A stretch of DNA of 64,000 nucleotides, taken from contig NZ_CANLEA010000005.1 in assembly GCF_947489565.1 (NCBI RefSeq), forward strand, positions 1 to 64,000, given 5' to 3'. Made by a program: the position numbers and the translations under genes. This document shows, piece by piece, positions 1 through 64,000 of the stretch. The DNA comes from an uncultured Kordia sp. (GTDB lineage Bacteria > Bacteroidota > Bacteroidia > Flavobacteriales > Flavobacteriaceae). A model generated the notes under the pieces. The model did no database searches and was not told where the DNA came from. It saw only the letters and a list, made by a program, of their open reading frames with translations. Within the stretch, counting starts at the first letter, position 1, and each line of letters opens with the position of its first letter.

Positions 1-62
1 GTACATTTGGTTGGTTAGTTTAGTTTAAAAAAACACTTCACGCTTGTGAGGTGTTTTTTCTT
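1..62 (+). ncRNA. 3' end of a first tandem small-RNA copy, cut by the window edge
   Basis: Bases 1-62 are nearly identical to 206-267, the end of the complete copy that follows, at a period of 205 bases. They hold the GGTTGGTTAGTTTAG segment and a terminator at about 27-60, with an eight-base-pair stem, GCTT loop and T-run. The promoter and 5' part would lie outside the window. The reading as an RNA gene rests on the better preserved copies to the right. Confidence 0.5.
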
Positions 63-124
63 TAACAGCATTTTTTAATTCTTTAACAGAAAACAACATC
101 TTTTTAAGATATAATATACCGTTT

Positions 125-140
125 TGGCACGGAAGTTGAA
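125..140 (+). promoter_or_regulatory. Sigma-54-like promoter of small-RNA copy B
   Basis: TGGCAC, five bases, then TTGAA. This matches the -24 element of RpoN promoters well and the -12 element partly: the expected GC is GA here. The same arrangement recurs 205 bases downstream at 330-345. A start of transcription near 150 would follow. That RpoN uses this site is an inference. Confidence 0.45.
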
Positions 141-149
141 TTATAATAT

Positions 150-265
150 ATGTACCATGATGATGACAGTACAAAGAGCTGGTTACTTGCGTAAAGAGAG
201 TCATAGTACATTTGGTTGGTTAGTTTAGTTTAAAAAAACACTTCACGCTTGTGAGGTGTTTTTTC
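150..265 (+). ncRNA. Tandem structured small RNA, copy B
   Basis: The transcript is predicted from the sigma-54-like promoter at 125-140 to the terminator at 232-265, about 115 nt. It has no open reading frame of note. An outer helix forms between TGTACCATGA (about 151-160) and TCATAGTACA (about 201-210) with one mismatch. Inside it lies a conserved block with a small hairpin (TTAC, loop TTGC, GTAA). The terminator stem is CACTTCAC/GTGAGGTG with a GCTT loop. Copy C keeps the same fold with compensatory changes. I cannot assign it to a known RNA family. Confidence 0.6.
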
Positions 266-329
266 TTTAACAGCATTTTTTACTTCTTTAACAGAAAACG
301 GAATCTTTTTAGGAAATAGTGTAACGTTT

Positions 330-345
330 TGGCACAGAAGTTGTC
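330..345 (+). promoter_or_regulatory. Sigma-54-like promoter of small-RNA copy C
   Basis: TGGCAC, five bases, TTGTC. Spacing and -24 box are the same as at 125-140. The -12 box is again imperfect (GT instead of GC). Confidence 0.45.
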
Positions 346-354
346 TTATATATT

Positions 355-470
355 GTGTATTACGATGATGACAGTACAAAGAGCTGGTTACTTGAGTAAA
401 GAGAGTCGTATTACATTTTTTGGTTGGTTAGTTTTTAAAAAACGTCTTATCGCTTGATAAGGCGTTTTTC
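355..470 (+). ncRNA. Tandem structured small RNA, copy C
   Basis: This is the second complete copy. The central block from GATGATGACAG to AAAGAGAGTC is almost unchanged; the hairpin loop changes from TTGC to TTGA. In the outer helix a T-A pair of copy B is C-G here. The terminator stem has become CGTCTTATC/GATAAGGCG while its GCTT loop is kept. Such paired changes support selection on RNA structure. It ends right before the stop codon of the convergent membrane-protein gene. Confidence 0.6.
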
Positions 471-473
471 TTT

Positions 474-890
474 TTATAGCTTGAAGAAATAACCTAGAAA
501 CGGCGCTGTGAAAATCAAAATTAATAGGAAGAATGAAAATACTTTGTCTGATAGTTTAATATGTGGATTTTTACCGTGTAAACTATCATTTATTTCATCG
601 GAACCACGCAACCACAAATAAAAATCTCTTTCATGAAGTCGCATGCTTACTGTCTTTAAAATGGCATCGAATGTATTATAAATCAACACGGCACTAAATG
701 ATCCTATGAAAATAGAAACATCTGAATCTACTATTATTTTAAAATAAATAGCAATTAACGCAATGATAAATAAAATAATTCCTGTAAGCCAACGAAGATA
801 AGATGTGTTCCAACGTTTTTTTCGATTGTATAAAAAGATAGAATTGATACCAATTGCGATGGAAAAACTGATCAAGCCGATCGTACTCAT
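474..890 (-). CDS. Small hypothetical membrane protein
   Basis: 138 residues with about four hydrophobic segments: residues 4-20, 35-50, 58-75 and 118-135. A charged loop lies near residues 82-112 (RLHERDFYLWLRG). No family was recognised. The start codon lies five bases after the stop of the ABC ATPase gene upstream, so it is probably co-transcribed as the last gene of the B12 uptake operon. That position does not prove a role in transport. Confidence 0.7.
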   Translation of the reverse strand: MSTIGLISFSIAIGINSIFLYNRKKRWNTSYLRWLTGIILFIIALIAIYFKIIVDSDVSIFIGSFSAVLIYNTFDAILKTVSMRLHERDFYLWLRGSDEINDSLHGKNPHIKLSDKVFSFFLLILIFTAPFLGYFFKL

Positions 891-895
891 GATGA

Positions 896-1690
896 TTAAT
901 TTTGAACTTTAAAACTTCCCGAATTTGCATCAAATACAATTAAATCGTTAGGAAACAATTGTTCAAAAACACCTTTTGCAATCAATTTGCAGGGCGTTCC
1001 CGAAAATACAGATCCATTATGCATCACAATCATTTCATCACACAACTGAATCGCCAAATCAATTTCATGTGTAGAAAACAACATCGTTTTTTGTGTATCG
1101 TGTGCTAATTTTTTCAGCAGATTCAACACATATGCTTTATGATACATGTCTAAATGTGTGGTGGGCTCATCGAGAATAATCATAGAAGTATCTTGCGCCA
1201 ACGCACGAGCAATCATTACTTTTTGCAATTGTCCATCACTCAACGTATAACATTTTCGATGTTTCAATTCGAGCAGATTTGTTTTTTGCAAAGCACTTTC
1301 CACAATCGCGTGATCGTTCTTAGAAAGATTTCCAATCCAATTGGTATACGGTTGACGACCTAAAGCAATCAATTCTATAACGGTTAAATTTTTGGAAGGA
1401 ATCTGTTCTGTCAACACCAAACTAATTTCCTTTGCCAATTCCGCATTTGAATAGGAGTGAAGCGGTTTATTTTGCAACATAATTTCTCCCGAAAGTGGTT
1501 GCTGAATCTTTGCCAAAGTTCGCAATAACGTAGATTTTCCAATTCCGTTTGCACCAACCAATGCGACTAATTTCCCTTTCGAAATCTTAAAATCAATCGC
1601 TTCTGCAATCACTTTTGTATTTCCTTTGTCTTGATAACCAATACTTAGTGAAGCTGCTTGTAATACTGGATATGTAATTGTTTTAGAAAT
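896..1690 (-). CDS. btuD: Cobalamin/iron-siderophore type ABC transporter ATP-binding protein
   Basis: This is the cytoplasmic ATPase of a FecCD/BtuCD-type importer. The sequence shows Walker A GANGIGKST, signature LSDGQ, Walker B MIILDEP and the switch histidine in STHEID. The nearest ordinary start codon is GTG at 1610-1612, but the reading frame upstream of it encodes VLQAASLSIGY, the conserved N-terminal strand with the adenine-stacking tyrosine. The protein must therefore begin further up. An in-frame TAG at 1694-1696 leaves only 27 codons and no ATG, GTG or TTG among them, so ATT at 1688-1690 is my provisional start. The permease and binding protein lie 4.5 kb away, beyond the peptide cassette. 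Cobalamin as substrate is inferred from the riboswitch-linked receptor at 8775. Confidence 0.8.
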   Translation of the reverse strand: MSKTITYPVLQAASLSIGYQDKGNTKVIAEAIDFKISKGKLVALVGANGIGKSTLLRTLAKIQQPLSGEIMLQNKPLHSYSNAELAKEISLVLTEQIPSKNLTVIELIALGRQPYTNWIGNLSKNDHAIVESALQKTNLLELKHRKCYTLSDGQLQKVMIARALAQDTSMIILDEPTTHLDMYHKAYVLNLLKKLAHDTQKTMLFSTHEIDLAIQLCDEMIVMHNGSVFSGTPCKLIAKGVFEQLFPNDLIVFDANSGSFKVQN

Positions 1691-1867
1691 AAGCTAATTT
1701 TTTGAGATGATAAAAGTACGGTTTTTTTTGGGTTTGTCACTTTGTGTTGTTGTCAGTTGGGATTTTTACTTTATGGTTGCTTCTAAGTATAAACTTTTTC
1801 CTTTACAAACTCTTGAATATTATTGTTTGCCAATTTGAAAGTATAATTCTAATTGATTACCCGCTAA

Positions 1868-1945
1868 CATTCTAAGAGCGAAGCGTTCTAAAAGCGACAG
1901 CGCTCTAAGAACGAAGTGATCTAAAAGGATAGTACGTCTAATTTC
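1868..1945. repeat. Degenerate TCTAARAGCGAAGC repeat cluster, left flank of peptide cassette
   Basis: About four units of 16-17 bases follow the consensus TCTAARAGCGAAGCRA (TCTAAGAGCGAAGCGT, TCTAAAAGCGACAGCGC, TCTAAGAACGAAGTGA and a weaker one). The same family occurs at 6032-6190 and 47781-47840. The rest of 1691-1960 holds no gene that I can see. Confidence 0.7.
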
Positions 1946-1960
1946 AAAAAACGAGTCCAA

Positions 1961-3718
1961 CTAAAAAATATGCAATTCTAAAGCTTCTCTGTTAAACTTT
2001 TTGTCATGAGCATCGTATACAATTGTTTTTTGATTGGGTTTTTTAAATTCAAAACTTTTGCCTTCAAAAAAATATCCTTCCAAAAGTCCGATATTTATCA
2101 GTTCAAGAATATATATGTAAGAAGGGAAATACGAACTTGATTTTGTTTCATCTAAAAACGCAATTACTTTAGCTAGCGTAAACCTTTCTTGCAAACCTGG
2201 AGACGAATCAAACGCTATTTTTAGCAAAGCATAATTATCGTGATATATCACATTTTTTAAGTAGCTAAATACTTTTTCTTCAACGTTTGAAGTTCTATAA
2301 AACTTTGGTTTGCCTTGAAATGAAGCTGGTAATAAATCTTTAAATGCAGCTCTTAAAATTTGCTTATCATACAGCAATTCTCCTTTAAGTTTGAGAGGAA
2401 TTTTTTTTAGGAGTTCAATCGAAGCAGTATCTAGAAAAGGAAATCCTATCAGAAATCCATTTGCTTGACTCAATTTTGTTTCTAAAAACACACCTCTTCG
2501 TTGCAGTGATTTTTGGTTTTTGTTTAAGTAATTTAACCATTCATCATCTCCAAATGGCCAAAGTTCTTCCCGAAAATTCATTGTTGAAAAATGATATGAA
2601 AACTGAAAGAAATCATTGAATGTAGATGCTCTGTAATCTTTCCATTTTTTTCGCAACATATTGTTCATAAACACTTCCCACGAACCATTTTCGCCTTCTT
2701 CAGAATAATCTAATGTTGTAGTTCCTCCATTAAATTGATCGCTTCCCATGCCACTCAACACATATTGAGACGAGCCGTAAACAGCATGCATTTGTTGCAT
2801 AAGTTGCGATTTTACTAAATCTTCAAATCCACAACTAATGGTTTCTTTGGAAAACACTAGTTTTATCCACTCTTCAATACTAGGTTTATCAGTAAATCCG
2901 ACAGGAAAAATTAAATGATCCGATCCTTCCCGCAATGTCAATTCTCTAGCTCTGTCTATTTCCTCATTTTGCAGGCTTGTGGTGGTGCAAATAGAAGCGG
3001 CTCGTACGTTTGTTTGTTTTGCAGCCAATGCATATACAATACTTGAATCGAATCCTCCGCTCAGTGTAACCGTAACTTCTGAATGTCCTTCTATTCTTTT
3101 ATAAACAGACTGTTCGATGTTTTCACGATAAGCCGAAATAAAATCTGAAGCAGTATAATTTGCAGCAACTTCATCATCAATGTCGTTTTCACGTTGGTAA
3201 GATGTGATGTTCCACGTTTTTTTAGTAAAATCTAATGTTCCTATTCGATTTCCTTGAATTCGAAAGATGCCATCAACTATCGTTGGAAAAGTATTTGAAG
3301 AAGCATTGGACTTTCGTTTATACAGTAATTGATCCCAATCAAGTTGAAGAGAATTACGATGCTGTTGCGTAATGGCTCTGATAGTATTGGCACAACTAAA
3401 ATCCATGTTGGTTTCATCCCAAAAGAAATAGATGGGTTGTGTAGAAAATGCATCTGTTGCAAGATGCATTTTTTTAGTATGTCCATCTATAATACATAAT
3501 GAAAAATCCCCTTCGCTACGTTCTAAAAGATATGATAAACCTTTAGTTTTGTATATATTTTCAATATTTTCTTGCGTGGCAAATTTAGAATTAAAGCGTA
3601 TTTTTCCTGTAATCCAGACTTTAATAGTATGTTGATATTGCGCTATTTTTTGTGGACATATGTTTAAAAAGAAAGGAATATTTGTATTCATTAATAAGGG
3701 AATTTTTTCTTTTAGCAT
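1961..3718 (-). CDS. Asparagine-synthetase-like ATP-dependent enzyme, probable RiPP maturase
   Basis: 585 residues with the two-domain layout of AsnB and lasso-peptide cyclases. The N-terminal Ntn-hydrolase-like part spans roughly 1-165, with GDFSLCIID at about 70-78. A PP-loop synthetase domain follows, with SGGFDSS at 220-226 and SGMGSDQFNGG at 322-332. Glutamine-dependent AsnB needs Cys at position 2; this protein starts Met-Leu-Lys and has no candidate there, so it should not hydrolyse glutamine. The family adenylates a carboxylate and then forms an amide. The ten Asp/Glu-rich precursor genes lie immediately upstream on the same strand, the last ending six bases before this start. I therefore infer that it activates Asp or Glu side chains of those peptides. 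No lasso-type leader peptidase or RRE protein accompanies it. A sugar or amino-acid amidotransferase role is possible but fits the context less well. Confidence 0.8.
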   Translation of the reverse strand: MLKEKIPLLMNTNIPFFLNICPQKIAQYQHTIKVWITGKIRFNSKFATQENIENIYKTKGLSYLLERSEGDFSLCIIDGHTKKMHLATDAFSTQPIYFFWDETNMDFSCANTIRAITQQHRNSLQLDWDQLLYKRKSNASSNTFPTIVDGIFRIQGNRIGTLDFTKKTWNITSYQRENDIDDEVAANYTASDFISAYRENIEQSVYKRIEGHSEVTVTLSGGFDSSIVYALAAKQTNVRAASICTTTSLQNEEIDRARELTLREGSDHLIFPVGFTDKPSIEEWIKLVFSKETISCGFEDLVKSQLMQQMHAVYGSSQYVLSGMGSDQFNGGTTTLDYSEEGENGSWEVFMNNMLRKKWKDYRASTFNDFFQFSYHFSTMNFREELWPFGDDEWLNYLNKNQKSLQRRGVFLETKLSQANGFLIGFPFLDTASIELLKKIPLKLKGELLYDKQILRAAFKDLLPASFQGKPKFYRTSNVEEKVFSYLKNVIYHDNYALLKIAFDSSPGLQERFTLAKVIAFLDETKSSSYFPSYIYILELINIGLLEGYFFEGKSFEFKKPNQKTIVYDAHDKKFNREALELHIF

Positions 3719-3724
3719 TTTTTA

Positions 3725-3898
3725 TTATTCATCTATATCATCATCACTATAAGGATCAGAACTACTTGATGGAGTTATTAAATCGTGTGGAAAAGTTGGT
3801 ATTGGATGTGCGTTTGCTCCACCAGAGAGATTCATTAATTTTTTGCTGTCTAATTCTTCGGAAAGCAACGTAAATATTGTTGTTTTGCGCTTTTTCAT
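3725..3898 (-). CDS. Double-glycine-leader precursor peptide, array copy 10
   Basis: 57 residues. The leader contains FTLLSEELDS and ends MNLSGG; it differs from most copies by KK in place of QT before LMNL. After the GG the variable segment is ANAHPIPTF, then the motif PHDLITP, a five-residue spacer SSSSD, PY, and the acidic tail SDDDIDE. It is the last peptide gene before the asparagine-synthetase-like gene, six bases away. Too short for ordinary gene finders. The coding call rests on the frame conserved across ten copies. Confidence 0.85.
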   Translation of the reverse strand: MKKRKTTIFTLLSEELDSKKLMNLSGGANAHPIPTFPHDLITPSSSSDPYSDDDIDE

Positions 3899-3913
3899 AC
3901 TGTTAATTTAGTT

Positions 3914-4090
3914 TTAAGATTCTTCCGGATCATCATTATCGTAGGGTTCAGAACTTCTAGAAGGAGTGATTAAATCGTGCGGATACGTGCTTACAGGACT
4001 CGCGTTTGTTCCGCCAATGAGATTCATTAATGTTTGGCTGTCTAATTCTTCAGAAAGCAACGTAAATGCTGTTGTTTTTAGTTTTTTCAT
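3914..4090 (-). CDS. Double-glycine-leader precursor peptide, array copy 9
   Basis: 58 residues. The leader has LLSEELDSQT and ends MNLIGG. The core reads TNASPVSTY, then PHDLITP, SRSSE, PY and the tail DNDDPEES. The middle segment is identical to that of copy 6 and the tail almost so. The gene to its left is 15 bases away and the one to its right 19 bases away, so all copies appear to share one transcript. Confidence 0.85.
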   Translation of the reverse strand: MKKLKTTAFTLLSEELDSQTLMNLIGGTNASPVSTYPHDLITPSRSSEPYDNDDPEES

Positions 4091-4109
4091 AATTTGAGTT
4101 TATTTATTA

Positions 4110-4286
4110 TTAACGTTTTTCTGGAGGATCATTTTCATAAGGATCAGAACTACTTGCTGGAGTTATTAAATCGTGCGGATTCGTAGGTATTGGAGTTGCA
4201 TCTGTTCCACCAACGAGATTCATTAATGTTTGGCTGTCTAATTCTTCAGAAAGCAAGGTAAATATTGTTGTTTTTTGTGTTTTCAT
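4110..4286 (-). CDS. Double-glycine-leader precursor peptide, array copy 8
   Basis: 58 residues. The protein starts MKTQKTTIFT and the leader ends MNLVGG. The core segments are TDATPIPTN, PHDLITP, ASSSD, PY and the tail ENDPPEKR. It is the only copy that ends with basic residues. Confidence 0.85.
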   Translation of the reverse strand: MKTQKTTIFTLLSEELDSQTLMNLVGGTDATPIPTNPHDLITPASSSDPYENDPPEKR

Positions 4287-4308
4287 AATTTGAGTTTATT
4301 TATTTTTA

Positions 4309-4482
4309 TCATTCATCTACGTCACCACCTTCATAAGGGCTAGATGTACTTGTTGGAGTAATCAAATCGTGCGGATTATTATTAATTGGACTAGCGTTTG
4401 CTCCACCAACGAGATTCATTAATGTTTGGTTGTCTAATTCTTCTGAAAGCAATGTAAATGCTGTTGTTTTTAGTTTTTTCAT
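4309..4482 (-). CDS. Double-glycine-leader precursor peptide, array copy 7
   Basis: 57 residues. The leader carries LLSEELDNQT and ends MNLVGG. The core segments are ANASPINNN, PHDLITP, TSTSS, PY and the tail EGGDVDE. The stop is TGA followed by TAA. The PINNN segment recurs in copy 2. Confidence 0.85.
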   Translation of the reverse strand: MKKLKTTAFTLLSEELDNQTLMNLVGGANASPINNNPHDLITPTSTSSPYEGGDVDE

Positions 4483-4501
4483 AATTCGAGCTTATTTGTT
4501 T

Positions 4502-4678
4502 TTAAGATTCTTCTGGTTCATCAAGATCGTAAGGTTCAGAACTTCTAGAAGGAGTTATTAAATCGTGCGGAAAAGTAGGTATTGGATGTGCGTTTGCTCC
4601 ACCAAAGAGATTCATTAATGTTTGGCTGTCTAATTCTTCAGAAAGCAAGGTGAATGCTGTTGTTTTTTCTTTTTTCAT
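4502..4678 (-). CDS. Double-glycine-leader precursor peptide, array copy 6
   Basis: 58 residues. The leader starts MKKEKTTAFT and ends MNLFGG. The core segments are ANAHPIPTF (identical to copy 10), PHDLITP, SRSSE (identical to copy 9), PY and the tail DLDEPEES (like copy 9). It looks like a mosaic of copies 9 and 10. Confidence 0.85.
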   Translation of the reverse strand: MKKEKTTAFTLLSEELDSQTLMNLFGGANAHPIPTFPHDLITPSRSSEPYDLDEPEES

Positions 4679-4697
4679 AATTTGAATTTATTTGTTT

Positions 4698-4874
4698 TTA
4701 CCAATCATCTACGTCAACTTCTTCATAAGGTTTAGCACTGCTTGTCGGAGTTATTAAATCATGTGGATTGTTATTTACAGGACCAGCATTTGTTCCACCA
4801 AAGAGATTCATTAATGTTTGACTGTCCAATTCTTCGGAAAGTAATGTAAATACAGTTGTTTTTTGTCTTTTCAT
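4698..4874 (-). CDS. Double-glycine-leader precursor peptide, array copy 5
   Basis: 58 residues. The leader starts MKRQKTTVFT and ends MNLFGG. The core segments are TNAGPVNNN, PHDLITP, TSSAK, PY and the tail EEVDVDDW. It is the only copy ending in Trp. Confidence 0.85.
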   Translation of the reverse strand: MKRQKTTVFTLLSEELDSQTLMNLFGGTNAGPVNNNPHDLITPTSSAKPYEEVDVDDW

Positions 4875-4893
4875 ACGTTCATTTCTTTATTTT

Positions 4894-5070
4894 TTATAAT
4901 TCATCTGGATCACCAGGAGTATACGGTTTAGTGTTACGTGATGGAGTTATTAAATCGTGTGGTAAAGTAGATATTGGAGTTGCATCTGTTCCACCAACGA
5001 GATGCATTAATGTTTGGTTGTCTAACTCTTCAGAAAGCAAGGTAAATGCCGTTGTTTTTAGTTTTTTCAT
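4894..5070 (-). CDS. Double-glycine-leader precursor peptide, array copy 4
   Basis: 58 residues. The leader ends MHLVGG. The core segments are TDATPISTL, PHDLITP, SRNTK, PY and the tail TPGDPDEL. From this copy to the start of the array the leader has MHL instead of MNL, so copies 1-4 form one sub-group. Confidence 0.85.
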   Translation of the reverse strand: MKKLKTTAFTLLSEELDNQTLMHLVGGTDATPISTLPHDLITPSRNTKPYTPGDPDEL

Positions 5071-5094
5071 AATCTGTAGTTTATTTATGTTTTA

Positions 5095-5268
5095 TCATTC
5101 ATCTATAACTTCCTCATCATAAGGTTTAGCTCTATTAGCAGGAGTTATTAAGTCATGCGGATTCGTGCTTATTGGAGCTGCATTTGCTCCACCAACGAGA
5201 TGCATTAATGTTTGGCTGTCTAACTCTTCTGAAAGCAAGGTAAATGCCGTTGTTTTTTGTTTTTTCAT
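5095..5268 (-). CDS. Double-glycine-leader precursor peptide, array copy 3
   Basis: 57 residues. The leader starts MKKQKTTAFT and ends MHLVGG. The core segments are ANAAPISTN, PHDLITP, ANRAK, PY and the tail DEEVIDE. Confidence 0.85.
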   Translation of the reverse strand: MKKQKTTAFTLLSEELDSQTLMHLVGGANAAPISTNPHDLITPANRAKPYDEEVIDE

Positions 5269-5299
5269 AATTCGAGTTTATTTATTTTTAACAATTATC

Positions 5300-5476
5300 T
5301 CATAAGTCGTCTACGTCACTAGGACCATAAGGTTCAAGTCTGCTTGTCGGAGTTAGTAAATCGTGCGGATTATTATTAATTGGAGCTGCATTTGCTCCAC
5401 CCACGAGATGCATTAATGTTTGGCTGTCTAACTCTTCAGAAAGCAACGTAAATGCTGTTGTTTTTAGTTTTTTCAT
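5300..5476 (-). CDS. Double-glycine-leader precursor peptide, array copy 2
   Basis: 58 residues. The leader ends MHLVGG. The core segments are ANAAPINNN, PHDLLTP (the only copy with Leu for Ile in the motif), TSRLE, PY and the tail GPSDVDDL. Confidence 0.85.
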   Translation of the reverse strand: MKKLKTTAFTLLSEELDSQTLMHLVGGANAAPINNNPHDLLTPTSRLEPYGPSDVDDL

Positions 5477-5507
5477 AATTCGAGTTTATTTATTTTTAAC
5501 AATCACC

Positions 5508-5675
5508 TCATAAGTCGTCTACATCATTATTATCATAAGGTTTAGCGCTTCTTGTTGGAGTTATTAAATCGTGCGGATTCGTACTTACTGGAGTTGTATC
5601 TGTTCCACCAAAGAGATGCATTAATGTGTTGCTGTCTAATTCTTCAGAAAGTAAAGTAGATATTGTTGTTTTCAT
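5508..5675 (-). CDS. Double-glycine-leader precursor peptide, array copy 1 (first in transcription order)
   Basis: 55 residues. The N-terminus is three residues shorter than in the other copies (MKTTISTLLS). The leader ends MHLFGG and the core segments are TDTTPVSTN, PHDLITP, TRSAK, PY and the tail DNNDVDDL. It is the most upstream copy, so the array promoter should lie to its right, within 5676-6030. I could not pick a convincing promoter there. Confidence 0.82.
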   Translation of the reverse strand: MKTTISTLLSEELDSNTLMHLFGGTDTTPVSTNPHDLITPTRSAKPYDNNDVDDL

Positions 5676-6031
5676 TATCGCATTATTATATGTTAGTAAT
5701 ACTTCAAAATAAAGACAAGAAAAGGAAGAAAAAAAAGGATGTATCCTACAATTCCGCGAATTACTACAAAGCTTTGATCTTTGAAACCCTTTATTTTATT
5801 GATGTTTTCAGAAAATCATCTTCTGTTTTCTTAATTGGTCGCTAGTTTCGTTTAAGAGAAATTAAAAGTATTTTTGACAGATGGAAAAAGGAATTCATAG
5901 AATGAAGGAAGTCTAAAGGCAAAGACGATTCTAACAATAAACATTTCTAGATAGTTCTATTGAACGCAGTAAAAATACATTTTTACAAAAATCACTCAAA
6001 AAGAAGTTTGAATCTATAATTTTATTCAATA
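5676..6031. other. Intergenic stretch upstream of the peptide array
   Basis: 356 AT-rich bases without a credible gene. It should contain the promoter and leader of the peptide operon on the minus strand, but no clear TTTG/TAnnTTTG pair stands out. A 60-codon plus-strand frame at 5663-5845 is lysine-rich, starts inside peptide copy 1 and has no support. Confidence 0.5.
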
Positions 6032-6190
6032 CATCTAAAAACAACAGCGAGTCTAAGAGCGAAGCAATCTAAGAGTGAAACAAGTCTAAAAGCGAAGCAA
6101 TCTAAGAGTAAAACAAGTCTAAAAAGCGAAGCGATTTAAGAGTGAAACAAGTCTAAAAAGCGAAGCGATCTAACAGCAACGCGTATCTAA
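6032..6190. repeat. Degenerate TCTAARAGCGAAGC repeat cluster, right flank of peptide cassette
   Basis: Some eight or nine units of 16-17 bases alternate between AGCGAAGCRA and AGTGAAACAAG endings and stop directly at the TAA of the permease gene at 6191. The family matches 1868-1945 and 47781-47840. In each case the cluster follows the 3' end of a minus-strand gene. Confidence 0.75.
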
Positions 6191-7222
6191 TTAAAAAATC
6201 ATCTTCCGCTTCCGTACCAACAACCAAATCACTACTGGCGCACCAACCATAGAAGTAATCGCATTGATAGGTAATGTAATATCACTAAACGGAACTTGTG
6301 CAATACTATCGCAAATCAGCAGTAAAATTCCACCAATTAAGCAGACACTCGGAACTAAGATTTTGTGATTCGTAGTATTAAAAAACAAACGTGTAATATG
6401 CGGAATTGCCAATCCGATAAACGCAATCGGACCCACAAAAGCAGTACAACTTCCTGCCATCAAACTAGTCGCAATAATTACTGTATATCGTGCTTTTTTG
6501 ATATCAATTCCCAAACTACGAGCGTAATTTTCGCCCAAAAGAAAGGCGTTTAATGATTTAATGGAAACAATGCTTAACAGAATTCCACCAACAATCAAAC
6601 CGCTTAAAATTCCCAGTTCTTGCCAGCTCAAATTTCCTAATGAACCTAAAGTCCACATCATAAATTGTTTCAATTCTTCCGCATCACTAAAATACGTTAA
6701 CACGCTTACAATCGCAGCAGTAATACTTCCAAACATCAATCCGATAATTAAGATGGACATGGTATCTTTTACACGCGTAGAAACAATCATAACCGTAAGT
6801 AACACCAAGAAACTTCCTAAACTTGCAGCAATCACCAAACTGTAACTGGATAATAATAAGGTTCCGAAAAAACCACCAAAAGCAGAAGCGCCCATAATCA
6901 ATAGTGCAACACCTAAACTGGCGCCCGAACTCAATCCTAAAACAAAAGGTCCTGAAAGCGGATTTCGAAATAATGTTTGCATCAACAAACCACTTAAGGA
7001 CAATCCGAAACCAACCAAAATAGCGGCAATAGCTTTGGGCAATCGAATGGTTAAAATTGTAGTTCGCCAAGTTTCTTTTTCAATTTCGCCGCCTGTAAAT
7101 GCTGCAAAAATTCCTTCCAAGGAAATAGAAACAGAACCCAGACTAATATTCATCAGAAAACAACCGATCAATACAAGAATCAGCACAATAAACGTAACGC
7201 GATATGATTTCTGATCAGGCAA
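6191..7222 (-). CDS. btuC: FecCD/BtuC-family ABC transporter permease
   Basis: 343 residues, the usual length for FecCD-type permeases, with about nine or ten membrane segments beginning at residues 8-28. Family signatures seen include RLPKAIAAILVGFGLSLSG, the NPLSGPFVLGLSSGASLG stretch and GPIAFIGLAIPHITR near residues 265-280. It forms the inner-membrane channel together with the ATPase at 896-1690. The start directly abuts the binding-protein stop, so the two are one operon. Cobalamin as substrate is inferred from the adjacent riboswitch and receptor. Confidence 0.88.
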   Translation of the reverse strand: MPDQKSYRVTFIVLILVLIGCFLMNISLGSVSISLEGIFAAFTGGEIEKETWRTTILTIRLPKAIAAILVGFGLSLSGLLMQTLFRNPLSGPFVLGLSSGASLGVALLIMGASAFGGFFGTLLLSSYSLVIAASLGSFLVLLTVMIVSTRVKDTMSILIIGLMFGSITAAIVSVLTYFSDAEELKQFMMWTLGSLGNLSWQELGILSGLIVGGILLSIVSIKSLNAFLLGENYARSLGIDIKKARYTVIIATSLMAGSCTAFVGPIAFIGLAIPHITRLFFNTTNHKILVPSVCLIGGILLLICDSIAQVPFSDITLPINAITSMVGAPVVIWLLVRKRKMIF

Positions 7223-8440
7223 TTACAGTAATGGTTTAAAAAAGAACGGTTGATAGTTAGGCAAAATTTCTGGATGAATGGCTTTGATAATATCTTTCAA
7301 CACAATATCTGGTCGCGTTGGCGCCAATTCATAATACATGGTGCCGCCCGTTTTTCCAACGGTATTCGCGGTGCTGTAAATCTTTTTATGCTTATAAGGT
7401 GCAAACTCAGCGTAATATCGACTAGCTTGCTTCATGTCTTCATAGGTTTTAAAACGTCCTGGACCAATCCAAATATCTGCATCAGCCGCTTTGTCCAATA
7501 CACTTTCAATACTTAAAGACAAACTTCCGGTGCCTTCTGAATCTGCCCAAATATAATCAGCATTGGCATCAATTAAATACTGTGCTTGAAAACTTTCGCC
7601 CGCAGGCAAATACCAAATGTCTTTGTACATAGCACCTGCTAAAATCGTAGGTTTTGTCGTAGCTTTTTTCGCTAATTGTTTGGCTTCTAAATAATTTTTT
7701 TCAATTTTGCTAAAAACTTCTGTGGCTTTGGCTTCTTTTTGAAAGAAAGGCGCAAAAAAGTGAATCCATTCAGCTCTTCCCAAAGGTGTTCCTTCTGTCC
7801 AATCGCCATTGTACACTACGGGAATATTGGCTTTTTGAATGGTTTTATAAGTCGGATTTGAATTGTTGATAGAAAACCCAATGACAAGCTCAGGCTGTAA
7901 ATCGATCAGCAACTCTATATTGATTTGTTCATTTTGACCGATATCTTTTACTTTTCCAGCATCAATCAAAGCACGTGTTTTTTCAGAAGAAATATAATTG
8001 GTTTGTGGAAAACCTACTAAGGTATGTTCAACACCCAACATTTCTAAGGTAGGAATATGTGTGGTTGAGGTGACGATTACACGTTCTATGGGAGTTAATA
8101 CAATAGCATCATACGCAGTACGATCTAAAGTAATAGCAGCGGCTTTTTCTCTTGGAATAAGTGCGTATTTAAAATCTTTTTCAGCATCTGGCCAAGGAGA
8201 AAATACTGTTACAACGGTAATATCGCCTGTTTTTTCAACAGAAAACTTTTTTGCATACACTAAACTTTTTGATGAATTTTCAGCATTTAGTTCGGTAGGA
8301 AGTGTTTCTTTTGGCGTTTCCTTTTTTTCAGATTTACACGAAAAACAAAGTGTGCATACGGTGAATAAAAGGCAAAAAATAGATTTGAATGATTGCATGA
8401 ATGTGGTTGCTAATTTTTTCAAAAATACTATTATTTTCAT
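7223..8440 (-). CDS. btuF: ABC transporter substrate-binding lipoprotein, cobalamin/siderophore type
   Basis: 405 residues as drawn. Met15 (8398) is an attractive alternative start, giving a compact signal MQSFKSIFCLLFTVCTLC and a lipobox LCFSC. The body is a BtuF/FecB-like periplasmic binding domain: RVIVTSTTHIPTLEMLG at the start of lobe one, ELLIDLQPELVIGF, and a GDWTEGTPLGRAEWI stretch common in Bacteroidota homologues. It should be anchored to the inner membrane and deliver substrate to the permease. It is divergent from the riboswitch-controlled receptor, with only about 330 bases between the starts. Confidence 0.87.
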   Translation of the reverse strand: MKIIVFLKKLATTFMQSFKSIFCLLFTVCTLCFSCKSEKKETPKETLPTELNAENSSKSLVYAKKFSVEKTGDITVVTVFSPWPDAEKDFKYALIPREKAAAITLDRTAYDAIVLTPIERVIVTSTTHIPTLEMLGVEHTLVGFPQTNYISSEKTRALIDAGKVKDIGQNEQINIELLIDLQPELVIGFSINNSNPTYKTIQKANIPVVYNGDWTEGTPLGRAEWIHFFAPFFQKEAKATEVFSKIEKNYLEAKQLAKKATTKPTILAGAMYKDIWYLPAGESFQAQYLIDANADYIWADSEGTGSLSLSIESVLDKAADADIWIGPGRFKTYEDMKQASRYYAEFAPYKHKKIYSTANTVGKTGGTMYYELAPTRPDIVLKDIIKAIHPEILPNYQPFFFKPLL

Positions 8441-8470
8441 CTTTATGTAGATAGATTCTAAAAGAATGTT

Positions 8471-8478
8471 TATTTTTG
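8471..8478 (+). promoter_or_regulatory. -7 element of the riboswitch/receptor promoter
   Basis: TATTTTTG matches the Bacteroidota -7 consensus TAnnTTTG. The -33 element is weak. Transcription would begin near 8482, just before the riboswitch aptamer. Confidence 0.45.
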
Positions 8479-8487
8479 CGCCGAATT

Positions 8488-8700
8488 TTGGTTTCGAGCA
8501 TAGATTACTATTCTCGAATTAAAAGGGAATCAAGTGAAAAGGTAACACACCTTCAGTCTTGAACTGTTCCCGCAACTGTAAGCATGTACTGAGTATTATT
8601 CAGTACTTCATTTCAAAATGAATTGCTATAACTACATGACCACTGAATTTTCGGGAAGGTATATAGCAAATTGTAAGTCAGGAGACCTGCCAGTTTTCAT
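8488..8700 (+). promoter_or_regulatory. Cobalamin riboswitch (B12 element)
   Basis: Canonical blocks in the right order: GGGAATCAAGTGAAAA at about 8525, GAACTGTTCCCGCAACTGT at about 8562-8580, and the B12 box AAGTCAGGAGACCTGCC at about 8675-8691. Downstream, at 8710-8732 (CAAACTTT...AAAAGTTTG) and 8734-8749 (GTATGG...CCATAC), lie two hairpins. ACTTTATTCCC near 8749-8759 could pair back to GGGATAAAAGT, so the expression platform may switch between folds near the start codon. It controls the receptor gene at 8775 on the same strand. Confidence 0.95.
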
Positions 8701-8774
8701 AATTAATGTCAAACTTTCGGGATAAAAGTTTGCGTATGGAAACCCATACTTTATTCCCATAAAAAGAAAATTAA

Positions 8775-10637
8775 ATGAAAAGAACAGTACTATCTGTTAG
8801 TGCCTTGTTTTTAGCATGTACTGGCGTATTTGCACAACAACAAGACGAAACTGAACAATTAGATGAAGTTGTCATCTCTGATTCACGTCATGCCCTAAAA
8901 CGTGAAAACTCTGGTAAAACAGTGATTAGCATTTCTAGTGAAGAAATTAAAAGAAATCAAGGAAAAACTGTAGCCGAAGTAATCAATACCAAAAGTGGAA
9001 TTGAAATTTTAGGAAGTAGAAGTAATGCAGGACAAAACTTAAGTTATTTTGTTCGTGGAGGAAACAACCGTCAAGTCTTAATTATGATCGATGGCGTACA
9101 GGTAAACGATCCTTCTTCTATTGCAAATGACTTTGATTTACGTTTGGTTGCTTTAGATCAAATTGAATCTATCGAAATTATTAAAGGAGCTTCAAGTACT
9201 TTATACGGAAGTGGTGCAGCAACTGCAGTCATTAGCATTACGACTAAAAAAGCTTCTGAAGATACCATTGCATTGCGTGTAAATAGTTCTTTTGGAACGA
9301 ACCAATCACAAGATGATTCTGATTATAATATCAACGATTTTTCAAACAGTGCACGTATTGATGGAACTGTGGATGATTTAACATATGCGGTGAGTTTTGG
9401 TCACCAAAACACTGATGGTTTATCGGCTGTAATTGGAACAGAAAGCGACCGTTTTTCTCGTACCAATGCCAATGTAAGAGTTGGATATACATTTTCGGAT
9501 GCATTCAACGTAAGCATTTTTGGTTCGCAAGATAAATTTAAGAACGATTTTGACAACTCTTCTCCAAGAGGAGATGCTGAATTTGTTGGTGTAAGTGATC
9601 AGTATCGTTTTGGAATTGCTCCAAAATATACTTACAAAAATGGTAGTGTTACCATGAATGCTGCATATACAACAATTGATCGTGAGTTTTTCTCTAACTT
9701 CCCATCAACGTTAGAAGGAGAAACAATTGCAGTAGATATTTATAATAAATACAATTTCAACAATCAATTTTATACCGTTGTTGGATTGAACTATATTGAC
9801 AACCAAACGGTTTTTGCAGAAGAGCAATCTTCTTCAATTGTAGATCCATATCTTAATGTTGTATATGTTTCTGATTTTGGATTGAATATCAATGCTGGTG
9901 GACGTTTAAACAACCACAGTGAATACGGAACACACTTTACATACAACTTAAATCCATCGTATCGTATGCCATTGGGTGAAGGATATGCAAAGGTATTTGG
10001 TTCGTACAGTACGTCATTTATTGCGCCATCATTATCTCAATTATTTGGAAACTTTGGACCAAATCCAAATTTAGAGCCAGAAGAAAACACTACGTTAGAA
10101 GGTGGAGTAGAAGTAAAGTTATCTGAAAAATTACGCGTAAGTGCCGTATACTTCAACAGAAAAGAAGAAAACTTTATTCAATATACAGTAACTGATTTCA
10201 CAACATTTGCTGGAGAATACCAAAATGTAGATACTGAGTTTACAGTAAATGGTGCGGAAATAGAAGTTTCTGCAACACCAATTGAAAACTTAACGATTGA
10301 TGCAAACTATACATTTACTGAGAAAAAAGATGTAAAAGTATTGCGTATACCAAAGCACAAAGCAAACTTAAATGTAGGCTATGCATTTTCTCCTAAGACA
10401 AATGCAGGTCTATCTTACCAATTCACTTCTGAGCGTTTAGACACTGATTTTTCAACATTCCAAGATGTAACATTGGAATCATTTAACTTAATTGGAGCAA
10501 ATGTAAATCACCAGTTTAACAAGCGTTGGAGCGGATTCTTAACAGTATCAAATATATTCAATGAGGAATATACAGAGATTACAGGATTTACAACAAGAGG
10601 TACCAACGTTCGTGTTGGATTCTCTTTAAACCTGTAG
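8775..10637 (+). CDS. btuB: TonB-dependent vitamin B12 receptor
   Basis: 620 residues, typical of BtuB-like receptors. A signal peptide ends around FAQQQ (residues 1-20). The plug domain follows at roughly 30-150, with DEVVISDSR, FVRGGNNRQVLIMIDGVQV, IESIEIIKGASSTLYGSGA and ISITTKKA. The remainder is a beta-barrel ending in the aromatic/Leu C-terminus VRVGFSLNL. The cobalamin riboswitch directly upstream identifies cobalamin (or a relative) as the likely cargo. It works in the outer membrane with TonB/ExbBD and feeds the divergent BtuFCD genes. Confidence 0.93.
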   Translation: MKRTVLSVSALFLACTGVFAQQQDETEQLDEVVISDSRHALKRENSGKTVISISSEEIKRNQGKTVAEVINTKSGIEILGSRSNAGQNLSYFVRGGNNRQVLIMIDGVQVNDPSSIANDFDLRLVALDQIESIEIIKGASSTLYGSGAATAVISITTKKASEDTIALRVNSSFGTNQSQDDSDYNINDFSNSARIDGTVDDLTYAVSFGHQNTDGLSAVIGTESDRFSRTNANVRVGYTFSDAFNVSIFGSQDKFKNDFDNSSPRGDAEFVGVSDQYRFGIAPKYTYKNGSVTMNAAYTTIDREFFSNFPSTLEGETIAVDIYNKYNFNNQFYTVVGLNYIDNQTVFAEEQSSSIVDPYLNVVYVSDFGLNINAGGRLNNHSEYGTHFTYNLNPSYRMPLGEGYAKVFGSYSTSFIAPSLSQLFGNFGPNPNLEPEENTTLEGGVEVKLSEKLRVSAVYFNRKEENFIQYTVTDFTTFAGEYQNVDTEFTVNGAEIEVSATPIENLTIDANYTFTEKKDVKVLRIPKHKANLNVGYAFSPKTNAGLSYQFTSERLDTDFSTFQDVTLESFNLIGANVNHQFNKRWSGFLTVSNIFNEEYTEITGFTTRGTNVRVGFSLNL

Positions 10638-10664
10638 AGTTTATTTAATACCTATCATAAGTTG

Positions 10665-10694
10665 AAAGCCATTGGGAAACCAATGGCTTTTTTT
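10665..10694 (+). terminator. Rho-independent terminator after btuB
   Basis: AAAGCCATTGG, GAAA tetraloop, CCAATGGCTTTTTTT: an eleven-pair stem with a T-run, 27 bases after the receptor stop. Confidence 0.9.
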
Positions 10695-10780
10695 GTGAAT
10701 TTAAATTACGTATAAATACGCTACGGAATATGAGATAGTTAGTTTAACTTGTGAAAAACTAATTTTTAAAACCATATTGC

Positions 10781-12013
10781 ATGAGTAGTCCAAATCCATT
10801 TCCAATTACAATCGTAAATAATTCAGGTTCAAGTGAAGATGTACATGTAACCATAAAAGGAATGAATGCGTCCATTAAAGGGAATAAAAAACAGCAGTTT
10901 TACAATCCAACCACTAAAGATTGGAGTGATAATGCTACTTCTATAAATATAGGAACGTCTAAAGAGAGTGTCATTAACATTCCGAATATAAACTCAGGAA
11001 TTGTATATCTTTCTTTTGGAGCAGCCTTAAAATTTGCAGATCGGATATCGCCACCAAATGTTGGAAATCCTTCCGATCCTAGTTTTAATGTGATATATGA
11101 TAAGTTTGAAATTTCGTTTTTACCAACAGATGGTTTCCCGTTTATTGACATTACGAATGTAGATTTCTTCTGTGTTCCGTTACAATTACAAGAAAAATTG
11201 TCAGACGGAAGTACAAACGGCCCTAAAGGTTTTTCGAAGAGTAGAAAGGATGTTTTCAGTTCTTTTTCAGCTGGAATGAAAGACAATTGGGCAAAAATTA
11301 TACAAAACCCAAACAAAGAAGGAATTTTAAGGATTATTGCACCTAATAAAGCATTGGTTTCAAACAATGTAATGGATAATGATTTTGATGCTTCCAGTTT
11401 TCAATCGTATGTAGATGCGGTTTGGGAATATTATGCGGAAGGAAAAGGGAAATCAATTCAAGTAGATATGTCTGAGATTGCCAAATTCAATCCAGGCTAT
11501 CAAGATGTCGTTTTTGAAGGTGTTGTAAGCGGTGGAAAGTTTGTGTTTTCAGAAAAAGACGGCAGTGGAAAATTGCCTAAAATCACTTTTACGAAACCTT
11601 CAGGAAGTAATCAGATAAAAGGAAGTGTTTTTGGTTGCGAAGATTTATTTGCAGCGCCAAATAATACACCACAATCGGTTCCTGCAAAAAATTTAGGTGC
11701 CGCTTTTAATGTTGGACTTTTAGCACATCCAAGCATAACCGATCCCGTATTATATTTAATGCCTCCAACAACGAAAACTCAAAGTAAAAATTGGAAAACG
11801 TATAAAGATGAAAAAGTTTTTTATACGAATACAATGACATTAAAAGATGGGAGTACGTTAGATTGCTACAATGTGTATTCAAAATATATTCATGAAAATG
11901 CGATTGATAGTGATGACTATGGATTTGCCTTTGACGATGTAACACAGAGCGATTCTACACTGGCAGATAAAAATGCAACAGGTGCTATTGTAACGATTCA
12001 GAAGATTGACTAA
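10781..12013 (+). CDS. GH64-like beta-1,3-glucanase / thaumatin-fold protein
   Basis: 410 residues. The order of a beta-sandwich start (FPITIVNNSG), the FEISFLPTDGFPFIDITNVDFFCVPLQL stretch in two parts around residues 108-140, and a later FNVGLLAHPSI region resembles glycoside hydrolase family 64 beta-1,3-glucanases. I cannot verify the two catalytic acids by eye. No signal peptide is visible: the protein begins MSSPNPFPIT. It would therefore stay in the cytoplasm or leave by an unusual route. It stands alone between two terminator-like hairpins. Confidence in the family is moderate. Confidence 0.6.
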   Translation: MSSPNPFPITIVNNSGSSEDVHVTIKGMNASIKGNKKQQFYNPTTKDWSDNATSINIGTSKESVINIPNINSGIVYLSFGAALKFADRISPPNVGNPSDPSFNVIYDKFEISFLPTDGFPFIDITNVDFFCVPLQLQEKLSDGSTNGPKGFSKSRKDVFSSFSAGMKDNWAKIIQNPNKEGILRIIAPNKALVSNNVMDNDFDASSFQSYVDAVWEYYAEGKGKSIQVDMSEIAKFNPGYQDVVFEGVVSGGKFVFSEKDGSGKLPKITFTKPSGSNQIKGSVFGCEDLFAAPNNTPQSVPAKNLGAAFNVGLLAHPSITDPVLYLMPPTTKTQSKNWKTYKDEKVFYTNTMTLKDGSTLDCYNVYSKYIHENAIDSDDYGFAFDDVTQSDSTLADKNATGAIVTIQKID

Positions 12014-12022
12014 CAAATAAAT

Positions 12023-12099
12023 AAGTTGTTTAAAAAGTTAAAACTTCGTCAAACCGAATCAAGTTCAAAATGACGTCCGAAATACTTTTTAAACAACTT
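12023..12099. terminator. Long inverted repeat, likely bidirectional terminator or dispersed element
   Basis: AAGTTGTTTAAAAAGT (12023-12038) pairs perfectly with ACTTTTTAAACAACTT (12084-12099), followed by CTTTTT. The 45-base loop holds a second short inverted repeat, CGTCA/TGACG (12047-12051 with 12071-12075). It lies ten bases after the GH64-like gene, so termination is likely. The nested structure is larger than terminators usually are. Confidence 0.65.
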
Positions 12100-12186
12100 C
12101 TTTTTGTATCTTGTTACAATAGAATAATTCTTTTTTAATTGTTATAAAGATGAGTTCTAACTCACCAAACCATATGAACTCATAAC

Positions 12187-14070
12187 ATGAAAAAAACTAC
12201 CTTACTCATCTTCTTTTTATCATTTCAAATGCATGCCCAAGTTGATAGTCTCAATTTGAAGTTGCAATCCATGAAAAATGACACTGTCAAAGTACTATTT
12301 CTTAATGATCTTAGTAGAAAGAACTTTGGTAAAAACATCCGATTGGCATTTGAATACTTACCACAAGCAATTACGATAAGTAAACAACTCAATTATAATA
12401 AAGGGCTTGTAAATTCCTATAAAAACTTGGGTACAGCGTATTTCTACACTGGAAAATATGACAGTACCAAAGTGTATTGGTCAAAGTCTTTGGAATTAAT
12501 TTCTCCTGCTGATTATAAAAAGAAAGGAGATGCTCATAATAATATGGGCATTCTGTACCAACGATTAGGAAAAGTAGATTCGAGTTTGGCAAATTATACA
12601 AAGTCGTTAGAATATCGAATACAAACAAATGATTCTATTTCGATCGCAAAGTCATACAATAATTTAGCTTCATTTTACAGGCAAAACGGTTCGTATCAAA
12701 AAGCATTAGACTTCTATTTTAAAGCTTTACCAATATACAAGTCAAACAAGCTCCAAAAAGAAACTTCGGATGCGTTAAATGGTATAGGGTTATTATATAA
12801 AAATTTAAAGAATTATGATAAAGCACTGTCATATCTTGAAGAAGCATACGAATATCGAAAAGAGATTAAAAATCCAAGATTAATAGCTAGTTCCATAAAT
12901 AATATCGCTACTATTTATTATGAAACAGATGATTATGCAAAAGCTAAAACATATTATCAAGACTATTTAGAATATGCATTAAAAATTCGAGACAAAAGAG
13001 GACTTGCAGGTGTATATTCAAACTTAGGAAATATAAGTGCTTCGGAAAAAAAAATAGAAGAAGCTATTGAATATTATACAAAAGCAAATGATTTATTTGT
13101 GCGCATAGGTGATATTGAAAATGCGGCGATGACATTTATTAATTTAGGAGGCTTTTATTACAAGCAAGAAGAATATAAAAAAGCCAATGAATATTATATA
13201 CAAGCCAAAGATGCCGCAGAAAAATCAGGTTCCTTAGCATATCGTGTAGATGCACATAGAGGATTGACAGATACGTATTTTCAGCTTAAAAATTATGAAC
13301 TATCACATGAAAACTTCAATGCATATATAACAACAAAAGATAGTTTGTTTAATAAAGGTGTCTCTGAAAAAGTTGCTTTTTACCAAGAACAGTATGAAGC
13401 CGAGAAAAAAGCAAAAGAAATTCAAATTTTAAAAACAGAAACAATACAAAAAGATAAAGATATTGCTGTTTCAAAATTATATAGAAACTGGGCAATTGTT
13501 TTTTCGGTATTACTCATCATCACGTTGTTATTGTTATACAATAGGTATAAGATGAAGCGAAAAGGATTCCAACTTAAAGAAGATTTACTGAAAAAAGAAA
13601 AAAAGGCTGCCGACTTAGATATCCAACTACAAAAAAAGGAATTAGAATTAAAAGCGGTAGAATTGAGTTCTGTGACGATGAATTCTTTTCAAAAAAATGA
13701 ATTACTCTTAAATTTAGGAAGCAAACTAAATGAATTAAAAGATGCAGGTATTCCAAAATCGAATGTAATCAAAGAGCTTGAAGACTTGGTAAAACACGGA
13801 TTGAATTTAGATAATAATTGGTCAACGTTTCAAAAGCATTTTAATAATGTACATCCAAACTTCTTTAAAGTACTCAATACTAAATTTCCCAACTTAACAA
13901 ACAATGATTTAAAATCATGCGCATACATACGTATGAACTTGTCGAGCAAAGAAGTATCTATCTTAACAAACATAGAACCCAAAAGTGTTAAAATGCATCG
14001 ATACAGACTCAAGAAAAAACTGGAACTTACCAAAGAAGACGATTTAAAAAACTTTTTATTTACGCTGTAG
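12187..14070 (+). CDS. TPR-repeat membrane protein with C-terminal LuxR-type HTH
   Basis: 627 residues. A signal peptide MKKTTLLIFFLSFQMHAQ is followed by about eight TPR units up to residue 400 (for example AHNNMGILYQRLGKVDSS and SYNNLASFYRQNGSYQKAL). A single membrane segment WAIVFSVLLIITLLLLY lies at 437-453. A charged coiled coil comes next (KKEKKAADLDIQLQKKELEL). The C-terminal helix-turn-helix reads LSSKEVSILTNIEPKSVKMHRYRLKKKL. The architecture puts TPRs in the periplasm and a DNA-binding domain in the cytoplasm, a one-component sensor layout common in Bacteroidota. The target genes are unknown; the next gene downstream is one candidate. Confidence 0.8.
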   Translation: MKKTTLLIFFLSFQMHAQVDSLNLKLQSMKNDTVKVLFLNDLSRKNFGKNIRLAFEYLPQAITISKQLNYNKGLVNSYKNLGTAYFYTGKYDSTKVYWSKSLELISPADYKKKGDAHNNMGILYQRLGKVDSSLANYTKSLEYRIQTNDSISIAKSYNNLASFYRQNGSYQKALDFYFKALPIYKSNKLQKETSDALNGIGLLYKNLKNYDKALSYLEEAYEYRKEIKNPRLIASSINNIATIYYETDDYAKAKTYYQDYLEYALKIRDKRGLAGVYSNLGNISASEKKIEEAIEYYTKANDLFVRIGDIENAAMTFINLGGFYYKQEEYKKANEYYIQAKDAAEKSGSLAYRVDAHRGLTDTYFQLKNYELSHENFNAYITTKDSLFNKGVSEKVAFYQEQYEAEKKAKEIQILKTETIQKDKDIAVSKLYRNWAIVFSVLLIITLLLLYNRYKMKRKGFQLKEDLLKKEKKAADLDIQLQKKELELKAVELSSVTMNSFQKNELLLNLGSKLNELKDAGIPKSNVIKELEDLVKHGLNLDNNWSTFQKHFNNVHPNFFKVLNTKFPNLTNNDLKSCAYIRMNLSSKEVSILTNIEPKSVKMHRYRLKKKLELTKEDDLKNFLFTL

Positions 14071-14275
14071 TAAAAATACTAACACGATAGGGTGAAAACA
14101 CTAAATCTTACTATTTACAGGTGTTTCTAGCCATCTGTAGACCATTTGTAGACGCTTAAAACTTTTCAAGAAATCAATTTTAGTCTTGTTTTGTGGAAGA
14201 ATATCAGATGATCGTATCTCAAATTTAAAATGATATGATGACTCTATTTTTTTACTAACAATTAAAATAAATTTC

Positions 14276-15796
14276 ATGAAAAAAAAAGTACTCTTTTATA
14301 TCCTAATGATTCCTTTATTAGGATTTTCTCAATACGCATTGCAAGGAAATATCATTGCAGATGCAGGCGGAATGTCAAATGACCGATTTGGAGATAATTC
14401 CGCAATAAGTGCCACAGGCGATTTTATCATCATAAGTTCTATAGGATATGATGGAGTTACAGGTACCACTTCCAATATAGGAAAAGTACAAGTATATCAA
14501 TTTATGTCTGGCAGTTGGACGCAAGTAGGAAACGATTTAATTGGAGACGCTACAGGCGATAATTTTGGTGGAAGTATCGCTATAAGCGCAGATGGTTCTA
14601 TCATTGCTGTTGGCGCTCCACAAGCAGATGGAAGCGGTTCAGTAAGAGGATATGTACGTGTCTATGAAAATATTGCAGGAACATGGACGCAACTAGGATC
14701 GGACTTTACTGGACAAGCAGATTTTGATACGCTAGGAAGTGCTGTAGATCTCAGCGCAGACGGAACAAAAATCGCAGTCGGAGCTTCAGGAGTGAGTACC
14801 GCAAAGGGAGAAGTAAAAGTGTATGAATATAACGGTGCTTCATGGTCACAATTAGGGAGTACCATGAGTGGTATTGTAAATGGCGACCGATTTGGTAATT
14901 CTGTAAATTTCAATGCTGATGGTACATTTTTGGCAATCGGAATTCCATTTTCAGATGCAAATGGTACTCCAAGCGGAACAAATTCTGGGCAAATAAAAGT
15001 ATATGAATACACCTCAAACTGGAGCCAAATTTTTACAGCTTCTATTTTAGGTGAAAGCTTTGCTTTTGGAACTACAGTTGCGCTAAGTGATGATGGAAGT
15101 GTTTTAGTTGCAGGCGCACCACAACAAAATGATCCAGCAAACGGTTCAGGATTCGTAAGAATATATAAATACAATGGAACTTCTAATACATATGTATTTA
15201 ATGCTAGTGTTGCCGGAGAAAGTAATAGTGATCGATTTGGAAATTCCGTTGCACTAAGCGATGATGGTAATTTCTTAGCTGTTGGAGCTCCTTTTAATGA
15301 TAGTAACGGAACTAGCTCTGGAGAAGCATATTTATATGAAAATACTTCTGGAAATACATGGAGTGCTGTATCTGGAATTTTTAATAACTCAAATAGTGCA
15401 GCTGACCTTGCGGGTAGTTCTGTAAGTTTAAGTGATAATGGAGCATTTTTTAGTATTGGAGCGTTTAATGCCGACAATCCAATCAATAGTAATAATAATA
15501 CAGGTATAGCCAGAGTCTTTGTAGACAGTTCGCTATTAAGCACAAAAGATATAGCATTGAACAATACCATAGTAGTATATCCAAACCCTATAATTGATTA
15601 TTTAGCCATTTCAAGCACGCGTAACAGAAGTATTAACTCAATTAAGCTATCTGATATGGCTGGAAGAGTGATGTACCAAAAAACAGCTTCTTTTACAGAA
15701 ACTTCAATTAATTTCTCGAATCTTCAGACTGGAATGTATTTGTTAGAGTTGAAAAGTGATAAGGAAACAATCATACGAAAAATACTAAAGCAATAA
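14276..15796 (+). CDS. Secreted FG-GAP-like beta-propeller protein with T9SS sorting domain
   Basis: 506 residues. A signal peptide ends at GFSQYA. About seven repeats follow of the form DRFGxSVALSDDGxxLAVGAP...GxxxVYxYxxxxWxQ, spaced by some 50-60 residues, an integrin-like propeller. The last 80 residues form a type IX secretion sorting domain (VYPNPIIDYLAI, LSDMAGRVMYQ, LQTGMYLLEL, KILKQ). It should be exported through the T9SS and attached to the surface or released. A 302-codon antisense frame exists only because of the repeated codon pattern. Confidence 0.85.
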   Translation: MKKKVLFYILMIPLLGFSQYALQGNIIADAGGMSNDRFGDNSAISATGDFIIISSIGYDGVTGTTSNIGKVQVYQFMSGSWTQVGNDLIGDATGDNFGGSIAISADGSIIAVGAPQADGSGSVRGYVRVYENIAGTWTQLGSDFTGQADFDTLGSAVDLSADGTKIAVGASGVSTAKGEVKVYEYNGASWSQLGSTMSGIVNGDRFGNSVNFNADGTFLAIGIPFSDANGTPSGTNSGQIKVYEYTSNWSQIFTASILGESFAFGTTVALSDDGSVLVAGAPQQNDPANGSGFVRIYKYNGTSNTYVFNASVAGESNSDRFGNSVALSDDGNFLAVGAPFNDSNGTSSGEAYLYENTSGNTWSAVSGIFNNSNSAADLAGSSVSLSDNGAFFSIGAFNADNPINSNNNTGIARVFVDSSLLSTKDIALNNTIVVYPNPIIDYLAISSTRNRSINSIKLSDMAGRVMYQKTASFTETSINFSNLQTGMYLLELKSDKETIIRKILKQ

Positions 15797-15872
15797 TATA
15801 TTGTTACGTTTCGTATTTGCAAATTCACAAAAGAAATTGTTAGTCTTGGAGTTTGTATTTCTTATCACTAAA

Positions 15873-15903
15873 AAAACGCTTCTAAGAAATTAGAAGCGTT
15901 TCT
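15873..15903. terminator. Convergent terminator hairpin
   Basis: AAACGCTTCTA and TAGAAGCGTTT form an eleven-pair stem between the convergent genes at 14276 and 15916, with A- and T-runs on both sides. Confidence 0.85.
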
Positions 15904-15915
15904 TATTTTTTAACC

Positions 15916-16548
15916 TTAATCAATAAGAAAAACAACATCAAACATTCGTTCTTTTGGGTTGTTTGGTACAGGAACTACCATTTGTTCCGTAAGTGTTTCT
16001 TGTGTTTTGGTACGAATAATTTTAAAACGCAAACCTCTATTTGTTACAATTGGTTCTGTGACTGCTGCCGAGTTGTCAAAAGCACTTACAATTCCGCTGA
16101 TAATGTTTGCATCATCAAGCTCCGAAAGTAGTTCCGTTTCTTTGTAAACGCCAGTTTCGGGCATTCTGATTGTTAATTCACTAGTTTCTAACAATAATGG
16201 ACTTCTAAAGAATTCAGTCATAACACTTTCAATAGCGCCATTGATACAAGCGCCAAACCAACCACCTACAAGTATGATTTCTTTTCCTTTTAAAGGATAT
16301 TCGTCTTCAATAAGTCCTTTTCTAGCAACAAATCGACTTACTCTTTCGCTCAATGGCGGAATGGGAATGACAGAAGTAGTATCTTTTACTTTGTCATCTT
16401 CCCAAAAACTTACGTGTATATCTGTTGTTTGAGCATTAGCAATCAAAGGTTCTAATGTGTTTTTGACGGTGTTTCTGATACGCTGATTTGTAGTATCAAA
16501 AAAACCTTCCTGAAAATGAACAATGATAAAATCTTTTTTAAATTTCAT
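15916..16548 (-). CDS. Hypothetical protein
   Basis: 210 residues, no signal peptide or membrane segment. The opening FIIVHFQEGFFD and the central GKEIILVGGWFGACINGAIESVMTE have the look of an alpha/beta Rossmann-like hydrolase, faintly like isochorismatases, where a Cys lies in a comparable strand-helix turn. The usual Asp/Lys partners are not evident. The function is unknown. It ends against a shared terminator. Confidence 0.7.
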   Translation of the reverse strand: MKFKKDFIIVHFQEGFFDTTNQRIRNTVKNTLEPLIANAQTTDIHVSFWEDDKVKDTTSVIPIPPLSERVSRFVARKGLIEDEYPLKGKEIILVGGWFGACINGAIESVMTEFFRSPLLLETSELTIRMPETGVYKETELLSELDDANIISGIVSAFDNSAAVTEPIVTNRGLRFKIIRTKTQETLTEQMVVPVPNNPKERMFDVVFLID

Positions 16549-16689
16549 GATGATAGTTTTTTATGGCATTGCAGTTGTGTAGTAGCAATGTTCTGATTAT
16601 TGAATAGTTCAAAATTAGAAGCTACTATACTGTCAAAAAACACATGAATTGGGCATTTTAACTCACCTATTTAGGTGATATTTTTGGTT

Positions 16690-17280
16690 TTACTTTGTGA
16701 AGATTTCTACGACGCCATATTTAGAGTTTTGTTCAAAACCGGCAATTACTTGTGGTTCCTCATTTTTTTGAATATAGTCTATATGGCCAACTTTTAGAGT
16801 TTGTAACAATTGAAAAGCAGTTTTTATAGTCAATGGTTTTCTGTTGAAAATGACTAATGGTCTTTCATTTACAGTACTATGTTCACCGAAATATAGATCT
16901 TTTATCCAAGTCAACGTTTCTTTTTTTGCTTTTCGTTTTTGAACTGCTTTATTGGTTCGTATGATAGGAAACAAATCATATTTAGCAGGATTACAACCTA
17001 AAGCGTTTTTTCTAATATCTACAAAATAAATACTTCTAATATCCTTTTTATCAATAGTATGAATTTCTTCTTCGTCACGAGGAATGCCGTCAATTACAAA
17101 AAAATCATCTCCAATTTTTAAGCTATCACTTGCATAAAGAAACCGTTTTTGGATGTACTGCTTAATTTCTTCGCTCGTATAAGAATTAATCTCCTTTTCA
17201 GGAATATGCTGTGTGGTGATGCATGAAGAAACACAGATAATATTCCATATACATAGTATAAATAGTAGCTTATTTTTCAT
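16690..17280 (-). CDS. Lipoprotein with two TonB-plug-like segments
   Basis: 196 residues. A signal peptide and lipobox (VSSC at about residues 17-20) suggest membrane anchoring. Two segments resemble pieces of the TonB-receptor plug domain: FFVIDGIPRDEEEI...IDKKDIRSIYFVD near 62-92, and PLVIFNRKPL...VGHIDYIQK...KYGVVEIFTK at the C-terminus, which parallels the plug motif YGxxGxNGVIxITTK. No beta-barrel follows. It may be a stand-alone plug-like protein. I know of no assigned function. Confidence 0.7.
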   Translation of the reverse strand: MKNKLLFILCIWNIICVSSCITTQHIPEKEINSYTSEEIKQYIQKRFLYASDSLKIGDDFFVIDGIPRDEEEIHTIDKKDIRSIYFVDIRKNALGCNPAKYDLFPIIRTNKAVQKRKAKKETLTWIKDLYFGEHSTVNERPLVIFNRKPLTIKTAFQLLQTLKVGHIDYIQKNEEPQVIAGFEQNSKYGVVEIFTK

Positions 17281-17403
17281 TAGATACGAATTGGTTTTAT
17301 TAAAACTAAGGTCAATTCAAATCATATAAAAGAAACATTGAGTCAACGGATCGTTTCAATTCGCGAAAAGCATATTTAGAAAAGGATAGATGGTACGCAT
17401 AAA

Positions 17404-17431
17404 AAAAGTCACTCAATGAAGAGTGACTTTC
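17404..17431. terminator. Terminator hairpin
   Basis: AAAGTCACTC, loop AATGAA, GAGTGACTTT. It lies downstream of the S41 peptidase gene (minus strand). Confidence 0.75.
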
Positions 17432-17488
17432 GAGGTATAGTTTTACGAATTAGTAGTACTACTAAATATAGTATGAAGTACTAATATT

Positions 17489-18982
17489 TTAATCGTTGAG
17501 AATCAATTTGTGGTTTTGTAATGCATCATCGCTATCACCAACTTTTAAATCGATATACATACGATTTCCTGTAACTCTTCGCAGTTTTGTTTCTGTAACT
17601 CCTTCAATTGGAACAATTTTCGTTGGATCTTGTAAAGGCCTTCCAGCGGCAGCGATATTTGCTAAAGCAGCAGCTAATAAAGGTTCTGTTTCATCTCCTA
17701 AAACACCAAGATTCGTTAAATCTTCCGCGATTTCAATATCAGGATTCAATCCGTCTGTATAATTTGAAAATCCAGCACTATTTTCCAAACGAGAAATTAA
17801 CGGCTGCATTGCCCATTTGTGATTTGGATTTAACTGAGCATCTCCAAAAGTCCAAGATGGAGAATCGTATAAAGATACAGAAGCTTCATTTTTTCCAGTA
17901 GTTGTCGTTCCTACTTGTACTACGTCAATATATGGTTCTAGCGAATTAATTACCAATTCACTCGCAGAAGCAGTACTTCCTGTAGTAATTACGTATACTT
18001 TTGACAATCCTAAACTGTTAATTCCAGCGCCAGTACTTAACGTATTTGTAAAATAACGATTTTCTTGTGCGTCTGTAAGCTGTGGCTGAATTTTATCATT
18101 ATATCTGAACTTTGTAAACAATTGTCCTTCAAATTGACCAGTTACCATGCTTCCTATATTGATAGCACTGCTTACAAATCCACCTGGATTGTAACGGAAA
18201 TCTAATACCAAGTCGGTAACACCTTGCGCTTGAAAATCTGCAAATGCTCCATTTAACTGTGTATCAAAATTTGAAATAAATTGATTGTACATAATATATC
18301 CTACTTTTTTAGCACCTACATCAATAGTAGAAGCTATTAAAATTGGATTTTCTGTAATATTTGTTTTTGTAAGCGCAATATTTCTACCATTTGGTGTAAT
18401 AGAACGAACGCCACCAGTTATAGTTAAATCTGCTAAGTTGAATGTATACGAAGTCGGATCTAACAAATCCAAGTTATTATCAGTAGAAGAGTTAAAAAAT
18501 AAACTCTGTCCATCAACGGCATATACAATATCTCCACGACGAATATCTTTTCCTTCGGCATCAGATCCTGGAATGATATAACGGACATATCCAATAACTT
18601 CAGAACTTCCGCTATTTAAAAAGATATAGCGAACGTCGGCACCATTGGTTGCTGATGTTCCTTGTTGTGAATTTTGTAAATCATCATAATTATCTACAAT
18701 CACACTAAAACGATCATCTGGGTGAAGTAAATGGTCAAATAAATTTGCTGGATTTGGGAAGCCTTGTAAAAACGAAACGTATCCTGCACTATCATCAAGC
18801 TTGCTATCGGCTAAATCGGCAACGTCACCTTGCCAAAAATACCATAGATTTAGTCCTTTCCAAACAAAGTCCTGAACTTCCAAATTTGCATCTACACTAA
18901 ATAGATTATCATCTTGGTCAGTACAACTTGATGTGGCTACTGAAACGGCGACAAATAGAAATAGCAACTTTTTTATATTCAT
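17489..18982 (-). CDS. S41-family peptidase lipoprotein (CtpA/tail-specific-protease-like)
   Basis: The frame is open to 19036, but Met at 18982 gives a clean lipoprotein signal MNIKKLLFLFVAVSVATSSC; Met at 18997 is also possible. From this start it is 497 residues. A PDZ-like part lies near residues 100-170 (GYVRYIIPGSDAEGKDIRRGDIVYAVDG). The S41 core follows, with VLDFRYNPGG and the catalytic serine in TGSTASASELVINSL. The lysine expected in the catalytic pair is probably in TTTGKNEAS. It should act on periplasmic or outer-membrane proteins. The ECF sigma operon lies divergent beside it. Confidence 0.87.
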   Translation of the reverse strand: MNIKKLLFLFVAVSVATSSCTDQDDNLFSVDANLEVQDFVWKGLNLWYFWQGDVADLADSKLDDSAGYVSFLQGFPNPANLFDHLLHPDDRFSVIVDNYDDLQNSQQGTSATNGADVRYIFLNSGSSEVIGYVRYIIPGSDAEGKDIRRGDIVYAVDGQSLFFNSSTDNNLDLLDPTSYTFNLADLTITGGVRSITPNGRNIALTKTNITENPILIASTIDVGAKKVGYIMYNQFISNFDTQLNGAFADFQAQGVTDLVLDFRYNPGGFVSSAINIGSMVTGQFEGQLFTKFRYNDKIQPQLTDAQENRYFTNTLSTGAGINSLGLSKVYVITTGSTASASELVINSLEPYIDVVQVGTTTTGKNEASVSLYDSPSWTFGDAQLNPNHKWAMQPLISRLENSAGFSNYTDGLNPDIEIAEDLTNLGVLGDETEPLLAAALANIAAAGRPLQDPTKIVPIEGVTETKLRRVTGNRMYIDLKVGDSDDALQNHKLILND

Positions 18983-19119
18983 AATTTTCTTTATCATAGT
19001 TTGTTTTACTTTTATAAACATTAAAAATAGCCACATTATTGTAAAATAAAAATTATTTGTAACAAATTCGTAACTAGCTCGTCTTCCTTATAACTAACCG
19101 AAATTAATAGATCATAAAA

Positions 19120-19629
19120 ATGAAACAGGCAGAATTTTTACGTACAGTATTGCCTTTTAAAGACAAATTATACCGCTTGGCAAAGCGCTTACTAGTTTCA
19201 AACGAAGAAGCAGAAGACGCTACACAAGAAGTATTGATGAAGTTATGGTCTAAGAAATCGAAAATAGAAGCGTATAATAATGTGGAAGCTTTTGCAATGA
19301 CGATGACTAAAAACTATTGCTTGGATAAACTGAAATCAAAACAAGCCAGCAATTTAAAATTAGTTCATAGTAATTATAAAGATGAAAATACCTCATTACA
19401 ACGCGAAGTAGAATTAAAAGATAGTGTAAGTTTTGTTCATGAAATTATGGAACAGCTGCCAGAGCAACAAAAAATTATCATACAATTGAGAGATGTAGAG
19501 CAGTATGATTTTGAAGAAATTGCCAAAGTTGTCAACATGAATCCAACAGCAATTCGAGTAGCATTATCAAGAGCAAGAAAATATATTAGACAAGAACTTG
19601 TAAAAAAACACAACTATGGAGTTAGCTAA
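19120..19629 (+). CDS. ECF-type RNA polymerase sigma factor
   Basis: 169 residues with region 2 (EEAEDATQEVLMKLWSKK, AFAMTMTKNYCLDKLKSK) and region 4 (LPEQQKIIIQLRDVEQYDFEEIAKVVNMNPTAIRVALSRARKYI, read as a helix-turn-helix). The next gene overlaps its end by 14 bases and encodes a small single-span protein, the usual anti-sigma arrangement. The four genes 19120-21223 are likely a self-contained stress-response unit. Confidence 0.9.
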   Translation: MKQAEFLRTVLPFKDKLYRLAKRLLVSNEEAEDATQEVLMKLWSKKSKIEAYNNVEAFAMTMTKNYCLDKLKSKQASNLKLVHSNYKDENTSLQREVELKDSVSFVHEIMEQLPEQQKIIIQLRDVEQYDFEEIAKVVNMNPTAIRVALSRARKYIRQELVKKHNYGVS

Positions 19630-20038
19630 CATAGAACAATTAATAGAGAAGTATTTTGAAGCAACAACAACGGTTCAAGAAGAACAAGAGTTACAAGCGT
19701 ATTTTTCGCAAGACAATGTGGCGCCGCATTTGCAAGAATACCTACCAATGTTTCAATATTTTACCGATCTAAAAACCGAGAAATCTACTCGTAACGTTCC
19801 ATTACAACCTAGAAAAAATTATTTAAAATGGATTTCTGTTGCCGCTGTATTTATTCTCACAACAAGTCTATTCTTTAATGAATGGAGAAAACAGGAAGAA
19901 GCCAAACAAGCTTTTTCTGATTTTAAAATGGCCATGTCTCTTGTGTCAGAAAACTTTAATACAGGAGCAAGTCATATCAACTATTTAACACAATTTGAAG
20001 AAACAACGAACAAAATTTTTATAACAAGAAACAATTAA
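19616..20038 (+). CDS. Probable anti-sigma factor, small membrane protein
   Basis: 140 residues: a cytoplasmic N-terminus (IEQLIEKYFEATTTVQEEQELQAYF, a pattern common in Bacteroidota anti-sigma partners), one membrane segment at about 69-84 (WISVAAVFILTTSLFF), and a periplasmic tail. It overlaps the sigma gene by 14 bases, implying translational coupling. The role is inferred from this context. Confidence 0.75.
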   Translation: MELANIEQLIEKYFEATTTVQEEQELQAYFSQDNVAPHLQEYLPMFQYFTDLKTEKSTRNVPLQPRKNYLKWISVAAVFILTTSLFFNEWRKQEEAKQAFSDFKMAMSLVSENFNTGASHINYLTQFEETTNKIFITRNN

Positions 20039-20045
20039 TTAAAAA

Positions 20046-20585
20046 ATGAAGAAGATAGTAATATTAGTAATGTTATTGGCCGTGCCAGTACTTACATTTG
20101 GACAAAATATATTTGAAAAATATGCTGATAATGATAACGTAACATACGTATCTATTAAGCCTAAAATGTTTAAAATGCTTGCAACTGTTGGCGTTGATAC
20201 CGACGATCCGGAAGCAAAAGAGTTTTTAGATATGGTAAAGAGCATGAAAAGTTTACAAGTATTAGCTACTGAAAATAAAAGCATTGCTTCAGACTTAAAA
20301 TCATGGGTAAACAAACGTTCTTCTAAATTAGAAGAGTTAATGGAAGTAAGAGATGGAGACGCTCGTGTTCAGTTTTATGTAAAAGAAGGAAAAGATGAAA
20401 CGCATGTAAAAGAACTTTTAATGTACATTACTGGTATTGAGGATAAAGTACAGTTAAAAGACAGGAAAATTAATACTGTAGTCGTTTCATTGCTAGGAGA
20501 CATCGATTTGACACAAGTTTCTAAATTAACAAGTCAAATGAACATTCCAGGAGGAGAGCATTTAAAAGACGTTAAGAAAAATTAA
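20046..20585 (+). CDS. DUF4252 domain-containing secreted protein
   Basis: 179 residues with signal peptide MKKIVILVMLLAVPVLTFGQ. The body (FEKYADNDNVTYVSIKPKMFKML...LEELMEVRDGDARVQFYVKEG) fits DUF4252, a family typically found behind an ECF sigma and anti-sigma pair in Flavobacteriia. It starts seven bases after the anti-sigma gene. The function is unknown. Confidence 0.85.
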   Translation: MKKIVILVMLLAVPVLTFGQNIFEKYADNDNVTYVSIKPKMFKMLATVGVDTDDPEAKEFLDMVKSMKSLQVLATENKSIASDLKSWVNKRSSKLEELMEVRDGDARVQFYVKEGKDETHVKELLMYITGIEDKVQLKDRKINTVVVSLLGDIDLTQVSKLTSQMNIPGGEHLKDVKKN

Positions 20586-20602
20586 AAAACATATCTCTGT
20601 TT

Positions 20603-20640
20603 TGCGTCAATGAGCACTAGTTGTTCGTTGACGCATTTTT
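20603..20640 (+). terminator. Terminator or attenuator between the two DUF4252 genes
   Basis: TGCGTCAA and TTGACGCA form an eight-pair stem followed by TTTTT, between the genes ending at 20585 and starting at 20684. The second gene may be expressed less or from its own promoter. Confidence 0.7.
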
Positions 20641-20683
20641 ATATATATTCATCACATCAAAAAACAATCAACAATCAAAAATT

Positions 20684-21223
20684 ATGAAAACGTTTACACC
20701 TTTTTTAGTACTGCTGTTAGTCGTCATGGGCTTGACAAGCTGTTCCGATAAGAATAGCTTACGAAATTATTTTTTAGATCATGCTGAGCAAGCAGGATTT
20801 TCTTCGAGTACAATACCCGTAAGTCTCTTAAAACAAGAAGGCATGCAATTAACGGACAAGCAAGAAGAAGCCATTGAAGCAGTAGATCGCGTCAACTTAT
20901 TGTTTTATAGAATTGATAAAACAAAACAAGAAACATATGAGACTGAAAAAAGTAACATCAAAGCAATTTTAAAACAAAAAAAATACGAAGAACTCATTAA
21001 CATGGGAAGAAACGGAGTTATCAAATATGTGGGTACAGACGATTCTATTGATGAAATCATTGTATTTTTATCCGATAAGGAAATGGGCTTTGCTGTGACA
21101 CGGATTATCGGAGATGATATGACGCTGGAGAAATTTATGGAATTATATAAAATGTCTGAACAGCGAAACACGCCTCTCAATTTTGATTTGGGCAACTTAT
21201 CAAATTTGATGTCATCAAACTAA
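20684..21223 (+). CDS. DUF4252 domain-containing lipoprotein
   Basis: The frame extends up to 20621, but Met at 20684 gives the lipoprotein signal MKTFTPFLVLLLVVMGLTSC, leaving 179 residues. The body (VNLLFYRIDKTKQETYETE, KYEELINMGRNGVIKYVG) parallels the preceding DUF4252 protein, so the two are probably diverged duplicates. Unlike its neighbour it carries a lipid-anchor Cys. Confidence 0.83.
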   Translation: MKTFTPFLVLLLVVMGLTSCSDKNSLRNYFLDHAEQAGFSSSTIPVSLLKQEGMQLTDKQEEAIEAVDRVNLLFYRIDKTKQETYETEKSNIKAILKQKKYEELINMGRNGVIKYVGTDDSIDEIIVFLSDKEMGFAVTRIIGDDMTLEKFMELYKMSEQRNTPLNFDLGNLSNLMSSN

Positions 21224-21266
21224 AAAAAATGGATAAATGTTACTCAAAACATTTATCCATTTTTTA
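21224..21266. terminator. Bidirectional terminator
   Basis: ATGGATAAATGTT (21229-21241) pairs with AACATTTATCCAT (21248-21260), flanked by A- and T-runs, between convergent genes. Confidence 0.88.
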
Positions 21267-21281
21267 ATATATATAATATCG

Positions 21282-21860
21282 TTATCTCTTTGATCTAAAG
21301 TAAATCAATGTCAACGCAATAATAAATATTACCGTAAAGAAGATGATTTCTTTGATTTCTCTTCTTTTTATTTGGATACGGTTCTTATGTTCAATCTCTG
21401 TAATTTCTTCATGAACTTTTTGATTGTATTTCTCTAAAAAATTAGTTTGTAAAATTTCGATTCCTTTCATGAATTCTTTTGAGCTTATACCTTCTTTGGC
21501 TAAGAAAGTACATTCAAAATTTTCATATAAATCAAAATCAGAAAACTCATTTTTATGATTTTTTACAACAGATAGTGTATTTACATCTATTCTAGGGAGT
21601 TTTACTTTACCCTCAATTAGATGATCTAAAGACAAGTTTTTTAGGATTTCTTCAAGGTTACTGTTCATGTTTCCAAAATGAATTCCAGAACCGTACTTGT
21701 CTACTATAAAAGTTTTAAACGCTTTGTTATAAACACCTTTTTTAATTTGGAGTCTTCCGGTGTTCTGTAAAGCATTCAAACTTTTTTCGTCTTTCGAATT
21801 TGTGAGTTTGATGGTCACAGTATTTATTTTTGTTAGTTCTTGGCGGTACAAAATTAACAA
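21282..21860 (-). CDS. Hypothetical tail-anchored membrane protein
   Basis: 192 residues. There is no N-terminal signal. A single hydrophobic segment IIFFTVIFIIALTLIYF lies at the extreme C-terminus (about 171-187) after a charged stretch, so the main domain would face the cytoplasm. No family was recognised. It ends at the shared terminator and is downstream of purB on the same strand, 27 bases away. Confidence 0.7.
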   Translation of the reverse strand: MLILYRQELTKINTVTIKLTNSKDEKSLNALQNTGRLQIKKGVYNKAFKTFIVDKYGSGIHFGNMNSNLEEILKNLSLDHLIEGKVKLPRIDVNTLSVVKNHKNEFSDFDLYENFECTFLAKEGISSKEFMKGIEILQTNFLEKYNQKVHEEITEIEHKNRIQIKRREIKEIIFFTVIFIIALTLIYFRSKR

Positions 21861-21887
21861 AAAAACAATTCGAAGAGCAATGAAATC

Positions 21888-23231
21888 TTATATTCCTGTA
21901 TAATTCATAGGATTTATTTGCTTCAATTCCAATTTTACAGCTTCAGAAACCGTTAAAGTGTCAATAAAATCGGCAATTGACGCTTGAGTGATCTTTTCAT
22001 TGGTCCTAGTCAGTCCTTTTAGTGCTTCATAAGGGTTTTGATAGTTTTCTCTTCTAAGAATTGTCTGAATTGCCTCCGCAACAACCGCCCAGTTGTTTTC
22101 TAAATCTTCTTCAAACTTAGTTTTGTTTAATAATAACTTGTTCAAACCTTTTAACGTAGACTGAAATCCAATCAATGTATGACCAAATGGAACGCCTACA
22201 TTTCTTAGTACTGTAGAATCTGTTAAATCACGTTGTAATCTTGAAATAGGTAACTTGGCAGCTAAGTGTGTAAAGATAGCATTGGCGATTCCTAAATTCC
22301 CTTCGCTATTTTCAAAATCAATCGGATTTACTTTATGTGGCATTGCTGAGGAACCTACTTCGCCTTTTTTAATTTTTTGCTTGAAGTAATCCATTGAAAT
22401 GTACGTCCAAAAATCACGATCTAAATCTATCAAAATAGTATTGATACGCTTCATTCCATCAAAAATTCCTGCAACATGATCGTAGTGTTCTATCTGTGTT
22501 GTTGGGAATGAATGATGCAAACCTAAAATACGTTCTACAAAATTATTTCCAAATGCTTTCCAATCAATTGTTGGATAAGCAACTTTATGTGCATTAAAGT
22601 TTCCAGTAGCGCCACCAAATTTAGCAGCATGTGGAATTACAGACATCGTTTTTACCTGTGCTTCCACACGTGTAATAAAGACTTCAATTTCTTTCCCTAA
22701 ACGGGTTGGAGAAGCTGGTTGTCCATGTGTTCTTGCTAGCATAGGAATTTCTGCCCATTCGCTAGCCAATTCTTTTAGTTTCTCTAAAACGGTGACCAAT
22801 TCTGGAAGGTATACTTGTTGAATAGCTTCTTTGATAGAAAGCGGAATTGCCGTATTATTAATGTCTTGCGACGTTAACCCGAAGTGAATAAATTCTTTGT
22901 ATGATGAAATATGTAGTTGATCAAACTTTTCTTTAATAAAGTACTCAACTGCTTTTACATCATGATTCGTTACTTTTTCAATTTCTTTGATGGCTTGTGC
23001 ATCTTCTGCTGAAAAGTTCTCGTAAATCGCACGTAAATCGTCAAAAAGAGAAACATCAAAACTTTCTAATTGCGGTAATGGTACATTGCACAGAGCAATA
23101 AAATATTCAATTTCGACTAAAACACGATATTTAATCAGTGATTCTTCACTAAAATAATTCGCTAGAGCGATGGTTTTGTTACGATATCTTCCATCAATTG
23201 GAGAAATTGCGTTAAGCGGAGTAAGCGTCAT
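21888..23231 (-). CDS. purB: Adenylosuccinate lyase
   Basis: This enzyme cleaves adenylosuccinate to AMP and SAICAR to AICAR in purine synthesis. I start at the Met of MTLTPLNAISPIDGRY (23231), which aligns with family N-termini; ten more codons are open upstream. About 447 residues with the fumarase/aspartase signature GSSAMPHKVNP and the catalytic regions TSQDINNTA and ARTHGQPASPT. The length agrees with the long bacterial PurB form. Confidence 0.96.
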   Translation of the reverse strand: MTLTPLNAISPIDGRYRNKTIALANYFSEESLIKYRVLVEIEYFIALCNVPLPQLESFDVSLFDDLRAIYENFSAEDAQAIKEIEKVTNHDVKAVEYFIKEKFDQLHISSYKEFIHFGLTSQDINNTAIPLSIKEAIQQVYLPELVTVLEKLKELASEWAEIPMLARTHGQPASPTRLGKEIEVFITRVEAQVKTMSVIPHAAKFGGATGNFNAHKVAYPTIDWKAFGNNFVERILGLHHSFPTTQIEHYDHVAGIFDGMKRINTILIDLDRDFWTYISMDYFKQKIKKGEVGSSAMPHKVNPIDFENSEGNLGIANAIFTHLAAKLPISRLQRDLTDSTVLRNVGVPFGHTLIGFQSTLKGLNKLLLNKTKFEEDLENNWAVVAEAIQTILRRENYQNPYEALKGLTRTNEKITQASIADFIDTLTVSEAVKLELKQINPMNYTGI

Positions 23232-23306
23232 TGTAATTGTGTTGTTGTTATAAGGACACAAATATACTTGTTACAATGTTTGTAATAAAATTTTAGCACT
23301 TCATTT

Positions 23307-23873
23307 TCAAGCTTTTTTCATTCGTTTGATGAGGTCTCGTGCTCTGGCTTTAAATGCGGCGCTTTGTGATAGATAATCGCGCTCTAAAATCATGATTAAT
23401 TCTGCATGAATCCAATCAAATTCTCTTCCTAATAAGTATAAAGAACGCATAGAATAGGCTTTGACGGCAACTTTTTGATCGCTAATCATCCAATCAAAGC
23501 AAGCTTCTGTAATTTTTTCTCGATGGTTTTTGGTAAGATGTTGCTTTGTAGCATTGTCATTTTTGTGATAAAAAGCTTCAATCAAATATTCAGCAACTTT
23601 TGCCATAGGACGCACGGCAGGATCTAAATGTACGGTGTGCATTTTTTCTACATAAGTATCTAAGTGTGGCAATATGGCATCCAAACGTTCTCGTGCTACA
23701 AATTCATATAACCATGCGGCTCTTGCCGAAATTTTATCATCAACAGTAAACACTACTTCTAACAATGTTGGAAGCAATTCAGGATTGTTTAATACAATAT
23801 TGGCATAGTAGTTTCGCTTTTCGCGAGAATGATTTACATAATTTAGCTCCGAATAGAGTTGTTCAAATGTCAT
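23307..23873 (-). CDS. HEAT-like alpha-helical protein of unknown function
   Basis: 188 residues, almost wholly helical by composition, with repeated units of about 35-40 residues (LLPTLLEVVFTVDDKISARAAWLYEFVA, then ...MAKVAEYLIEAFYHK, then ...VAVKAYSMRSLYLLGREF). This resembles an adaptin/HEAT-type scaffold. It lies upstream of purB on the same strand, 75 bases away, as seen for related genes in Flavobacteriia. Function not known. Confidence 0.78.
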   Translation of the reverse strand: MTFEQLYSELNYVNHSREKRNYYANIVLNNPELLPTLLEVVFTVDDKISARAAWLYEFVARERLDAILPHLDTYVEKMHTVHLDPAVRPMAKVAEYLIEAFYHKNDNATKQHLTKNHREKITEACFDWMISDQKVAVKAYSMRSLYLLGREFDWIHAELIMILERDYLSQSAAFKARARDLIKRMKKA

Positions 23874-23908
23874 ACTTTTTATATTTTAGACGAAATAAGA
23901 ATAACGAC

Positions 23909-24385
23909 ATGAAGATACTTAAAAAGATAGCAGTTTTAGCATTAATTGTATTAGTAATTTTACAATTTTTTGGTCCCGAGAGAAATGAAGGTGATATTAC
24001 TGACTTAGAACCTTTTATTCAAGAAACCAATATGCCAAGTTCTGTAGCAGCAACTTTAAAAGTGGCTTGCTATGATTGTCATTCAAGTAATACACGTTAT
24101 CCTTGGTATAGCAATATAGAACCAATTTCATATTGGATGGCTGAACATATTGAACATGGAAAAGATGAATTGAACTTTTCTGAATGGAGTTCATACACTG
24201 CAAAACGCAAAGATCATAAGCTAGAAGAAATTATAGAAGAAATAGAAGAAGGACATATGCCGTTACCTTCTTACTTATGGACACATTCCGATGCAGAATT
24301 GTCTGAAACACAAATTAAAGAGATTGATGCTTGGGTAAAAGAAGCCAGAGCGTTTTTAGCTTTACAGATAGAGAAAGGGCAGTAG
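23909..24385 (+). CDS. Haem-binding domain protein
   Basis: 158 residues from the Met at 23909; the frame is open further up but overlaps the divergent gene. The N-terminal membrane anchor is LKKIAVLALIVLVILQFFG. One c-type haem motif is present, CYDCH, followed by SSNTRYPWYSNIEPISYW. This is the pattern of the small Haem_bd family of Bacteroidota. It should sit in the periplasm attached to the inner membrane and may take part in electron transfer. Confidence 0.88.
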   Translation: MKILKKIAVLALIVLVILQFFGPERNEGDITDLEPFIQETNMPSSVAATLKVACYDCHSSNTRYPWYSNIEPISYWMAEHIEHGKDELNFSEWSSYTAKRKDHKLEEIIEEIEEGHMPLPSYLWTHSDAELSETQIKEIDAWVKEARAFLALQIEKGQ

Positions 24386-24427
24386 GTTTGTTGGCTGTTA
24401 GGTGATAGGTGTTAGTTTTGCTATATG

Positions 24428-25117
24428 CTATGACATTAATTCCTCAACAACTTTAGTGACTCCAACGGAAGCTTTTTCTGCAATGATGGTTAAGTTTTGA
24501 TACAAATTTTGATTTACAGCAGGATTTGGATCAATAAAGTATATTGGAATATGTTGCGGCACATAGTTTATAAGACTTGCCGCAGGATATACTTGCATAG
24601 AGGTTCCTATAATTAGTAAAATATCTGCTTGTTCACATTCGGTCACAGCCGTTTCAATCATTGGAACATCTTCACCAAACCAAACAATATGCGGACGTAA
24701 TTGCGAACCGCGTTCACACATATCGCCAACTGCAATATCACCCTCACAATCATAGGTTTTGTACGGATAGTGTACACCGCGCATTTTGGACAATTCGCCA
24801 TGCAAATGCATGATTTTAGAACTTCCTGCGCGTTCGTGTAAATTATCTACATTTTGTGTCACAATCGTAACATCATACTTTGATTCAAGTGTGACCAAAG
24901 CTTTATGACCATCATTAGGCGATACTTCTTTCAACTGTCGTCTTCGTTGATTGTAAAAATCTAACACCAATGCAGGATTCTTTTCAAAACCAATTGGAGA
25001 AGCGACTTCCATAATATCGTGTCCTTCCCATAATCCGTCAGCATCACGAAATGTTTTAATACCACTTTCGGCACTAATACCTGCACCTGTAAGTATGACT
25101 ATTTTTTCTTTTTCCAT
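24428..25117 (-). CDS. cobB: NAD-dependent protein deacylase, sirtuin
   Basis: 229 residues. GAGISAESGIKTFRD and TQNVDNLHERAG form the NAD-binding and catalytic core, with HLHGEL carrying the catalytic His. FYNQRRRQL supplies the Tyr-x-x-Arg pair that in class III sirtuins selects succinyl-lysine, so desuccinylase activity is likely. Only two cysteines remain in the region that normally carries the zinc finger. The first 19 bases overlap the end of the upstream gene, suggesting coupling. Confidence 0.92.
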   Translation of the reverse strand: MEKEKIVILTGAGISAESGIKTFRDADGLWEGHDIMEVASPIGFEKNPALVLDFYNQRRRQLKEVSPNDGHKALVTLESKYDVTIVTQNVDNLHERAGSSKIMHLHGELSKMRGVHYPYKTYDCEGDIAVGDMCERGSQLRPHIVWFGEDVPMIETAVTECEQADILLIIGTSMQVYPAASLINYVPQHIPIYFIDPNPAVNQNLYQNLTIIAEKASVGVTKVVEELMS

Positions 25118-26292
25118 CTATTATAAATACGAGCGTTTGGTAAGTTTACAAAATCATTGGATTTGTCATCTATGAAATCGATTAATTCTTTTTTGTTGTA
25201 TTCTTCGTTTTCAATCATACGATTTAGCAAGACAATATTATCTTCATGCTTTTCTAAAAAATCATACAAGTACATTAAGTTGATTTTTGCTTCTGCAAAT
25301 CCAGGATATTCAATAATGGTATTTGCATAGGCTTTTTCTGCCAATTCATAATCTTCAAATTGCCAAGCAGCATTTCCACGTACATATTCAATAAAAGAAT
25401 CTTCGGTGTTTTGTTGAATTTCATCTAACAATTGCATCGTTGCATTGTAATCTTTCAACATTACATAATAGTCAATCTCCATTAATTTGGTGTACGGATC
25501 GTTGGGAAATTTTTTCAATAACTCATCGATCGCTTCTAAATGAAAAACCGTATTAATTTTTGAAGCAATTTTAATTTTCGTCGTATAATATATTTTCTTC
25601 TCGGTAAATTTGCCTTCGAGTTTATGTGTAAGTTCAAGCGCTTCTTTATATTTTTGAGTATTTAGCAAACTTTCCAAACGCATAAAATAAATCATTCCTT
25701 TTAAACGATTTTTGTTCGTTTCGGTATCTTTTACATCTTTACTTGGAATGCTCAATTCATATAAATCTCGGTAAGTATCGCTCAAATATTGCCCCATGGA
25801 GTAGATAAAAACATCATTTAAGTAAAATTCATCCTTTTCATAACCTAATTGATAATCGTGATAATTTAAGCCACCATTATCAGAGTACATACGAAATAGT
25901 AAATGATACTTGCGTTCATCCAAATGATAATAGTAATTTACCAAACTATAGGAAGCGCCTCTTGATATGGCAGCACGAATGTTTTCGGGAAACATATGAA
26001 ACTTTTCAAGAAAGAGTCCTTTTTTAAAAACAGCATTGAATTCTTCTACTGCATTATCATCATTTGCCTTTTCATTGATGGAAACAACTTTTTCAGCAAA
26101 GTTCTGTAGATTAAAATTATCCATGAAAAAAGAAGTATCTTTTTCGTAAAAGGAATCTGCAAAACGTTGGCCAAATTCAATTACCTTTTCATCATTTAGC
26201 TGCTCATTTTTAGCATACATCTCAGTGGTTTCTTGCGAAAAAGCAATCATACAGCAAAAAAAACAGAGAAGACAGGAGAAAATATACTTCAT
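25099..26292 (-). CDS. Secreted TPR-like protein of unknown function
   Basis: 397 residues with signal peptide MKYIFSCLLCFFCCMIAFSQ. The C-terminal half has TPR-like units (IEYVRGNAAWQFEDYELAEKAY, FAEAKINLMYLYDFLEKHEDN). The N-terminal half, about 30-190, is not recognised. Its end overlaps the start of the sirtuin gene by 19 bases. Confidence 0.78.
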   Translation of the reverse strand: MKYIFSCLLCFFCCMIAFSQETTEMYAKNEQLNDEKVIEFGQRFADSFYEKDTSFFMDNFNLQNFAEKVVSINEKANDDNAVEEFNAVFKKGLFLEKFHMFPENIRAAISRGASYSLVNYYYHLDERKYHLLFRMYSDNGGLNYHDYQLGYEKDEFYLNDVFIYSMGQYLSDTYRDLYELSIPSKDVKDTETNKNRLKGMIYFMRLESLLNTQKYKEALELTHKLEGKFTEKKIYYTTKIKIASKINTVFHLEAIDELLKKFPNDPYTKLMEIDYYVMLKDYNATMQLLDEIQQNTEDSFIEYVRGNAAWQFEDYELAEKAYANTIIEYPGFAEAKINLMYLYDFLEKHEDNIVLLNRMIENEEYNKKELIDFIDDKSNDFVNLPNARIYNRWKKKK

Positions 26293-26367
26293 TCGTTATG
26301 TTTTAAGAAGTACTAAAATAATCAATTTATTATTGGTATTCACGCGATTTTTCAAACATCTTGTTTT

Positions 26368-26398
26368 TTTGCTTCCTAGCGTTTTTATGATAGTTTTG
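26368..26398 (+). promoter_or_regulatory. Bacteroidota-type promoter, leaderless start for trmH
   Basis: TTTG (26368-26371), 19 bases, TAGTTTTG (26391-26398). Only four bases (TAAC) separate the -7 element from the ATG at 26403, so transcription should begin at or next to the start codon. Confidence 0.8.
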
Positions 26399-26402
26399 TA
26401 AC

Positions 26403-27062
26403 ATGGTTAATGAAGATTTATTAGAACATTTAGAAGGATATCTCACTGAGCGCAGAAAAGGCTTGTTTTCCAAAGTGTTAGCGCAACGCACACGACATTT
26501 TACAGTAGCAGTGGAAGATGTGTATCAATTGCATAATACAAGTGCTGTATTGCGTAGTTGTGATGTTTTTGGCTTGCAAGATGTGCATGTAATTGAAGAA
26601 CAGTTAGGAAAAAAGATGGACAGAGAGATTGCAATGGGCGCACAAAAGTGGGTTGATATTCATCGCTATAATGATACCAAAAGTTGTATAGAACGGTTAC
26701 GCTCTCAAGGATATCGAATCATTGCCACAACGCCGCATGAAGATTCTCAATACTTGCATGATTTTGATATTACTGAAAAAGCAGCTTTCTTTTTTGGAAA
26801 AGAACGCGAAGGTTTGAGTGAAGAAGTACTATCGCAAGCCGACGAGTTTTTAAAAATACCAATGGTTGGTTTTACGGAAAGTCTGAATATTTCGGTTTCT
26901 GCAGCCATTACCATTCAACATGCTACGACACAATTGCGAAATTCTGACATTGCTTGGCGACTTACAGAACAAGAAATCTTAGAAAAACGATTTGATTGGT
27001 GTAAAAAAACAATTAAAAGTGTTGATGATATTTTGAAGCGTTATCATGAAACACATTCATAA
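26403..27062 (+). CDS. trmH: tRNA (guanosine-2'-O-)-methyltransferase, SpoU family
   Basis: 219 residues. SpoU/TrmH motifs: motif 1 NTSAVLRSCDVFGLQDVHVIE, motif 2 FFFGKEREGLSEEVLSQADEF, motif 3 IPMVGFTESLNISVSAAITI, which build the trefoil-knot SAM site. It probably methylates G18 in the D-loop of tRNAs. The mRNA appears to lack a 5' leader. Confidence 0.93.
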   Translation: MVNEDLLEHLEGYLTERRKGLFSKVLAQRTRHFTVAVEDVYQLHNTSAVLRSCDVFGLQDVHVIEEQLGKKMDREIAMGAQKWVDIHRYNDTKSCIERLRSQGYRIIATTPHEDSQYLHDFDITEKAAFFFGKEREGLSEEVLSQADEFLKIPMVGFTESLNISVSAAITIQHATTQLRNSDIAWRLTEQEILEKRFDWCKKTIKSVDDILKRYHETHS

Positions 27063-27064
27063 AA

Positions 27065-27105
27065 AAACTTCGTTGTTCTACAATTTTTTAGAAACAACGA
27101 AGTGT
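27065..27105 (+). terminator. Terminator after trmH
   Basis: ACTTCGTTGTTCTA and TAGAAACAACGAAGT pair with one bulged base around a ten-base loop. Confidence 0.75.
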
Positions 27106-27136
27106 ATATCAATATCTTTTTAAAGCTATAGTAAAA

Positions 27137-27595
27137 CTACTTTTTTACCACATTTGCTTCATACAAATCAATCCAGTCTTGTGGAGACATTTTTGTGGCC
27201 AATTCAGTAATCAATTCATACGGAATGTCGTCCATTTTTTTGAAACGAATACAGCTTTTCCCCATGTCTAACTTACGTTTGCAATGTTTTGGGTATTCTG
27301 CTACAAACCAATCCATCAATTCTTTATTCGCATAAATTCCCATATGATATAAGGCGACAAAATTCTTTTGAGAAGCATAACTAATAAATGGCAAAGGTAA
27401 CTTTGGATCGCAATGATAACCGCCAGGATACGTATCATGAGCAACTACAAATGATGGCATTTTATAATTTATTGCTTCGGTAAAACCGCTAGGCAAATTC
27501 TTTTGAAGAATGCTTCTAATTTTAGTAATTGCTTCTTGGCGTTCTTCGGGAAGTTGTGTGATATAATCATCAATTGTGTCTGCGTCGTATGTCAT
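27137..27595 (-). CDS. DUF1801 domain-containing protein
   Basis: 152 residues with the DUF1801 pattern: IDDYITQLPEERQEAITKIR, EAINYKMPSF, FISYASQKNFVALYHMGIY and CIRFKKMDDIPYELI. This is a YdhG-like small fold of unclear function. It is a monocistronic gene convergent with trmH. Confidence 0.9.
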   Translation of the reverse strand: MTYDADTIDDYITQLPEERQEAITKIRSILQKNLPSGFTEAINYKMPSFVVAHDTYPGGYHCDPKLPLPFISYASQKNFVALYHMGIYANKELMDWFVAEYPKHCKRKLDMGKSCIRFKKMDDIPYELITELATKMSPQDWIDLYEANVVKK

Positions 27596-27783
27596 GATGT
27601 TTGGTTTTTTAAGAATTTAAAAATACTATTTTTTTTATTATGATCTAATGTCAACAATCATTGAATTTTTTAGGTATCGTTTGAATACACAAAATAAAAA
27701 CCTAAATTTAGAATTCAATTTTATGTATAAATTGTCAATTCTTGCATAAAAAACAATCTAAAAACACCTAAAACCTAATTATT

Positions 27784-28311
27784 ATGATGATTGCATTGTA
27801 TATCGTAGGCGGACTTTTAGCTTTAATTATATTTTTAGCTTTAATCGCACCCAAAAATTTTGCTGTATCTAGAAGTATTGTTGTAAACAGATCGCTTGAA
27901 GATACATTTGCATTTATGAAATCTATAAAGAATCAAGACGTATGGTCGCCTTGGAAAAAGAAAGATCCGAATATGGCACAATCCTATGAAGGAACCGATG
28001 GAGAAGTAGGTTTTGTAGCACGTTGGCAAGGAAATAAAGATGTTGGAGAAGGAGAGCAGGAAATTTTAAAAATTGTAGAGAATGAAAAAGTGATTTCTAA
28101 ACTACGCTTTTTCAAACCTTGGAAATCTGAAGCAGATGCTTTTTTACAGACAGAAGGTTTAAGTGATACGGAAACAAGAGTCACTTGGGGATTTTCAGGA
28201 AAAAACAAAATTCCATTCAATATTTTTATGTTGTTTATGAATATGGACAAAGCCGTTGGAAAAGATTTTGAAGAAGGATTGGCAGATTTAAAAGCACATT
28301 TAGAAAAATAA
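27784..28311 (+). CDS. SRPBCC-family (START-like) protein
   Basis: 175 residues. An N-terminal membrane segment (LYIVGGLLALIIFLALIA) is followed by a helix-grip domain beginning FAVSRSIVVNRSLEDTFAFM and ending DFEEGLADLKAHLEK. Such domains bind hydrophobic ligands in a central cavity. It precedes the VOC protein by 11 bases, probably in one transcript. Confidence 0.86.
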   Translation: MMIALYIVGGLLALIIFLALIAPKNFAVSRSIVVNRSLEDTFAFMKSIKNQDVWSPWKKKDPNMAQSYEGTDGEVGFVARWQGNKDVGEGEQEILKIVENEKVISKLRFFKPWKSEADAFLQTEGLSDTETRVTWGFSGKNKIPFNIFMLFMNMDKAVGKDFEEGLADLKAHLEK

Positions 28312-28322
28312 AATAAAAAGTT

Positions 28323-28688
28323 ATGATAAACTGGTTTGAAATTCCTGTGACAGATATGAATCGTGCACAAAAGTTTTATGAAACTGTGTTTAAAGTTTCT
28401 ATAAAAGTACAAGATTTGGGCGGCTTATTATATGGTTGGTTTCCTCCAAAACCAGCGGCAGAAAGCTGTACGGGAGCACTAATACAATATGAATCGTATG
28501 TACCAAGTAAAACCGATGGCGTATTGATTTACTTTTCTTCAGAAGATGTTGCCAATGAACTCGCTATAATTGAGGAAGCTGGTGGAACTATTGTCCAAGG
28601 AAAAAAGATGATTTCTCCTGATACAGGTTATATGGCAGTATTTATTGATTCAGAAGGAAATAGAATTGCCTTGTTTTCAAGAGTGTAA
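28323..28688 (+). CDS. VOC-family (glyoxalase-fold) protein
   Basis: 121 residues: INWFEIPVTDMNRAQKFYETVF at the start and GYMAVFIDSEGNRIALFSRV at the end are the two halves of a vicinal-oxygen-chelate domain. The specific metal ligands and substrate cannot be named. Confidence 0.88.
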   Translation: MINWFEIPVTDMNRAQKFYETVFKVSIKVQDLGGLLYGWFPPKPAAESCTGALIQYESYVPSKTDGVLIYFSSEDVANELAIIEEAGGTIVQGKKMISPDTGYMAVFIDSEGNRIALFSRV

Positions 28689-28703
28689 GCTTTGCATGTT
28701 TTC

Positions 28704-29210
28704 TTAGAAAATTGCTGTTATAGTATAAATAACACCTGCGCTTCCATCAAAATCAAAATCACATTTGTAGGATAAACCAATTTTTTCTAACACTTTTATA
28801 GAAGCTATGTTAGCTTTCATGGCTCTACCTACAATAGATTTAACTTGCATTGTATGAAAACCGTATTCAATGCAAGCTTTGGCAGTTTCTGTGGCATATC
28901 CTAGATTCCAATATTTTCTAAAGAAACGGAAACCAATATCGTATTCGTCAGATGATGATGAATATTTTAATCCGCACCAACCCAAAAAGTCATTAGTTTC
29001 TTTGTGAATTACTGCCCAACGTCCAACACCGTATTTTTGATACTGATCGTAGTTTTCTAGAAATTTCTTGGCGTGATTAATACTTTCAAAAACAACATCT
29101 CCTGTGTAGCGTATTACTTCTTTATCTAGATTTAAGTTGTAAAAAGATTCCGCATCAGCGATTGACAGTTCTCGTAAATAGGTGCGTTCTGTCTCTAAAA
29201 CTTTTTTCAT
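28704..29210 (-). CDS. GNAT N-acetyltransferase, RimJ/RimL-like
   Basis: 168 residues. LETERTYLRELSIADAESFYNL opens a typical RimJ/RimL-like domain. FRKYWNLGYATETAKACIEYGF contains the acetyl-CoA pyrophosphate-binding turn, and IVGRAMKANIASIKVLEKIGL is the conserved C-terminal part. The substrate is unknown. Confidence 0.9.
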   Translation of the reverse strand: MKKVLETERTYLRELSIADAESFYNLNLDKEVIRYTGDVVFESINHAKKFLENYDQYQKYGVGRWAVIHKETNDFLGWCGLKYSSSSDEYDIGFRFFRKYWNLGYATETAKACIEYGFHTMQVKSIVGRAMKANIASIKVLEKIGLSYKCDFDFDGSAGVIYTITAIF

Positions 29211-29219
29211 GTATAAAGA

Positions 29220-30860
29220 TTATTCATGTAAAAGTACAATTGAAAACTCAGAATCAATGGTAATTTTTCCGTTTTCTACGGTAGCAGTTTTTCCTGAATA
29301 GTGATCTGTAATTTCTGCGCCATTTTCAAATTGTTTACCAACAGGAATTACTTTTTTTCCTTTCGCCAAATCTAATCCAACAACAACAGTATCGTTATGA
29401 TACGTTCTTGAAAATGTATACGGACTTTGTGAAATCATAGTATGTTTTCCAGCACCAACCGCAGGATGTGCTTTGCGGAATTGTCCAAGTTTTTGCCAAT
29501 GTTGTAGTAAAGCTTTTGTTTCAGCATCGTTCATTTTGTCCCAATTCATAAACGAACGCAAAGTAGCATCTCCGTTTGTCCCTTCAATGATTAATGGACG
29601 TTTGGTTTCATCTCCGTAATAGATTTGAGAGATTCCAGGCGTTAATAATAACTTTGTTGCCGATTCATATGGCTTTGTTCTGGCTTTGTCAAAAGGATCG
29701 CCATCATCGTGTGAACTGATATAATTCATCACACTTTTTCCTTTTAAATCGTTATGAAGAATGTTGTCGTATTTTGAAAAGATGCTCTCATAATCTTTTT
29801 TTGCGTCATATTTGAATTGAAAATTGATCAAATTGTCAAAACCATTGGCGTAGTAATCTACTTTTTTATCTCCAAAATCGTAAAAACGTTTTGAATCAAT
29901 TCCATATCCATACAATTCGCCCAACATAAAAAAGTTGTTGTCATCCAATACAGCTTCAGGATGTGCCTTTTTCCAATCAGAAAATGCAATCTGTGCTTGT
30001 TGGTTTAATGCGTTCCAAGCACTTTCTTCTACGTGTTTTACCGTGTCAACTCGATATCCATCTACACCATATTCACGTACATAATCTGTCAACCATTTGA
30101 TGATGTAATTCTTCGGACTTTTTACCAAACCTGTTTTTTCAAAGAAAGCATCGAGTTCTTTTAGTTCTTGTTCGTAACGACCTTCCGCTTTCCATTTCTC
30201 AACCAATGGAGTAGGCAAGGCAACCGCTTCGTTACTATTTGTCAATACATCCGGAAGATTTTTTACCAGCGTACAACTTACGGCTGAATCGTAGTTTTGA
30301 TACGTACAACCAGGTTCCGTACGAACCCAAGTATTGTTCCAAACAGGATCATTTTCTGTAACCGGACCTGTATGATTCATTACCACGTCCATTAAAATGC
30401 GAATTCCGTGTTCATGTGCTGTTTCTATCAATGCTGCAAAGTCAGCTTCCGTTCCAAAATTTGCATCAAACTGCGTCCAATCTTTGGTCCAATATCCGTG
30501 AAACGCATAGGTATTTCCAGTACCTTCATCTGTGCTGTCATGAATTTGTTCTAAAACTGGAGAAAACCAAATAGCATTTACGCCTAAATCGTCAAAATAT
30601 CCTTCTTTTATTTTTTGTGTAATTCCTGCCATATCGCCGCCCATAAAACCTCTCAGTTTTGCAGGTTCTTTGGTGCGATCGTAGTTGAGGTCATTTTGTT
30701 TGTTTCCATTATAAAAACGATCGGTCAACATAAAATATACATTCGCAGCTTCCCATACAAATGGTTGTGCTTCTGTCGTTTTTTCAGTGGCTTCAGATGA
30801 TTTTGATTTACATCCAAAAACAAGAAATGAAAGTAAAAATATGGTGAATAATTGCTTCAT
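29220..30860 (-). CDS. GH13 alpha-amylase-family lipoprotein
   Basis: 546 residues. A lipoprotein signal MKQLFTIFLLSFLVFGC anchors it to a membrane. The (beta/alpha)8 core shows the four GH13 regions: DVVMNH, DGYRVDTVKH (catalytic Asp nucleophile), MLGELYG (acid/base Glu) and SSHDDGDPF. A beta domain closes the C-terminus. It should hydrolyse alpha-glucans outside the cytoplasm. Monocistronic, ten bases from the acetyltransferase gene downstream. Confidence 0.94.
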   Translation of the reverse strand: MKQLFTIFLLSFLVFGCKSKSSEATEKTTEAQPFVWEAANVYFMLTDRFYNGNKQNDLNYDRTKEPAKLRGFMGGDMAGITQKIKEGYFDDLGVNAIWFSPVLEQIHDSTDEGTGNTYAFHGYWTKDWTQFDANFGTEADFAALIETAHEHGIRILMDVVMNHTGPVTENDPVWNNTWVRTEPGCTYQNYDSAVSCTLVKNLPDVLTNSNEAVALPTPLVEKWKAEGRYEQELKELDAFFEKTGLVKSPKNYIIKWLTDYVREYGVDGYRVDTVKHVEESAWNALNQQAQIAFSDWKKAHPEAVLDDNNFFMLGELYGYGIDSKRFYDFGDKKVDYYANGFDNLINFQFKYDAKKDYESIFSKYDNILHNDLKGKSVMNYISSHDDGDPFDKARTKPYESATKLLLTPGISQIYYGDETKRPLIIEGTNGDATLRSFMNWDKMNDAETKALLQHWQKLGQFRKAHPAVGAGKHTMISQSPYTFSRTYHNDTVVVGLDLAKGKKVIPVGKQFENGAEITDHYSGKTATVENGKITIDSEFSIVLLHE

Positions 30861-31076
30861 GTCGGAGAGATAGTTTACGTTAGTATTCCTGCAATATAAA
30901 GGTTATATGGCTTTTTTCATATCGTAAAATAGGGATCGAATAAAAAAAGTGTTACTACAACGATTGAGTTGACAATTTTCTTAATAACTTATTTTTTTTT
31001 CATCATTTAAAAAGATGGGAAACGTAGTTAATTTTCGTACTTTGAATGCATTATTAACTTAACAAATTTTTTAAAC

Positions 31077-31235
31077 ATGAAAAAAAGAAGTCTTAATTTT
31101 TTAAAACTTAACAAAAAAAGTATTTCCAATCTTCAATCTAGCACTATATTATTTGGTGGAGCAGCAGCAATAAATAGTGTTGGTGATCGCTATACCAAAT
31201 GTCCTTTGAGTGATTGTTTTAAGAAGACAAAATAG
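31077..31235 (+). CDS. Orphan lanthipeptide-like precursor peptide
   Basis: 52 residues. The leader holds LNFLKLNKKSISNL and ends ILFGG; the core begins AAAINSVGD and contains RYTKCPLSDCFKK, with two Cys plus Ser/Thr residues. The LKLNKK[ST]IS leader box is the hallmark of Bacteroidota class I lanthipeptide precursors and recurs in the gene at 35688. A terminator follows. No modification enzyme is adjacent, so processing would occur in trans. The coding call rests on leader resemblance, the GG site and the isolated transcription unit. Confidence 0.78.
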   Translation: MKKRSLNFLKLNKKSISNLQSSTILFGGAAAINSVGDRYTKCPLSDCFKKTK

Positions 31236-31282
31236 GAATAAGATAGTTAAATCCATCTCAATAGATTGGAATATTATCATTG

Positions 31283-31310
31283 AAAGCGAACTTCGGTTCG
31301 CTTTTCTTTT
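31283..31310 (+). terminator. Terminator after orphan precursor
   Basis: AAAGCGAAC, UUCG-type tetraloop, GTTCGCTTT followed by TCTTTT: a very stable small hairpin. Confidence 0.9.
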
Positions 31311-31426
31311 GGTATACTTTTTACGTTATTGTTGTAAATAATATATAAGAAGAGATGCTTTTGTGTATGTCACTTCAAAGCACTTGAATTTATATGTATT
31401 TGAAAAATAAGTTGAGTTGAAAAAAA

Positions 31427-32197
31427 TTACTTCTTCTGCCTGCTTAAGATTTTGTACTCTTCGTAACAATCATTAATGGCATCCAATATTTGTAGATCAT
31501 TTGCATTGGTAATGAATGTTTTGGAGTAATTACATAAGGATAGAATTTCATCAATATCTACACGCTCTACTTGTAATAATTCACGAAGCATTTGTCGATC
31601 GAATTTAGAAGCTAATAACTCTCTAATTTTATCATCTTCTTTCATACGACGCAATTTGCGCATTTGTCTTGGTTTTTTTCCGAAAACATTTTTTAAGAAA
31701 TCGGCCGGATTAAAAATAGCTCCTAATACAGAAGAAATGGCTCCAGGTGCTTTTTCTCCAGCTTCGTATCCTGTAGAAAGTCCCGCAATACGATAACGAT
31801 AGTTAGGACGAATTGGAACATTTTTGGCATCAATATCCAAATATCCAGTCAATTGATACGGCGTTAATATTACTTTTTCCAGCGCATACGCCAATTCGGT
31901 CAATCTAATCGTAGAAGAACCTTTGTATTTTAACATGTCATTAGTAACACGGACTTTGATCGATTTAAATCCTAAGAAAGAAAAGAATAATAGATCATCA
32001 GCTTTGGCTTCAATTTCAAATTCTCCTTTATCATTGGTAATAACACCTTTAATAGTTGTTAGATTGACAACGTGCACCGTTTTCATCGGTTTATCGTCTG
32101 CATCATTCACAACTTTAGCATACAATTTTTTCATTTCCTGAGCGGAAAGAGTTGTAATTGTTAAAAATAAAAGTAGAAAAGTAAATACTTTTTTCAT
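31427..32197 (-). CDS. Secreted CarboxypepD-regulatory-like (CNA-B-type) domain protein
   Basis: 256 residues from Met at 32197, which gives signal peptide MKKVFTFLLLFLTITTLSAQ; the upstream frame to 32284 is not needed. The domain LYAKVVNDADDKPMKTVHVVN...GVITNDKGEFEIEAKADDLLFFSFLGFKSIKV is the carboxypeptidase-D regulatory-like fold also used at the start of SusC-type receptors, but no barrel follows. The C-terminal half is helical and basic (GKKPRQMRKLRRMKEDDKI). Function unknown. Confidence 0.85.
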   Translation of the reverse strand: MKKVFTFLLLFLTITTLSAQEMKKLYAKVVNDADDKPMKTVHVVNLTTIKGVITNDKGEFEIEAKADDLLFFSFLGFKSIKVRVTNDMLKYKGSSTIRLTELAYALEKVILTPYQLTGYLDIDAKNVPIRPNYRYRIAGLSTGYEAGEKAPGAISSVLGAIFNPADFLKNVFGKKPRQMRKLRRMKEDDKIRELLASKFDRQMLRELLQVERVDIDEILSLCNYSKTFITNANDLQILDAINDCYEEYKILSRQKK

Positions 32198-32312
32198 GTA
32201 TGCGATTTTTGTAAAATTTAGTCTTCTGACTAATAGTCGTATAAAAGTACTAAACAAAACAATAAAAAGTGCGCCGAAGCACACTTTTTACTTAATATTA
32301 ACAATATTGTGG

Positions 32313-34115
32313 TTATTTTCTTCTAGATCTTCCTCTAAATTTGTCGTTTCCGCCATCGCTTCTACGACGTCTTCCGCCATCATTTGAAGAAGATTTGTTT
32401 TCGCTTCTACGACCTCTTCTGCGATCTCCGCCACCGTTTCCGCCGTTTCCGCCATCTCTACGTCTTCTTCCGCCGCCGCCATCTCTACGACGTCGTCCAC
32501 CGCCACCGCCACCGGTATTGGTAGATTCTTCTACATTTACAAAACGTCCGTCTACTTTAAAATCGGTAAAGTGAGCTAAAACTTTCTCTTTTTTATCATT
32601 ATCAGTGTTGAAGAATGAAAAACTTTCTTTAACATCCACTTTGTATACATCATCACGTCCTAAGCTTAAAGTTTCTTTTAAGAAATCTTTTAAACGCATC
32701 CAATCGTATCCATCTTTCGATCCAACATTGATAAAGTAACGTGTACTATGTTCGTTACTTCCGCCACGAGATGAGCTTTCTTCACTGCTACCTTTTGGCT
32801 GATTTAGGTCACGCTTGTTTCTATAATAATTATAGAATCTATTAAATTCTACAGAAACCATACGCTTTATTAAATCTTCTTTAGAAGTATCTTCAAAGAT
32901 TTCCATGATTTTAGGTAGATATTCATCTACTTGCTCATTTGCTTGTGTATTGTGAATTTTGTTTGCTAAATGAAACAACTGAATTTGGCAAATTTCAATT
33001 CCTGTTGGAATATTTTTTTGTTCAAATTTCTTTTGAATTTTACGTTCAACCGATTTGATTTTACGCATTTCACTTTTTGTAACAATGACCATAGAAACTC
33101 CCGATTTTCCAGCTCTACCTGTACGACCACTTCGGTGTGTATAGGTTTCTACTTCATCAGGAAGTTGGTAGTTAATTACGTGTGTAATATCGTCTACATC
33201 AATTCCACGTGCAGCAACATCGGTTGCAACAAGCATTTGAATTTGACGTGTACGGAACGATTTCATCACCAAATCACGTTGGTTCTGACTTAAATCTCCG
33301 TGTAAAGCACCAGCGCTATAACCATCTTCGATTAACTTTTCTGCAACACTTTGCGTATCACGTTTTGTTCTACAAAAAACTACTGAAAAGATATCTGGAT
33401 TTGCATCAGCTAAACGTTTTAACGCTAAATAACGATCACGACCACTTACAGCATAGAATTCATGACGAACTGTGTCTGAACCAGAGTTACGCGATCCGAC
33501 AGTAATTTCCTGTGGATTGTGCATAAATTTCTTGGCAATCACAGAAACTTCTTTTGGCATAGTAGCCGAGAATAACCAAGTACTTTTATCGTCTGGTGTG
33601 TGCGATAGGATCGAAGTAATATCTTCATAGAATCCCATGTTCAACATTTCATCAGCTTCATCAAGCACACAATATTCAATCTTTGTAATGTCAACCATAC
33701 GACGATTGATCATATCTTGCATACGCCCAGGTGTTGCTACAACTATTTGTGCACCTTTCTTTACTTGTTTTGCTTGATCTGTAATACTTGCACCTCCATA
33801 AATAGCGACAACATTGATGTTCTCGTATTTAGAATAGTTTTTTAATTCGTTTGTAATTTGCAAACATAATTCACGCGTAGGCGATAAAATCAATCCTTGT
33901 GTGGTGCGACTGTCTGCATTTATTTTTTGGATTAATGGGAAACCGAAGGCAGCTGTTTTACCAGTTCCTGTTTGGGCAAGTGCCACAATATCAGTTTCTT
34001 CATTTAATAAAATTGGAATTGCTTTTTCTTGAACTTCACTTGGCGTTTCAAAGCCCATGTCTTGAATAGCGCGCAATAGCGAATCTTGAAGACCTAATTC
34101 TTCAAATTTTGTCAT
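32313..34115 (-). CDS. deaD: DEAD-box ATP-dependent RNA helicase, CsdA-like
   Basis: 600 residues. Motifs: Q motif region LGLQDSLLRAIQDMGFETPSEVQ (two parts), AQTGTGKT (I), PTRELC (Ia), DEADEM (II), SATMP (III), ARGIDVDDI (V), HRSGRTGRAG (VI). A DbpA-like RNA-binding domain follows near 460-535, and the tail is rich in Gly/Arg and Ser (about 535-600). It unwinds structured RNA, probably in ribosome assembly and cold adaptation. The predicted 5' leader is about 115 nt, long enough for regulation. Confidence 0.95.
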   Translation of the reverse strand: MTKFEELGLQDSLLRAIQDMGFETPSEVQEKAIPILLNEETDIVALAQTGTGKTAAFGFPLIQKINADSRTTQGLILSPTRELCLQITNELKNYSKYENINVVAIYGGASITDQAKQVKKGAQIVVATPGRMQDMINRRMVDITKIEYCVLDEADEMLNMGFYEDITSILSHTPDDKSTWLFSATMPKEVSVIAKKFMHNPQEITVGSRNSGSDTVRHEFYAVSGRDRYLALKRLADANPDIFSVVFCRTKRDTQSVAEKLIEDGYSAGALHGDLSQNQRDLVMKSFRTRQIQMLVATDVAARGIDVDDITHVINYQLPDEVETYTHRSGRTGRAGKSGVSMVIVTKSEMRKIKSVERKIQKKFEQKNIPTGIEICQIQLFHLANKIHNTQANEQVDEYLPKIMEIFEDTSKEDLIKRMVSVEFNRFYNYYRNKRDLNQPKGSSEESSSRGGSNEHSTRYFINVGSKDGYDWMRLKDFLKETLSLGRDDVYKVDVKESFSFFNTDNDKKEKVLAHFTDFKVDGRFVNVEESTNTGGGGGGRRRRDGGGGRRRRDGGNGGNGGGDRRRGRRSENKSSSNDGGRRRRSDGGNDKFRGRSRRK

Positions 34116-34237
34116 ACTGTAATTTTAAAAGGTTCGTACAGCTTCATGCTGTGTTGAGAAGTTACATGGAGCGTTACGACCTATAATAAAATACCCTGAC
34201 GCTGCATAACTTCATCTCGCTCTGAGATTTCAAGGCG

Positions 34238-34245
34238 CAAAGGTA
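34238..34245 (-). promoter_or_regulatory. -7 element of the DEAD-box helicase promoter
   Basis: TACCTTTG on the minus strand matches TAnnTTTG. The -33 region is poor. The start of transcription near 34233 would leave a leader of about 115 bases before the ATG at 34115. Confidence 0.55.
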
Positions 34246-34317
34246 GTGTTTTATTTTTAATAAATCACTATTGTTGTAATTTGCTGATTTCTAATGGTTT
34301 TTGGTGAAAATGAATCC

Positions 34318-34471
34318 TTACTTTGAATTTGTTAGCTGTACTTTTAGCTGTGGATAATCGATACCAAATACTTTTTCGTTTTTAAAAGGAATTTTTAGGG
34401 TGTCTTTTTGGTTGAAAGGAATCCAGATTTCGAGTTCGTCAAGAGTTTTGAGATTGATTATACTTTTGTGT
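34318..34471 (-). pseudogene. Possible remnant reading frame between rdgB and deaD
   Basis: Past the stop of the pyrophosphatase gene, the +2 frame stays open and reads INLKTLDELEIWIPF, then QKDTLKIPFKNEKVFGIDYP and a stop at 34318-34320. It looks protein-like, like the C-terminus of some enzyme, but has no start of its own. It may be a decayed gene end or chance. The rest of 34116-34457 holds only the helicase leader and promoter. Confidence 0.25.
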
Positions 34472-35036
34472 TCAAAAAACCAATCAATTTTTGTACCGCT
34501 TTTCCACGATGTCCCACACGATTTTTTTCTTCTAAAGATATTTGAGCAAATGTTTCTGTAAATCCGTCCGCCATAAAAATTGGATCGTATCCAAAACCTT
34601 TGTCACCACGTTTTTCTTTGATAATAGTTCCTTTGCAAATTCCTGGAAATGTATGCTGTTCTCCATTTAAAATTAATGCGACTACGGTTTTAAACTGTGC
34701 AGAACGATCTTCTTTATCTTCCAATCCAGTTAGCAATTTATTCATATTATCATCGGCATTTCGTTGCGGACCTGCGTAACGTGCAGAAAAAACACCTGGT
34801 TCACCATTCAAAGCATGTACTTCTAATCCTGTATCGTCTGCAAAGCAATCGTAGCCGTAATGTTCTTTGACGTATTGTGCTTTTTGAATAGCGTTGCCTT
34901 CAATAGTAGGTTGTGTTTCAGGAATATCTTCATTACAATGAATGTCCTTCAAACTTAAAATAGTGATATGACTTGGTAATAACGACTGTACTTCGTTGAC
35001 TTTATTTTGGTTGTTGGTGGCAAATACGAGTTTCAT
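34458..35036 (-). CDS. rdgB: Non-canonical purine NTP pyrophosphatase (ITPase, RdgB/HAM1)
   Basis: 192 residues. MKLVFATNNQNKVNEVQ, DIPETQPTIEGNAIQKA, FADDTGLEVHALNGEPGVFSAR (in two pieces) and KGFGYDPIFM are the HAM1 signatures. It removes dITP/XTP from the nucleotide pool. It starts 13 bases after rlmH, same strand, so probably one operon. Confidence 0.95.
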   Translation of the reverse strand: MKLVFATNNQNKVNEVQSLLPSHITILSLKDIHCNEDIPETQPTIEGNAIQKAQYVKEHYGYDCFADDTGLEVHALNGEPGVFSARYAGPQRNADDNMNKLLTGLEDKEDRSAQFKTVVALILNGEQHTFPGICKGTIIKEKRGDKGFGYDPIFMADGFTETFAQISLEEKNRVGHRGKAVQKLIGFLNTKV

Positions 35037-35049
35037 GTAATATTATTTT

Positions 35050-35523
35050 TTATCGATGATGATACGGTTCATTTCGTAAAATAGTAAAGGCTCTATACAA
35101 TTGCTCTACGACAAACAAACGTACCATTTGGTGTGAAAATGTCATTTTGGATAAGGATATTTTACCTTGAGCTTTCGCGTAAACGTTCTCAGAGAAACCA
35201 TATGGTCCACCAATAACGAATACCAAGGTTTTAATCCCTGAATTCATGCGCTTCTGTAAATAAGTTGAAAATTCTACGGAAGAAAACTGCTTTCCATTTT
35301 CATCTAACAACACCAACATATCGGAAGAAGACAGTTTTTTTAGAATCAATTCGCCTTCCTTTTCCTTTTGTTGCGCTTCGCTTAAATTTTTGGTGTTTTT
35401 CAAATCGGGAATAATTTCCAAATCGAATTTAATATAATGCGATAAACGCTTTACATACTGATCTATCAATTGTTGCAATTGTTTATCGTCAGTTCTTCCA
35501 ATGGCGAGCAACTTCAAATTCAT
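35050..35523 (-). CDS. rlmH: 23S rRNA (pseudouridine1915-N3)-methyltransferase
   Basis: 157 residues, the standard length for RlmH. VFVIGGPYGFSENVYAKAQGKISLSKMTFSHQMVRLFVVEQLYRA (read in parts) is the SPOUT knot, ending in EPYHHR, the conserved C-terminus. It methylates m3-psi1915 in helix 69 of 23S rRNA. Confidence 0.97.
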   Translation of the reverse strand: MNLKLLAIGRTDDKQLQQLIDQYVKRLSHYIKFDLEIIPDLKNTKNLSEAQQKEKEGELILKKLSSSDMLVLLDENGKQFSSVEFSTYLQKRMNSGIKTLVFVIGGPYGFSENVYAKAQGKISLSKMTFSHQMVRLFVVEQLYRAFTILRNEPYHHR

Positions 35524-35687
35524 GCCGCAAAAATAAAGGAATTTTTAAGAAATTATACATGCATGTTTTTTTGTGAAAAATCAGTAGCTGAAAAATATAC
35601 TTTATATGTATACAAACAAAGGTTTAGCCGTAAACCGAAACCATAATATTTTCTTACTTTTCTTTCATAACCAAAAAACTTTTAATC

Positions 35688-35837
35688 ATGAAAAAAAAGA
35701 AATTACAATCGTTAAAACTCAATAAAAAAACAATCTCAAAAGCAAATGCTATTGTAGTAAGAGGTGGAGGACCTTCAGCTCCTCAATCAGATTGTGTGTC
35801 ACATTGTTTAGGATGGGAATGTCACGATCATAAATAA
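35688..35837 (+). CDS. Orphan lanthipeptide-like precursor peptide, Cys-rich
   Basis: 49 residues. The leader is MKKKKLQSLKLNKKTIS, then KANAIVVRGG. The core starts GPSAPQSDC and continues VSHCLGWECHDHK, with three Cys and two Ser. The leader shares LKLNKK[ST]IS with the peptide at 31077, whereas the cores differ. It is followed by its own terminator and has no modification gene next to it. The gene lies in the 470-base gap between rlmH and nadC. Confidence 0.78.
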   Translation: MKKKKLQSLKLNKKTISKANAIVVRGGGPSAPQSDCVSHCLGWECHDHK

Positions 35838-35885
35838 ACTTCCTTAGTTTATTATTTGATGATAGCATAATTTTCAAGAGTATAA

Positions 35886-35914
35886 AAGCATTATCTTCTT
35901 AGGTAATGCTTATT
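35886..35914 (+). terminator. Terminator after Cys-rich precursor
   Basis: AAGCATTA (35886-35893) pairs with TAATGCTT (35904-35911), followed by an AT-rich run. Confidence 0.75.
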
Positions 35915-35996
35915 TATTTTCAATAATTCTATCATACATTTTGGATATACAATATAAACTTCGCAATTTTGAAATAAATACTATTTAGCATAAAAC

Positions 35997-36857
35997 ATGA
36001 TTTCAGAGACGCAATTTCAAAAAGAATTAGAATTAATTATAGCAAACGCTATTAGAGAAGATGTTGGCGACGGCGACCACAGTTCACTAGCATGCATTCC
36101 CGATACAGCGACAGGAAAAGCAAAATTATTAGTAAAAGACGAAGGTATTATTGCAGGTATTGAGTTTGCCAAAATGGTCTTTAACTATGTCGATCCAGCA
36201 ATGGAAGTAGAAACGCTTATTGAAGATGGAAGCACTGTAAAATATGGTGATATCGCGTTTTATGTAACTGGAAAATCACAATCTATTTTAAAAGCGGAAC
36301 GTTTGGTGTTGAATGCTATGCAGCGTATGAGCGCCATTGCAACCAAAACAAATATGTTTGTGCAATTATTAGAAGGAACAGGAACAAAAATTTTGGATAC
36401 ACGTAAAACAACACCAGGAATTAGAGCGCTTGAAAAATGGGCTGTAAAAATTGGTGGTGGTGTCAATCATCGTTTTGCGCTGTATGATATGGTCATGTTA
36501 AAAGACAATCATATTGATTTTTGTGGTGGAATTACACAAGCAATCACACAAACAAAAACATACTTACAAGAAAACGAATTGGATTTAAAAATCATTGTGG
36601 AAGCACGTGATTTGGATGAAATTGCTGAAATATTAAAAACGGATGGTGTGTATAGAATTCTGATTGATAACTTTAATTATGAAGATACACGAAAAGCTGT
36701 AGAAATGATTGGCGATCAATGTTTGACGGAATCTTCTGGTGGAATCAACGAAAAAACCATTCGCGAATATGCACTTTGTGGTGTAGATTATATTTCTTCG
36801 GGTGCATTAACGCATTCGGTATACAATTTAGATTTAAGTTTAAAAGCCGTTGAATAA
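35997..36857 (+). CDS. nadC: Nicotinate-nucleotide pyrophosphorylase (carboxylating)
   Basis: 286 residues. It converts quinolinate and PRPP to nicotinate mononucleotide. Typical segments: IREDVGDGDHSSLA, LNAMQRMSAIATKT, LDTRKTTPGIRALEKWAV, GGGVNHRFALYDMVMLKDNH and ESSGGINEKTIREYA. The stop overlaps the next start by one base (the A of TAATG), so the two are coupled. Confidence 0.96.
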   Translation: MISETQFQKELELIIANAIREDVGDGDHSSLACIPDTATGKAKLLVKDEGIIAGIEFAKMVFNYVDPAMEVETLIEDGSTVKYGDIAFYVTGKSQSILKAERLVLNAMQRMSAIATKTNMFVQLLEGTGTKILDTRKTTPGIRALEKWAVKIGGGVNHRFALYDMVMLKDNHIDFCGGITQAITQTKTYLQENELDLKIIVEARDLDEIAEILKTDGVYRILIDNFNYEDTRKAVEMIGDQCLTESSGGINEKTIREYALCGVDYISSGALTHSVYNLDLSLKAVE

Positions 36858-37780
36858 TGTCTAAAGACATCGAAGACAAACTTGACAAAATTCCAATCAT
36901 CAATGTATTGGTGATGTTATTCAAGAAAGTAAAACTTCCTGGACTCAAAGGTTTGTCTTTGTATGACTTGTTAGAAATGTACATCGTTGGTATCATCAAC
37001 GGGACATTAACAGCGCGGGCAGCTGCCATTGCCTTTAGTTTTTTTATGGCAATATTTCCATCGTTGCTATTCTTTTTGAATCTACTTCCGTATGTGCCAA
37101 TCGATAATTTTCAAGCTAACTTTGTAGAAACCATTACTTCAGTGCTTCCGGAAGAATCAGGAGTATTTCTTGATGGAATTATTGTAGATATTGTAAACAA
37201 CAAGCGTGGTGGATTGCTGTCTTCCACATTTTTTCTCTCCATATTCTTAATGGCAAATGGAGTAGGAGCAATTTTTGGTGGATTTGAAAACTCTTATCAT
37301 GTGCATGAAAAACGGAATTTCTTCAAGCAATATCTATATTCTTTAAGTGTCGGTTTGCTTTTGGCATTGTTGTTGATTTTTACCATAGTCGTATTGGGAT
37401 ATCTAGAAATATATATCAGTCATTTGAGCAATGAATCGCTTGAAAATGTAGGAACTGGTATCAATATTCTGCGATACGTATTCTTAATTAGTATGATATA
37501 TATGGGAATAGCAATCTTATATTATTTTGGTACAGTTCGAGGAAAAGTGGCAAGATTCTTTTCGCTAGGTGCTTTATTTACAACCGTACTCATCATATTG
37601 ACATCGTATTTATTTGGAATTTATATTGCTAATTTTTCTCAATACAATCAACTATATGGTTCTATAGGAGCATTGTTGATTTTAATGATGTATATCTGGT
37701 TGAATGCTAATATTTTATTGCTCGGATTTGAGTTAAATGCTTCACTAGATATGCTAAAGAACAAAAATGAAGCTGCTTAA
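36857..37780 (+). CDS. YihY/BrkB-family inner-membrane protein
   Basis: 307 residues with six or seven membrane segments. ARAAAIAFSFFMAIFPSLLFF near 54-74, GGLLSSTFFLSIFLMANGV and YGSIGALLILMMYIWLNANILLLGFELNA are conserved family blocks. It was once thought to be RNase BN; the true function remains uncertain. Translationally coupled to nadC. Confidence 0.92.
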   Translation: MSKDIEDKLDKIPIINVLVMLFKKVKLPGLKGLSLYDLLEMYIVGIINGTLTARAAAIAFSFFMAIFPSLLFFLNLLPYVPIDNFQANFVETITSVLPEESGVFLDGIIVDIVNNKRGGLLSSTFFLSIFLMANGVGAIFGGFENSYHVHEKRNFFKQYLYSLSVGLLLALLLIFTIVVLGYLEIYISHLSNESLENVGTGINILRYVFLISMIYMGIAILYYFGTVRGKVARFFSLGALFTTVLIILTSYLFGIYIANFSQYNQLYGSIGALLILMMYIWLNANILLLGFELNASLDMLKNKNEAA

Positions 37781-37848
37781 ATTTATTATGTTTGCATAAT
37801 AAAAAGTAGTATATTACGAACGAAAATTATAAATAAACCCAATAGAAA

Positions 37849-38418
37849 ATGAAAAAGACAATTTATGCGTTTATCGCTTTTTTAATCGTAGGAATCGGTG
37901 CTGCAACTGCGCAACATGAAGTAGGATCGGCAACATTACCAGATACAGTTACATTTGAAGGTCAAGAGCTTATGTATAATGGCGCTGGTGTACGTAAAAA
38001 GGCATGGTTTAAATTATATTCAGGAGGATTGTACTTGCAACAAAAATCAAGTAATGCGTATGATATTAGAACTGCAGATGAGTCAATGGCTATTAAATTA
38101 CACATTACATCTGGTATGATTTCTAGTAAAAAAATGATCAATGCTGTTAATGATGGTTTCGATAAATCTACAAAAGGAAATACAGCACCAATTGCTAACA
38201 AAATAGAGACTTTCAAAGGTTTCTTTAGCGATGAAATTAATGACGGTGATATTTTTGATATTGTATATTTAAAAGACAAAGGTGTTATTGTATACAAAAA
38301 CGGTACTGAAAAAGGAGTAATTCCTGGATACGAATTCAAAAAAGCACTTTTCGGAATCTGGTTAGGAATGAAACCAGCAGATAAAAAACTTAAAAACGGA
38401 ATGTTAGGAAATAACTAA
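37849..38418 (+). CDS. Chalcone-isomerase-family secreted protein
   Basis: 189 residues with signal peptide ending ATAQH. EVGSATLPDTVTFEGQELMYNGAGVRKKAWFKLYSGGLYL (in two parts) is the typical opening of the bacterial chalcone isomerase-like family, which more likely binds lipids or fatty acids than flavonoids. It precedes the DUF2147 gene by 12 bases. Confidence 0.88.
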   Translation: MKKTIYAFIAFLIVGIGAATAQHEVGSATLPDTVTFEGQELMYNGAGVRKKAWFKLYSGGLYLQQKSSNAYDIRTADESMAIKLHITSGMISSKKMINAVNDGFDKSTKGNTAPIANKIETFKGFFSDEINDGDIFDIVYLKDKGVIVYKNGTEKGVIPGYEFKKALFGIWLGMKPADKKLKNGMLGNN

Positions 38419-38430
38419 TCCTAATTATTG

Positions 38431-38865
38431 ATGAGCAAAAAAACAGTATACATATACATACTATTACTATTCTTTGGTTTGCAAATGAGTGTTGCGCAAA
38501 GTGTTGTTGGTAAATGGAAAACCATTGACGACGAAACTGGTGAAGCAAAATCAATTGTAGAAATCTACCAACAAAATGGAAAGATTTACGGAAAAGTAGT
38601 AGATATTATCGATGCTTCAAAACGTGACGGACTTTGCGAAAAATGTAAAGGAAGTCGAAAAAATAAACCCGTTTTAGGAATGAAGATTATCGATGGATTA
38701 ACCAAGGATGATGATGAATATTCAGATGGAAAAATTCTAGATCCTGAAAAAGGAAAAGAATATAAATGTAAAATCTGGCTCGATACTGACGATAAAAATA
38801 AACTATATGTGCGTGGTTATGTCGCGTTTTTTTACCGAACTCAAAATTGGTATCGCGTGAACTAA
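38431..38865 (+). CDS. DUF2147 domain-containing secreted protein
   Basis: 144 residues from ATG at 38431. The signal peptide ends MSVAQS. VVGKWKTIDDETGEAKSIVEIYQQNGKIYGKV (in parts), a CEKCKG pair and YVRGYVAFFYRTQNWYRV define DUF2147, a lipocalin-like small domain. It is likely co-transcribed with the chalcone-isomerase-like gene. Confidence 0.9.
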   Translation: MSKKTVYIYILLLFFGLQMSVAQSVVGKWKTIDDETGEAKSIVEIYQQNGKIYGKVVDIIDASKRDGLCEKCKGSRKNKPVLGMKIIDGLTKDDDEYSDGKILDPEKGKEYKCKIWLDTDDKNKLYVRGYVAFFYRTQNWYRVN

Positions 38866-38884
38866 TCACATAAAACATACATAA

Positions 38885-38917
38885 AAAAACCACTCTGAAA
38901 AAGGAGTGGTTTTTTTA
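38885..38917 (+). terminator. Terminator
   Basis: AAAACCACTC, loop, GAGTGGTTTTTTT directly before the next promoter. Confidence 0.88.
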
Positions 38918-38928
38918 TGCAAAGTATG

Positions 38929-38936
38929 TACCTTTG
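38929..38936 (+). promoter_or_regulatory. -7 element with leaderless start
   Basis: TACCTTTG lies four bases before the ATG at 38941. The -33 box is poor. The same word pattern AAAGTATGTACCTTT occurs before priA at 40025-40037. Confidence 0.55.
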
Positions 38937-38940
38937 AATT

Positions 38941-40011
38941 ATGATATTTACCAAAAAAATAGGACTATTATTTCTATATATAGTTTTTGTAAACCTTTCT
39001 TTCGGACAAGAAAAACCTCCTGTTGTTATTGAAGAAATTGAAGAGTTGCCAGCAGAAGAAATAAAAGCTGATGCTAAACATGCTTCGAACGATAAAAAAA
39101 GACAATCCAAAAGACCAGCATCTTCATACAATACTTTTCGTTATGAGTTTGTGCAAAACGGAAATGAAATTATTTATGTTTCCATTAAAAATGAAGCGAA
39201 ACAAGCTCAAGAAACCATAGAAGTTATTCCTGTAAAAAATGTGGATGGTATAAATGTTTTACCATATAATTTTGGTTATGAATATCACAGAGCAAAATCA
39301 CATGAATATGATATAGAACGTCATTACCATGAAAACTATCTCGTATACAAATACCGAAAAAAATACGGTTTGATACTAGATGCAGACATAATTTCTGCAA
39401 AATTTGATACAATAGGCAAACCTTATTTACTGCGCTGCGAAAAACCAATGATGTTGGTGGCGAAGAAGAAACAAGGAAAATATCAATGGGGAATTGTAAA
39501 GTCAGATGGGAACTTTTTGCTTCCTATGGAATATGACGAAATCATAATACCTCTGGAAATGGATACATCAATGAATTCTTATGAAGATGATCGTAAGAAA
39601 CAAAACAAGTTGTGGAATGATTCAAATGCAGGATTATATTCAGATGGTTTATATCACAATCAAAAAATAATTGTCAAAAAAAATGATAAATACGGTTTGT
39701 TCAATGCGAATGGAGAAGTAGCGTTAGATCTTATATATGATAATATTGAAGTTGATAATTTTTTGGGAGTATATACTTTGCAAAAAGATAATGAATCAGG
39801 ATTTTTAATAGCGGAATATAAAAAAATAGGCGTGTGGGGAACTAATAAAATTATCGAGAAAAATACAAATGTGAATGAATACCTAAAAGTTTTTCCAACA
39901 AAAGACTATCAAATTTTTATAAAAGAAGGATTGATTTACATAAAATATAATACAGGAATCATAAGTAAAATAGATCATCATGCACTTATGAAAATGATCA
40001 AAGAGAACTAA
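38941..40011 (+). CDS. Secreted WG-repeat-like protein
   Basis: 356 residues with signal peptide ending SFGQE. Proline/glutamate/lysine-rich region to residue 60. Several WG-type units follow: YGLILDADIISAKFDTIGKP, YQWGIVKSDGNFLLPMEYDEI, YGLFNANGEVALDLIYDNIEV. These repeats form beta-structures, probably extracytoplasmic. Function unknown. The mRNA seems leaderless. Confidence 0.82.
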   Translation: MIFTKKIGLLFLYIVFVNLSFGQEKPPVVIEEIEELPAEEIKADAKHASNDKKRQSKRPASSYNTFRYEFVQNGNEIIYVSIKNEAKQAQETIEVIPVKNVDGINVLPYNFGYEYHRAKSHEYDIERHYHENYLVYKYRKKYGLILDADIISAKFDTIGKPYLLRCEKPMMLVAKKKQGKYQWGIVKSDGNFLLPMEYDEIIIPLEMDTSMNSYEDDRKKQNKLWNDSNAGLYSDGLYHNQKIIVKKNDKYGLFNANGEVALDLIYDNIEVDNFLGVYTLQKDNESGFLIAEYKKIGVWGTNKIIEKNTNVNEYLKVFPTKDYQIFIKEGLIYIKYNTGIISKIDHHALMKMIKEN

Positions 40012-40030
40012 ATCTTTTCTTTAAAGTATG

Positions 40031-40038
40031 TACCTTTA
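40031..40038 (+). promoter_or_regulatory. -7-like element before priA, leaderless start
   Basis: TACCTTTA, with A for the usual final G, four bases before the ATG at 40043. The context AAAGTATGTACCTTT is identical to that at 38923-38935. Confidence 0.45.
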
Positions 40039-40042
40039 AACC

Positions 40043-42496
40043 ATGGCTAATTTTATAGATGTCATATTGCCAATTCCGCTTCAGCGCCTTTTTACCTATA
40101 GCATTTCGGAAGCCGAAGCACAGTTTCTACAGCAAGGAATGCGTGTGGCAGTGCCTTTTGGAAAAAGTAAAGTATACACAGCTTTAGTCCATAGAATTCA
40201 TCAACAAGCGCCGGAAATCTATGAAGCTAAAGAAATTCATCAGATTTTGGACGAGCAGCCAATCATTACTCCACAACAATTAAAACATTGGGAATGGATT
40301 GCAAGTTATTATATGGCGAGTTTGGGCGAAGTATTTCGTTCGGCAGTCCCAAGCGCTTTTTTGTTAGAAAGTGAAACGATCATTTCTAAATATGAGGATG
40401 CAGAAGTTGATGAAAGTCAATTAAAAGACGATGAGTTTTTAATTTTTGAAGCCTTGCAGCATCAATCATTGCTTAAAATTCAAGAAATTAGTAGCATTCT
40501 AGGAAAGAAAAATGTATTGCCCGTTTTAAAAAGATTGATTGATAAAGAAGTCATTCAAGTCTATGAAGAAATCTATGAGCAGTACAAACCAAAGTTGGTG
40601 CGCTATGTAAAGCTTCATTCAGAGTATACAAGTGAAAAACGTCTTCAAGAATTGCTAGATTCGCTCAACAAAGCAAAAAAACAACGGGAAGTCATTCTGA
40701 CATTATTTTCGATTTCTGCAAGCTCTAAAAGACCGATTTCTGTCAAAGATCTCACAAAACAAAGCAACACAAGTTTATCTGTGATAAAAGCGTTGATCAA
40801 CAAAGGTGTCTTAGAAGAATATTACATCCAAAAAGATAGAATAGAATACAACGGAGACGAAACCGAAGCTTCAAAACGATTGAATGCATATCAAGAAGAA
40901 GCATATGAAACCATACAAAATGCTTTTCAAACTCAAGATGTATGTTTATTATACGGCGTAACATCTTCAGGAAAAACGGAAGTATATGTAAAGCTGATAG
41001 AAGATACGCTGGCGTCTGGAAAACAAGTTTTATATCTGTTGCCAGAAATTGCGTTGACAACACAACTCATTACACGATTGCAGCAATACTTTGGAGAAAA
41101 AGTAGCGGTATATCATTCAAAATATTCGGTGCATGAACGTGTTGAAGTTTGGAATAATGTATTGCAAAACAAACCGAAAGCGCAAATTGTATTAGGAGCA
41201 CGTTCTTCGTTGTTATTGCCGTTTTCAAATTTAGGATTAATCATTGCGGATGAAGAACACGAAACTTCATTTAAGCAATTCGATCCTGCACCGCGTTATC
41301 ATGCACGTGATGCTGCTATAGTACTTGCAAAGCTACATCAAGGGAAAATTGTATTAGGTTCAGCAACGCCGAGTGTGGAAAGTTACCACAATGCAAAGGT
41401 TCAAAAATATGCTTTAGCCACCATTACAAGACGTTACGGCGATGTTTTAATGCCAGATATGGAATTAGTCGATATCAAAGAAAAGCATCGTAAAAAGCGT
41501 ATGAAAGGTCATTTTTCAGATCGTTTGTTGGAAGAAATTGAAGAAACGCTTGAAAATGGTGAACAAGTCATTTTATTTCAAAATCGTAGAGGATATGCGC
41601 CAATTATTGAGTGTAATACTTGTGGACATTCGCCACAATGTCCCAATTGCGATGTGAGCTTAACATATCATCAATATAAAAATCAATTGCGTTGCCATTA
41701 TTGCAGTCATCATATTGCTATGCAACAACAATGTTTGGCATGTGGAAGTCACGAATTGGACACCAAAGGTTTTGGTACGCAGCAAATAGAGCAGGAGCTG
41801 AATGAATTATTGCCTGAGGTAAAAGTTGGGCGTATGGATTTAGATACTACGCGCGGAAAACACGGATATCAAAAAATCATTTCTTCGTTTGAACAGCAGG
41901 AAATTCAAATCTTAGTCGGAACGCAAATGTTGACCAAAGGATTGGATTTTAGGAATGTGAATCTAGTTGGAATCATGAATGCAGATAGCATGTTGAATTT
42001 TCCAGATTTTAGAGCACACGAACGTAGTTTTCAACTCATTCAACAAGTTGCCGGTCGCGCCGGAAGAACTAAAAAGCGCGGAAAAGTAATTGTTCAAACC
42101 TACAATCCGTATCATCAAATACTGCAGCAAGTTTCGGTTGGAGATTATGAAAACATGTTCAAAGATCAATTAAACGATCGACGACAATTTCATTATCCAC
42201 CTTTTTACAGGTTGATAAAAATTACATTAAAACACAAAGAATACAATCGTGTGAATGAAAGTGCAGCGTGGTTTGCAAAATCGTTGCGCAATAGTTTTGG
42301 AGACAATGTATTGGGACCAGAATTCCCGCCAATTGCGCGCATTCGAAACCTATATTTAAAAAATATCTTATTAAAAATTCCAAAACAACAATCGTTAGGA
42401 AAGACAAAAGAGGTAATATCTAGAATAAAAACAAGCTTCTTGTCAATTTCAGAATACAGAAGTGTCCGAATAATTATCGATGTAGATACAATTTAA
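40043..42496 (+). CDS. priA: Primosomal replication protein N', DNA helicase
   Basis: 817 residues. The N-terminal 3'-end binding domain opens FIDVILPIPLQRLFTYSI. Helicase motifs: GVTSSGKTEVY (Walker A), DEEHETSFKQ (II), GSATPS (III), VAGRAGR (VI). Zinc-binding cysteines CNTCGHSPQCPNC and CHYC...CLACG lie near 530-575. It restarts stalled replication forks by loading DnaB. Complete and of usual length. Confidence 0.96.
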   Translation: MANFIDVILPIPLQRLFTYSISEAEAQFLQQGMRVAVPFGKSKVYTALVHRIHQQAPEIYEAKEIHQILDEQPIITPQQLKHWEWIASYYMASLGEVFRSAVPSAFLLESETIISKYEDAEVDESQLKDDEFLIFEALQHQSLLKIQEISSILGKKNVLPVLKRLIDKEVIQVYEEIYEQYKPKLVRYVKLHSEYTSEKRLQELLDSLNKAKKQREVILTLFSISASSKRPISVKDLTKQSNTSLSVIKALINKGVLEEYYIQKDRIEYNGDETEASKRLNAYQEEAYETIQNAFQTQDVCLLYGVTSSGKTEVYVKLIEDTLASGKQVLYLLPEIALTTQLITRLQQYFGEKVAVYHSKYSVHERVEVWNNVLQNKPKAQIVLGARSSLLLPFSNLGLIIADEEHETSFKQFDPAPRYHARDAAIVLAKLHQGKIVLGSATPSVESYHNAKVQKYALATITRRYGDVLMPDMELVDIKEKHRKKRMKGHFSDRLLEEIEETLENGEQVILFQNRRGYAPIIECNTCGHSPQCPNCDVSLTYHQYKNQLRCHYCSHHIAMQQQCLACGSHELDTKGFGTQQIEQELNELLPEVKVGRMDLDTTRGKHGYQKIISSFEQQEIQILVGTQMLTKGLDFRNVNLVGIMNADSMLNFPDFRAHERSFQLIQQVAGRAGRTKKRGKVIVQTYNPYHQILQQVSVGDYENMFKDQLNDRRQFHYPPFYRLIKITLKHKEYNRVNESAAWFAKSLRNSFGDNVLGPEFPPIARIRNLYLKNILLKIPKQQSLGKTKEVISRIKTSFLSISEYRSVRIIIDVDTI

Positions 42497-42608
42497 GATC
42501 TGTAAATGATTATAAATTATACTGTTGAATGTTTTCTGCGGAAAAATTAAACAAAAAAAGTAGGAGAATTTTTTAAAAAAGATAGAGAAGTTTGAGTGAA
42601 GTCGAGAG

Positions 42609-43301
42609 CTAAATGTTAGAAAGTGCTTCAGATAATTCAACCTTCTTGTTTCTACTCAAAGGAATTAACTGCCCAGCAATTTCTACATTTTTACTATTGA
42701 AACGATCTACTTTATCTAAATTCACAATATAAGATTTATGAATTCTTAAGAATTTATTTTCAGGCAATTGCTTCTCAAAAGCTTTCATTGTAGAAAGTAC
42801 AACAATATTACTTTCGTCAGTGACTAATTTTACATAATCACCTAAGGCTTCAATCCACTTGATGCTATTTAAGATTACTTTACGCTTCTTTAAATTACTT
42901 TTTACAAAAATATGATCGTCATCTTCGTTGCTTTTCGCACCATAGCTGGATTTGTCAAGCGCTCGCGTGATGGCTTTGTCAAAACGTTCTTTCGTTAAAG
43001 GTTTGTGTAAAAAGTCGGTAACATCGTAATTAAAAGCTTTAAAAGCGTACTCAGTTTTTCCTGTTACCATGATTACCTGTGGCGGATTTTTTAATGACTC
43101 AAGCAAGTCAAATCCATTCAAAACAGGCATTTCAATATCCAAAAATATTAAATCGACATTATTAGTTTTGAGACCATTTTTAGCCTCTATAGCGTTACTA
43201 TACTCTGCAATTAAATTTAAAGAAGGATGGTTCAATATCAACTTGGCAACAGCCATTCGTTGTATAGAAGAATCATCAACAATAATACAGTTAAGCTTCA
43301 T
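42609..43301 (-). CDS. LytTR-family response regulator
   Basis: 230 residues from Met at 43301; twelve more upstream codons are open. Receiver domain: MKLNCIIVDDSSIQRMAV with acidic pocket, phospho-acceptor Asp in LIFLDIEMP, and K in HKPLTKERF. A LytTR DNA-binding domain covers about 135-230 (FLRIHKSYIVNLDKVDRFN). No histidine kinase is adjacent. It is divergent from the ribosomal operon. Confidence 0.93.
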   Translation of the reverse strand: MKLNCIIVDDSSIQRMAVAKLILNHPSLNLIAEYSNAIEAKNGLKTNNVDLIFLDIEMPVLNGFDLLESLKNPPQVIMVTGKTEYAFKAFNYDVTDFLHKPLTKERFDKAITRALDKSSYGAKSNEDDDHIFVKSNLKKRKVILNSIKWIEALGDYVKLVTDESNIVVLSTMKAFEKQLPENKFLRIHKSYIVNLDKVDRFNSKNVEIAGQLIPLSRNKKVELSEALSNI

Positions 43302-43420
43302 AAGCGTAATTAGCGATTTTTTAAAATTTGGGTACATGCAATGTTATAAAAAATAAATCAAAACCGCAACAAAATCGCGGATTTATTAATAAACTTAGCA
43401 AAAAAAAAGAAGTATTTTTA

Positions 43421-43451
43421 TTTGTATTACAACAAATAAACAGTACATTTG
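43421..43451 (+). promoter_or_regulatory. Bacteroidota-type promoter of the rpsF operon
   Basis: TTTG (43421-43424), 19 bases, TACATTTG (43444-43451): a perfect match in sequence and spacing. It leaves a leader of about 25 bases before rpsF. Confidence 0.9.
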
Positions 43452-43479
43452 CGCCCAATTTTAATCAAAAATAGTATTT

Positions 43480-43818
43480 ATGAATCATTATGAAACTGTT
43501 TTCATTTTAAATCCCGTTTTATCTGAAACTCAGATAAAGGAAACAGTAGCGAAATTTGAAGATTTCATCGTTTCTAGAGGTGGCAAAATGATTTCAAAAG
43601 AAGATTGGGGACTAAAAAAGTTAGCCTATCCAATCCAACACAAAAAGAGTGGTTTCTATCACTTATTCGAATTCCAAGCTCCAGGAGAAGTAATTACTCC
43701 GTATGAGTTAGAATTTAGACGTGACGAGCGTATCATGCGTTATTTAACAGTACGTTTAGATAAACATGCAATCGCTTGGGCAGAGAAAAGAAGAAATAGA
43801 AAAACCGCTAAATCTTAA
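43480..43818 (+). CDS. rpsF: 30S ribosomal protein S6
   Basis: 112 residues. [16 protein letters not shown] and [18 protein letters not shown] are S6 signatures. First gene of the rpsF-rpsR-rplI operon, six bases before rpsR. Confidence 0.98.
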
Positions 43819-43823
43819 GAAAT

Positions 43824-44120
43824 ATGTCTTCAATAGAACAACAAGCAAAAGGAAAGAAAGAAGGAGAAATTAGATATTTAACTCCTTTAAACATCGAAAC
43901 TACGAAGGCAAAGAAATATTGCCGTTTTAAGAAGTCAGGTATCAAGTATATCGATTATAAAGATCCAGATTTCTTAATCAAATTTGTAAACGAACAAGGA
44001 AAATTATTACCACGTCGTTTGACAGGAACTTCATTAAAGTATCAACGAAAAGTGTCTGTAGCTGTTAAAAGAGCGCGTCACTTAGCATTAATGCCATATG
44101 TAGGCGATATGTTAAAATAA
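43824..44120 (+). CDS. rpsR: 30S ribosomal protein S18
   Basis: 98 residues. [50 protein letters not shown] (in parts) is diagnostic. S18 pairs with S6 on the small subunit. The N-terminus [19 protein letters not shown] is longer than in Proteobacteria, as is usual in Bacteroidota. Confidence 0.98.
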
Positions 44121-44136
44121 AATATAGGCAGATATT

Positions 44137-44589
44137 ATGGAACTTATTTTAAGACAAGACGTTGAAAATTTAGGATTTAAAGATGATGTCGTAACTGTAA
44201 AAAACGGATACGGAAGAAACTATTTAATTCCTCAAGGATTTGCAACATTAGCAACAAGTTCAGCTAAAAAAGTTTTAGCAGAGAATTTGAAACAAAAAGC
44301 ATATAAAGAGCAAAAATTAGTGGATGAGGCTAACGCAACTGCAAAAGCATTGTTAGACTTAGAAGTTAAGATCACTGCAAAAACAGGAGCTGGAACGAAA
44401 TTATTCGGATCAGTGAATAACATCGATTTAGCAGAAGCATTAGGTAAAGCAGGTCACACAATTGAGAAGAAATTTATCAAAGTGATTGGTGGTAATGTAA
44501 AAAGAACTGGTAAGTACGAAGCAAAAGTAAGATTACACAGAAGCGTAGTTGTAGGTTTGCCATTCGAAGTTATTGCAGAAGCAAAATAA
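44137..44589 (+). CDS. rplI: 50S ribosomal protein L9
   Basis: 150 residues. MELILRQDVENLGFKDDVV and NGYGRNYLIPQGFA form the N-terminal rRNA-binding domain, joined by a long helix to the C-terminal domain (GTKLFGSVNNIDLAEAL). Third gene of the operon. Confidence 0.98.
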   Translation: MELILRQDVENLGFKDDVVTVKNGYGRNYLIPQGFATLATSSAKKVLAENLKQKAYKEQKLVDEANATAKALLDLEVKITAKTGAGTKLFGSVNNIDLAEALGKAGHTIEKKFIKVIGGNVKRTGKYEAKVRLHRSVVVGLPFEVIAEAK

Positions 44590-44610
44590 GAACGCCTAGC
44601 GTTTGTGTAG

Positions 44611-44639
44611 AAAGCCACTCAATTTGAGTGGCTTTTTTT
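44611..44639 (+). terminator. Terminator of the rpsF-rpsR-rplI operon
   Basis: AAAGCCACTCA, loop ATT, TGAGTGGCTTTTTTT. Confidence 0.92.
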
Positions 44640-44690
44640 ATGCTAACATTTTGAATAGTTGTAAATTTGCACTCTTTATTTTTGAAAAGC

Positions 44691-45161
44691 ATGAAATACG
44701 CAAGACTTACGAAAGAACAATTAGAAGAATTACACCAAGAATTCATCAACTTTTTAGCAACGCAATCCATCACTGCAGAAGAATGGGCAACGTTAAAAGA
44801 AGAAAAACCAGAAGTAGCAGAACAGGAAATAGATGTGTTTAGCGATTTGGTTTGGGAAGGCGTATTAACGCAGGCAACGTATCTTGAAAATATCTCAGCG
44901 CAACACATGTATTTATTTCACTTGCGTGAAGATGAAATGAAGTTAATCGCAGTTAAAATCTTAAACGAAGCGATCAACATTACTACGAAAGAAGGTTTTG
45001 CTTGGTTACGAGAAAACTATTCAACTGAAGAAGTCGAGATCTTAACGGCAAATAAAGCGTATTCAGAAGACAGAAACGCAGACAAATTTGCATTATTACA
45101 ACAAGGTTCAAACATTACCAAAGGACAATTATTCCAATGGTTTGAAGCGATGATGTCGTAA
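44691..45161 (+). CDS. DUF6495-like conserved protein
   Basis: 156 residues from ATG at 44691; an upstream Met at 44667 overlaps a likely promoter (TAAATTTG at 44662-44669). Acidic and helical throughout: LTKEQLEELHQEFINFLATQSI, then DVFSDLVWEGVLTQATYLEN and FALLQQGSNITKGQLFQWFE. It resembles a conserved cytoplasmic Flavobacteriia family that I remember as DUF6495. Function unknown. Confidence 0.75.
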   Translation: MKYARLTKEQLEELHQEFINFLATQSITAEEWATLKEEKPEVAEQEIDVFSDLVWEGVLTQATYLENISAQHMYLFHLREDEMKLIAVKILNEAINITTKEGFAWLRENYSTEEVEILTANKAYSEDRNADKFALLQQGSNITKGQLFQWFEAMMS

Positions 45162-45318
45162 ACGATTTATGATTTGAGATTTTTGATTGTAGATCGTTGA
45201 TTTTTCAAATTGTCAATTCGAGCGCAGTCGAGAATAGCTTAGAAGCTAGAACTGATCTCAATCTTTTATTTTGTAAACGAAATATTGTTCTTCGTTTTGT
45301 ATACTACGAAAATTCAGT

Positions 45319-45786
45319 TTAAAGTTTATTAGTAATTGGTACTTTTCCAGTGCCAATATAGGTAATGTATTTGTTCCTAAAAATTACCTTTTCGGAAGAT
45401 GTCTTGAAAAACCAAAAATAGTATTCAATCAAATTTGGATTCTTTTCACAGAAGGTAAGTGTGCAATTTTGAATTCCTGTCAATTGAAAATAAGGCATGC
45501 TATCAATATGATCTGCAATAATCATTGCGATTTCTCCTTTTGTAAGTGTTCTGTTTTGACATTCTGAAACTACGCTAGTTTCTGTATCATCAGTAAAATG
45601 GAAAGCGAGCGCAAGTAAAATTTTTTTATCGTACGAAATGAGTTTTTTTGCTGCTTCAGATGTTACAATGTCTTTAGAATTCTTTACAGATGCGATATTG
45701 TCTAACAATTCTTTGATTTGAGCAGGTGATTGCGAAAAGCTAACAGATGAAAAAAAGAATAGAAGAATACCAATTATATATTTCAT
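45319..45786 (-). CDS. Hypothetical secreted protein
   Basis: 155 residues with signal peptide MKYIIGILLFFFSSVSFSQ. One CQN and two later Cys could form disulfides. No family recognised. The 157 bases between 45161 and here include a dispersed CGAGCGCAGTCGAGA element. Confidence 0.72.
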   Translation of the reverse strand: MKYIIGILLFFFSSVSFSQSPAQIKELLDNIASVKNSKDIVTSEAAKKLISYDKKILLALAFHFTDDTETSVVSECQNRTLTKGEIAMIIADHIDSMPYFQLTGIQNCTLTFCEKNPNLIEYYFWFFKTSSEKVIFRNKYITYIGTGKVPITNKL

Positions 45787-45932
45787 TGTTTTGTTGTTTT
45801 TATCAAATCTACGTATTACTTAACAGCAAATGTAAAGCAATGAGCAAACTTTAATAAATAGTACGTAAAAGTACTTTTTCAATTAGTTGAAATAATCTAT
45901 ACACGATCATTCCGCAAAAACGAAAATAGACT

Positions 45933-45940
45933 TATATTTG
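45933..45940 (+). promoter_or_regulatory. -7 element of the hisS promoter
   Basis: TATATTTG, an exact TAnnTTTG match, 17 bases before the ATG of hisS. The -33 box is weak. Confidence 0.6.
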
Positions 45941-45957
45941 CGGCACAATATAGAATC

Positions 45958-47325
45958 ATGGCACAAAAACCAAGCATACCAAAGGGAACAAGAGACTTTT
46001 CTTCAATAGAAGTTGCAAAACGTAACTACATTTTTAACATCATAAAAACAGCTTTTCAAAGTTTTGGATTTCAACCTATTGAAACACCATCGTTTGAAAA
46101 ATCGACTACGTTATTGGGGAAATATGGAGAAGAAGGAGATCGCTTGATTTTTAAAATCTTGAATTCGGGTGAAAAAGTAAAAAAAGCTGATTTACAAGCG
46201 TTAGAAGAAGGGAAGTTAGCACGATTTTCAAATTCTTTGTCTGAAAAAGCCTTGCGTTATGATTTAACGGTTCCGTTTGCGCGTTATGTAGTACAACACC
46301 AAAATGATATTACATTTCCGTTTAAACGCTACCAAATTCAACCAGTTTGGCGTGCAGATAGACCACAACACGGACGTTTTCAAGAATTCTTTCAATGTGA
46401 TGCTGATGTCGTGGGTTCGAAGTCGTTATGGCAAGAAGTGGAGTTTGTACAGTTGTATGACAAAGTCTTTTCCGAATTAGGTCTGAATGGTGTAACAATC
46501 AAAATTAACAACCGTAAAATCCTGTCGGGAATTGCGGAAGTGATTGGCGCTAAAGATAAGTTAATCGATTTCACAGTTGCTTTAGATAAGTTGGATAAGA
46601 TTGGTGAAGATGGCGTGAAAAACGAAATGTTGACCAAAGGCATTTCTGCGGAAGCGATTGAAAAAGTACAACCGTTATTCAGTTTTTCTGGAAACATAGA
46701 TGAAAAATTGGAGCAATTAAAAGCCTTATTAGCGGATTCTGCTGAAGGAACGGAAGGAATTTCAGATTTAGAATTTGTGTTTGAAGCAATAGAAATCTTA
46801 GGATTGGAAACGGCAACGTTAGATTTAGATATTACGCTTGCGAGAGGATTAAATTACTATACAGGAGCCATCTATGAAGTTGCGGCACCAGAAGGCGTAA
46901 AAATGGGTTCTATTGGCGGCGGTGGTCGTTATGATGACTTAACTGGAATCTTCGGATTAAAAGATGTAAGTGGCGTTGGAATTTCGTTTGGTTTAGATAG
47001 AATCTATCTCGTATTGGAAGAATTGGATTTATTCCCAGAAACAGTTTCTGATAAGGTAGATGTATTGTGTGTTAATTTTGGTGAAAAAGAAGCGTTGGCA
47101 TCTTTAAAATTAATCAAAGTTTTACGTGAAGCTGGAAAAAGCGCAGAGTTATTTCCAGACAATAAAAACATGAAAAAACAAATGAATTACGCCAACAAGC
47201 GCAACATTCCATATGTAATTATCATAGGAGGAAACGAGCTTGAAAACAATACGTGCGTGGTGAAAAACATGAAAAACGGAACACAACTTGAAGTTCCTTT
47301 TGATGAAGTGTTAACAGCTTTTTGA
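45958..47325 (+). CDS. hisS: Histidyl-tRNA synthetase
   Basis: 455 residues. [10 protein letters not shown] opens the class II core. Motif 2 reads [25 protein letters not shown] (in parts), the His-specific segment is [15 protein letters not shown], and motif 3 is [12 protein letters not shown]. The anticodon-binding domain follows at about 360-455. Complete. Confidence 0.97.
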
Positions 47326-47513
47326 AATTAGTATTGAGTATTGAGAGGTTAGTATTGAGAAGTTTCAAAGTACGGTTTGCATTACTCGAATATGAAATGG
47401 AAAAGTATTTTCAAGTGCTAGGAATTTAGTTTCAAAGTACTTCTCGATACAAATTTGTTGTACAAATTCACTCGAAGTGACGTTTTGTATTTGAAAAGAA
47501 ATGCTACTTTTTT
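47326..47513. other. Intergenic stretch with dispersed repeat fragments
   Basis: TTAGTATTGAG occurs twice near 47327-47360 (as a third, partial, TTGAG too), then ACTTCTCGATACAAATTTG and TTCACTCGAAGTGACG, words that look like dispersed intergenic repeats of flavobacterial genomes. No gene is visible. Confidence 0.5.
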
Positions 47514-47590
47514 AAGACCCAAGACCCAAGACCCAAGACCCAAGACCCAAGACCCAAGACCCAAGACCCAAGACCCAAGACCCAAGACCC
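47514..47590. repeat. Eleven tandem copies of AAGACCC (GGGTCTT on the minus strand)
   Basis: Exactly 77 bases of a seven-base unit. The G-rich strand carries eleven GGG runs spaced by four bases, able to form intramolecular G-quadruplexes like telomeric repeats. A 72-codon minus-strand frame runs through it but encodes only a seven-residue repeat and is not counted as a gene. Confidence 0.95.
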
Positions 47591-47780
47591 AAAAACATTC
47601 GTGAATTCGTGACGAAAAAAGTTAAGAGTTATGAGTTGCGTAAAACAAACAGCCAACAGTCTCCGAAAAGTTATAAGTAAAAAAACAAATAGGCAAAAAA
47701 ACAAATCAACAAAAAAATACAAAACACAACCAAAAGGCGTTCACACTAAGCGAAGTCGAAGTGAAGTGAAGAGAAACAAA

Positions 47781-47840
47781 TCTAACAGCGCAAAGCGCGA
47801 TCTAACATCTAAATATCTAAAAGCAAAGCAGTCTATCTAA
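47781..47840. repeat. Degenerate TCTAACAGCGCAAAGC / TCTAAAAGCAAAGC repeat cluster
   Basis: Three or four units of the family seen at 1868-1945 and 6032-6190, again directly after a minus-strand stop codon (TGA at 47842-47844). Between 47591 and 47780 I see no gene, only AT-rich sequence and a short AGCGAAGTCGAAGTGAAG stretch. Confidence 0.6.
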
Positions 47841-47841
47841 A

Positions 47842-48960
47842 TCAAAGATTTCGCTTATACGTTTTACGACGCTTATGTGTTACAGGTTTGAAATGTTTCC
47901 AAAGTTGATGAATCGCAGTGTTTTCAATCAATTCAGGAGTTCGAATGCATTCTACAATATTTTTCTCTGTAAACGTTAAGTAGTATTCCATAAAAAGAAT
48001 AGCCGTCAATCCTTTATTTTGGTATTCCGGATGTACACCGATCAAATAAAACGTAATATTTTCAGGCTTTTTACGAGCTTTCAACATGTGAAAAATTCCA
48101 AATGGAAATAACTTTCCATTGACTTTTTGTAAGGCTTTGGCAAACGAAGGCATTACAATTGCAAAAGCAACAAGCTTGTCATCTTTATCAACTACAAACT
48201 TTATAAATTCAGGATTGATAAATCCGATATATCGATTTCTAAAATATTCCTTCTGTATATCATTGATAGGAACAAAAGACGCCAAAGATGCATAAGAAGC
48301 ATTAAATAGATCAAACATTTCATCTACATATGGCATGATGTCTTTGGTCTTTGTAAAATTGAGCTGACGTAATTGATAACGCTTTTTGACCAAATTTTGG
48401 ACGCGCTCAAAGAATTTTGGCTTTACATTTTCAAAAGGAAACTTATTTTCTAAATATTCCTTTTCTTTTACCAATCCGTGATGAATCAAGTGTTTTTCAT
48501 AATACGGATGATTGTACCAAGTAATCATGGTGCCAATATGGTCAAAACCTTCTGTAAGGACACCAACTTTATCTAAATTAGAAAATCCTACTGGACCTTC
48601 CATATATTCCAAATTGTGTGAGCGACCAATTTCTGTTACCTTATCGAGTAAAGCACCTGAAACTTCCAAATCGTCAATCATATCAAACCAACCAAATCGC
48701 ATCTTGGAAAGTTTTTGCTCTTTCACTTCAATCCAATTGATAATAGCAGCGACACGACCTACAATTTTGCCATCTCTAAAAGCTAAAAAGAACTGTGCAT
48801 CCGCATCTAAAAAAGCAGGGTTTTTATCCTTATCAAACGTTTCTAATTCATCTTTTATAATTGGTGGAACCCAATATTTAGAACCTTTGTAAAGACCAAA
48901 AGGGAATTTTATAAATGCTTTCAGCTCTTTTTTATTGGCTACTTCTCGTACTTCAATCAT
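47842..48960 (-). CDS. GNAT-like acyltransferase-fold protein
   Basis: 372 residues. The N-terminal part (MIEVREVANKKELKAFIKFP, FFLAFRDGKIVGRVAAIIN) and the C-terminal part (ITFYLIGVHPEYQNKGLTAILFMEYYLTF) look like two GNAT-type acyl-CoA domains, the second with the acetyl-CoA turn. GPVGFSNLDKVGVLTEGFD in the middle is typical of a conserved bacterial family of unknown substrate. Confidence 0.82.
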   Translation of the reverse strand: MIEVREVANKKELKAFIKFPFGLYKGSKYWVPPIIKDELETFDKDKNPAFLDADAQFFLAFRDGKIVGRVAAIINWIEVKEQKLSKMRFGWFDMIDDLEVSGALLDKVTEIGRSHNLEYMEGPVGFSNLDKVGVLTEGFDHIGTMITWYNHPYYEKHLIHHGLVKEKEYLENKFPFENVKPKFFERVQNLVKKRYQLRQLNFTKTKDIMPYVDEMFDLFNASYASLASFVPINDIQKEYFRNRYIGFINPEFIKFVVDKDDKLVAFAIVMPSFAKALQKVNGKLFPFGIFHMLKARKKPENITFYLIGVHPEYQNKGLTAILFMEYYLTFTEKNIVECIRTPELIENTAIHQLWKHFKPVTHKRRKTYKRNL

Positions 48961-48985
48961 TAACTAGGAATTTGGTGGCAAAAGA

Positions 48986-49987
48986 TTAGTTATCGTTATC
49001 GTTATCTCCGTCGTCTTCAAACTTCTCCAACTCTTTTTCATCTTTTTTCTTCTTCTTTTTATCCTTTGGATCTTCTCCGTTAGGATCTTGCTCTTCAATA
49101 GGAATCAACTCATCTTCATGCCAATCGTCAATTCGGTACGAGATTCCAAAACCAGCAAAAATACGTGTTGGCGTATTCTTTACACCAGCACCAAGATATC
49201 CATCTAACTGAAAATCTTCTCCTAATAAATAAGCGCCACCAGCTCTAAACAAAGCATCAGCATACAAATCGCTGTCAATTCCTTGATGCTCTACAAAAGC
49301 AGACCATTTTGGATTGTCAAACGCATGTGTTAACGTTATAATATAACTCAATTCTTTAGAATCAGAAGTAATACGGTCGTAAGTAATATTCGTTACAAAA
49401 ACCCAACGTCCTGCAAAGTGACTTTGTGTAGCAACAGTAACTTTAGGACTAATAGACGGTTCTGTACGTGGAAAATATGGATTGTCAGAAAACACAAAAT
49501 TTGCACCTGCATATACACCGATGGCAGGAATTAAATCTTTCCAACGGAATGAATTATTTGCTTTCCAGCTATATAAATTTGGTTTCTCTAATTCAGAGTT
49601 TAAGTACGGATCATAAATCATGTATTTTGCTCCAATTGTATGCGATAAAAAACCATTTCTATTAAACTCTAAAGGAGGATTTGAAGCATTGCTTGTAAAA
49701 GTATCAAACTGATAAGCACCTTCCCAACTAATCTCTAATTGTTCTTTAAACAAACCATAACGCAATGCAAAATCAAGTCCGAATGCATTTACCTCCGTAT
49801 TCAATTTCTTATGTTCTTGTCTGTCAACAAACATTCCACCTTCAAACTGAATTACATTTTTTCCAACAGAATAGGCACTTATTGACGCTCCTGGACGATT
49901 GGAATTGATTACTTCTGTATATTGAGCAAAGGCAGCAGTAGCGGAAAATAAAAAAACGATAACTGCTAAGAAAGATGATGTTTTCAT
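48986..49987 (-). CDS. Outer-membrane transporter-like protein (phenol MetA-degradation family fold)
   Basis: 333 residues with signal peptide ending AAFAQY. INSNRPGASISAYSVGKNVIQFEGGMF (in two parts) and the alternating beta-strand pattern fit the outer-membrane transporter-like family PF13557. The last 45 residues are highly charged with a run of Lys (KDKKKKKKDEKEL) and end DDGDNDNDN, unusual for a barrel. It is 25 bases upstream of the GNAT-like gene. Confidence 0.75.
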   Translation of the reverse strand: MKTSSFLAVIVFLFSATAAFAQYTEVINSNRPGASISAYSVGKNVIQFEGGMFVDRQEHKKLNTEVNAFGLDFALRYGLFKEQLEISWEGAYQFDTFTSNASNPPLEFNRNGFLSHTIGAKYMIYDPYLNSELEKPNLYSWKANNSFRWKDLIPAIGVYAGANFVFSDNPYFPRTEPSISPKVTVATQSHFAGRWVFVTNITYDRITSDSKELSYIITLTHAFDNPKWSAFVEHQGIDSDLYADALFRAGGAYLLGEDFQLDGYLGAGVKNTPTRIFAGFGISYRIDDWHEDELIPIEEQDPNGEDPKDKKKKKKDEKELEKFEDDGDNDNDN

Positions 49988-50192
49988 ATGATTATAAAGG
50001 TTGTTTTTTTTATTAAGTAAACATTTGTCTAAACAAATTGCACATATGATGCAAAAGTGACAACGCGTGTTTTCTCTTAAAATTTTAACAGATTAAGCCA
50101 AAACTACATAAAATTATAGTTTTTTATCTAGTAAAAACGATATTAAATCTGCATAAATTGTATTTTTGAAAAAATATAGGTTATAACACAAT

Positions 50193-50453
50193 ATGGGAGT
50201 ACTAAGAACAATAGCAATCATAATTCTGGTTATGTATGCATTACGCATCATAGGCAGATTATTTGCACCTGTTATGATTCGTTATGTTGCCAAGAAAGCG
50301 GAAAAGCGTTTTTCAGAACAATTTAGGCAAGAAACTCAGTTTCAACAACAACGACGTGACAAAGAAGGAGAAACGACTATTGATACCATGCCAAATGATA
50401 GAAAGTCTTCTAAAGATGTCGGAGAATATATAGATTTTGAAGAAGTAGATTAA
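50193..50453 (+). CDS. DUF4834 family small membrane protein
   Basis: 86 residues: one membrane segment MGVLRTIAIIILVMYALRII, then a basic and acidic tail ending EYIDFEEVD, the pattern of DUF4834 of Flavobacteriia. A possible -7 element TATTTTTG lies at 50162-50169. Function unknown; precedes yfhO-like gene. Confidence 0.88.
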   Translation: MGVLRTIAIIILVMYALRIIGRLFAPVMIRYVAKKAEKRFSEQFRQETQFQQQRRDKEGETTIDTMPNDRKSSKDVGEYIDFEEVD

Positions 50454-50543
50454 TATTAGATCAATTTTCTACACTAAAAAAAATCTTTCCGAAAAGGTTT
50501 AGTATATTGCTTTCAATCTGTACACGCTAAAAAATTACACCAA

Positions 50544-53036
50544 GTGAATTTAGATATTAAAAAATTAATTCCGCATGCCATTGCACTCGTGCTTTTTATT
50601 GGAATGTCGCTGGCATACTTTTATCCTGTAGCGCAAGGAAAAAAAATGTTGCAACAAGATATTACGTTGTATACAGGAATGGCAAAAAAGCAAAACGATT
50701 ATAGAGAACAGACTGGAAAAGAATTGTATTGGACCGATAGTGCTTTTGCTGGTATGCCTACATATCTTTTAGGTGCGCGCTATCCGCATTCATATATAAA
50801 AACACTGGATAGAACACTTCGATTTTTACCGCGTCCAGCAGATTATTTATTTCTATACTTTTTAAGTATTTATGTCTTATTATTGATCATGAAAGTCGAT
50901 TGGCGATTGTCTATACTTGGCGCCATTGCCTTTGGTTTTTCCACATATTTTATAATAATTCTCGGCGTTGGACACAACGCCAAAGCACATGCCATTGCTT
51001 ACTTTCCGTTAGTACTTTCAGGTATTTTACTCACCTTTCAGCGGAAATATATTTTGGGATTTTTGTTAACGGCTGTCGCCATGTCTTTAGAAGTGATGAC
51101 GGCGCATCCGCAGATGACGTATTACCTAATGCTATTGGTTTTAGTGCTTGGTTTGGTGTATTTAATTCAGTTTTACAAAGAAAAAGAATTACCACACTTT
51201 TTTAAATCTGTTGGGATATTAATTATCGCAGTAATTCTAAGTCTTGGTGTCAATGGCGCAAGTTTGATGACAACCAAAGAATATGCTGATTGGAGCATTA
51301 GAGGAAAAAGTGAATTGACTGTAAAACCTGATGGTTCAAAGAAAGAAAAAGAAGGACTTTCAAAAGAATATATAACAGAATACAGTTACGGTAAAGCAGA
51401 AACATTCAACCTATTAATTCCTAGGTTTATGGGTGGAGGAGATGCCGAAAATTTAGGAGTAAATTCAAAAACATTCAATTTTTTATTGCAAAACGGATAC
51501 AATGTAAGCGAAGCAAAAGAGGTTGTTAAACGATTGCCTGGATATTGGGGAGATCAGCCTATTGTAGCTGCACCAGCCTATGTTGGAGCAATCATTATTT
51601 TTCTAGCTTTATTAGGTTTGTTCCTTGTGAGAAGCCGAGCAAAATGGTGGTTAGTTGGCGGAATTATTTTGTCGCTACTATTGTCTTGGGGAAAAAATCT
51701 TAATTTCTTGACAGACTTTATGATTGATTACTTCCCGTTCTATAACAAATTTAGAGCAGTATCATCAATACAAGTGATCTTAGAATTATGTATTCCTATT
51801 TTGGGAATTTTAGGATTAGCACAGTTGTTTAAAAAAGAAGACGCATTAAAAAATGAAAATGATCCAGTCAAAGAAAAATTAAAAGCACTGTATATAAGTA
51901 CGGGAATTATTGGAGGTCTTATTCTGTTCTTTCTGTTGTTTAAATCGACACTTTTTAACTTCCAAGGACCTGGAGATAAAGGAACCAATCCTGTATTTTT
52001 AGAAATTCTAAAAGAAGATCGATCAGCGATATTCACACAAGACGCCATCCGTTCATTATTGTTAGTTTTAGCAACGGCAGGAGTTTTATGGGCTTTTATT
52101 CAAGAAAAACTCAAACAAAATATTGTCATTCTTATCTTGGGAGGATTGTTATTATTTGATTTAGTTGGTATTGCACAACGTTATGTATATAATGATCCAG
52201 ATAGATATGTAACGAAAGCTGAATTTGAAAATCCATATCCTACGTATGAGGTTGATAAAGCGATCTTAGAGGACGATGGACATTACCGAGTATTTGAACC
52301 AAGATTGCGTTTAGCGCATGCACGTACTGCTTATTTCCACAATACGCTTGGTGGATATCATGCAGCAAAACCAAGACAATTTCAAGAGTTGTATGACTTT
52401 TATTTGGATCATGGACGTACGTTTGAATTCAATGCAAGAAACGTCAACATTTTAAATATGTTGAATGTAAAGTATACGATTGACGAAAATAAAGACGAGC
52501 AAGGAAGAACTATAGGACTTGTGAATATTAAAAATCCTTATCCTAATGGCAATGCATGGTTCGTTAAAAAAATCAATTTTGTAGAAACAGCAGATGACGA
52601 ATTGTTATCACTGTTTGGATTAGATACGAAAAATACAGCACTATTTCGCAGTACTCAAGAAGCTGCAAATGACATCAAAGAAACGTATGGAAAAGATTCA
52701 TTGGCTAGCATCAAGTTGACGGATTACAAGCCAGATGATTTAACATATACCACAGAAAATTCAGAAAATGGATTTGCCGTATTTTCAGAAATCCACTATC
52801 CGCATGGTTGGAATGCTTATGTCGATGGAAAACTTGTTCCGCATTACAGAGTAAATTATGTATTGCGTGGTTTGGAAGTACCTGCTGGAAAGCATACAGT
52901 ACGATTTAAGTTTGAACCTACTATTGTTGACAAAGGTGTTACCGTGTCATTAACAAGTACGATCATTTTAGTACTATTGATTCTTGGAGGAATTTATTAT
53001 GAATTTAGGCGTAAAAAGACAGTGACAAAAGCTTAA
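50544..53036 (+). CDS. YfhO-family multi-spanning membrane protein
   Basis: 830 residues starting at GTG (50544). About a dozen membrane segments are followed by a periplasmic domain (about 560-790) and a last span LTSTIILVLLILGGIYYEF. VGHNAKAHAIAYFPLVLSGILL and FPHYNKFRAVSSIQ-like FPFYNKFRAVSSIQ are family traits of YfhO, which resembles GT-C glycosyltransferases acting on cell-wall polymers. The next gene is a glycosyltransferase 14 bases on. Confidence 0.92.
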   Translation: MNLDIKKLIPHAIALVLFIGMSLAYFYPVAQGKKMLQQDITLYTGMAKKQNDYREQTGKELYWTDSAFAGMPTYLLGARYPHSYIKTLDRTLRFLPRPADYLFLYFLSIYVLLLIMKVDWRLSILGAIAFGFSTYFIIILGVGHNAKAHAIAYFPLVLSGILLTFQRKYILGFLLTAVAMSLEVMTAHPQMTYYLMLLVLVLGLVYLIQFYKEKELPHFFKSVGILIIAVILSLGVNGASLMTTKEYADWSIRGKSELTVKPDGSKKEKEGLSKEYITEYSYGKAETFNLLIPRFMGGGDAENLGVNSKTFNFLLQNGYNVSEAKEVVKRLPGYWGDQPIVAAPAYVGAIIIFLALLGLFLVRSRAKWWLVGGIILSLLLSWGKNLNFLTDFMIDYFPFYNKFRAVSSIQVILELCIPILGILGLAQLFKKEDALKNENDPVKEKLKALYISTGIIGGLILFFLLFKSTLFNFQGPGDKGTNPVFLEILKEDRSAIFTQDAIRSLLLVLATAGVLWAFIQEKLKQNIVILILGGLLLFDLVGIAQRYVYNDPDRYVTKAEFENPYPTYEVDKAILEDDGHYRVFEPRLRLAHARTAYFHNTLGGYHAAKPRQFQELYDFYLDHGRTFEFNARNVNILNMLNVKYTIDENKDEQGRTIGLVNIKNPYPNGNAWFVKKINFVETADDELLSLFGLDTKNTALFRSTQEAANDIKETYGKDSLASIKLTDYKPDDLTYTTENSENGFAVFSEIHYPHGWNAYVDGKLVPHYRVNYVLRGLEVPAGKHTVRFKFEPTIVDKGVTVSLTSTIILVLLILGGIYYEFRRKKTVTKA

Positions 53037-53050
53037 TTAGTTTTTAAAAT

Positions 53051-54334
53051 ATGGCTAAAAAAGTAGTAATTGTTACCTACTATTGGGAACCTGCCGGCGG
53101 ACCTGGCGTGCAGCGTTGGTTGAAATTTGTAAAATATTTACAACATTTTGATATCGAACCCATCGTTTTTATTCCTGAAAATCCTAGTTATCCAATGGTT
53201 GATGAAACTTTTTCGGATGAAATCCCAAAGGATATTACGATTGTAAAACAACCTATTTTTGAGCCTTATAAATTTGCAGAAATCCTCTCTAAGAAAAAAT
53301 CTAAAACAATAAGCAAAGGGATTATAGCGAATGAAAAACAATCTTTTGTAGAAAAGTTAATGCTGTACATTAGAGGAAATTTTTTTATTCCTGATGCTAG
53401 AAAATTTTGGGTAAAACCTTCTGTGAAGTTTCTGAAAAAGTACCTGAAAGAAAATAATATAGATACCGTTATTACTACAGGTCCACCGCATAGTGTGCAT
53501 TTAATTGGTCTGAAACTCCGAAAACAAATGGATATAAAATGGTTGGCAGATTTTAGAGATCCTTGGACAACTATTGGCTATCATGATGAGTTGCGATTGA
53601 CGAAAAAATCACAGCAAAAACACATCAAACTTGAATCGGAAGTATTGCAAACGGCAGATCAGCTTGTGACGACAAGTTTTACTACGAAAGAAGAGTTTTC
53701 AGTGTTGACCAAACAACCAATTGAAGTGATTACGAATGGATATGATGTGGAAAAGTTTCCAGCAGCTCCAATGGATGAAAAATTCACCTTATCGCATATT
53801 GGTTCCTTACTTTCTGAACGAAATCCGCTAGTTTTATGGGAAGTTTTGGCTGAATTGATACAAGAAAATGCAGATTTTGCAAAAGATTTTCAATTGCAGT
53901 TTGCTGGAGTTGTTAGCGAACGTATTCAACGAGACATCCGAGAAGCTGGTTTGGAAAAGCATACAACGTATTTTGGCTATGTTTCTCATCAAAGAGCCTT
54001 GCAATTACAACGCGCATCACAATTATTAGTAGTCATTGAAATTGATGCAGCGAAAACCAAAGGAATCATTGCAGGAAAGCTATTTGAATACATGGCAGCA
54101 GAACGCCCAATTATTGGGTTAGGACCAAAAGATGCAGACATCGCAAAGATCATTCAGGAGACCAATACAGGTACTTATTTTTTATATACCGAAAAAGAGA
54201 AGCTCAAAACACAAGTTGTAGCGTATTATGAAGCGTATAAGCAACAAAAATTGCAGGTTTCAGCAATTGGATTGCAAAAGTATTCGCGCAAAGCGTTGAC
54301 TAAAAAATTAGCAGAAGTCTTACATTCGCTTTGA
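53051..54334 (+). CDS. Glycosyltransferase, GT4-like
   Basis: 427 residues. The opening VVIVTYYWEPAGGPGVQRWLKF and the donor-site region KLFEYMAAERPIIGLGP with preceding TKGIIAGK match GT-B glycosyltransferases of family 4 type. TGPPHSVHLIGLKL and ADFRDPWTT are typical for the flavobacterial subset. Probably cell-surface glycan synthesis with the YfhO-like protein. Confidence 0.92.
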   Translation: MAKKVVIVTYYWEPAGGPGVQRWLKFVKYLQHFDIEPIVFIPENPSYPMVDETFSDEIPKDITIVKQPIFEPYKFAEILSKKKSKTISKGIIANEKQSFVEKLMLYIRGNFFIPDARKFWVKPSVKFLKKYLKENNIDTVITTGPPHSVHLIGLKLRKQMDIKWLADFRDPWTTIGYHDELRLTKKSQQKHIKLESEVLQTADQLVTTSFTTKEEFSVLTKQPIEVITNGYDVEKFPAAPMDEKFTLSHIGSLLSERNPLVLWEVLAELIQENADFAKDFQLQFAGVVSERIQRDIREAGLEKHTTYFGYVSHQRALQLQRASQLLVVIEIDAAKTKGIIAGKLFEYMAAERPIIGLGPKDADIAKIIQETNTGTYFLYTEKEKLKTQVVAYYEAYKQQKLQVSAIGLQKYSRKALTKKLAEVLHSL

Positions 54335-54352
54335 TTCCTAAAATTAGAACAC

Positions 54353-54946
54353 TTGAGAAAAATTCACTTCGTATTATATTCATATCCAATCCAAGAAGAA
54401 TTTAAGGATACAACGCTTTATGAAAAAGCGATTGCATCTGGCGCATTGATTTCAGTGAATTCATATAATAATGAGCTTTTGTTGTCGAAAGTAACTGACG
54501 AACTTGTCAAGGCTACTATTGATTCACATATTGAAGATACAGAGCCAACGAATTACGAAGAAGAACTCATGTCTTTTGAAGGTGGTTTGCGAATTGAGCA
54601 AGACGATACAGTTATTGAGTATCAATGCTGTACAGATTTGAGCGATTATACCGAATGGGAGAAAGTAATTTCTAAAAAATCACAGCAATGGGAGCAAATT
54701 TGGATTGGTCATCCGTGGATATATTATCGTTACAACGGCGTCAATATTGAATTCTCTGAATATTACGATGATACTCCAAACGCTGAAGATATTCAAACAA
54801 AAATGATTTGTAGTAGAGGAGAGTTTGTAAACGAACTGCAGCAAGCACTTTCGGAATTAGAGATGTTTAAAGAAAGACTTTGCAAGATCATTGATAACGG
54901 AAATTATGATCATAAAGAAGTATTGAAAAGAAAATTAATGGCATAA
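54353..54946 (+). CDS. Hypothetical cytoplasmic protein
   Basis: 197 residues from a TTG start at 54353; no ATG occurs before the conserved-looking stretch RKIHFVLYSYPIQEEFKD. It is acidic and has no signal or membrane segment. It includes WIGHPWIYYRYNGVNIEFSEYYDD. No family recognised. It lies 18 bases after the glycosyltransferase gene. Confidence 0.72.
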   Translation: MRKIHFVLYSYPIQEEFKDTTLYEKAIASGALISVNSYNNELLLSKVTDELVKATIDSHIEDTEPTNYEEELMSFEGGLRIEQDDTVIEYQCCTDLSDYTEWEKVISKKSQQWEQIWIGHPWIYYRYNGVNIEFSEYYDDTPNAEDIQTKMICSRGEFVNELQQALSELEMFKERLCKIIDNGNYDHKEVLKRKLMA

Positions 54947-54952
54947 AAAAAC

Positions 54953-54985
54953 CTTACTCAATGTTGCCATCAAGTAAGGCTTTGT
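54953..54985. terminator. Convergent terminator hairpin
   Basis: CCTTACT and AGTAAGG pair around a 14-base loop, with A- and T-rich flanks. Confidence 0.6.
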
Positions 54986-55005
54986 AGAAATTGAACAACT
55001 ATATA

Positions 55006-56310
55006 TTAGTTTCTACTTCTTGAACTTCTTTGTCTGCTCTTGGTAGCCTTTCTGTTAGAACGGTTTGAGCGTGAAGTTGCCGATTTTCTTTGAGAAGAAC
55101 GGTTTGATCTTGTAGCTCTAGAAGAATTACTTCTTTGTGGCTTTGCTACAGTTCTTCTGCTAGAACTTCTGTTGTTTCGTACCGAACTATTATTTCGCGT
55201 GCTTCTCGTTGATCTTACATCGTTAGATGTTCTGGAGTTGCTACGTGTAGCTCTAGTATTGTTTCTTGTAGAACTTTGACGAACACTATTGTTGCTACGT
55301 GTAGTTCTTGTGTTATTTCTGGTAGAACTTTGACGAACACCATTGTTGTTACGTGTAGTTCTTGTGTTTTCACGTTCAATTCGTGTATTGTTGTTATTGA
55401 TACCACGAACGCCACCTAATCTTGTATCGTTGTTGCGCGTAGTTCTGGTATTAGAACTTCTTACATTATCACGTGTAGAACGTGTCGTTTGATTGTTTCG
55501 TGTATTTCTAGTAGAACGTGTGTTTGCTTGACGCGTATTACGTGTATTTGTACGTGTAGTAGTTCTACGTGTGTTGTATACTGAAGCATCATTTCTACGC
55601 GATACTCTACGATCGTTTCTATAAACACTTCTTCTATTCGTATTCACTCGAGCAGTGCTGTGGTAAATATGACCAACTCTCGCTCTTGCATATCGATATC
55701 TGAAATTGTTTCTGTATGGACTACAGAATGTGTAGCGAATTGGTGTGTAAAATCTTCTATATGGATTTACGCTTACCAAGCAAAAGTCAACTCTTGGACG
55801 AAAGAATACAGTGTTGTAATATGCTGTACGTCTGTATATTCTATTGTATGGGTTTATAAAGCCTCTAGTGTGTGAGAATCGTGAAAACGAATCATAGTAA
55901 ATGAACAATCCGCCAACTTGCGTTAAGTTTCCAAAATGATTGTAATTAAAGTTGATATTTCCAATTCTATAAACTCTTCCATAATAATCGTAGAAAATAG
56001 GTGTGTTTTCTATTTGAATAATTGCTCCATAATCATCATACTGAATATATGGATTATAATCGTATCCTGAATTAAAAGAGACTTGTAAGCCACCAACATT
56101 TACATTGGCATTTATGTTTGAGTGTAAACGATTGATGAAAAAATCAAACTCTCCATCGTTATACACTGAAAACGTGATTCCATTTTCAACGAAAGAGAAA
56201 GCTTCGTTTGATAGGAAAGAATCAGCTGTTGTTGTGTCCATCCGTTTTGCTTCGACAGTGCTTGCTGCCAAGAAAAACAATCCTGTAAGTGCAATGAGTA
56301 TTTTTTTCAT
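55006..56310 (-). CDS. Secreted YD-like repeat protein with Arg/Asn/Thr/Ser-rich tail
   Basis: 434 residues with a signal peptide (IALTGLFFLAASTVEA). Residues 40-180 share repeats of the form YxxYGxxxRIGNINFNYNHFGNLTQVGGL with the protein at 56702. The last 200 residues are low complexity: NTRTTRNNNGVRQSS-type units, then RSNRSS. Predicted very basic. The tail may bind nucleic acid or polyanions, or be an adhesive stalk. The DNA of the tail is internally repetitive. Confidence 0.8.
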   Translation of the reverse strand: MKKILIALTGLFFLAASTVEAKRMDTTTADSFLSNEAFSFVENGITFSVYNDGEFDFFINRLHSNINANVNVGGLQVSFNSGYDYNPYIQYDDYGAIIQIENTPIFYDYYGRVYRIGNINFNYNHFGNLTQVGGLFIYYDSFSRFSHTRGFINPYNRIYRRTAYYNTVFFRPRVDFCLVSVNPYRRFYTPIRYTFCSPYRNNFRYRYARARVGHIYHSTARVNTNRRSVYRNDRRVSRRNDASVYNTRRTTTRTNTRNTRQANTRSTRNTRNNQTTRSTRDNVRSSNTRTTRNNDTRLGGVRGINNNNTRIERENTRTTRNNNGVRQSSTRNNTRTTRSNNSVRQSSTRNNTRATRSNSRTSNDVRSTRSTRNNSSVRNNRSSSRRTVAKPQRSNSSRATRSNRSSQRKSATSRSNRSNRKATKSRQRSSRSRN

Positions 56311-56638
56311 AACGTAAGGTTTTAATATTCAATTAATAGTAACCAAACAGCGTGCCAAAAAATAAAATATAAGGATTCGTTAAAAAAAAATAGTGATATA
56401 AGACGAGTTTATTAACTCATGTAAAGTATGGTTTTTCCATACTGTAAAGTAGTGGTAAATAATTACTTTAGTCACCAATATATAGTAGTGCTGTTTCCGT
56501 ATACATAATTACATAAAGAATTTAGTTATAATCGTTTTGATATGATAAATTTTGTAGTTTAGTTGGCTCTTTATGTCTATCAATATTACGAACGCAGCGA
56601 AGAAATAATTGGAGCGTTTTCTTTATACTATAAAAAAC
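56311..56638. other. Intergenic stretch without a visible gene
   Basis: About 330 AT-rich bases between two related secreted-protein genes. It should contain the promoter for the minus-strand gene at 55006. I see no RNA gene or repeat in it. Confidence 0.5.
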
Positions 56639-56675
56639 AACCTCGTGATTCTGTTTAGATTCACGAGGTTTTGTA
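56639..56675 (-). terminator. Terminator of the 56702-57358 gene
   Basis: AACCTCGTGA (56639-56648) pairs with TCACGAGGTT, strong ten-pair stem. Confidence 0.88.
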
Positions 56676-56701
56676 TTTATATAGATATAGATTCTATTGA
56701 A

Positions 56702-57358
56702 TTAATCTTTTTTGGTAAACTTCTTTTGTTCTCCTTTCTTTTTATAATAGTATAAATCTTCATCATTTGCTGGAGCATCATGTCCCGTTTGATAATCGTC
56801 GTCTATGTGTACATTTCCGTTTCCAACTCCCCAAGAACCATTATTGACTTGTGGTTTTACCGTTCCAAACTGTCTGATCAGTCTTCCTCTACGGTTGTAC
56901 TTTAAACGCAATCCACCAATTTGTTTTACTTTTCCATGTCTGTTGTGGTAACGCATGTAAATAGATCCAATTCTTTTGACTCTACCAAAACGATCATAGT
57001 TGATGAATAAATTTCCAATTCTTCGAACTCTTCCGTTAAAATCGTGCTCTACGCGTACACCAATATTTCGGGTGTTGTAACGATTTGCTCTAGTTCTAAC
57101 TCTTGGCGCACCATGTGTTGTATTTACAGTGCTTCTTCGTCCTCTTCTGTAGTCGACAGGATGTGTGTTAAAATCGAATTCTCCATTTAGGAAAACGAAA
57201 AATTCAACACCTCGCTCTACAAACTGAATTGGTTGTGCATAACGATAGCGATTGGTTAACCCATTTTCGCTTCCGTGTGTTTGGTCGCTTATTACATTTG
57301 CTTGTGTAGAAGTTACACTAAGTAACAATCCTACGAATAAAAGATAAAAGTTTTTCAT
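56702..57358 (-). CDS. Secreted YD-like repeat protein
   Basis: 218 residues with signal peptide ending STQANV. Four or so tandem units: VRRIGNLFINYDRFGR, VKRIGSIYMRYHNRHGK, VKQIGGLRLKYNRRGR. FVERGVEFFVFLNGEFDFNTHP parallels FVENGITFSVYNDGEFDFFINR in the protein at 55006, so the two are paralogues. Here the basic tail is short and ends in Lys/Glu residues. Confidence 0.8.
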   Translation of the reverse strand: MKNFYLLFVGLLLSVTSTQANVISDQTHGSENGLTNRYRYAQPIQFVERGVEFFVFLNGEFDFNTHPVDYRRGRRSTVNTTHGAPRVRTRANRYNTRNIGVRVEHDFNGRVRRIGNLFINYDRFGRVKRIGSIYMRYHNRHGKVKQIGGLRLKYNRRGRLIRQFGTVKPQVNNGSWGVGNGNVHIDDDYQTGHDAPANDEDLYYYKKKGEQKKFTKKD

Positions 57359-57584
57359 AATGTGTACTTTTAGGGTTATGCCTACTCTTTAGCTTTTCGG
57401 CGAGCGCTATTTGTCAATAGTAAAACCAATTTCGTGCCAAAAATGTAAGTGTTTGTTTGTTAGGTTTTTAAATGGCATTTGTGATTGCTTTTTTTTGAGT
57501 ATCTTCATCAATGAAAGTTGAAAATTGTAACTTTTTTGACTTTTTTAGCACAGATGTATATAATTATAATTAGATCGAAATTGT

Positions 57585-58268
57585 ATGGGAAAGAAAAAAA
57601 TAAGCTTGAATAATCCGCTGTTTGTCAACTTAATTTCTACGATGATTGGTATTATTGCCGGATTGTATATTACAAGTTATTTTCAGGAAAATAAATTATA
57701 CGATGCTAAGGAAAAAGCGCTTATACAAGTCAAACAAGAATTGCACGATAATTATAGTATGCTCAAAGATTTTCATCAGAAAGTAGAAGAAAAATACGAG
57801 CCAATTGCTATTATCGCATCTGCCTTAGATGCCAATATGAATTTGGTGATTCCTAAAGATTCATTACAGGTTTTTAGAGAGCAAACTAGTATCATTTTTG
57901 ACTATGCTTCTTTCACTGCTGTAGATGACACGCTGATTCAATTGCACGGCGATTTTAATGTATTTATAGAATCTCCTTTGATGGCAAAAAAATTATCCAG
58001 TTTGGTGTGGAATTCTTATAAACAAACGGATTTCTTATCAATTACAAGTTTTAAATGCATCACAGATGTAGAAGCATTTTATGTATTGCAAAAAGAAGCC
58101 AATGCTATTAAAGAAACTTGGAAAGATCAATTATTTCAAATGAGTTTTGCCAGAAGCGCCAAAAGCACAGAAGATTTTGTCAATAATTGGAGAGTATTGC
58201 TCTTGAAACAGAAGTTATTACTAGATTATTATCAATCAATAGATGCAGTATTGAATAATTGTGAATAG
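57585..58268 (+). CDS. Hypothetical membrane-anchored protein
   Basis: 227 residues. One membrane segment near the N-terminus (FVNLISTMIGIIAGLYITSYF) and a helical soluble part rich in charged residues (YDAKEKALIQVKQELHDNYSML). The layout resembles DUF6090-type flavobacterial proteins, but I am not certain. Precedes the DUF3667 gene by 43 bases. Confidence 0.72.
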   Translation: MGKKKISLNNPLFVNLISTMIGIIAGLYITSYFQENKLYDAKEKALIQVKQELHDNYSMLKDFHQKVEEKYEPIAIIASALDANMNLVIPKDSLQVFREQTSIIFDYASFTAVDDTLIQLHGDFNVFIESPLMAKKLSSLVWNSYKQTDFLSITSFKCITDVEAFYVLQKEANAIKETWKDQLFQMSFARSAKSTEDFVNNWRVLLLKQKLLLDYYQSIDAVLNNCE

Positions 58269-58311
58269 ATTTTAGCATATTTGTATCGCAAAATACAGCC
58301 AACCATAATAT

Positions 58312-59430
58312 ATGTCTGTCAAAAATAAACATTGTCCTAACTGTAGTTATCAATTAACACGTTATCATAACTATTGTCCAAATTGTGGGCAAAAAGTAGA
58401 TGATAAACTCAACATGCGTGTGTTGTTTCACAATACTGTGATGAACTATTTTTCGGTAGATGCACGTTTTTTCAGAAGTTTTATTCCTTTACTAACACGT
58501 CCAGGATATTTGGCCAAAAAGTTTGTATCCGGAAAACGACTTATGTATTTGCATCCGGCACAATTTTACTTATTTGCTTCCATTGTGTTTTTCTTTATAT
58601 TTTCAATTTCTATCAGTGCTACCAAAGAAGAATTTGAAGATGGCTTGCGTGCTTCAATTGGACGAGAGAAGAAAATACGTTCAAAGGCACAAAAAATCTA
58701 TGATTCTATTCGGGATGTACTTGAACAAGACTTGTTGAAAACAGAAGGGAAAGATAGTTTGGCTATTCAAAAGTTAACATACTATCTAAAAAATGGCCAG
58801 TTACCAACACAGGATAGCATTTCAAAGGATTCTACGAAAGTTAAAAAGCAAAAAAGACCTTCTAAAGGAAAAGAAGTAAATGAAATTTTCGGTTTAGAAT
58901 TTGATACTACTAAAATAGATTCTTTGCATGCGGCAGGAGCCAGTATGGATGAAAAATTAAAAGCAGTTGGTCATAAAGAATCAGATGGATGGTTTGCTAA
59001 ATTTTTGAGGAAGCAAATCATTAAATTTCGACAAAAAATGGGAGACGGAATCTTAGAGGTATTTTTGGATACCATTCCCATCTCTATGTTTTTCTTAATT
59101 CCAATTTTTGCGTTATTACTAAAGCTATTCTACAGAAAACGCGGACGTTTTGCGCATCATATGGTCTTTAGTTTTTACTTTTTTGCCTTTATATTCTTGG
59201 CTTCAAGTATTATTATTACAACAAATTTAATTGTAGAAATTCCCGATTGGATTGATATTACGTTACTTGTTTCAATGCTGATATATCTATACTTAAGTTT
59301 AAAACATTTCTATGAGCAAGGCTATTTTAAAACATTCTTTAAAACACTATTTTTAACCTTTATTTATTTAATTTTTGTAATACCACTCACATTTGCAATA
59401 CTATCTGTAGTGTCGTTTCTCTTGTATTAA
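58312..59430 (+). CDS. DUF3667 domain-containing membrane protein
   Basis: 372 residues. A zinc ribbon opens the protein (CPNCSYQLTRYHNYCPNCGQK). The conserved DUF3667 body follows (FFRSFIPLLTRPGYLAKKFV, KRLMYLHPAQFYLFASIVFFF). A long soluble loop and four further C-terminal membrane segments come after it. Function unknown. Its end overlaps the convergent gene by four bases. Confidence 0.92.
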   Translation: MSVKNKHCPNCSYQLTRYHNYCPNCGQKVDDKLNMRVLFHNTVMNYFSVDARFFRSFIPLLTRPGYLAKKFVSGKRLMYLHPAQFYLFASIVFFFIFSISISATKEEFEDGLRASIGREKKIRSKAQKIYDSIRDVLEQDLLKTEGKDSLAIQKLTYYLKNGQLPTQDSISKDSTKVKKQKRPSKGKEVNEIFGLEFDTTKIDSLHAAGASMDEKLKAVGHKESDGWFAKFLRKQIIKFRQKMGDGILEVFLDTIPISMFFLIPIFALLLKLFYRKRGRFAHHMVFSFYFFAFIFLASSIIITTNLIVEIPDWIDITLLVSMLIYLYLSLKHFYEQGYFKTFFKTLFLTFIYLIFVIPLTFAILSVVSFLLY

Positions 59431-59978
59431 AACCGTTTATAGCGTTCCTTTAAGATATCAATAAGTTCTTTGTGAAATTCAACAATAGGATACATGCTCG
59501 TAACATTTGGCTCAAAAGTTAAAGAGTAAACTGTATGAATTTTATATGCAGTTTTAGTGAGCAAACCTTTCATATTTGGCTCGAAACCAGTGTTTAGAAT
59601 TAATTGATCTAACGTATGCTTTTGTAATAGTTTTTCAATCTCTCTATTTAAATAAAGATCTTTACAGGTGACTTTCCAATTGTATTTTTTGAATAAAATT
59701 AGCTTGGTAAAATGACTGATGGTTTCGAGTTGAAATTCCGAAACATTGAAAAGATTATCAATCTCAATATTGAAATTTACGGTTGCAGAAATACCATTAT
59801 CATAGAAAATATGAATCGTAGCATTATTATGAGGAATTCTTAGATAATATTGTAGATAATGAAAAAAAGAACCCATACCGCTAGACACCTTGCCATCTTC
59901 TATAAATAGCTCGCCGTCATGCTGATCGGAAATTTGTTGTAGTACTGCTTCAGTATTCATACTATAACTGACGCTCAA
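59427..59978 (-). CDS. Hypothetical protein
   Basis: 183 residues, no signal peptide or membrane segment, mixed alpha/beta composition. It includes IHIFYDNGISATVNFNIEI and ends near KERYKRF. Not recognised. It lies 13 bases after uvrA on the same strand and could share its transcript. Confidence 0.72.
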   Translation of the reverse strand: MSVSYSMNTEAVLQQISDQHDGELFIEDGKVSSGMGSFFHYLQYYLRIPHNNATIHIFYDNGISATVNFNIEIDNLFNVSEFQLETISHFTKLILFKKYNWKVTCKDLYLNREIEKLLQKHTLDQLILNTGFEPNMKGLLTKTAYKIHTVYSLTFEPNVTSMYPIVEFHKELIDILKERYKRF

Positions 59979-59991
59979 ACTACTGAAAACG

Positions 59992-62772
59992 TTACAATTT
60001 CTCCTTCAAATACTTTCCTGTAAACGATGCTTTGTTTTTTGCAATTTCTTCTGGAGTGCCTGAAGCAATCAGTGTTCCACCATTTTTTCCACCTTCGGGA
60101 CCTAAATCAATGATATGATCGGCACATTTAATGAGTTCAATATTATGTTCTACCACAATAATAGAATGTCCTTTTTCAATCAACGCATCAAAAGAAGTCA
60201 GCAACTTTTTAATATCATGAAAATGCAAACCTGTAGTAGGTTCATCAAAAATAAACAGCGCTTTTTCTTTAGTGTTTCCTTTTACTAAGAACGATGCTAG
60301 TTTGATACGTTGTGCTTCTCCACCAGAAAGGGTAGAAGAACTTTGTCCTAAAGTTACATATCCCAAACCAACATCTTGTAAGGGTTTTAGCTTGCGATAG
60401 ATCTTCTTCTGCTCATGTTTTGTAAAGAAATCCATGGCATCGTCAATCGTCATCGTTAAAATATCATCGATATTCTTTCCTTCATAGGCTACTTCCAACA
60501 CTTCTTTCTTAAAGCGTTTTCCGCCACAAGTTTCACATTCCAAATGCACATCTGCCATAAACTGCATTTCTATGGTCACTTGTCCTTCACCTTTACAGGT
60601 TTCGCAACGTCCTCCATCCACATTAAAAGAAAAGTGCTTGGTTTTATAACCACGTATGTTTGACAATTTCTGACTTGCATACAAAGCTCTAATATCATCG
60701 TATGCTTTGATATAGGTTACCGGATTGGAACGCGAAGAACGTCCAATTGGATTCTGATCAACGAATTCAATATGTTTCACGGTACTGTATTTTCCTCCTA
60801 ATTTGGTAAACTGACCTGGTTTTTCACCATAACCGCCAGTTTCTTTCAACATAGAAGGATATAGTATCTTTTTGACCAACGAACTTTTTCCGCTTCCAGA
60901 AACTCCAGTCACGACTGTAAGCATGTTTAACGGAAAAGTGACGTCAATATTCTTTAAATTATTCTCACGTGCACCAATGATTTCAATATACTGATTGGAA
61001 GTTCTACGTTTTTGAGGAACTTCAATTTTCATTGATTTGTTGAGGTATTTCGCGGTAAGCGAATCTGCTTTTAAGATCGTTTCATAGTTTCCATAAGCAA
61101 CTACATTTCCACCGTGTGTTCCTGCTTCTGGACCAATATCAATGATTTCATCGGCTGCATGCATAATATCTTCGTCATGTTCTACCACAATTACCGTATT
61201 TCCTAAATCGCGCAATGATAGTAATACTTCAATCAAGCGTTCGCTGTCTTTCGGATGCAGTCCAATACTCGGTTCATCCAAAATATACATAGAACCTACC
61301 AAACTACTTCCTAACGAAGTTGCCAAGTTGATACGTTGCGATTCTCCTCCAGAAAGCGAATTCGATTTACGATTCAGTGTCAAATAATCCAATCCGACAT
61401 TGGTTAAGAACTGCAAACGGTTTTTTATTTCTTTTAATAAACGTGTGGCAATTTGTTCATCGTGTTCGCTCAATTGCAATTGCTCAAAAAACGAAACCAA
61501 CTCTTTCAAAGGCAACACGACTAAATCCGTAATCGTTTTTCCGCCAATTTTCACATGATTTGTTTCTGGACGCAAACGTTTCCCATCACAAACCGAACAT
61601 TTTGTTTTTCCACGGTAACGTGAAAGCATCACACGATTTTGAATTTTATAACTTTTCTCTTCCAAGAATGCAAAAAACTGATGCAATCCTTCAAAATAAG
61701 AATTCCCGTCCCAAACAAGTTTCTTTTGTGCGTCTGTCAATTCAAACCAAGGTTTATGAATAGGAAAATCAAAATGATATGCATTGTTAACCAATTGGTC
61801 TCTGTACCAACTCATACTTTCTCCACGCCATGGGAAAATAGCATTTTCGTACACGGAAAGCCCCGTATTTGGAATGACTAAATCTGCATCAATTCCAATC
61901 ACATCACCATATCCTTCACATTTTGGACATGCGCCGTATGGATTGTTAAAGCTGAACAAGTGAATATTTGGTTCGAGAAATTTCATGCCATCTAGCTCAA
62001 ACTTATTGCTGAAATGCACTGTTTTCTTATCGCTAACCGTTTCAATATAACATTCGCCTTTTCCTTCAAAGAACGCGGTTTGTATCGCGTCTCCTAAACG
62101 ATTGTAAAAATCTTCGTCATGCGAAACCACAATACGATCAATCACCAAAGAGAATGCTTCTGTAAAATCTTCGTTGATTTCATCGATACGTAAAATTTCG
62201 TCATTCTTTTTAATTCTGGCATATCCTTGCTGCGCCAAAACTTTAATAGTATGAAACGCACTGCGATCTTCAGGAATCGTTACAGGCGCTAATAATAGCA
62301 ACTTGCTACGTTCTTCAAACGTCTTTACATAGTTAAGAACATCGGTTACGGTATGCTTTTTTACTTCTTCACCCGAAATAGGAGAGTAGGTTTTTCCAAT
62401 ACGCGCATACAATAACTTCAAATAATCATAAATCTCGGTCGTTGTTCCCACAGATGAACGTGGATTGGTAGAGTTTACCTTTTGCTCAATGGCAATCGCA
62501 GGTGCAATTCCTTTGATATAATCTACTTTTGGCTTGTGTAAACGTCCCAAAAACTGTCGCGCATACGAAGATAAACTTTCTACATAACGTCGTTGACCTT
62601 CAGCATACAAGGTGTCAAAAGCCAAACTAGATTTCCCAGAACCTGAAAGTCCGGTAATCACAACCAATTTATTTCGCGGAATAACCACGTCAATATTTTT
62701 AAGGTTGTGCAGTTTTGCACCTTTAATGATGATATTTTCTTTTGGATTTACAGTAGCGAGATCTTGTGTCAT
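59992..62772 (-). CDS. uvrA: Excinuclease ABC subunit A
   Basis: 926 residues. Two ABC modules: Walker [24 protein letters not shown] (in two parts) near 39 and [15 protein letters not shown] near 627. Signature sequences are [19 protein letters not shown] and [17 protein letters not shown]. Zinc fingers are CPKC...C and CETCKGEGQ...CETCGGKRF. It recognises DNA damage in nucleotide excision repair with UvrB. Complete. Confidence 0.98.
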
Positions 62773-62935
62773 TGGAAAAAAAATAATTGCAAAGATACTG
62801 CTTTTACACCTTGAAATAAAATGATTTTATACTAAAGCCTCTTTTTAAAAATTTTGCTTTTTATGCAAAAAATGTTACATATATGACAGCTTCAGCGCAA
62901 TAAATTCATTGAAAATGTTAAAATATTGGAATTTA

Positions 62936-62968
62936 TTTGCATTTTTTTAACGAATGTTGTTATATTTG
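62936..62968 (+). promoter_or_regulatory. Bacteroidota-type promoter of the sigma-factor gene
   Basis: TTTG (62936-62939), 21 bases, TATATTTG (62961-62968). It leaves a leader of about 110 bases before the ATG at 63082. The 309-base gap 62773-63081 holds nothing else that I can identify. Confidence 0.8.
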
Positions 62969-63081
62969 AGAATCATTAATCAAATTCTACAAAAAAAATC
63001 TGCGTATAGCATAAAAATACTTTTTTAAAAATTCGGAAATATTATCAGCCTCGATAATTATTATGTAAAAAAGTAAGTGTT

Positions 63082-63663
63082 ATGGGACAGATCCTGCAAG
63101 ATTCAGTATTGGTATCTAATTACATCAAAGGCGACGAATGCGCTTTAGGCGTGTTAATAGAGCGTCATAAACAGCGTATATATAGCTTTATATACTCTAA
63201 AGTATTAGATAGAGATATCACAGAAGACATTTTTCAAGACACTTTTATCAAGGTTATTAGAACGTTGAAAAAAGGAAATTATAATGAAGAGGGAAAATTT
63301 TTGCCTTGGGTAATGCGTATTTCGCATAATTTGGTCATTGATCACTTTAGAAAAAATAATAGAATGCCAAAGTATGACAACAATGGTGATTTTAATATTT
63401 TCTCAGTATTGAGCGATACCAACTTAAATGCGGAAAATAGAATTATCAAAACGCAGGTAGAAAATGATGTACGTCGTTTGGTAGATGAATTGCCAGCAGA
63501 CCAGAAAGAAGTATTGCTAATGCGTATGTATCAAGACTTGAGTTTCAAAGAAATTTCGGAGAAAACAGGCGTGAGTATTAATACTGCTTTGGGAAGAATG
63601 CGCTATGCGTTAATCAATTTGCGAAAAGTGATTGAAAAACATAACATAGTTTTAACAAACTAA
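63082..63663 (+). CDS. RNA polymerase sigma factor, ECF-type
   Basis: 193 residues. Region 2: DITEDIFQDTFIKVIRTLKK and PWVMRISHNLVIDHFRKN. Region 4: DELPADQKEVLLMRMYQDLSFKEISEKTGVSINTALGRMRYALINL (in parts). No anti-sigma gene is beside it; instead a 58-residue protein follows 19 bases later. Such sigma factors without anti-sigma partners are common in Flavobacteriia. Confidence 0.92.
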   Translation: MGQILQDSVLVSNYIKGDECALGVLIERHKQRIYSFIYSKVLDRDITEDIFQDTFIKVIRTLKKGNYNEEGKFLPWVMRISHNLVIDHFRKNNRMPKYDNNGDFNIFSVLSDTNLNAENRIIKTQVENDVRRLVDELPADQKEVLLMRMYQDLSFKEISEKTGVSINTALGRMRYALINLRKVIEKHNIVLTN

Positions 63664-63682
63664 TACAATAAAAAATAAAATA

Positions 63683-63859
63683 ATGCGTTGTTGTTCTAAA
63701 TATAAACACCGACGTATGGCAAAAAATTACACTAAGAGTTCACCTGAAATGAAAAAAATGCTTCCAAAAAAGGAAACAATCAATTTCTTATTGAACTATT
63801 CGAAAGCTTTAAGTGTTATTAATTACAAAAGGATGAAGTTTGAAACGCTTCTCAACTAA
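63683..63859 (+). CDS. Small basic protein encoded downstream of the sigma factor
   Basis: 58 residues; Met12 at 63716 is an alternative start. It opens MRCCSKYKHRRMAKNYTKSS and continues KETINFLLNYSKALSVINYK, then MKFETLLN. ETINFLLNYSKAL is a segment that I remember from small proteins next to this sigma factor in other Flavobacteriia. Basic overall. It sits between the sigma stop and a strong terminator. A regulatory partner role is possible but unproven. Confidence 0.72.
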   Translation: MRCCSKYKHRRMAKNYTKSSPEMKKMLPKKETINFLLNYSKALSVINYKRMKFETLLN

Positions 63860-63867
63860 ACTTTGGA

Positions 63868-63896
63868 AAAAAGACTCGTTAGCTGCGAGTCTTTTT
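63868..63896. terminator. Convergent terminator
   Basis: AAAAAGACTCG, loop TTAGCTG, CGAGTCTTTTT. The right arm overlaps the last codons of the minus-strand gene at 63879. Confidence 0.88.
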
Positions 63897-64000
63897 CGCT
63901 TTTAAATAGTCATTTATTACCGTTTTTCTACCAATGGTTTTGGTAATGATATCTTTATCTAAATCCCAACCACGCGCAGGAGAATATTCTCTACCGTACC
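63879..64000 (-). CDS. C-terminal end of an unidentified protein, cut by the window
   Basis: Forty complete codons plus the stop, reading YGREYSPARGWDLDKD, then IITKTIGRKTVINDYLK and AKKTRS before the stop at 63879-63881. The gene continues beyond 64000. The fragment is too short for me to name. Confidence 0.55.
   Translation of the reverse strand, partial: YGREYSPARGWDLDKDIITKTIGRKTVINDYLKAKKTRS

Follow-up and report, generated by a model that had tools for sequence, protein, structure and literature searches.

A ten-copy precursor array and a probably glutaminase-dead asparagine-synthetase-like enzyme form a candidate modified-peptide cassette in Kordia

Introduction

What does one asparagine-synthetase-like (AsnB-like) enzyme do directly behind ten tandem genes for short, related peptides? 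The question is raised by a locus of an uncultured Kordia sp., contained in a window of 64,000 nucleotides that makes up the whole stretch of DNA analysed. Enzymes of this type other than lasso cyclases have already been published from RiPP loci (PMC13060819). Here, the peptides, the enzyme and their surroundings are examined in turn, and the possible reactions are weighed as the evidence on each appears.

Layout and genomic setting

The minus strand of the window carries ten tandem small open reading frames (ORFs) of 55-58 amino acids each, separated by intergenic gaps of 15-31 nucleotides. From copy 1 to copy 10, the precursor genes lie at 5508..5675 (55 amino acids, with the shortest leader), 5300..5476 (58), 5095..5268 (57), 4894..5070 (58), 4698..4874 (58), 4502..4678 (58), 4309..4482 (57), 4110..4286 (58), 3914..4090 (58) and 3725..3898 (57), all on the minus strand. 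The enzyme gene (1961..3718, minus strand, 585 amino acids) runs in the same direction and starts 6 nucleotides past copy 10, a translation-coupled spacing. The ORF coordinates thus confirm both the ten precursor genes and the adjoining AsnB-like gene (ORF 3718-1961) of an earlier sequence-only reading.

The cassette sits between two genes that serve as context only: a gene for a FecCD/BtuC-type permease of B12 uptake upstream (6191..7222, minus strand, same direction) and the gene for its ABC ATPase downstream (896..1612, minus strand), which adjoins the permease gene in six of ten congeneric loci. The insert is bordered by the repeat GCTTCGCTYTTAGA, present in two copies upstream (6052..6098, minus strand) and in one copy downstream (1871..1884, minus strand). 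Enzyme and precursors are jointly absent from ten congeneric genomes, and the insertion of the cassette is lineage-specific. Among the neighbouring proteins scanned there was no RRE-like protein, leader protease, exporter, ATP-grasp enzyme, SPASM enzyme or MNIO; further pathway genes could be missed because the contig ends ~0.9 kb beyond the ATPase gene, near window base 1.

Leader and core of the precursor peptides

The precursors share a leader with a GG site, which comes close to the Bacteroidota GG-leader model TIGR04149. The best score is 24.7 bits for copy 2, just under the cut-off of 25; copy 10 reaches 19.3 bits, also below threshold, and copy 1 gives no match. A genome-wide scan with TIGR04149 returned zero proteins above the cut-off. 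The leader segment LDS, previously described as conserved, is present in eight of the ten copies and is replaced by LDN in the other two. C39 domains above the cut-off are encoded at four places in the genome. The genome also contains other GG-leader-like small ORFs, with no such enzyme in the short stretches inspected, and copy 10 shows a sub-threshold match to the type-A lantibiotic family PF04604 (13.7 bits, cut-off 21.7).

The core is built on a framework of P-H-D-L-[IL]-T-P and P-Y that is present in all ten copies. The PHDLITP motif proposed earlier occurs in nine copies, and copy 2 (5300-5476) has PHDLLTP. The nine residues after GG are less variable than was claimed: column 32 is P in all ten copies, column 30 is A in nine, and column 28 is either A or T. 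Within the acidic tail, column 56 is Asp or Glu in 10/10 copies and column 57 in 9/10; apart from columns 39 and 56, the acidic positions drift across copies. Asp at column 39 and Thr at column 42 are invariant in all ten, and the C-terminal residue differs among the copies.

A codon comparison of the ten copies gave pN 0.0097 and pS 0.472 for the nine PHDLITP and PY columns, and pN 0.364 and pS 0.375 for the remaining core columns. The dN/dS ratio is 0.02 for PHDLITP, 0 for PY and 0.30 for the leader, and it rises to 1.17 and 1.40 in the variable stretches. Strong selection on the leader and the core motif is visible in the codons; neither chance nor a fresh duplication accounts for the array, because synonymous changes in PHDLITP and PY are common and nonsynonymous ones almost lacking. 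The idea that the array consists of recent copies was rejected, with a pS of 0.13-0.55 between copies. Together, the near-TIGR04149 leader and this selection bear out the view of the peptides as a RiPP-like precursor family. The invariant core residues may alternatively serve receptor recognition or folding rather than modification.

A rival account of such peptides is that they are plain GG-leader secreted products, signals or bacteriocin-like, with an unrelated or decayed AsnB copy lying behind them. The GG-leader-like ORFs elsewhere in the genome that lack such an enzyme in the stretches inspected fit this account, as does the single known locus, and the PF04604 match of copy 10 says little. 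Against it stand the 6-nucleotide spacing, the unbroken frame of 585 codons, the retained ATP-site residues described below, and the fact that the ten congeneric genomes lack enzyme and precursors alike, and we consider it unlikely. We infer instead a joint action of the enzyme and the peptides.

The asparagine-synthetase-like enzyme

The enzyme passes the gathering cut-off of the asparagine synthetase superfamily PF00733 (88.7 bits, cut-off 21). Its predicted structure has a pTM of 0.77, with low confidence in the N-terminal 50 residues and in the central residues 334-389, and the top Foldseek matches of the model are asparagine synthetases, TsnB9, beta-lactam synthetase and carbapenam synthetase. 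The AsnB fold assigned from the letters alone is therefore borne out by both the superfamily score and the structural matches. The enzyme was rejected as an ordinary asparagine synthase. It scores 102.1 bits against the equivalog cut-off of 267.1 for the glutamine-hydrolysing family TIGR01536, and its sequence lacks the Cys2, HRGPD and NGE motifs.

The two halves of the protein differ in what they retain. The ATP-pyrophosphatase half is intact, with SGGxDSS, D327, K452 and K472; S220, G221, G222, D224, S225, D327, K452 and K472 are invariant across the 18 rows of an alignment with AsnB-like proteins. In beta-lactam synthetase, the residue that corresponds to K472 is Lys443. The position of M324 is occupied by Glu in human asparagine synthetase and by Tyr348 in beta-lactam synthetase, which makes general-base chemistry a weak point of the reading favoured below. 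Met324 was dropped as a telling change, as the same position varies among relatives. In the glutaminase half, the enzyme matches a three-row enzyme profile (A3) from position 40 only, whereas the other rows among the matches listed begin at 1-25. The 27 enzymes parsed from 29 fetched foreign loci look canonical, with MC at or near the start in 27/27 and HRGPD in 23/27. Without Cys2, HRGPD and NGE, the enzyme is probably glutaminase-dead.

The incomplete glutaminase half favours an internal condensation over amidation, in which either the carboxylate at the peptide's C-terminus or the Asp of PHDL would become an amide, or a nitrile, with ammonia taken up free or from a partner glutaminase. Precedent exists, as the non-lasso AsnB-like RiPP enzymes with known reactions (TsrC, ScdTA and PesC) amidate or nitrilate C-termini and PesC accepts ammonia (PMC13060819). 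The variable C-terminal residues of the ten copies would fit a reaction blind to sequence at that end. However, the motifs for catalysis and for glutamine binding are missing from the glutaminase half, and a C-terminal reaction gives no reason for the constraint on PHDLITP and PY, which leaves amidation distinctly improbable.

Lasso peptides are the other obvious comparison, since in these A-B-C systems, too, an AsnB-family enzyme adjoins a short precursor and carboxylate adenylation is expected. As a rule, lasso precursors carry Thr at leader position -2 and have an Asp or Glu at one of core positions 7-9. If cleavage is assumed after GG, none of the ten copies (0/10) has an acid at core 7-9 and none (0/10) has the leader Thr, its place being held by the GG site. 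The enzyme matches the lasso cyclase models NF033535 and NF033561 at 56.7 and 48.8 bits, far under their cut-offs of 525 and 300, and no B1 or B2 protein (RRE, protease) lies beside the precursors among the neighbours scanned; with the contig ending near window base 1, such proteins may be encoded in trans. The earlier judgement that this is not a standard lasso locus is thereby upheld. A lasso-like N-terminal lactam would need a trans protease to free the core N-terminus in the cytosol before the enzyme joined it to the PHDL Asp or another acid. Among RiPP enzymes of the AsnB type, lasso cyclases are the ones known best, and the weak model matches point in the same direction; the GG site, in contrast, suggests cleavage at export, after modification. 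The invariant Asp would also fall at core position 12, outside the rings of 8-9 residues seen in caulosegnins (PMC13352647). Such a lactam is the least probable of the reactions weighed here.

Searches for relatives

Enzyme orthologs were not found in 397 family, 395 phylum and 371 order genomes, samples that overlap, include the genome itself and were scored on the three best candidates per genome. In 11 genus genomes, the enzyme matched twice besides itself, both times at 23%, to MCG-starting enzymes whose loci read as polysaccharide clusters. A three-row enzyme profile matched 349 of 395 class genomes, with a top foreign row of 221 bits vs 865 for the window's own enzyme. The distant relatives inspected are ordinary MC-starting AsnB-like enzymes, and such peptides were absent from the short neighbouring stretches inspected. 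Pattern searches of genome_contigs gave seven matching stretches and no relative, single-sequence patterns being poor probes, and none was found in viral_contigs. Streptomyces plasmids encode distant MC-starting enzymes (24%, E 2e-20), which were not used as functional evidence.

Precursor relatives were likewise not found in the 397 family genomes, in the 11 genus genomes or, with one precursor as the query, in phages and plasmids; 12 stretches matched in genome_contigs and 39 in viral_contigs, with no relative among them. Full-text literature searches returned no paper recognisable as describing the cassette. The claim that no described family has such a core holds for the profile, genome and literature searches made, and the pairing of enzyme and precursors is known from one locus alone. 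Because these searches found no relative of either part, the cassette is probably a candidate new, small kind of bacterial modified-peptide pathway.

Proposed mechanism and comparison with known systems

The reading that we favour, at slightly below even likelihood, is a RiPP cassette of two components. Its AsnB-type enzyme, with a dead glutaminase half, would carry out an intramolecular -18 Da condensation of the leader-bearing peptide, a graspetide-like reaction on another fold. One enzyme would serve ten precursors in cis through the common leader and would adenylate a side-chain carboxylate of the core with the leader still attached. The candidate carboxylates are the invariant PHDL Asp (column 39) and the Asp or Glu kept at column 56. 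Because the glutaminase half looks dead, the acyl-AMP would react with a nucleophile within the peptide itself instead of with ammonia from glutamine, and a ring or cross-link with a mass shift of -18 Da would form. Two kinds of bond are candidates: an ester, made with the invariant Thr at column 42 or a Ser/Thr close to it, and an aspartimide that involves the backbone nitrogen of Leu. A C39-type exporter encoded elsewhere in the genome would then cut off the GG leader on export.

Among the closest parallels are the Bacteroidetes graspetides (ATP-grasp branch 5, TIGR04149/TIGR04139-type). Their precursors, as surveyed in PMC8939145, have a leader starting with MKKL, a GG site and a strictly conserved core Thr/Ser and Asp/Glu, and their C39 peptidase is usually encoded outside the locus. 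The cassette shares the MKK-starting GG leader, the multiple precursors per locus, the C39 genes elsewhere and the core residues, which are found in 10/10 copies at columns 42, 39 and 56. It differs in its carboxylate-activating enzyme, which is of the AsnB type and not an ATP-grasp enzyme, in neighbours without a SPASM enzyme and in a core without a conserved Cys. That the locus represents a new RiPP class is more doubtful: here a glutaminase-dead, adenylating enzyme of the AsnB type would cyclise side chains of leader-bearing precursors in graspetide style, to a lactone or aspartimide, from a locus that has no MNIO, no protease and no separate RRE protein, and the ten precursors would make up a natural combinatorial set around the fixed PHDLITP...PY scaffold.

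Other AsnB-type enzymes share parts of this picture. TsrC, ScdTA and PesC of nitrilobacillins also combine an AsnB-like enzyme with a ribosomal peptide outside the lasso family, the pairing here being a candidate one; PesC, in contrast, takes glutamine and requires MNIO enzymes encoded in the same locus (PMC13060819), and the cassette has neither glutaminase motifs nor an MNIO among its neighbours. If the enzyme alone closes a side-chain ring, the AsnB fold would independently do the work of the graspetide ATP-grasp enzymes. Beta-lactam and carbapenam synthetases are AsnB-type enzymes that form an amide intramolecularly. These have the fold in common with the Kordia enzyme, in which the Lys443 equivalent is present, but act on small molecules, and Tyr348 of beta-lactam synthetase corresponds to Met324 here.

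If the proposal is true, the system would need only one enzyme and any of ten natural substrates, and its small size would allow it to be reconstituted directly. The natural variation among the ten copies shows which core positions tolerate change and is useful for substrate-tolerance tests. Prochlorosins likewise combine one enzyme with many precursors that have a common leader and a varied core, with lanthionine chemistry; unlike theirs, the core of the cassette retains a fixed motif.

Precursor array and leader

The ten tandem precursor genes (3725-5675, minus strand; 55-58 residues) and the enzyme gene that follows copy 10 after 6 nt (1961-3718, minus strand; 585 residues) lie where the sequence-only reading had placed them. 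Alignment of the ten copies (A1) reveals 25 invariant columns. The core layout described in that reading, namely GG followed by nine residues, PHDLITP, five variable residues, PY, and an acidic tail of 7-8 residues, holds except that the nine residues are not all variable (Pro is invariant) and copy 2 carries PHDLLTP. Nei-Gojobori substitution counts over all copy pairs (own script) put dN/dS at 0.02 in PHDLITP and 0 in PY, compared with 0.30 in the leader, 0.64 in columns 28-36, 1.17 in columns 44-48, and 1.40 in the acidic tail; pooled motif columns (PHDLITP and PY) show pN 0.0097 and pS 0.472, and the remaining core columns pN 0.364 and pS 0.375, values drawn from non-independent pairs that gene conversion may blur. 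This pattern argues that the copies are not recent, that the motif is maintained by selection, and that variable core positions evolve about freely or faster.

Against the leader family TIGR04149 (cut-off 25), three precursors yield 24.7 bits, 19.3 bits, and no match; genome-wide, none of the 27 matches up to E 1, nine of them members of the array, exceeds the cut-off. Peptidase C39 domains above cut-off occur at four places in the genome, two of them in open reading frames 739 and 742 codons long, and none within the window. A graspetide survey (PMC8939145) describes ATP-grasp loci as usually lacking a C39 peptidase gene, and Bacteroidetes precursors as carrying MKKL, GG, and positions at which Thr/Ser and Asp/Glu are strictly conserved. 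Elsewhere in the same genome (L017/L024, C1, ∼308 kb) and at further loci (L009, L014, L016, L019, L020, L021, L023, and L027), other small open reading frames also begin with a GG-leader-like segment but have different cores, many of which contain Cys; several of these frames adjoin TPR-type proteins.

The asparagine-synthetase-like enzyme

The AsnB fold proposed from sequence is borne out by a PF00733 match of 88.7 bits. The enzyme reaches none of the NCBIfam models TIGR01536 (102.1 bits, cut-off 267.1), NF033535 (56.7, cut-off 525), and NF033561 (48.8, cut-off 300). Its AlphaFold2 model (mean pLDDT 70.7, pTM 0.77; weak at residues 1-50 and 334-389) retrieves human and Escherichia coli asparagine synthetase, TsnB9, beta-lactam synthetase, and carbapenam synthetase in Foldseek, with E from 4.6e-16 to 1.5e-12 over the first 23 rows. 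The ATP side is retained: S220, G221, G222, D224, S225, D327, K452, and K472 are invariant in an 18-row alignment (A4), with K472 at the position of Lys443 in beta-lactam synthetase. Met324, whose counterpart in alignments is Glu364 in human asparagine synthetase and Tyr348 in beta-lactam synthetase, was discarded as a distinctive change because this position also varies among relatives.

The glutaminase half is matched by GATase_7 at 29.6 bits (cut-off 25), covering only profile positions 48-121 of 123. Residue 2 is not Cys, and the HRGPD and NGE motifs are likewise absent. On the enzyme profile (A3), the match begins at position 40 vs 1-25 for the other listed rows. An enzyme-profile search supplied 29 foreign loci, 27 with a parsed enzyme; all 27 carry MC at or near the start (residue 1 in 25), 23 carry HRGPD, and 20 NGE[IV]YN. 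An AsnB-type enzyme with a dead glutaminase would be expected to take an amine or hydroxyl from its own substrate.

Proposed function

A leader common to the copies, the GG cut, a core motif under constraint, and the in-cis enzyme together fit a RiPP cassette, in which the enzyme would activate a precursor carboxylate at the expense of ATP. All copies share the carboxylates of Asp39 (in PHDL) and of the D/E at column 56, together with the core side-chain nucleophiles His38, Thr42, and Tyr50. Four copies have a core Lys at column 48, and one has it at column 57. A lasso lactam would require an alpha-amine that is blocked while the leader is attached, so, judging from conservation, an ester or aspartimide formed on the leader-bearing precursor would be the preferred product.

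AsnB-like enzymes in non-lasso RiPP loci are already known: a 2026 preprint (PMC13060819) counts ∼3,800 RiPP-linked AsnB-like candidates, ∼3,500 of them lasso-related and ∼300 left uncharacterized. The cassette would be a further variant among these.

Distribution and insertion site

No enzyme ortholog other than itself appears in overlapping samples of 397 family, 395 phylum, and 371 order genomes (own genome included), nor any in ten congeneric genomes, which give two 23% matches. The precursor profile finds only the window's ten copies across 397 family and 11 genus genomes, with no relative of the precursor family in these searches. On Streptomyces plasmids, AsnB-like genes (L044, 8695-10899; L045, 8680-10848) carry a C-terminal extension, PqqD-like by eye, near genes annotated as PqqD family, diiron oxygenase, and MFS, with radical SAM in L045; these loci are possibly another peptide pathway.

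The cassette is flanked by a permease gene (6191-7222, minus strand), present in 10/10 congeneric genomes at 85-97% identity, and an ABC ATPase gene (896-1612, minus strand). A cobalamin riboswitch (8472-8708, plus strand; 85 bits) precedes a TonB receptor gene at 8775, which identifies the host operon as a B12-uptake locus. When window bases 1-12000 are compared by blastn with the ten fetched congeneric loci, 1751-6103 has no match. The permease-to-ATPase distance is 62-647 nt in six of these loci vs ∼4.4 kb in the window; the ATPase block is not found within the fetched stretch of three, and L101 is interrupted by a contig end. Two relatives carry other small open reading frames in this spacer, which is therefore variable; with different small genes in L093, L097, and the window, it may be an insertion hotspot. 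The repeat GCTTCGCTYTTAGA borders the insert on both sides (exact at 1871, 6052, and 6085; one-mismatch copy at 47816; 0.06 expected). Because mean pS between precursor copies (0.33) is below that of the permease between this genome and its nearest congener (0.49), the sequences fit a cassette gained after the split or as a ready-made array; the same absence from congeners could instead reflect loss in other lineages.

A ∼120-150 nt repeat, with two copies in the window (101-270 and 306-473, plus strand), lies next to the ATPase gene, and 18 further copies in six congeneric loci (L093, L094, L097, L099, L100, and L102) bring the alignment to 20. Copies start with TTTGG[CT]A then TTG, which resembles a sigma54 -24/-12 element, and end in a terminator-like hairpin. 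No Rfam family matches at gathering level; 7/23 predicted pairs show both-sided changes, some within the hairpin. These features suggest a small RNA present in several copies and driven by sigma54, perhaps comparable to the Vibrio Qrr RNAs.
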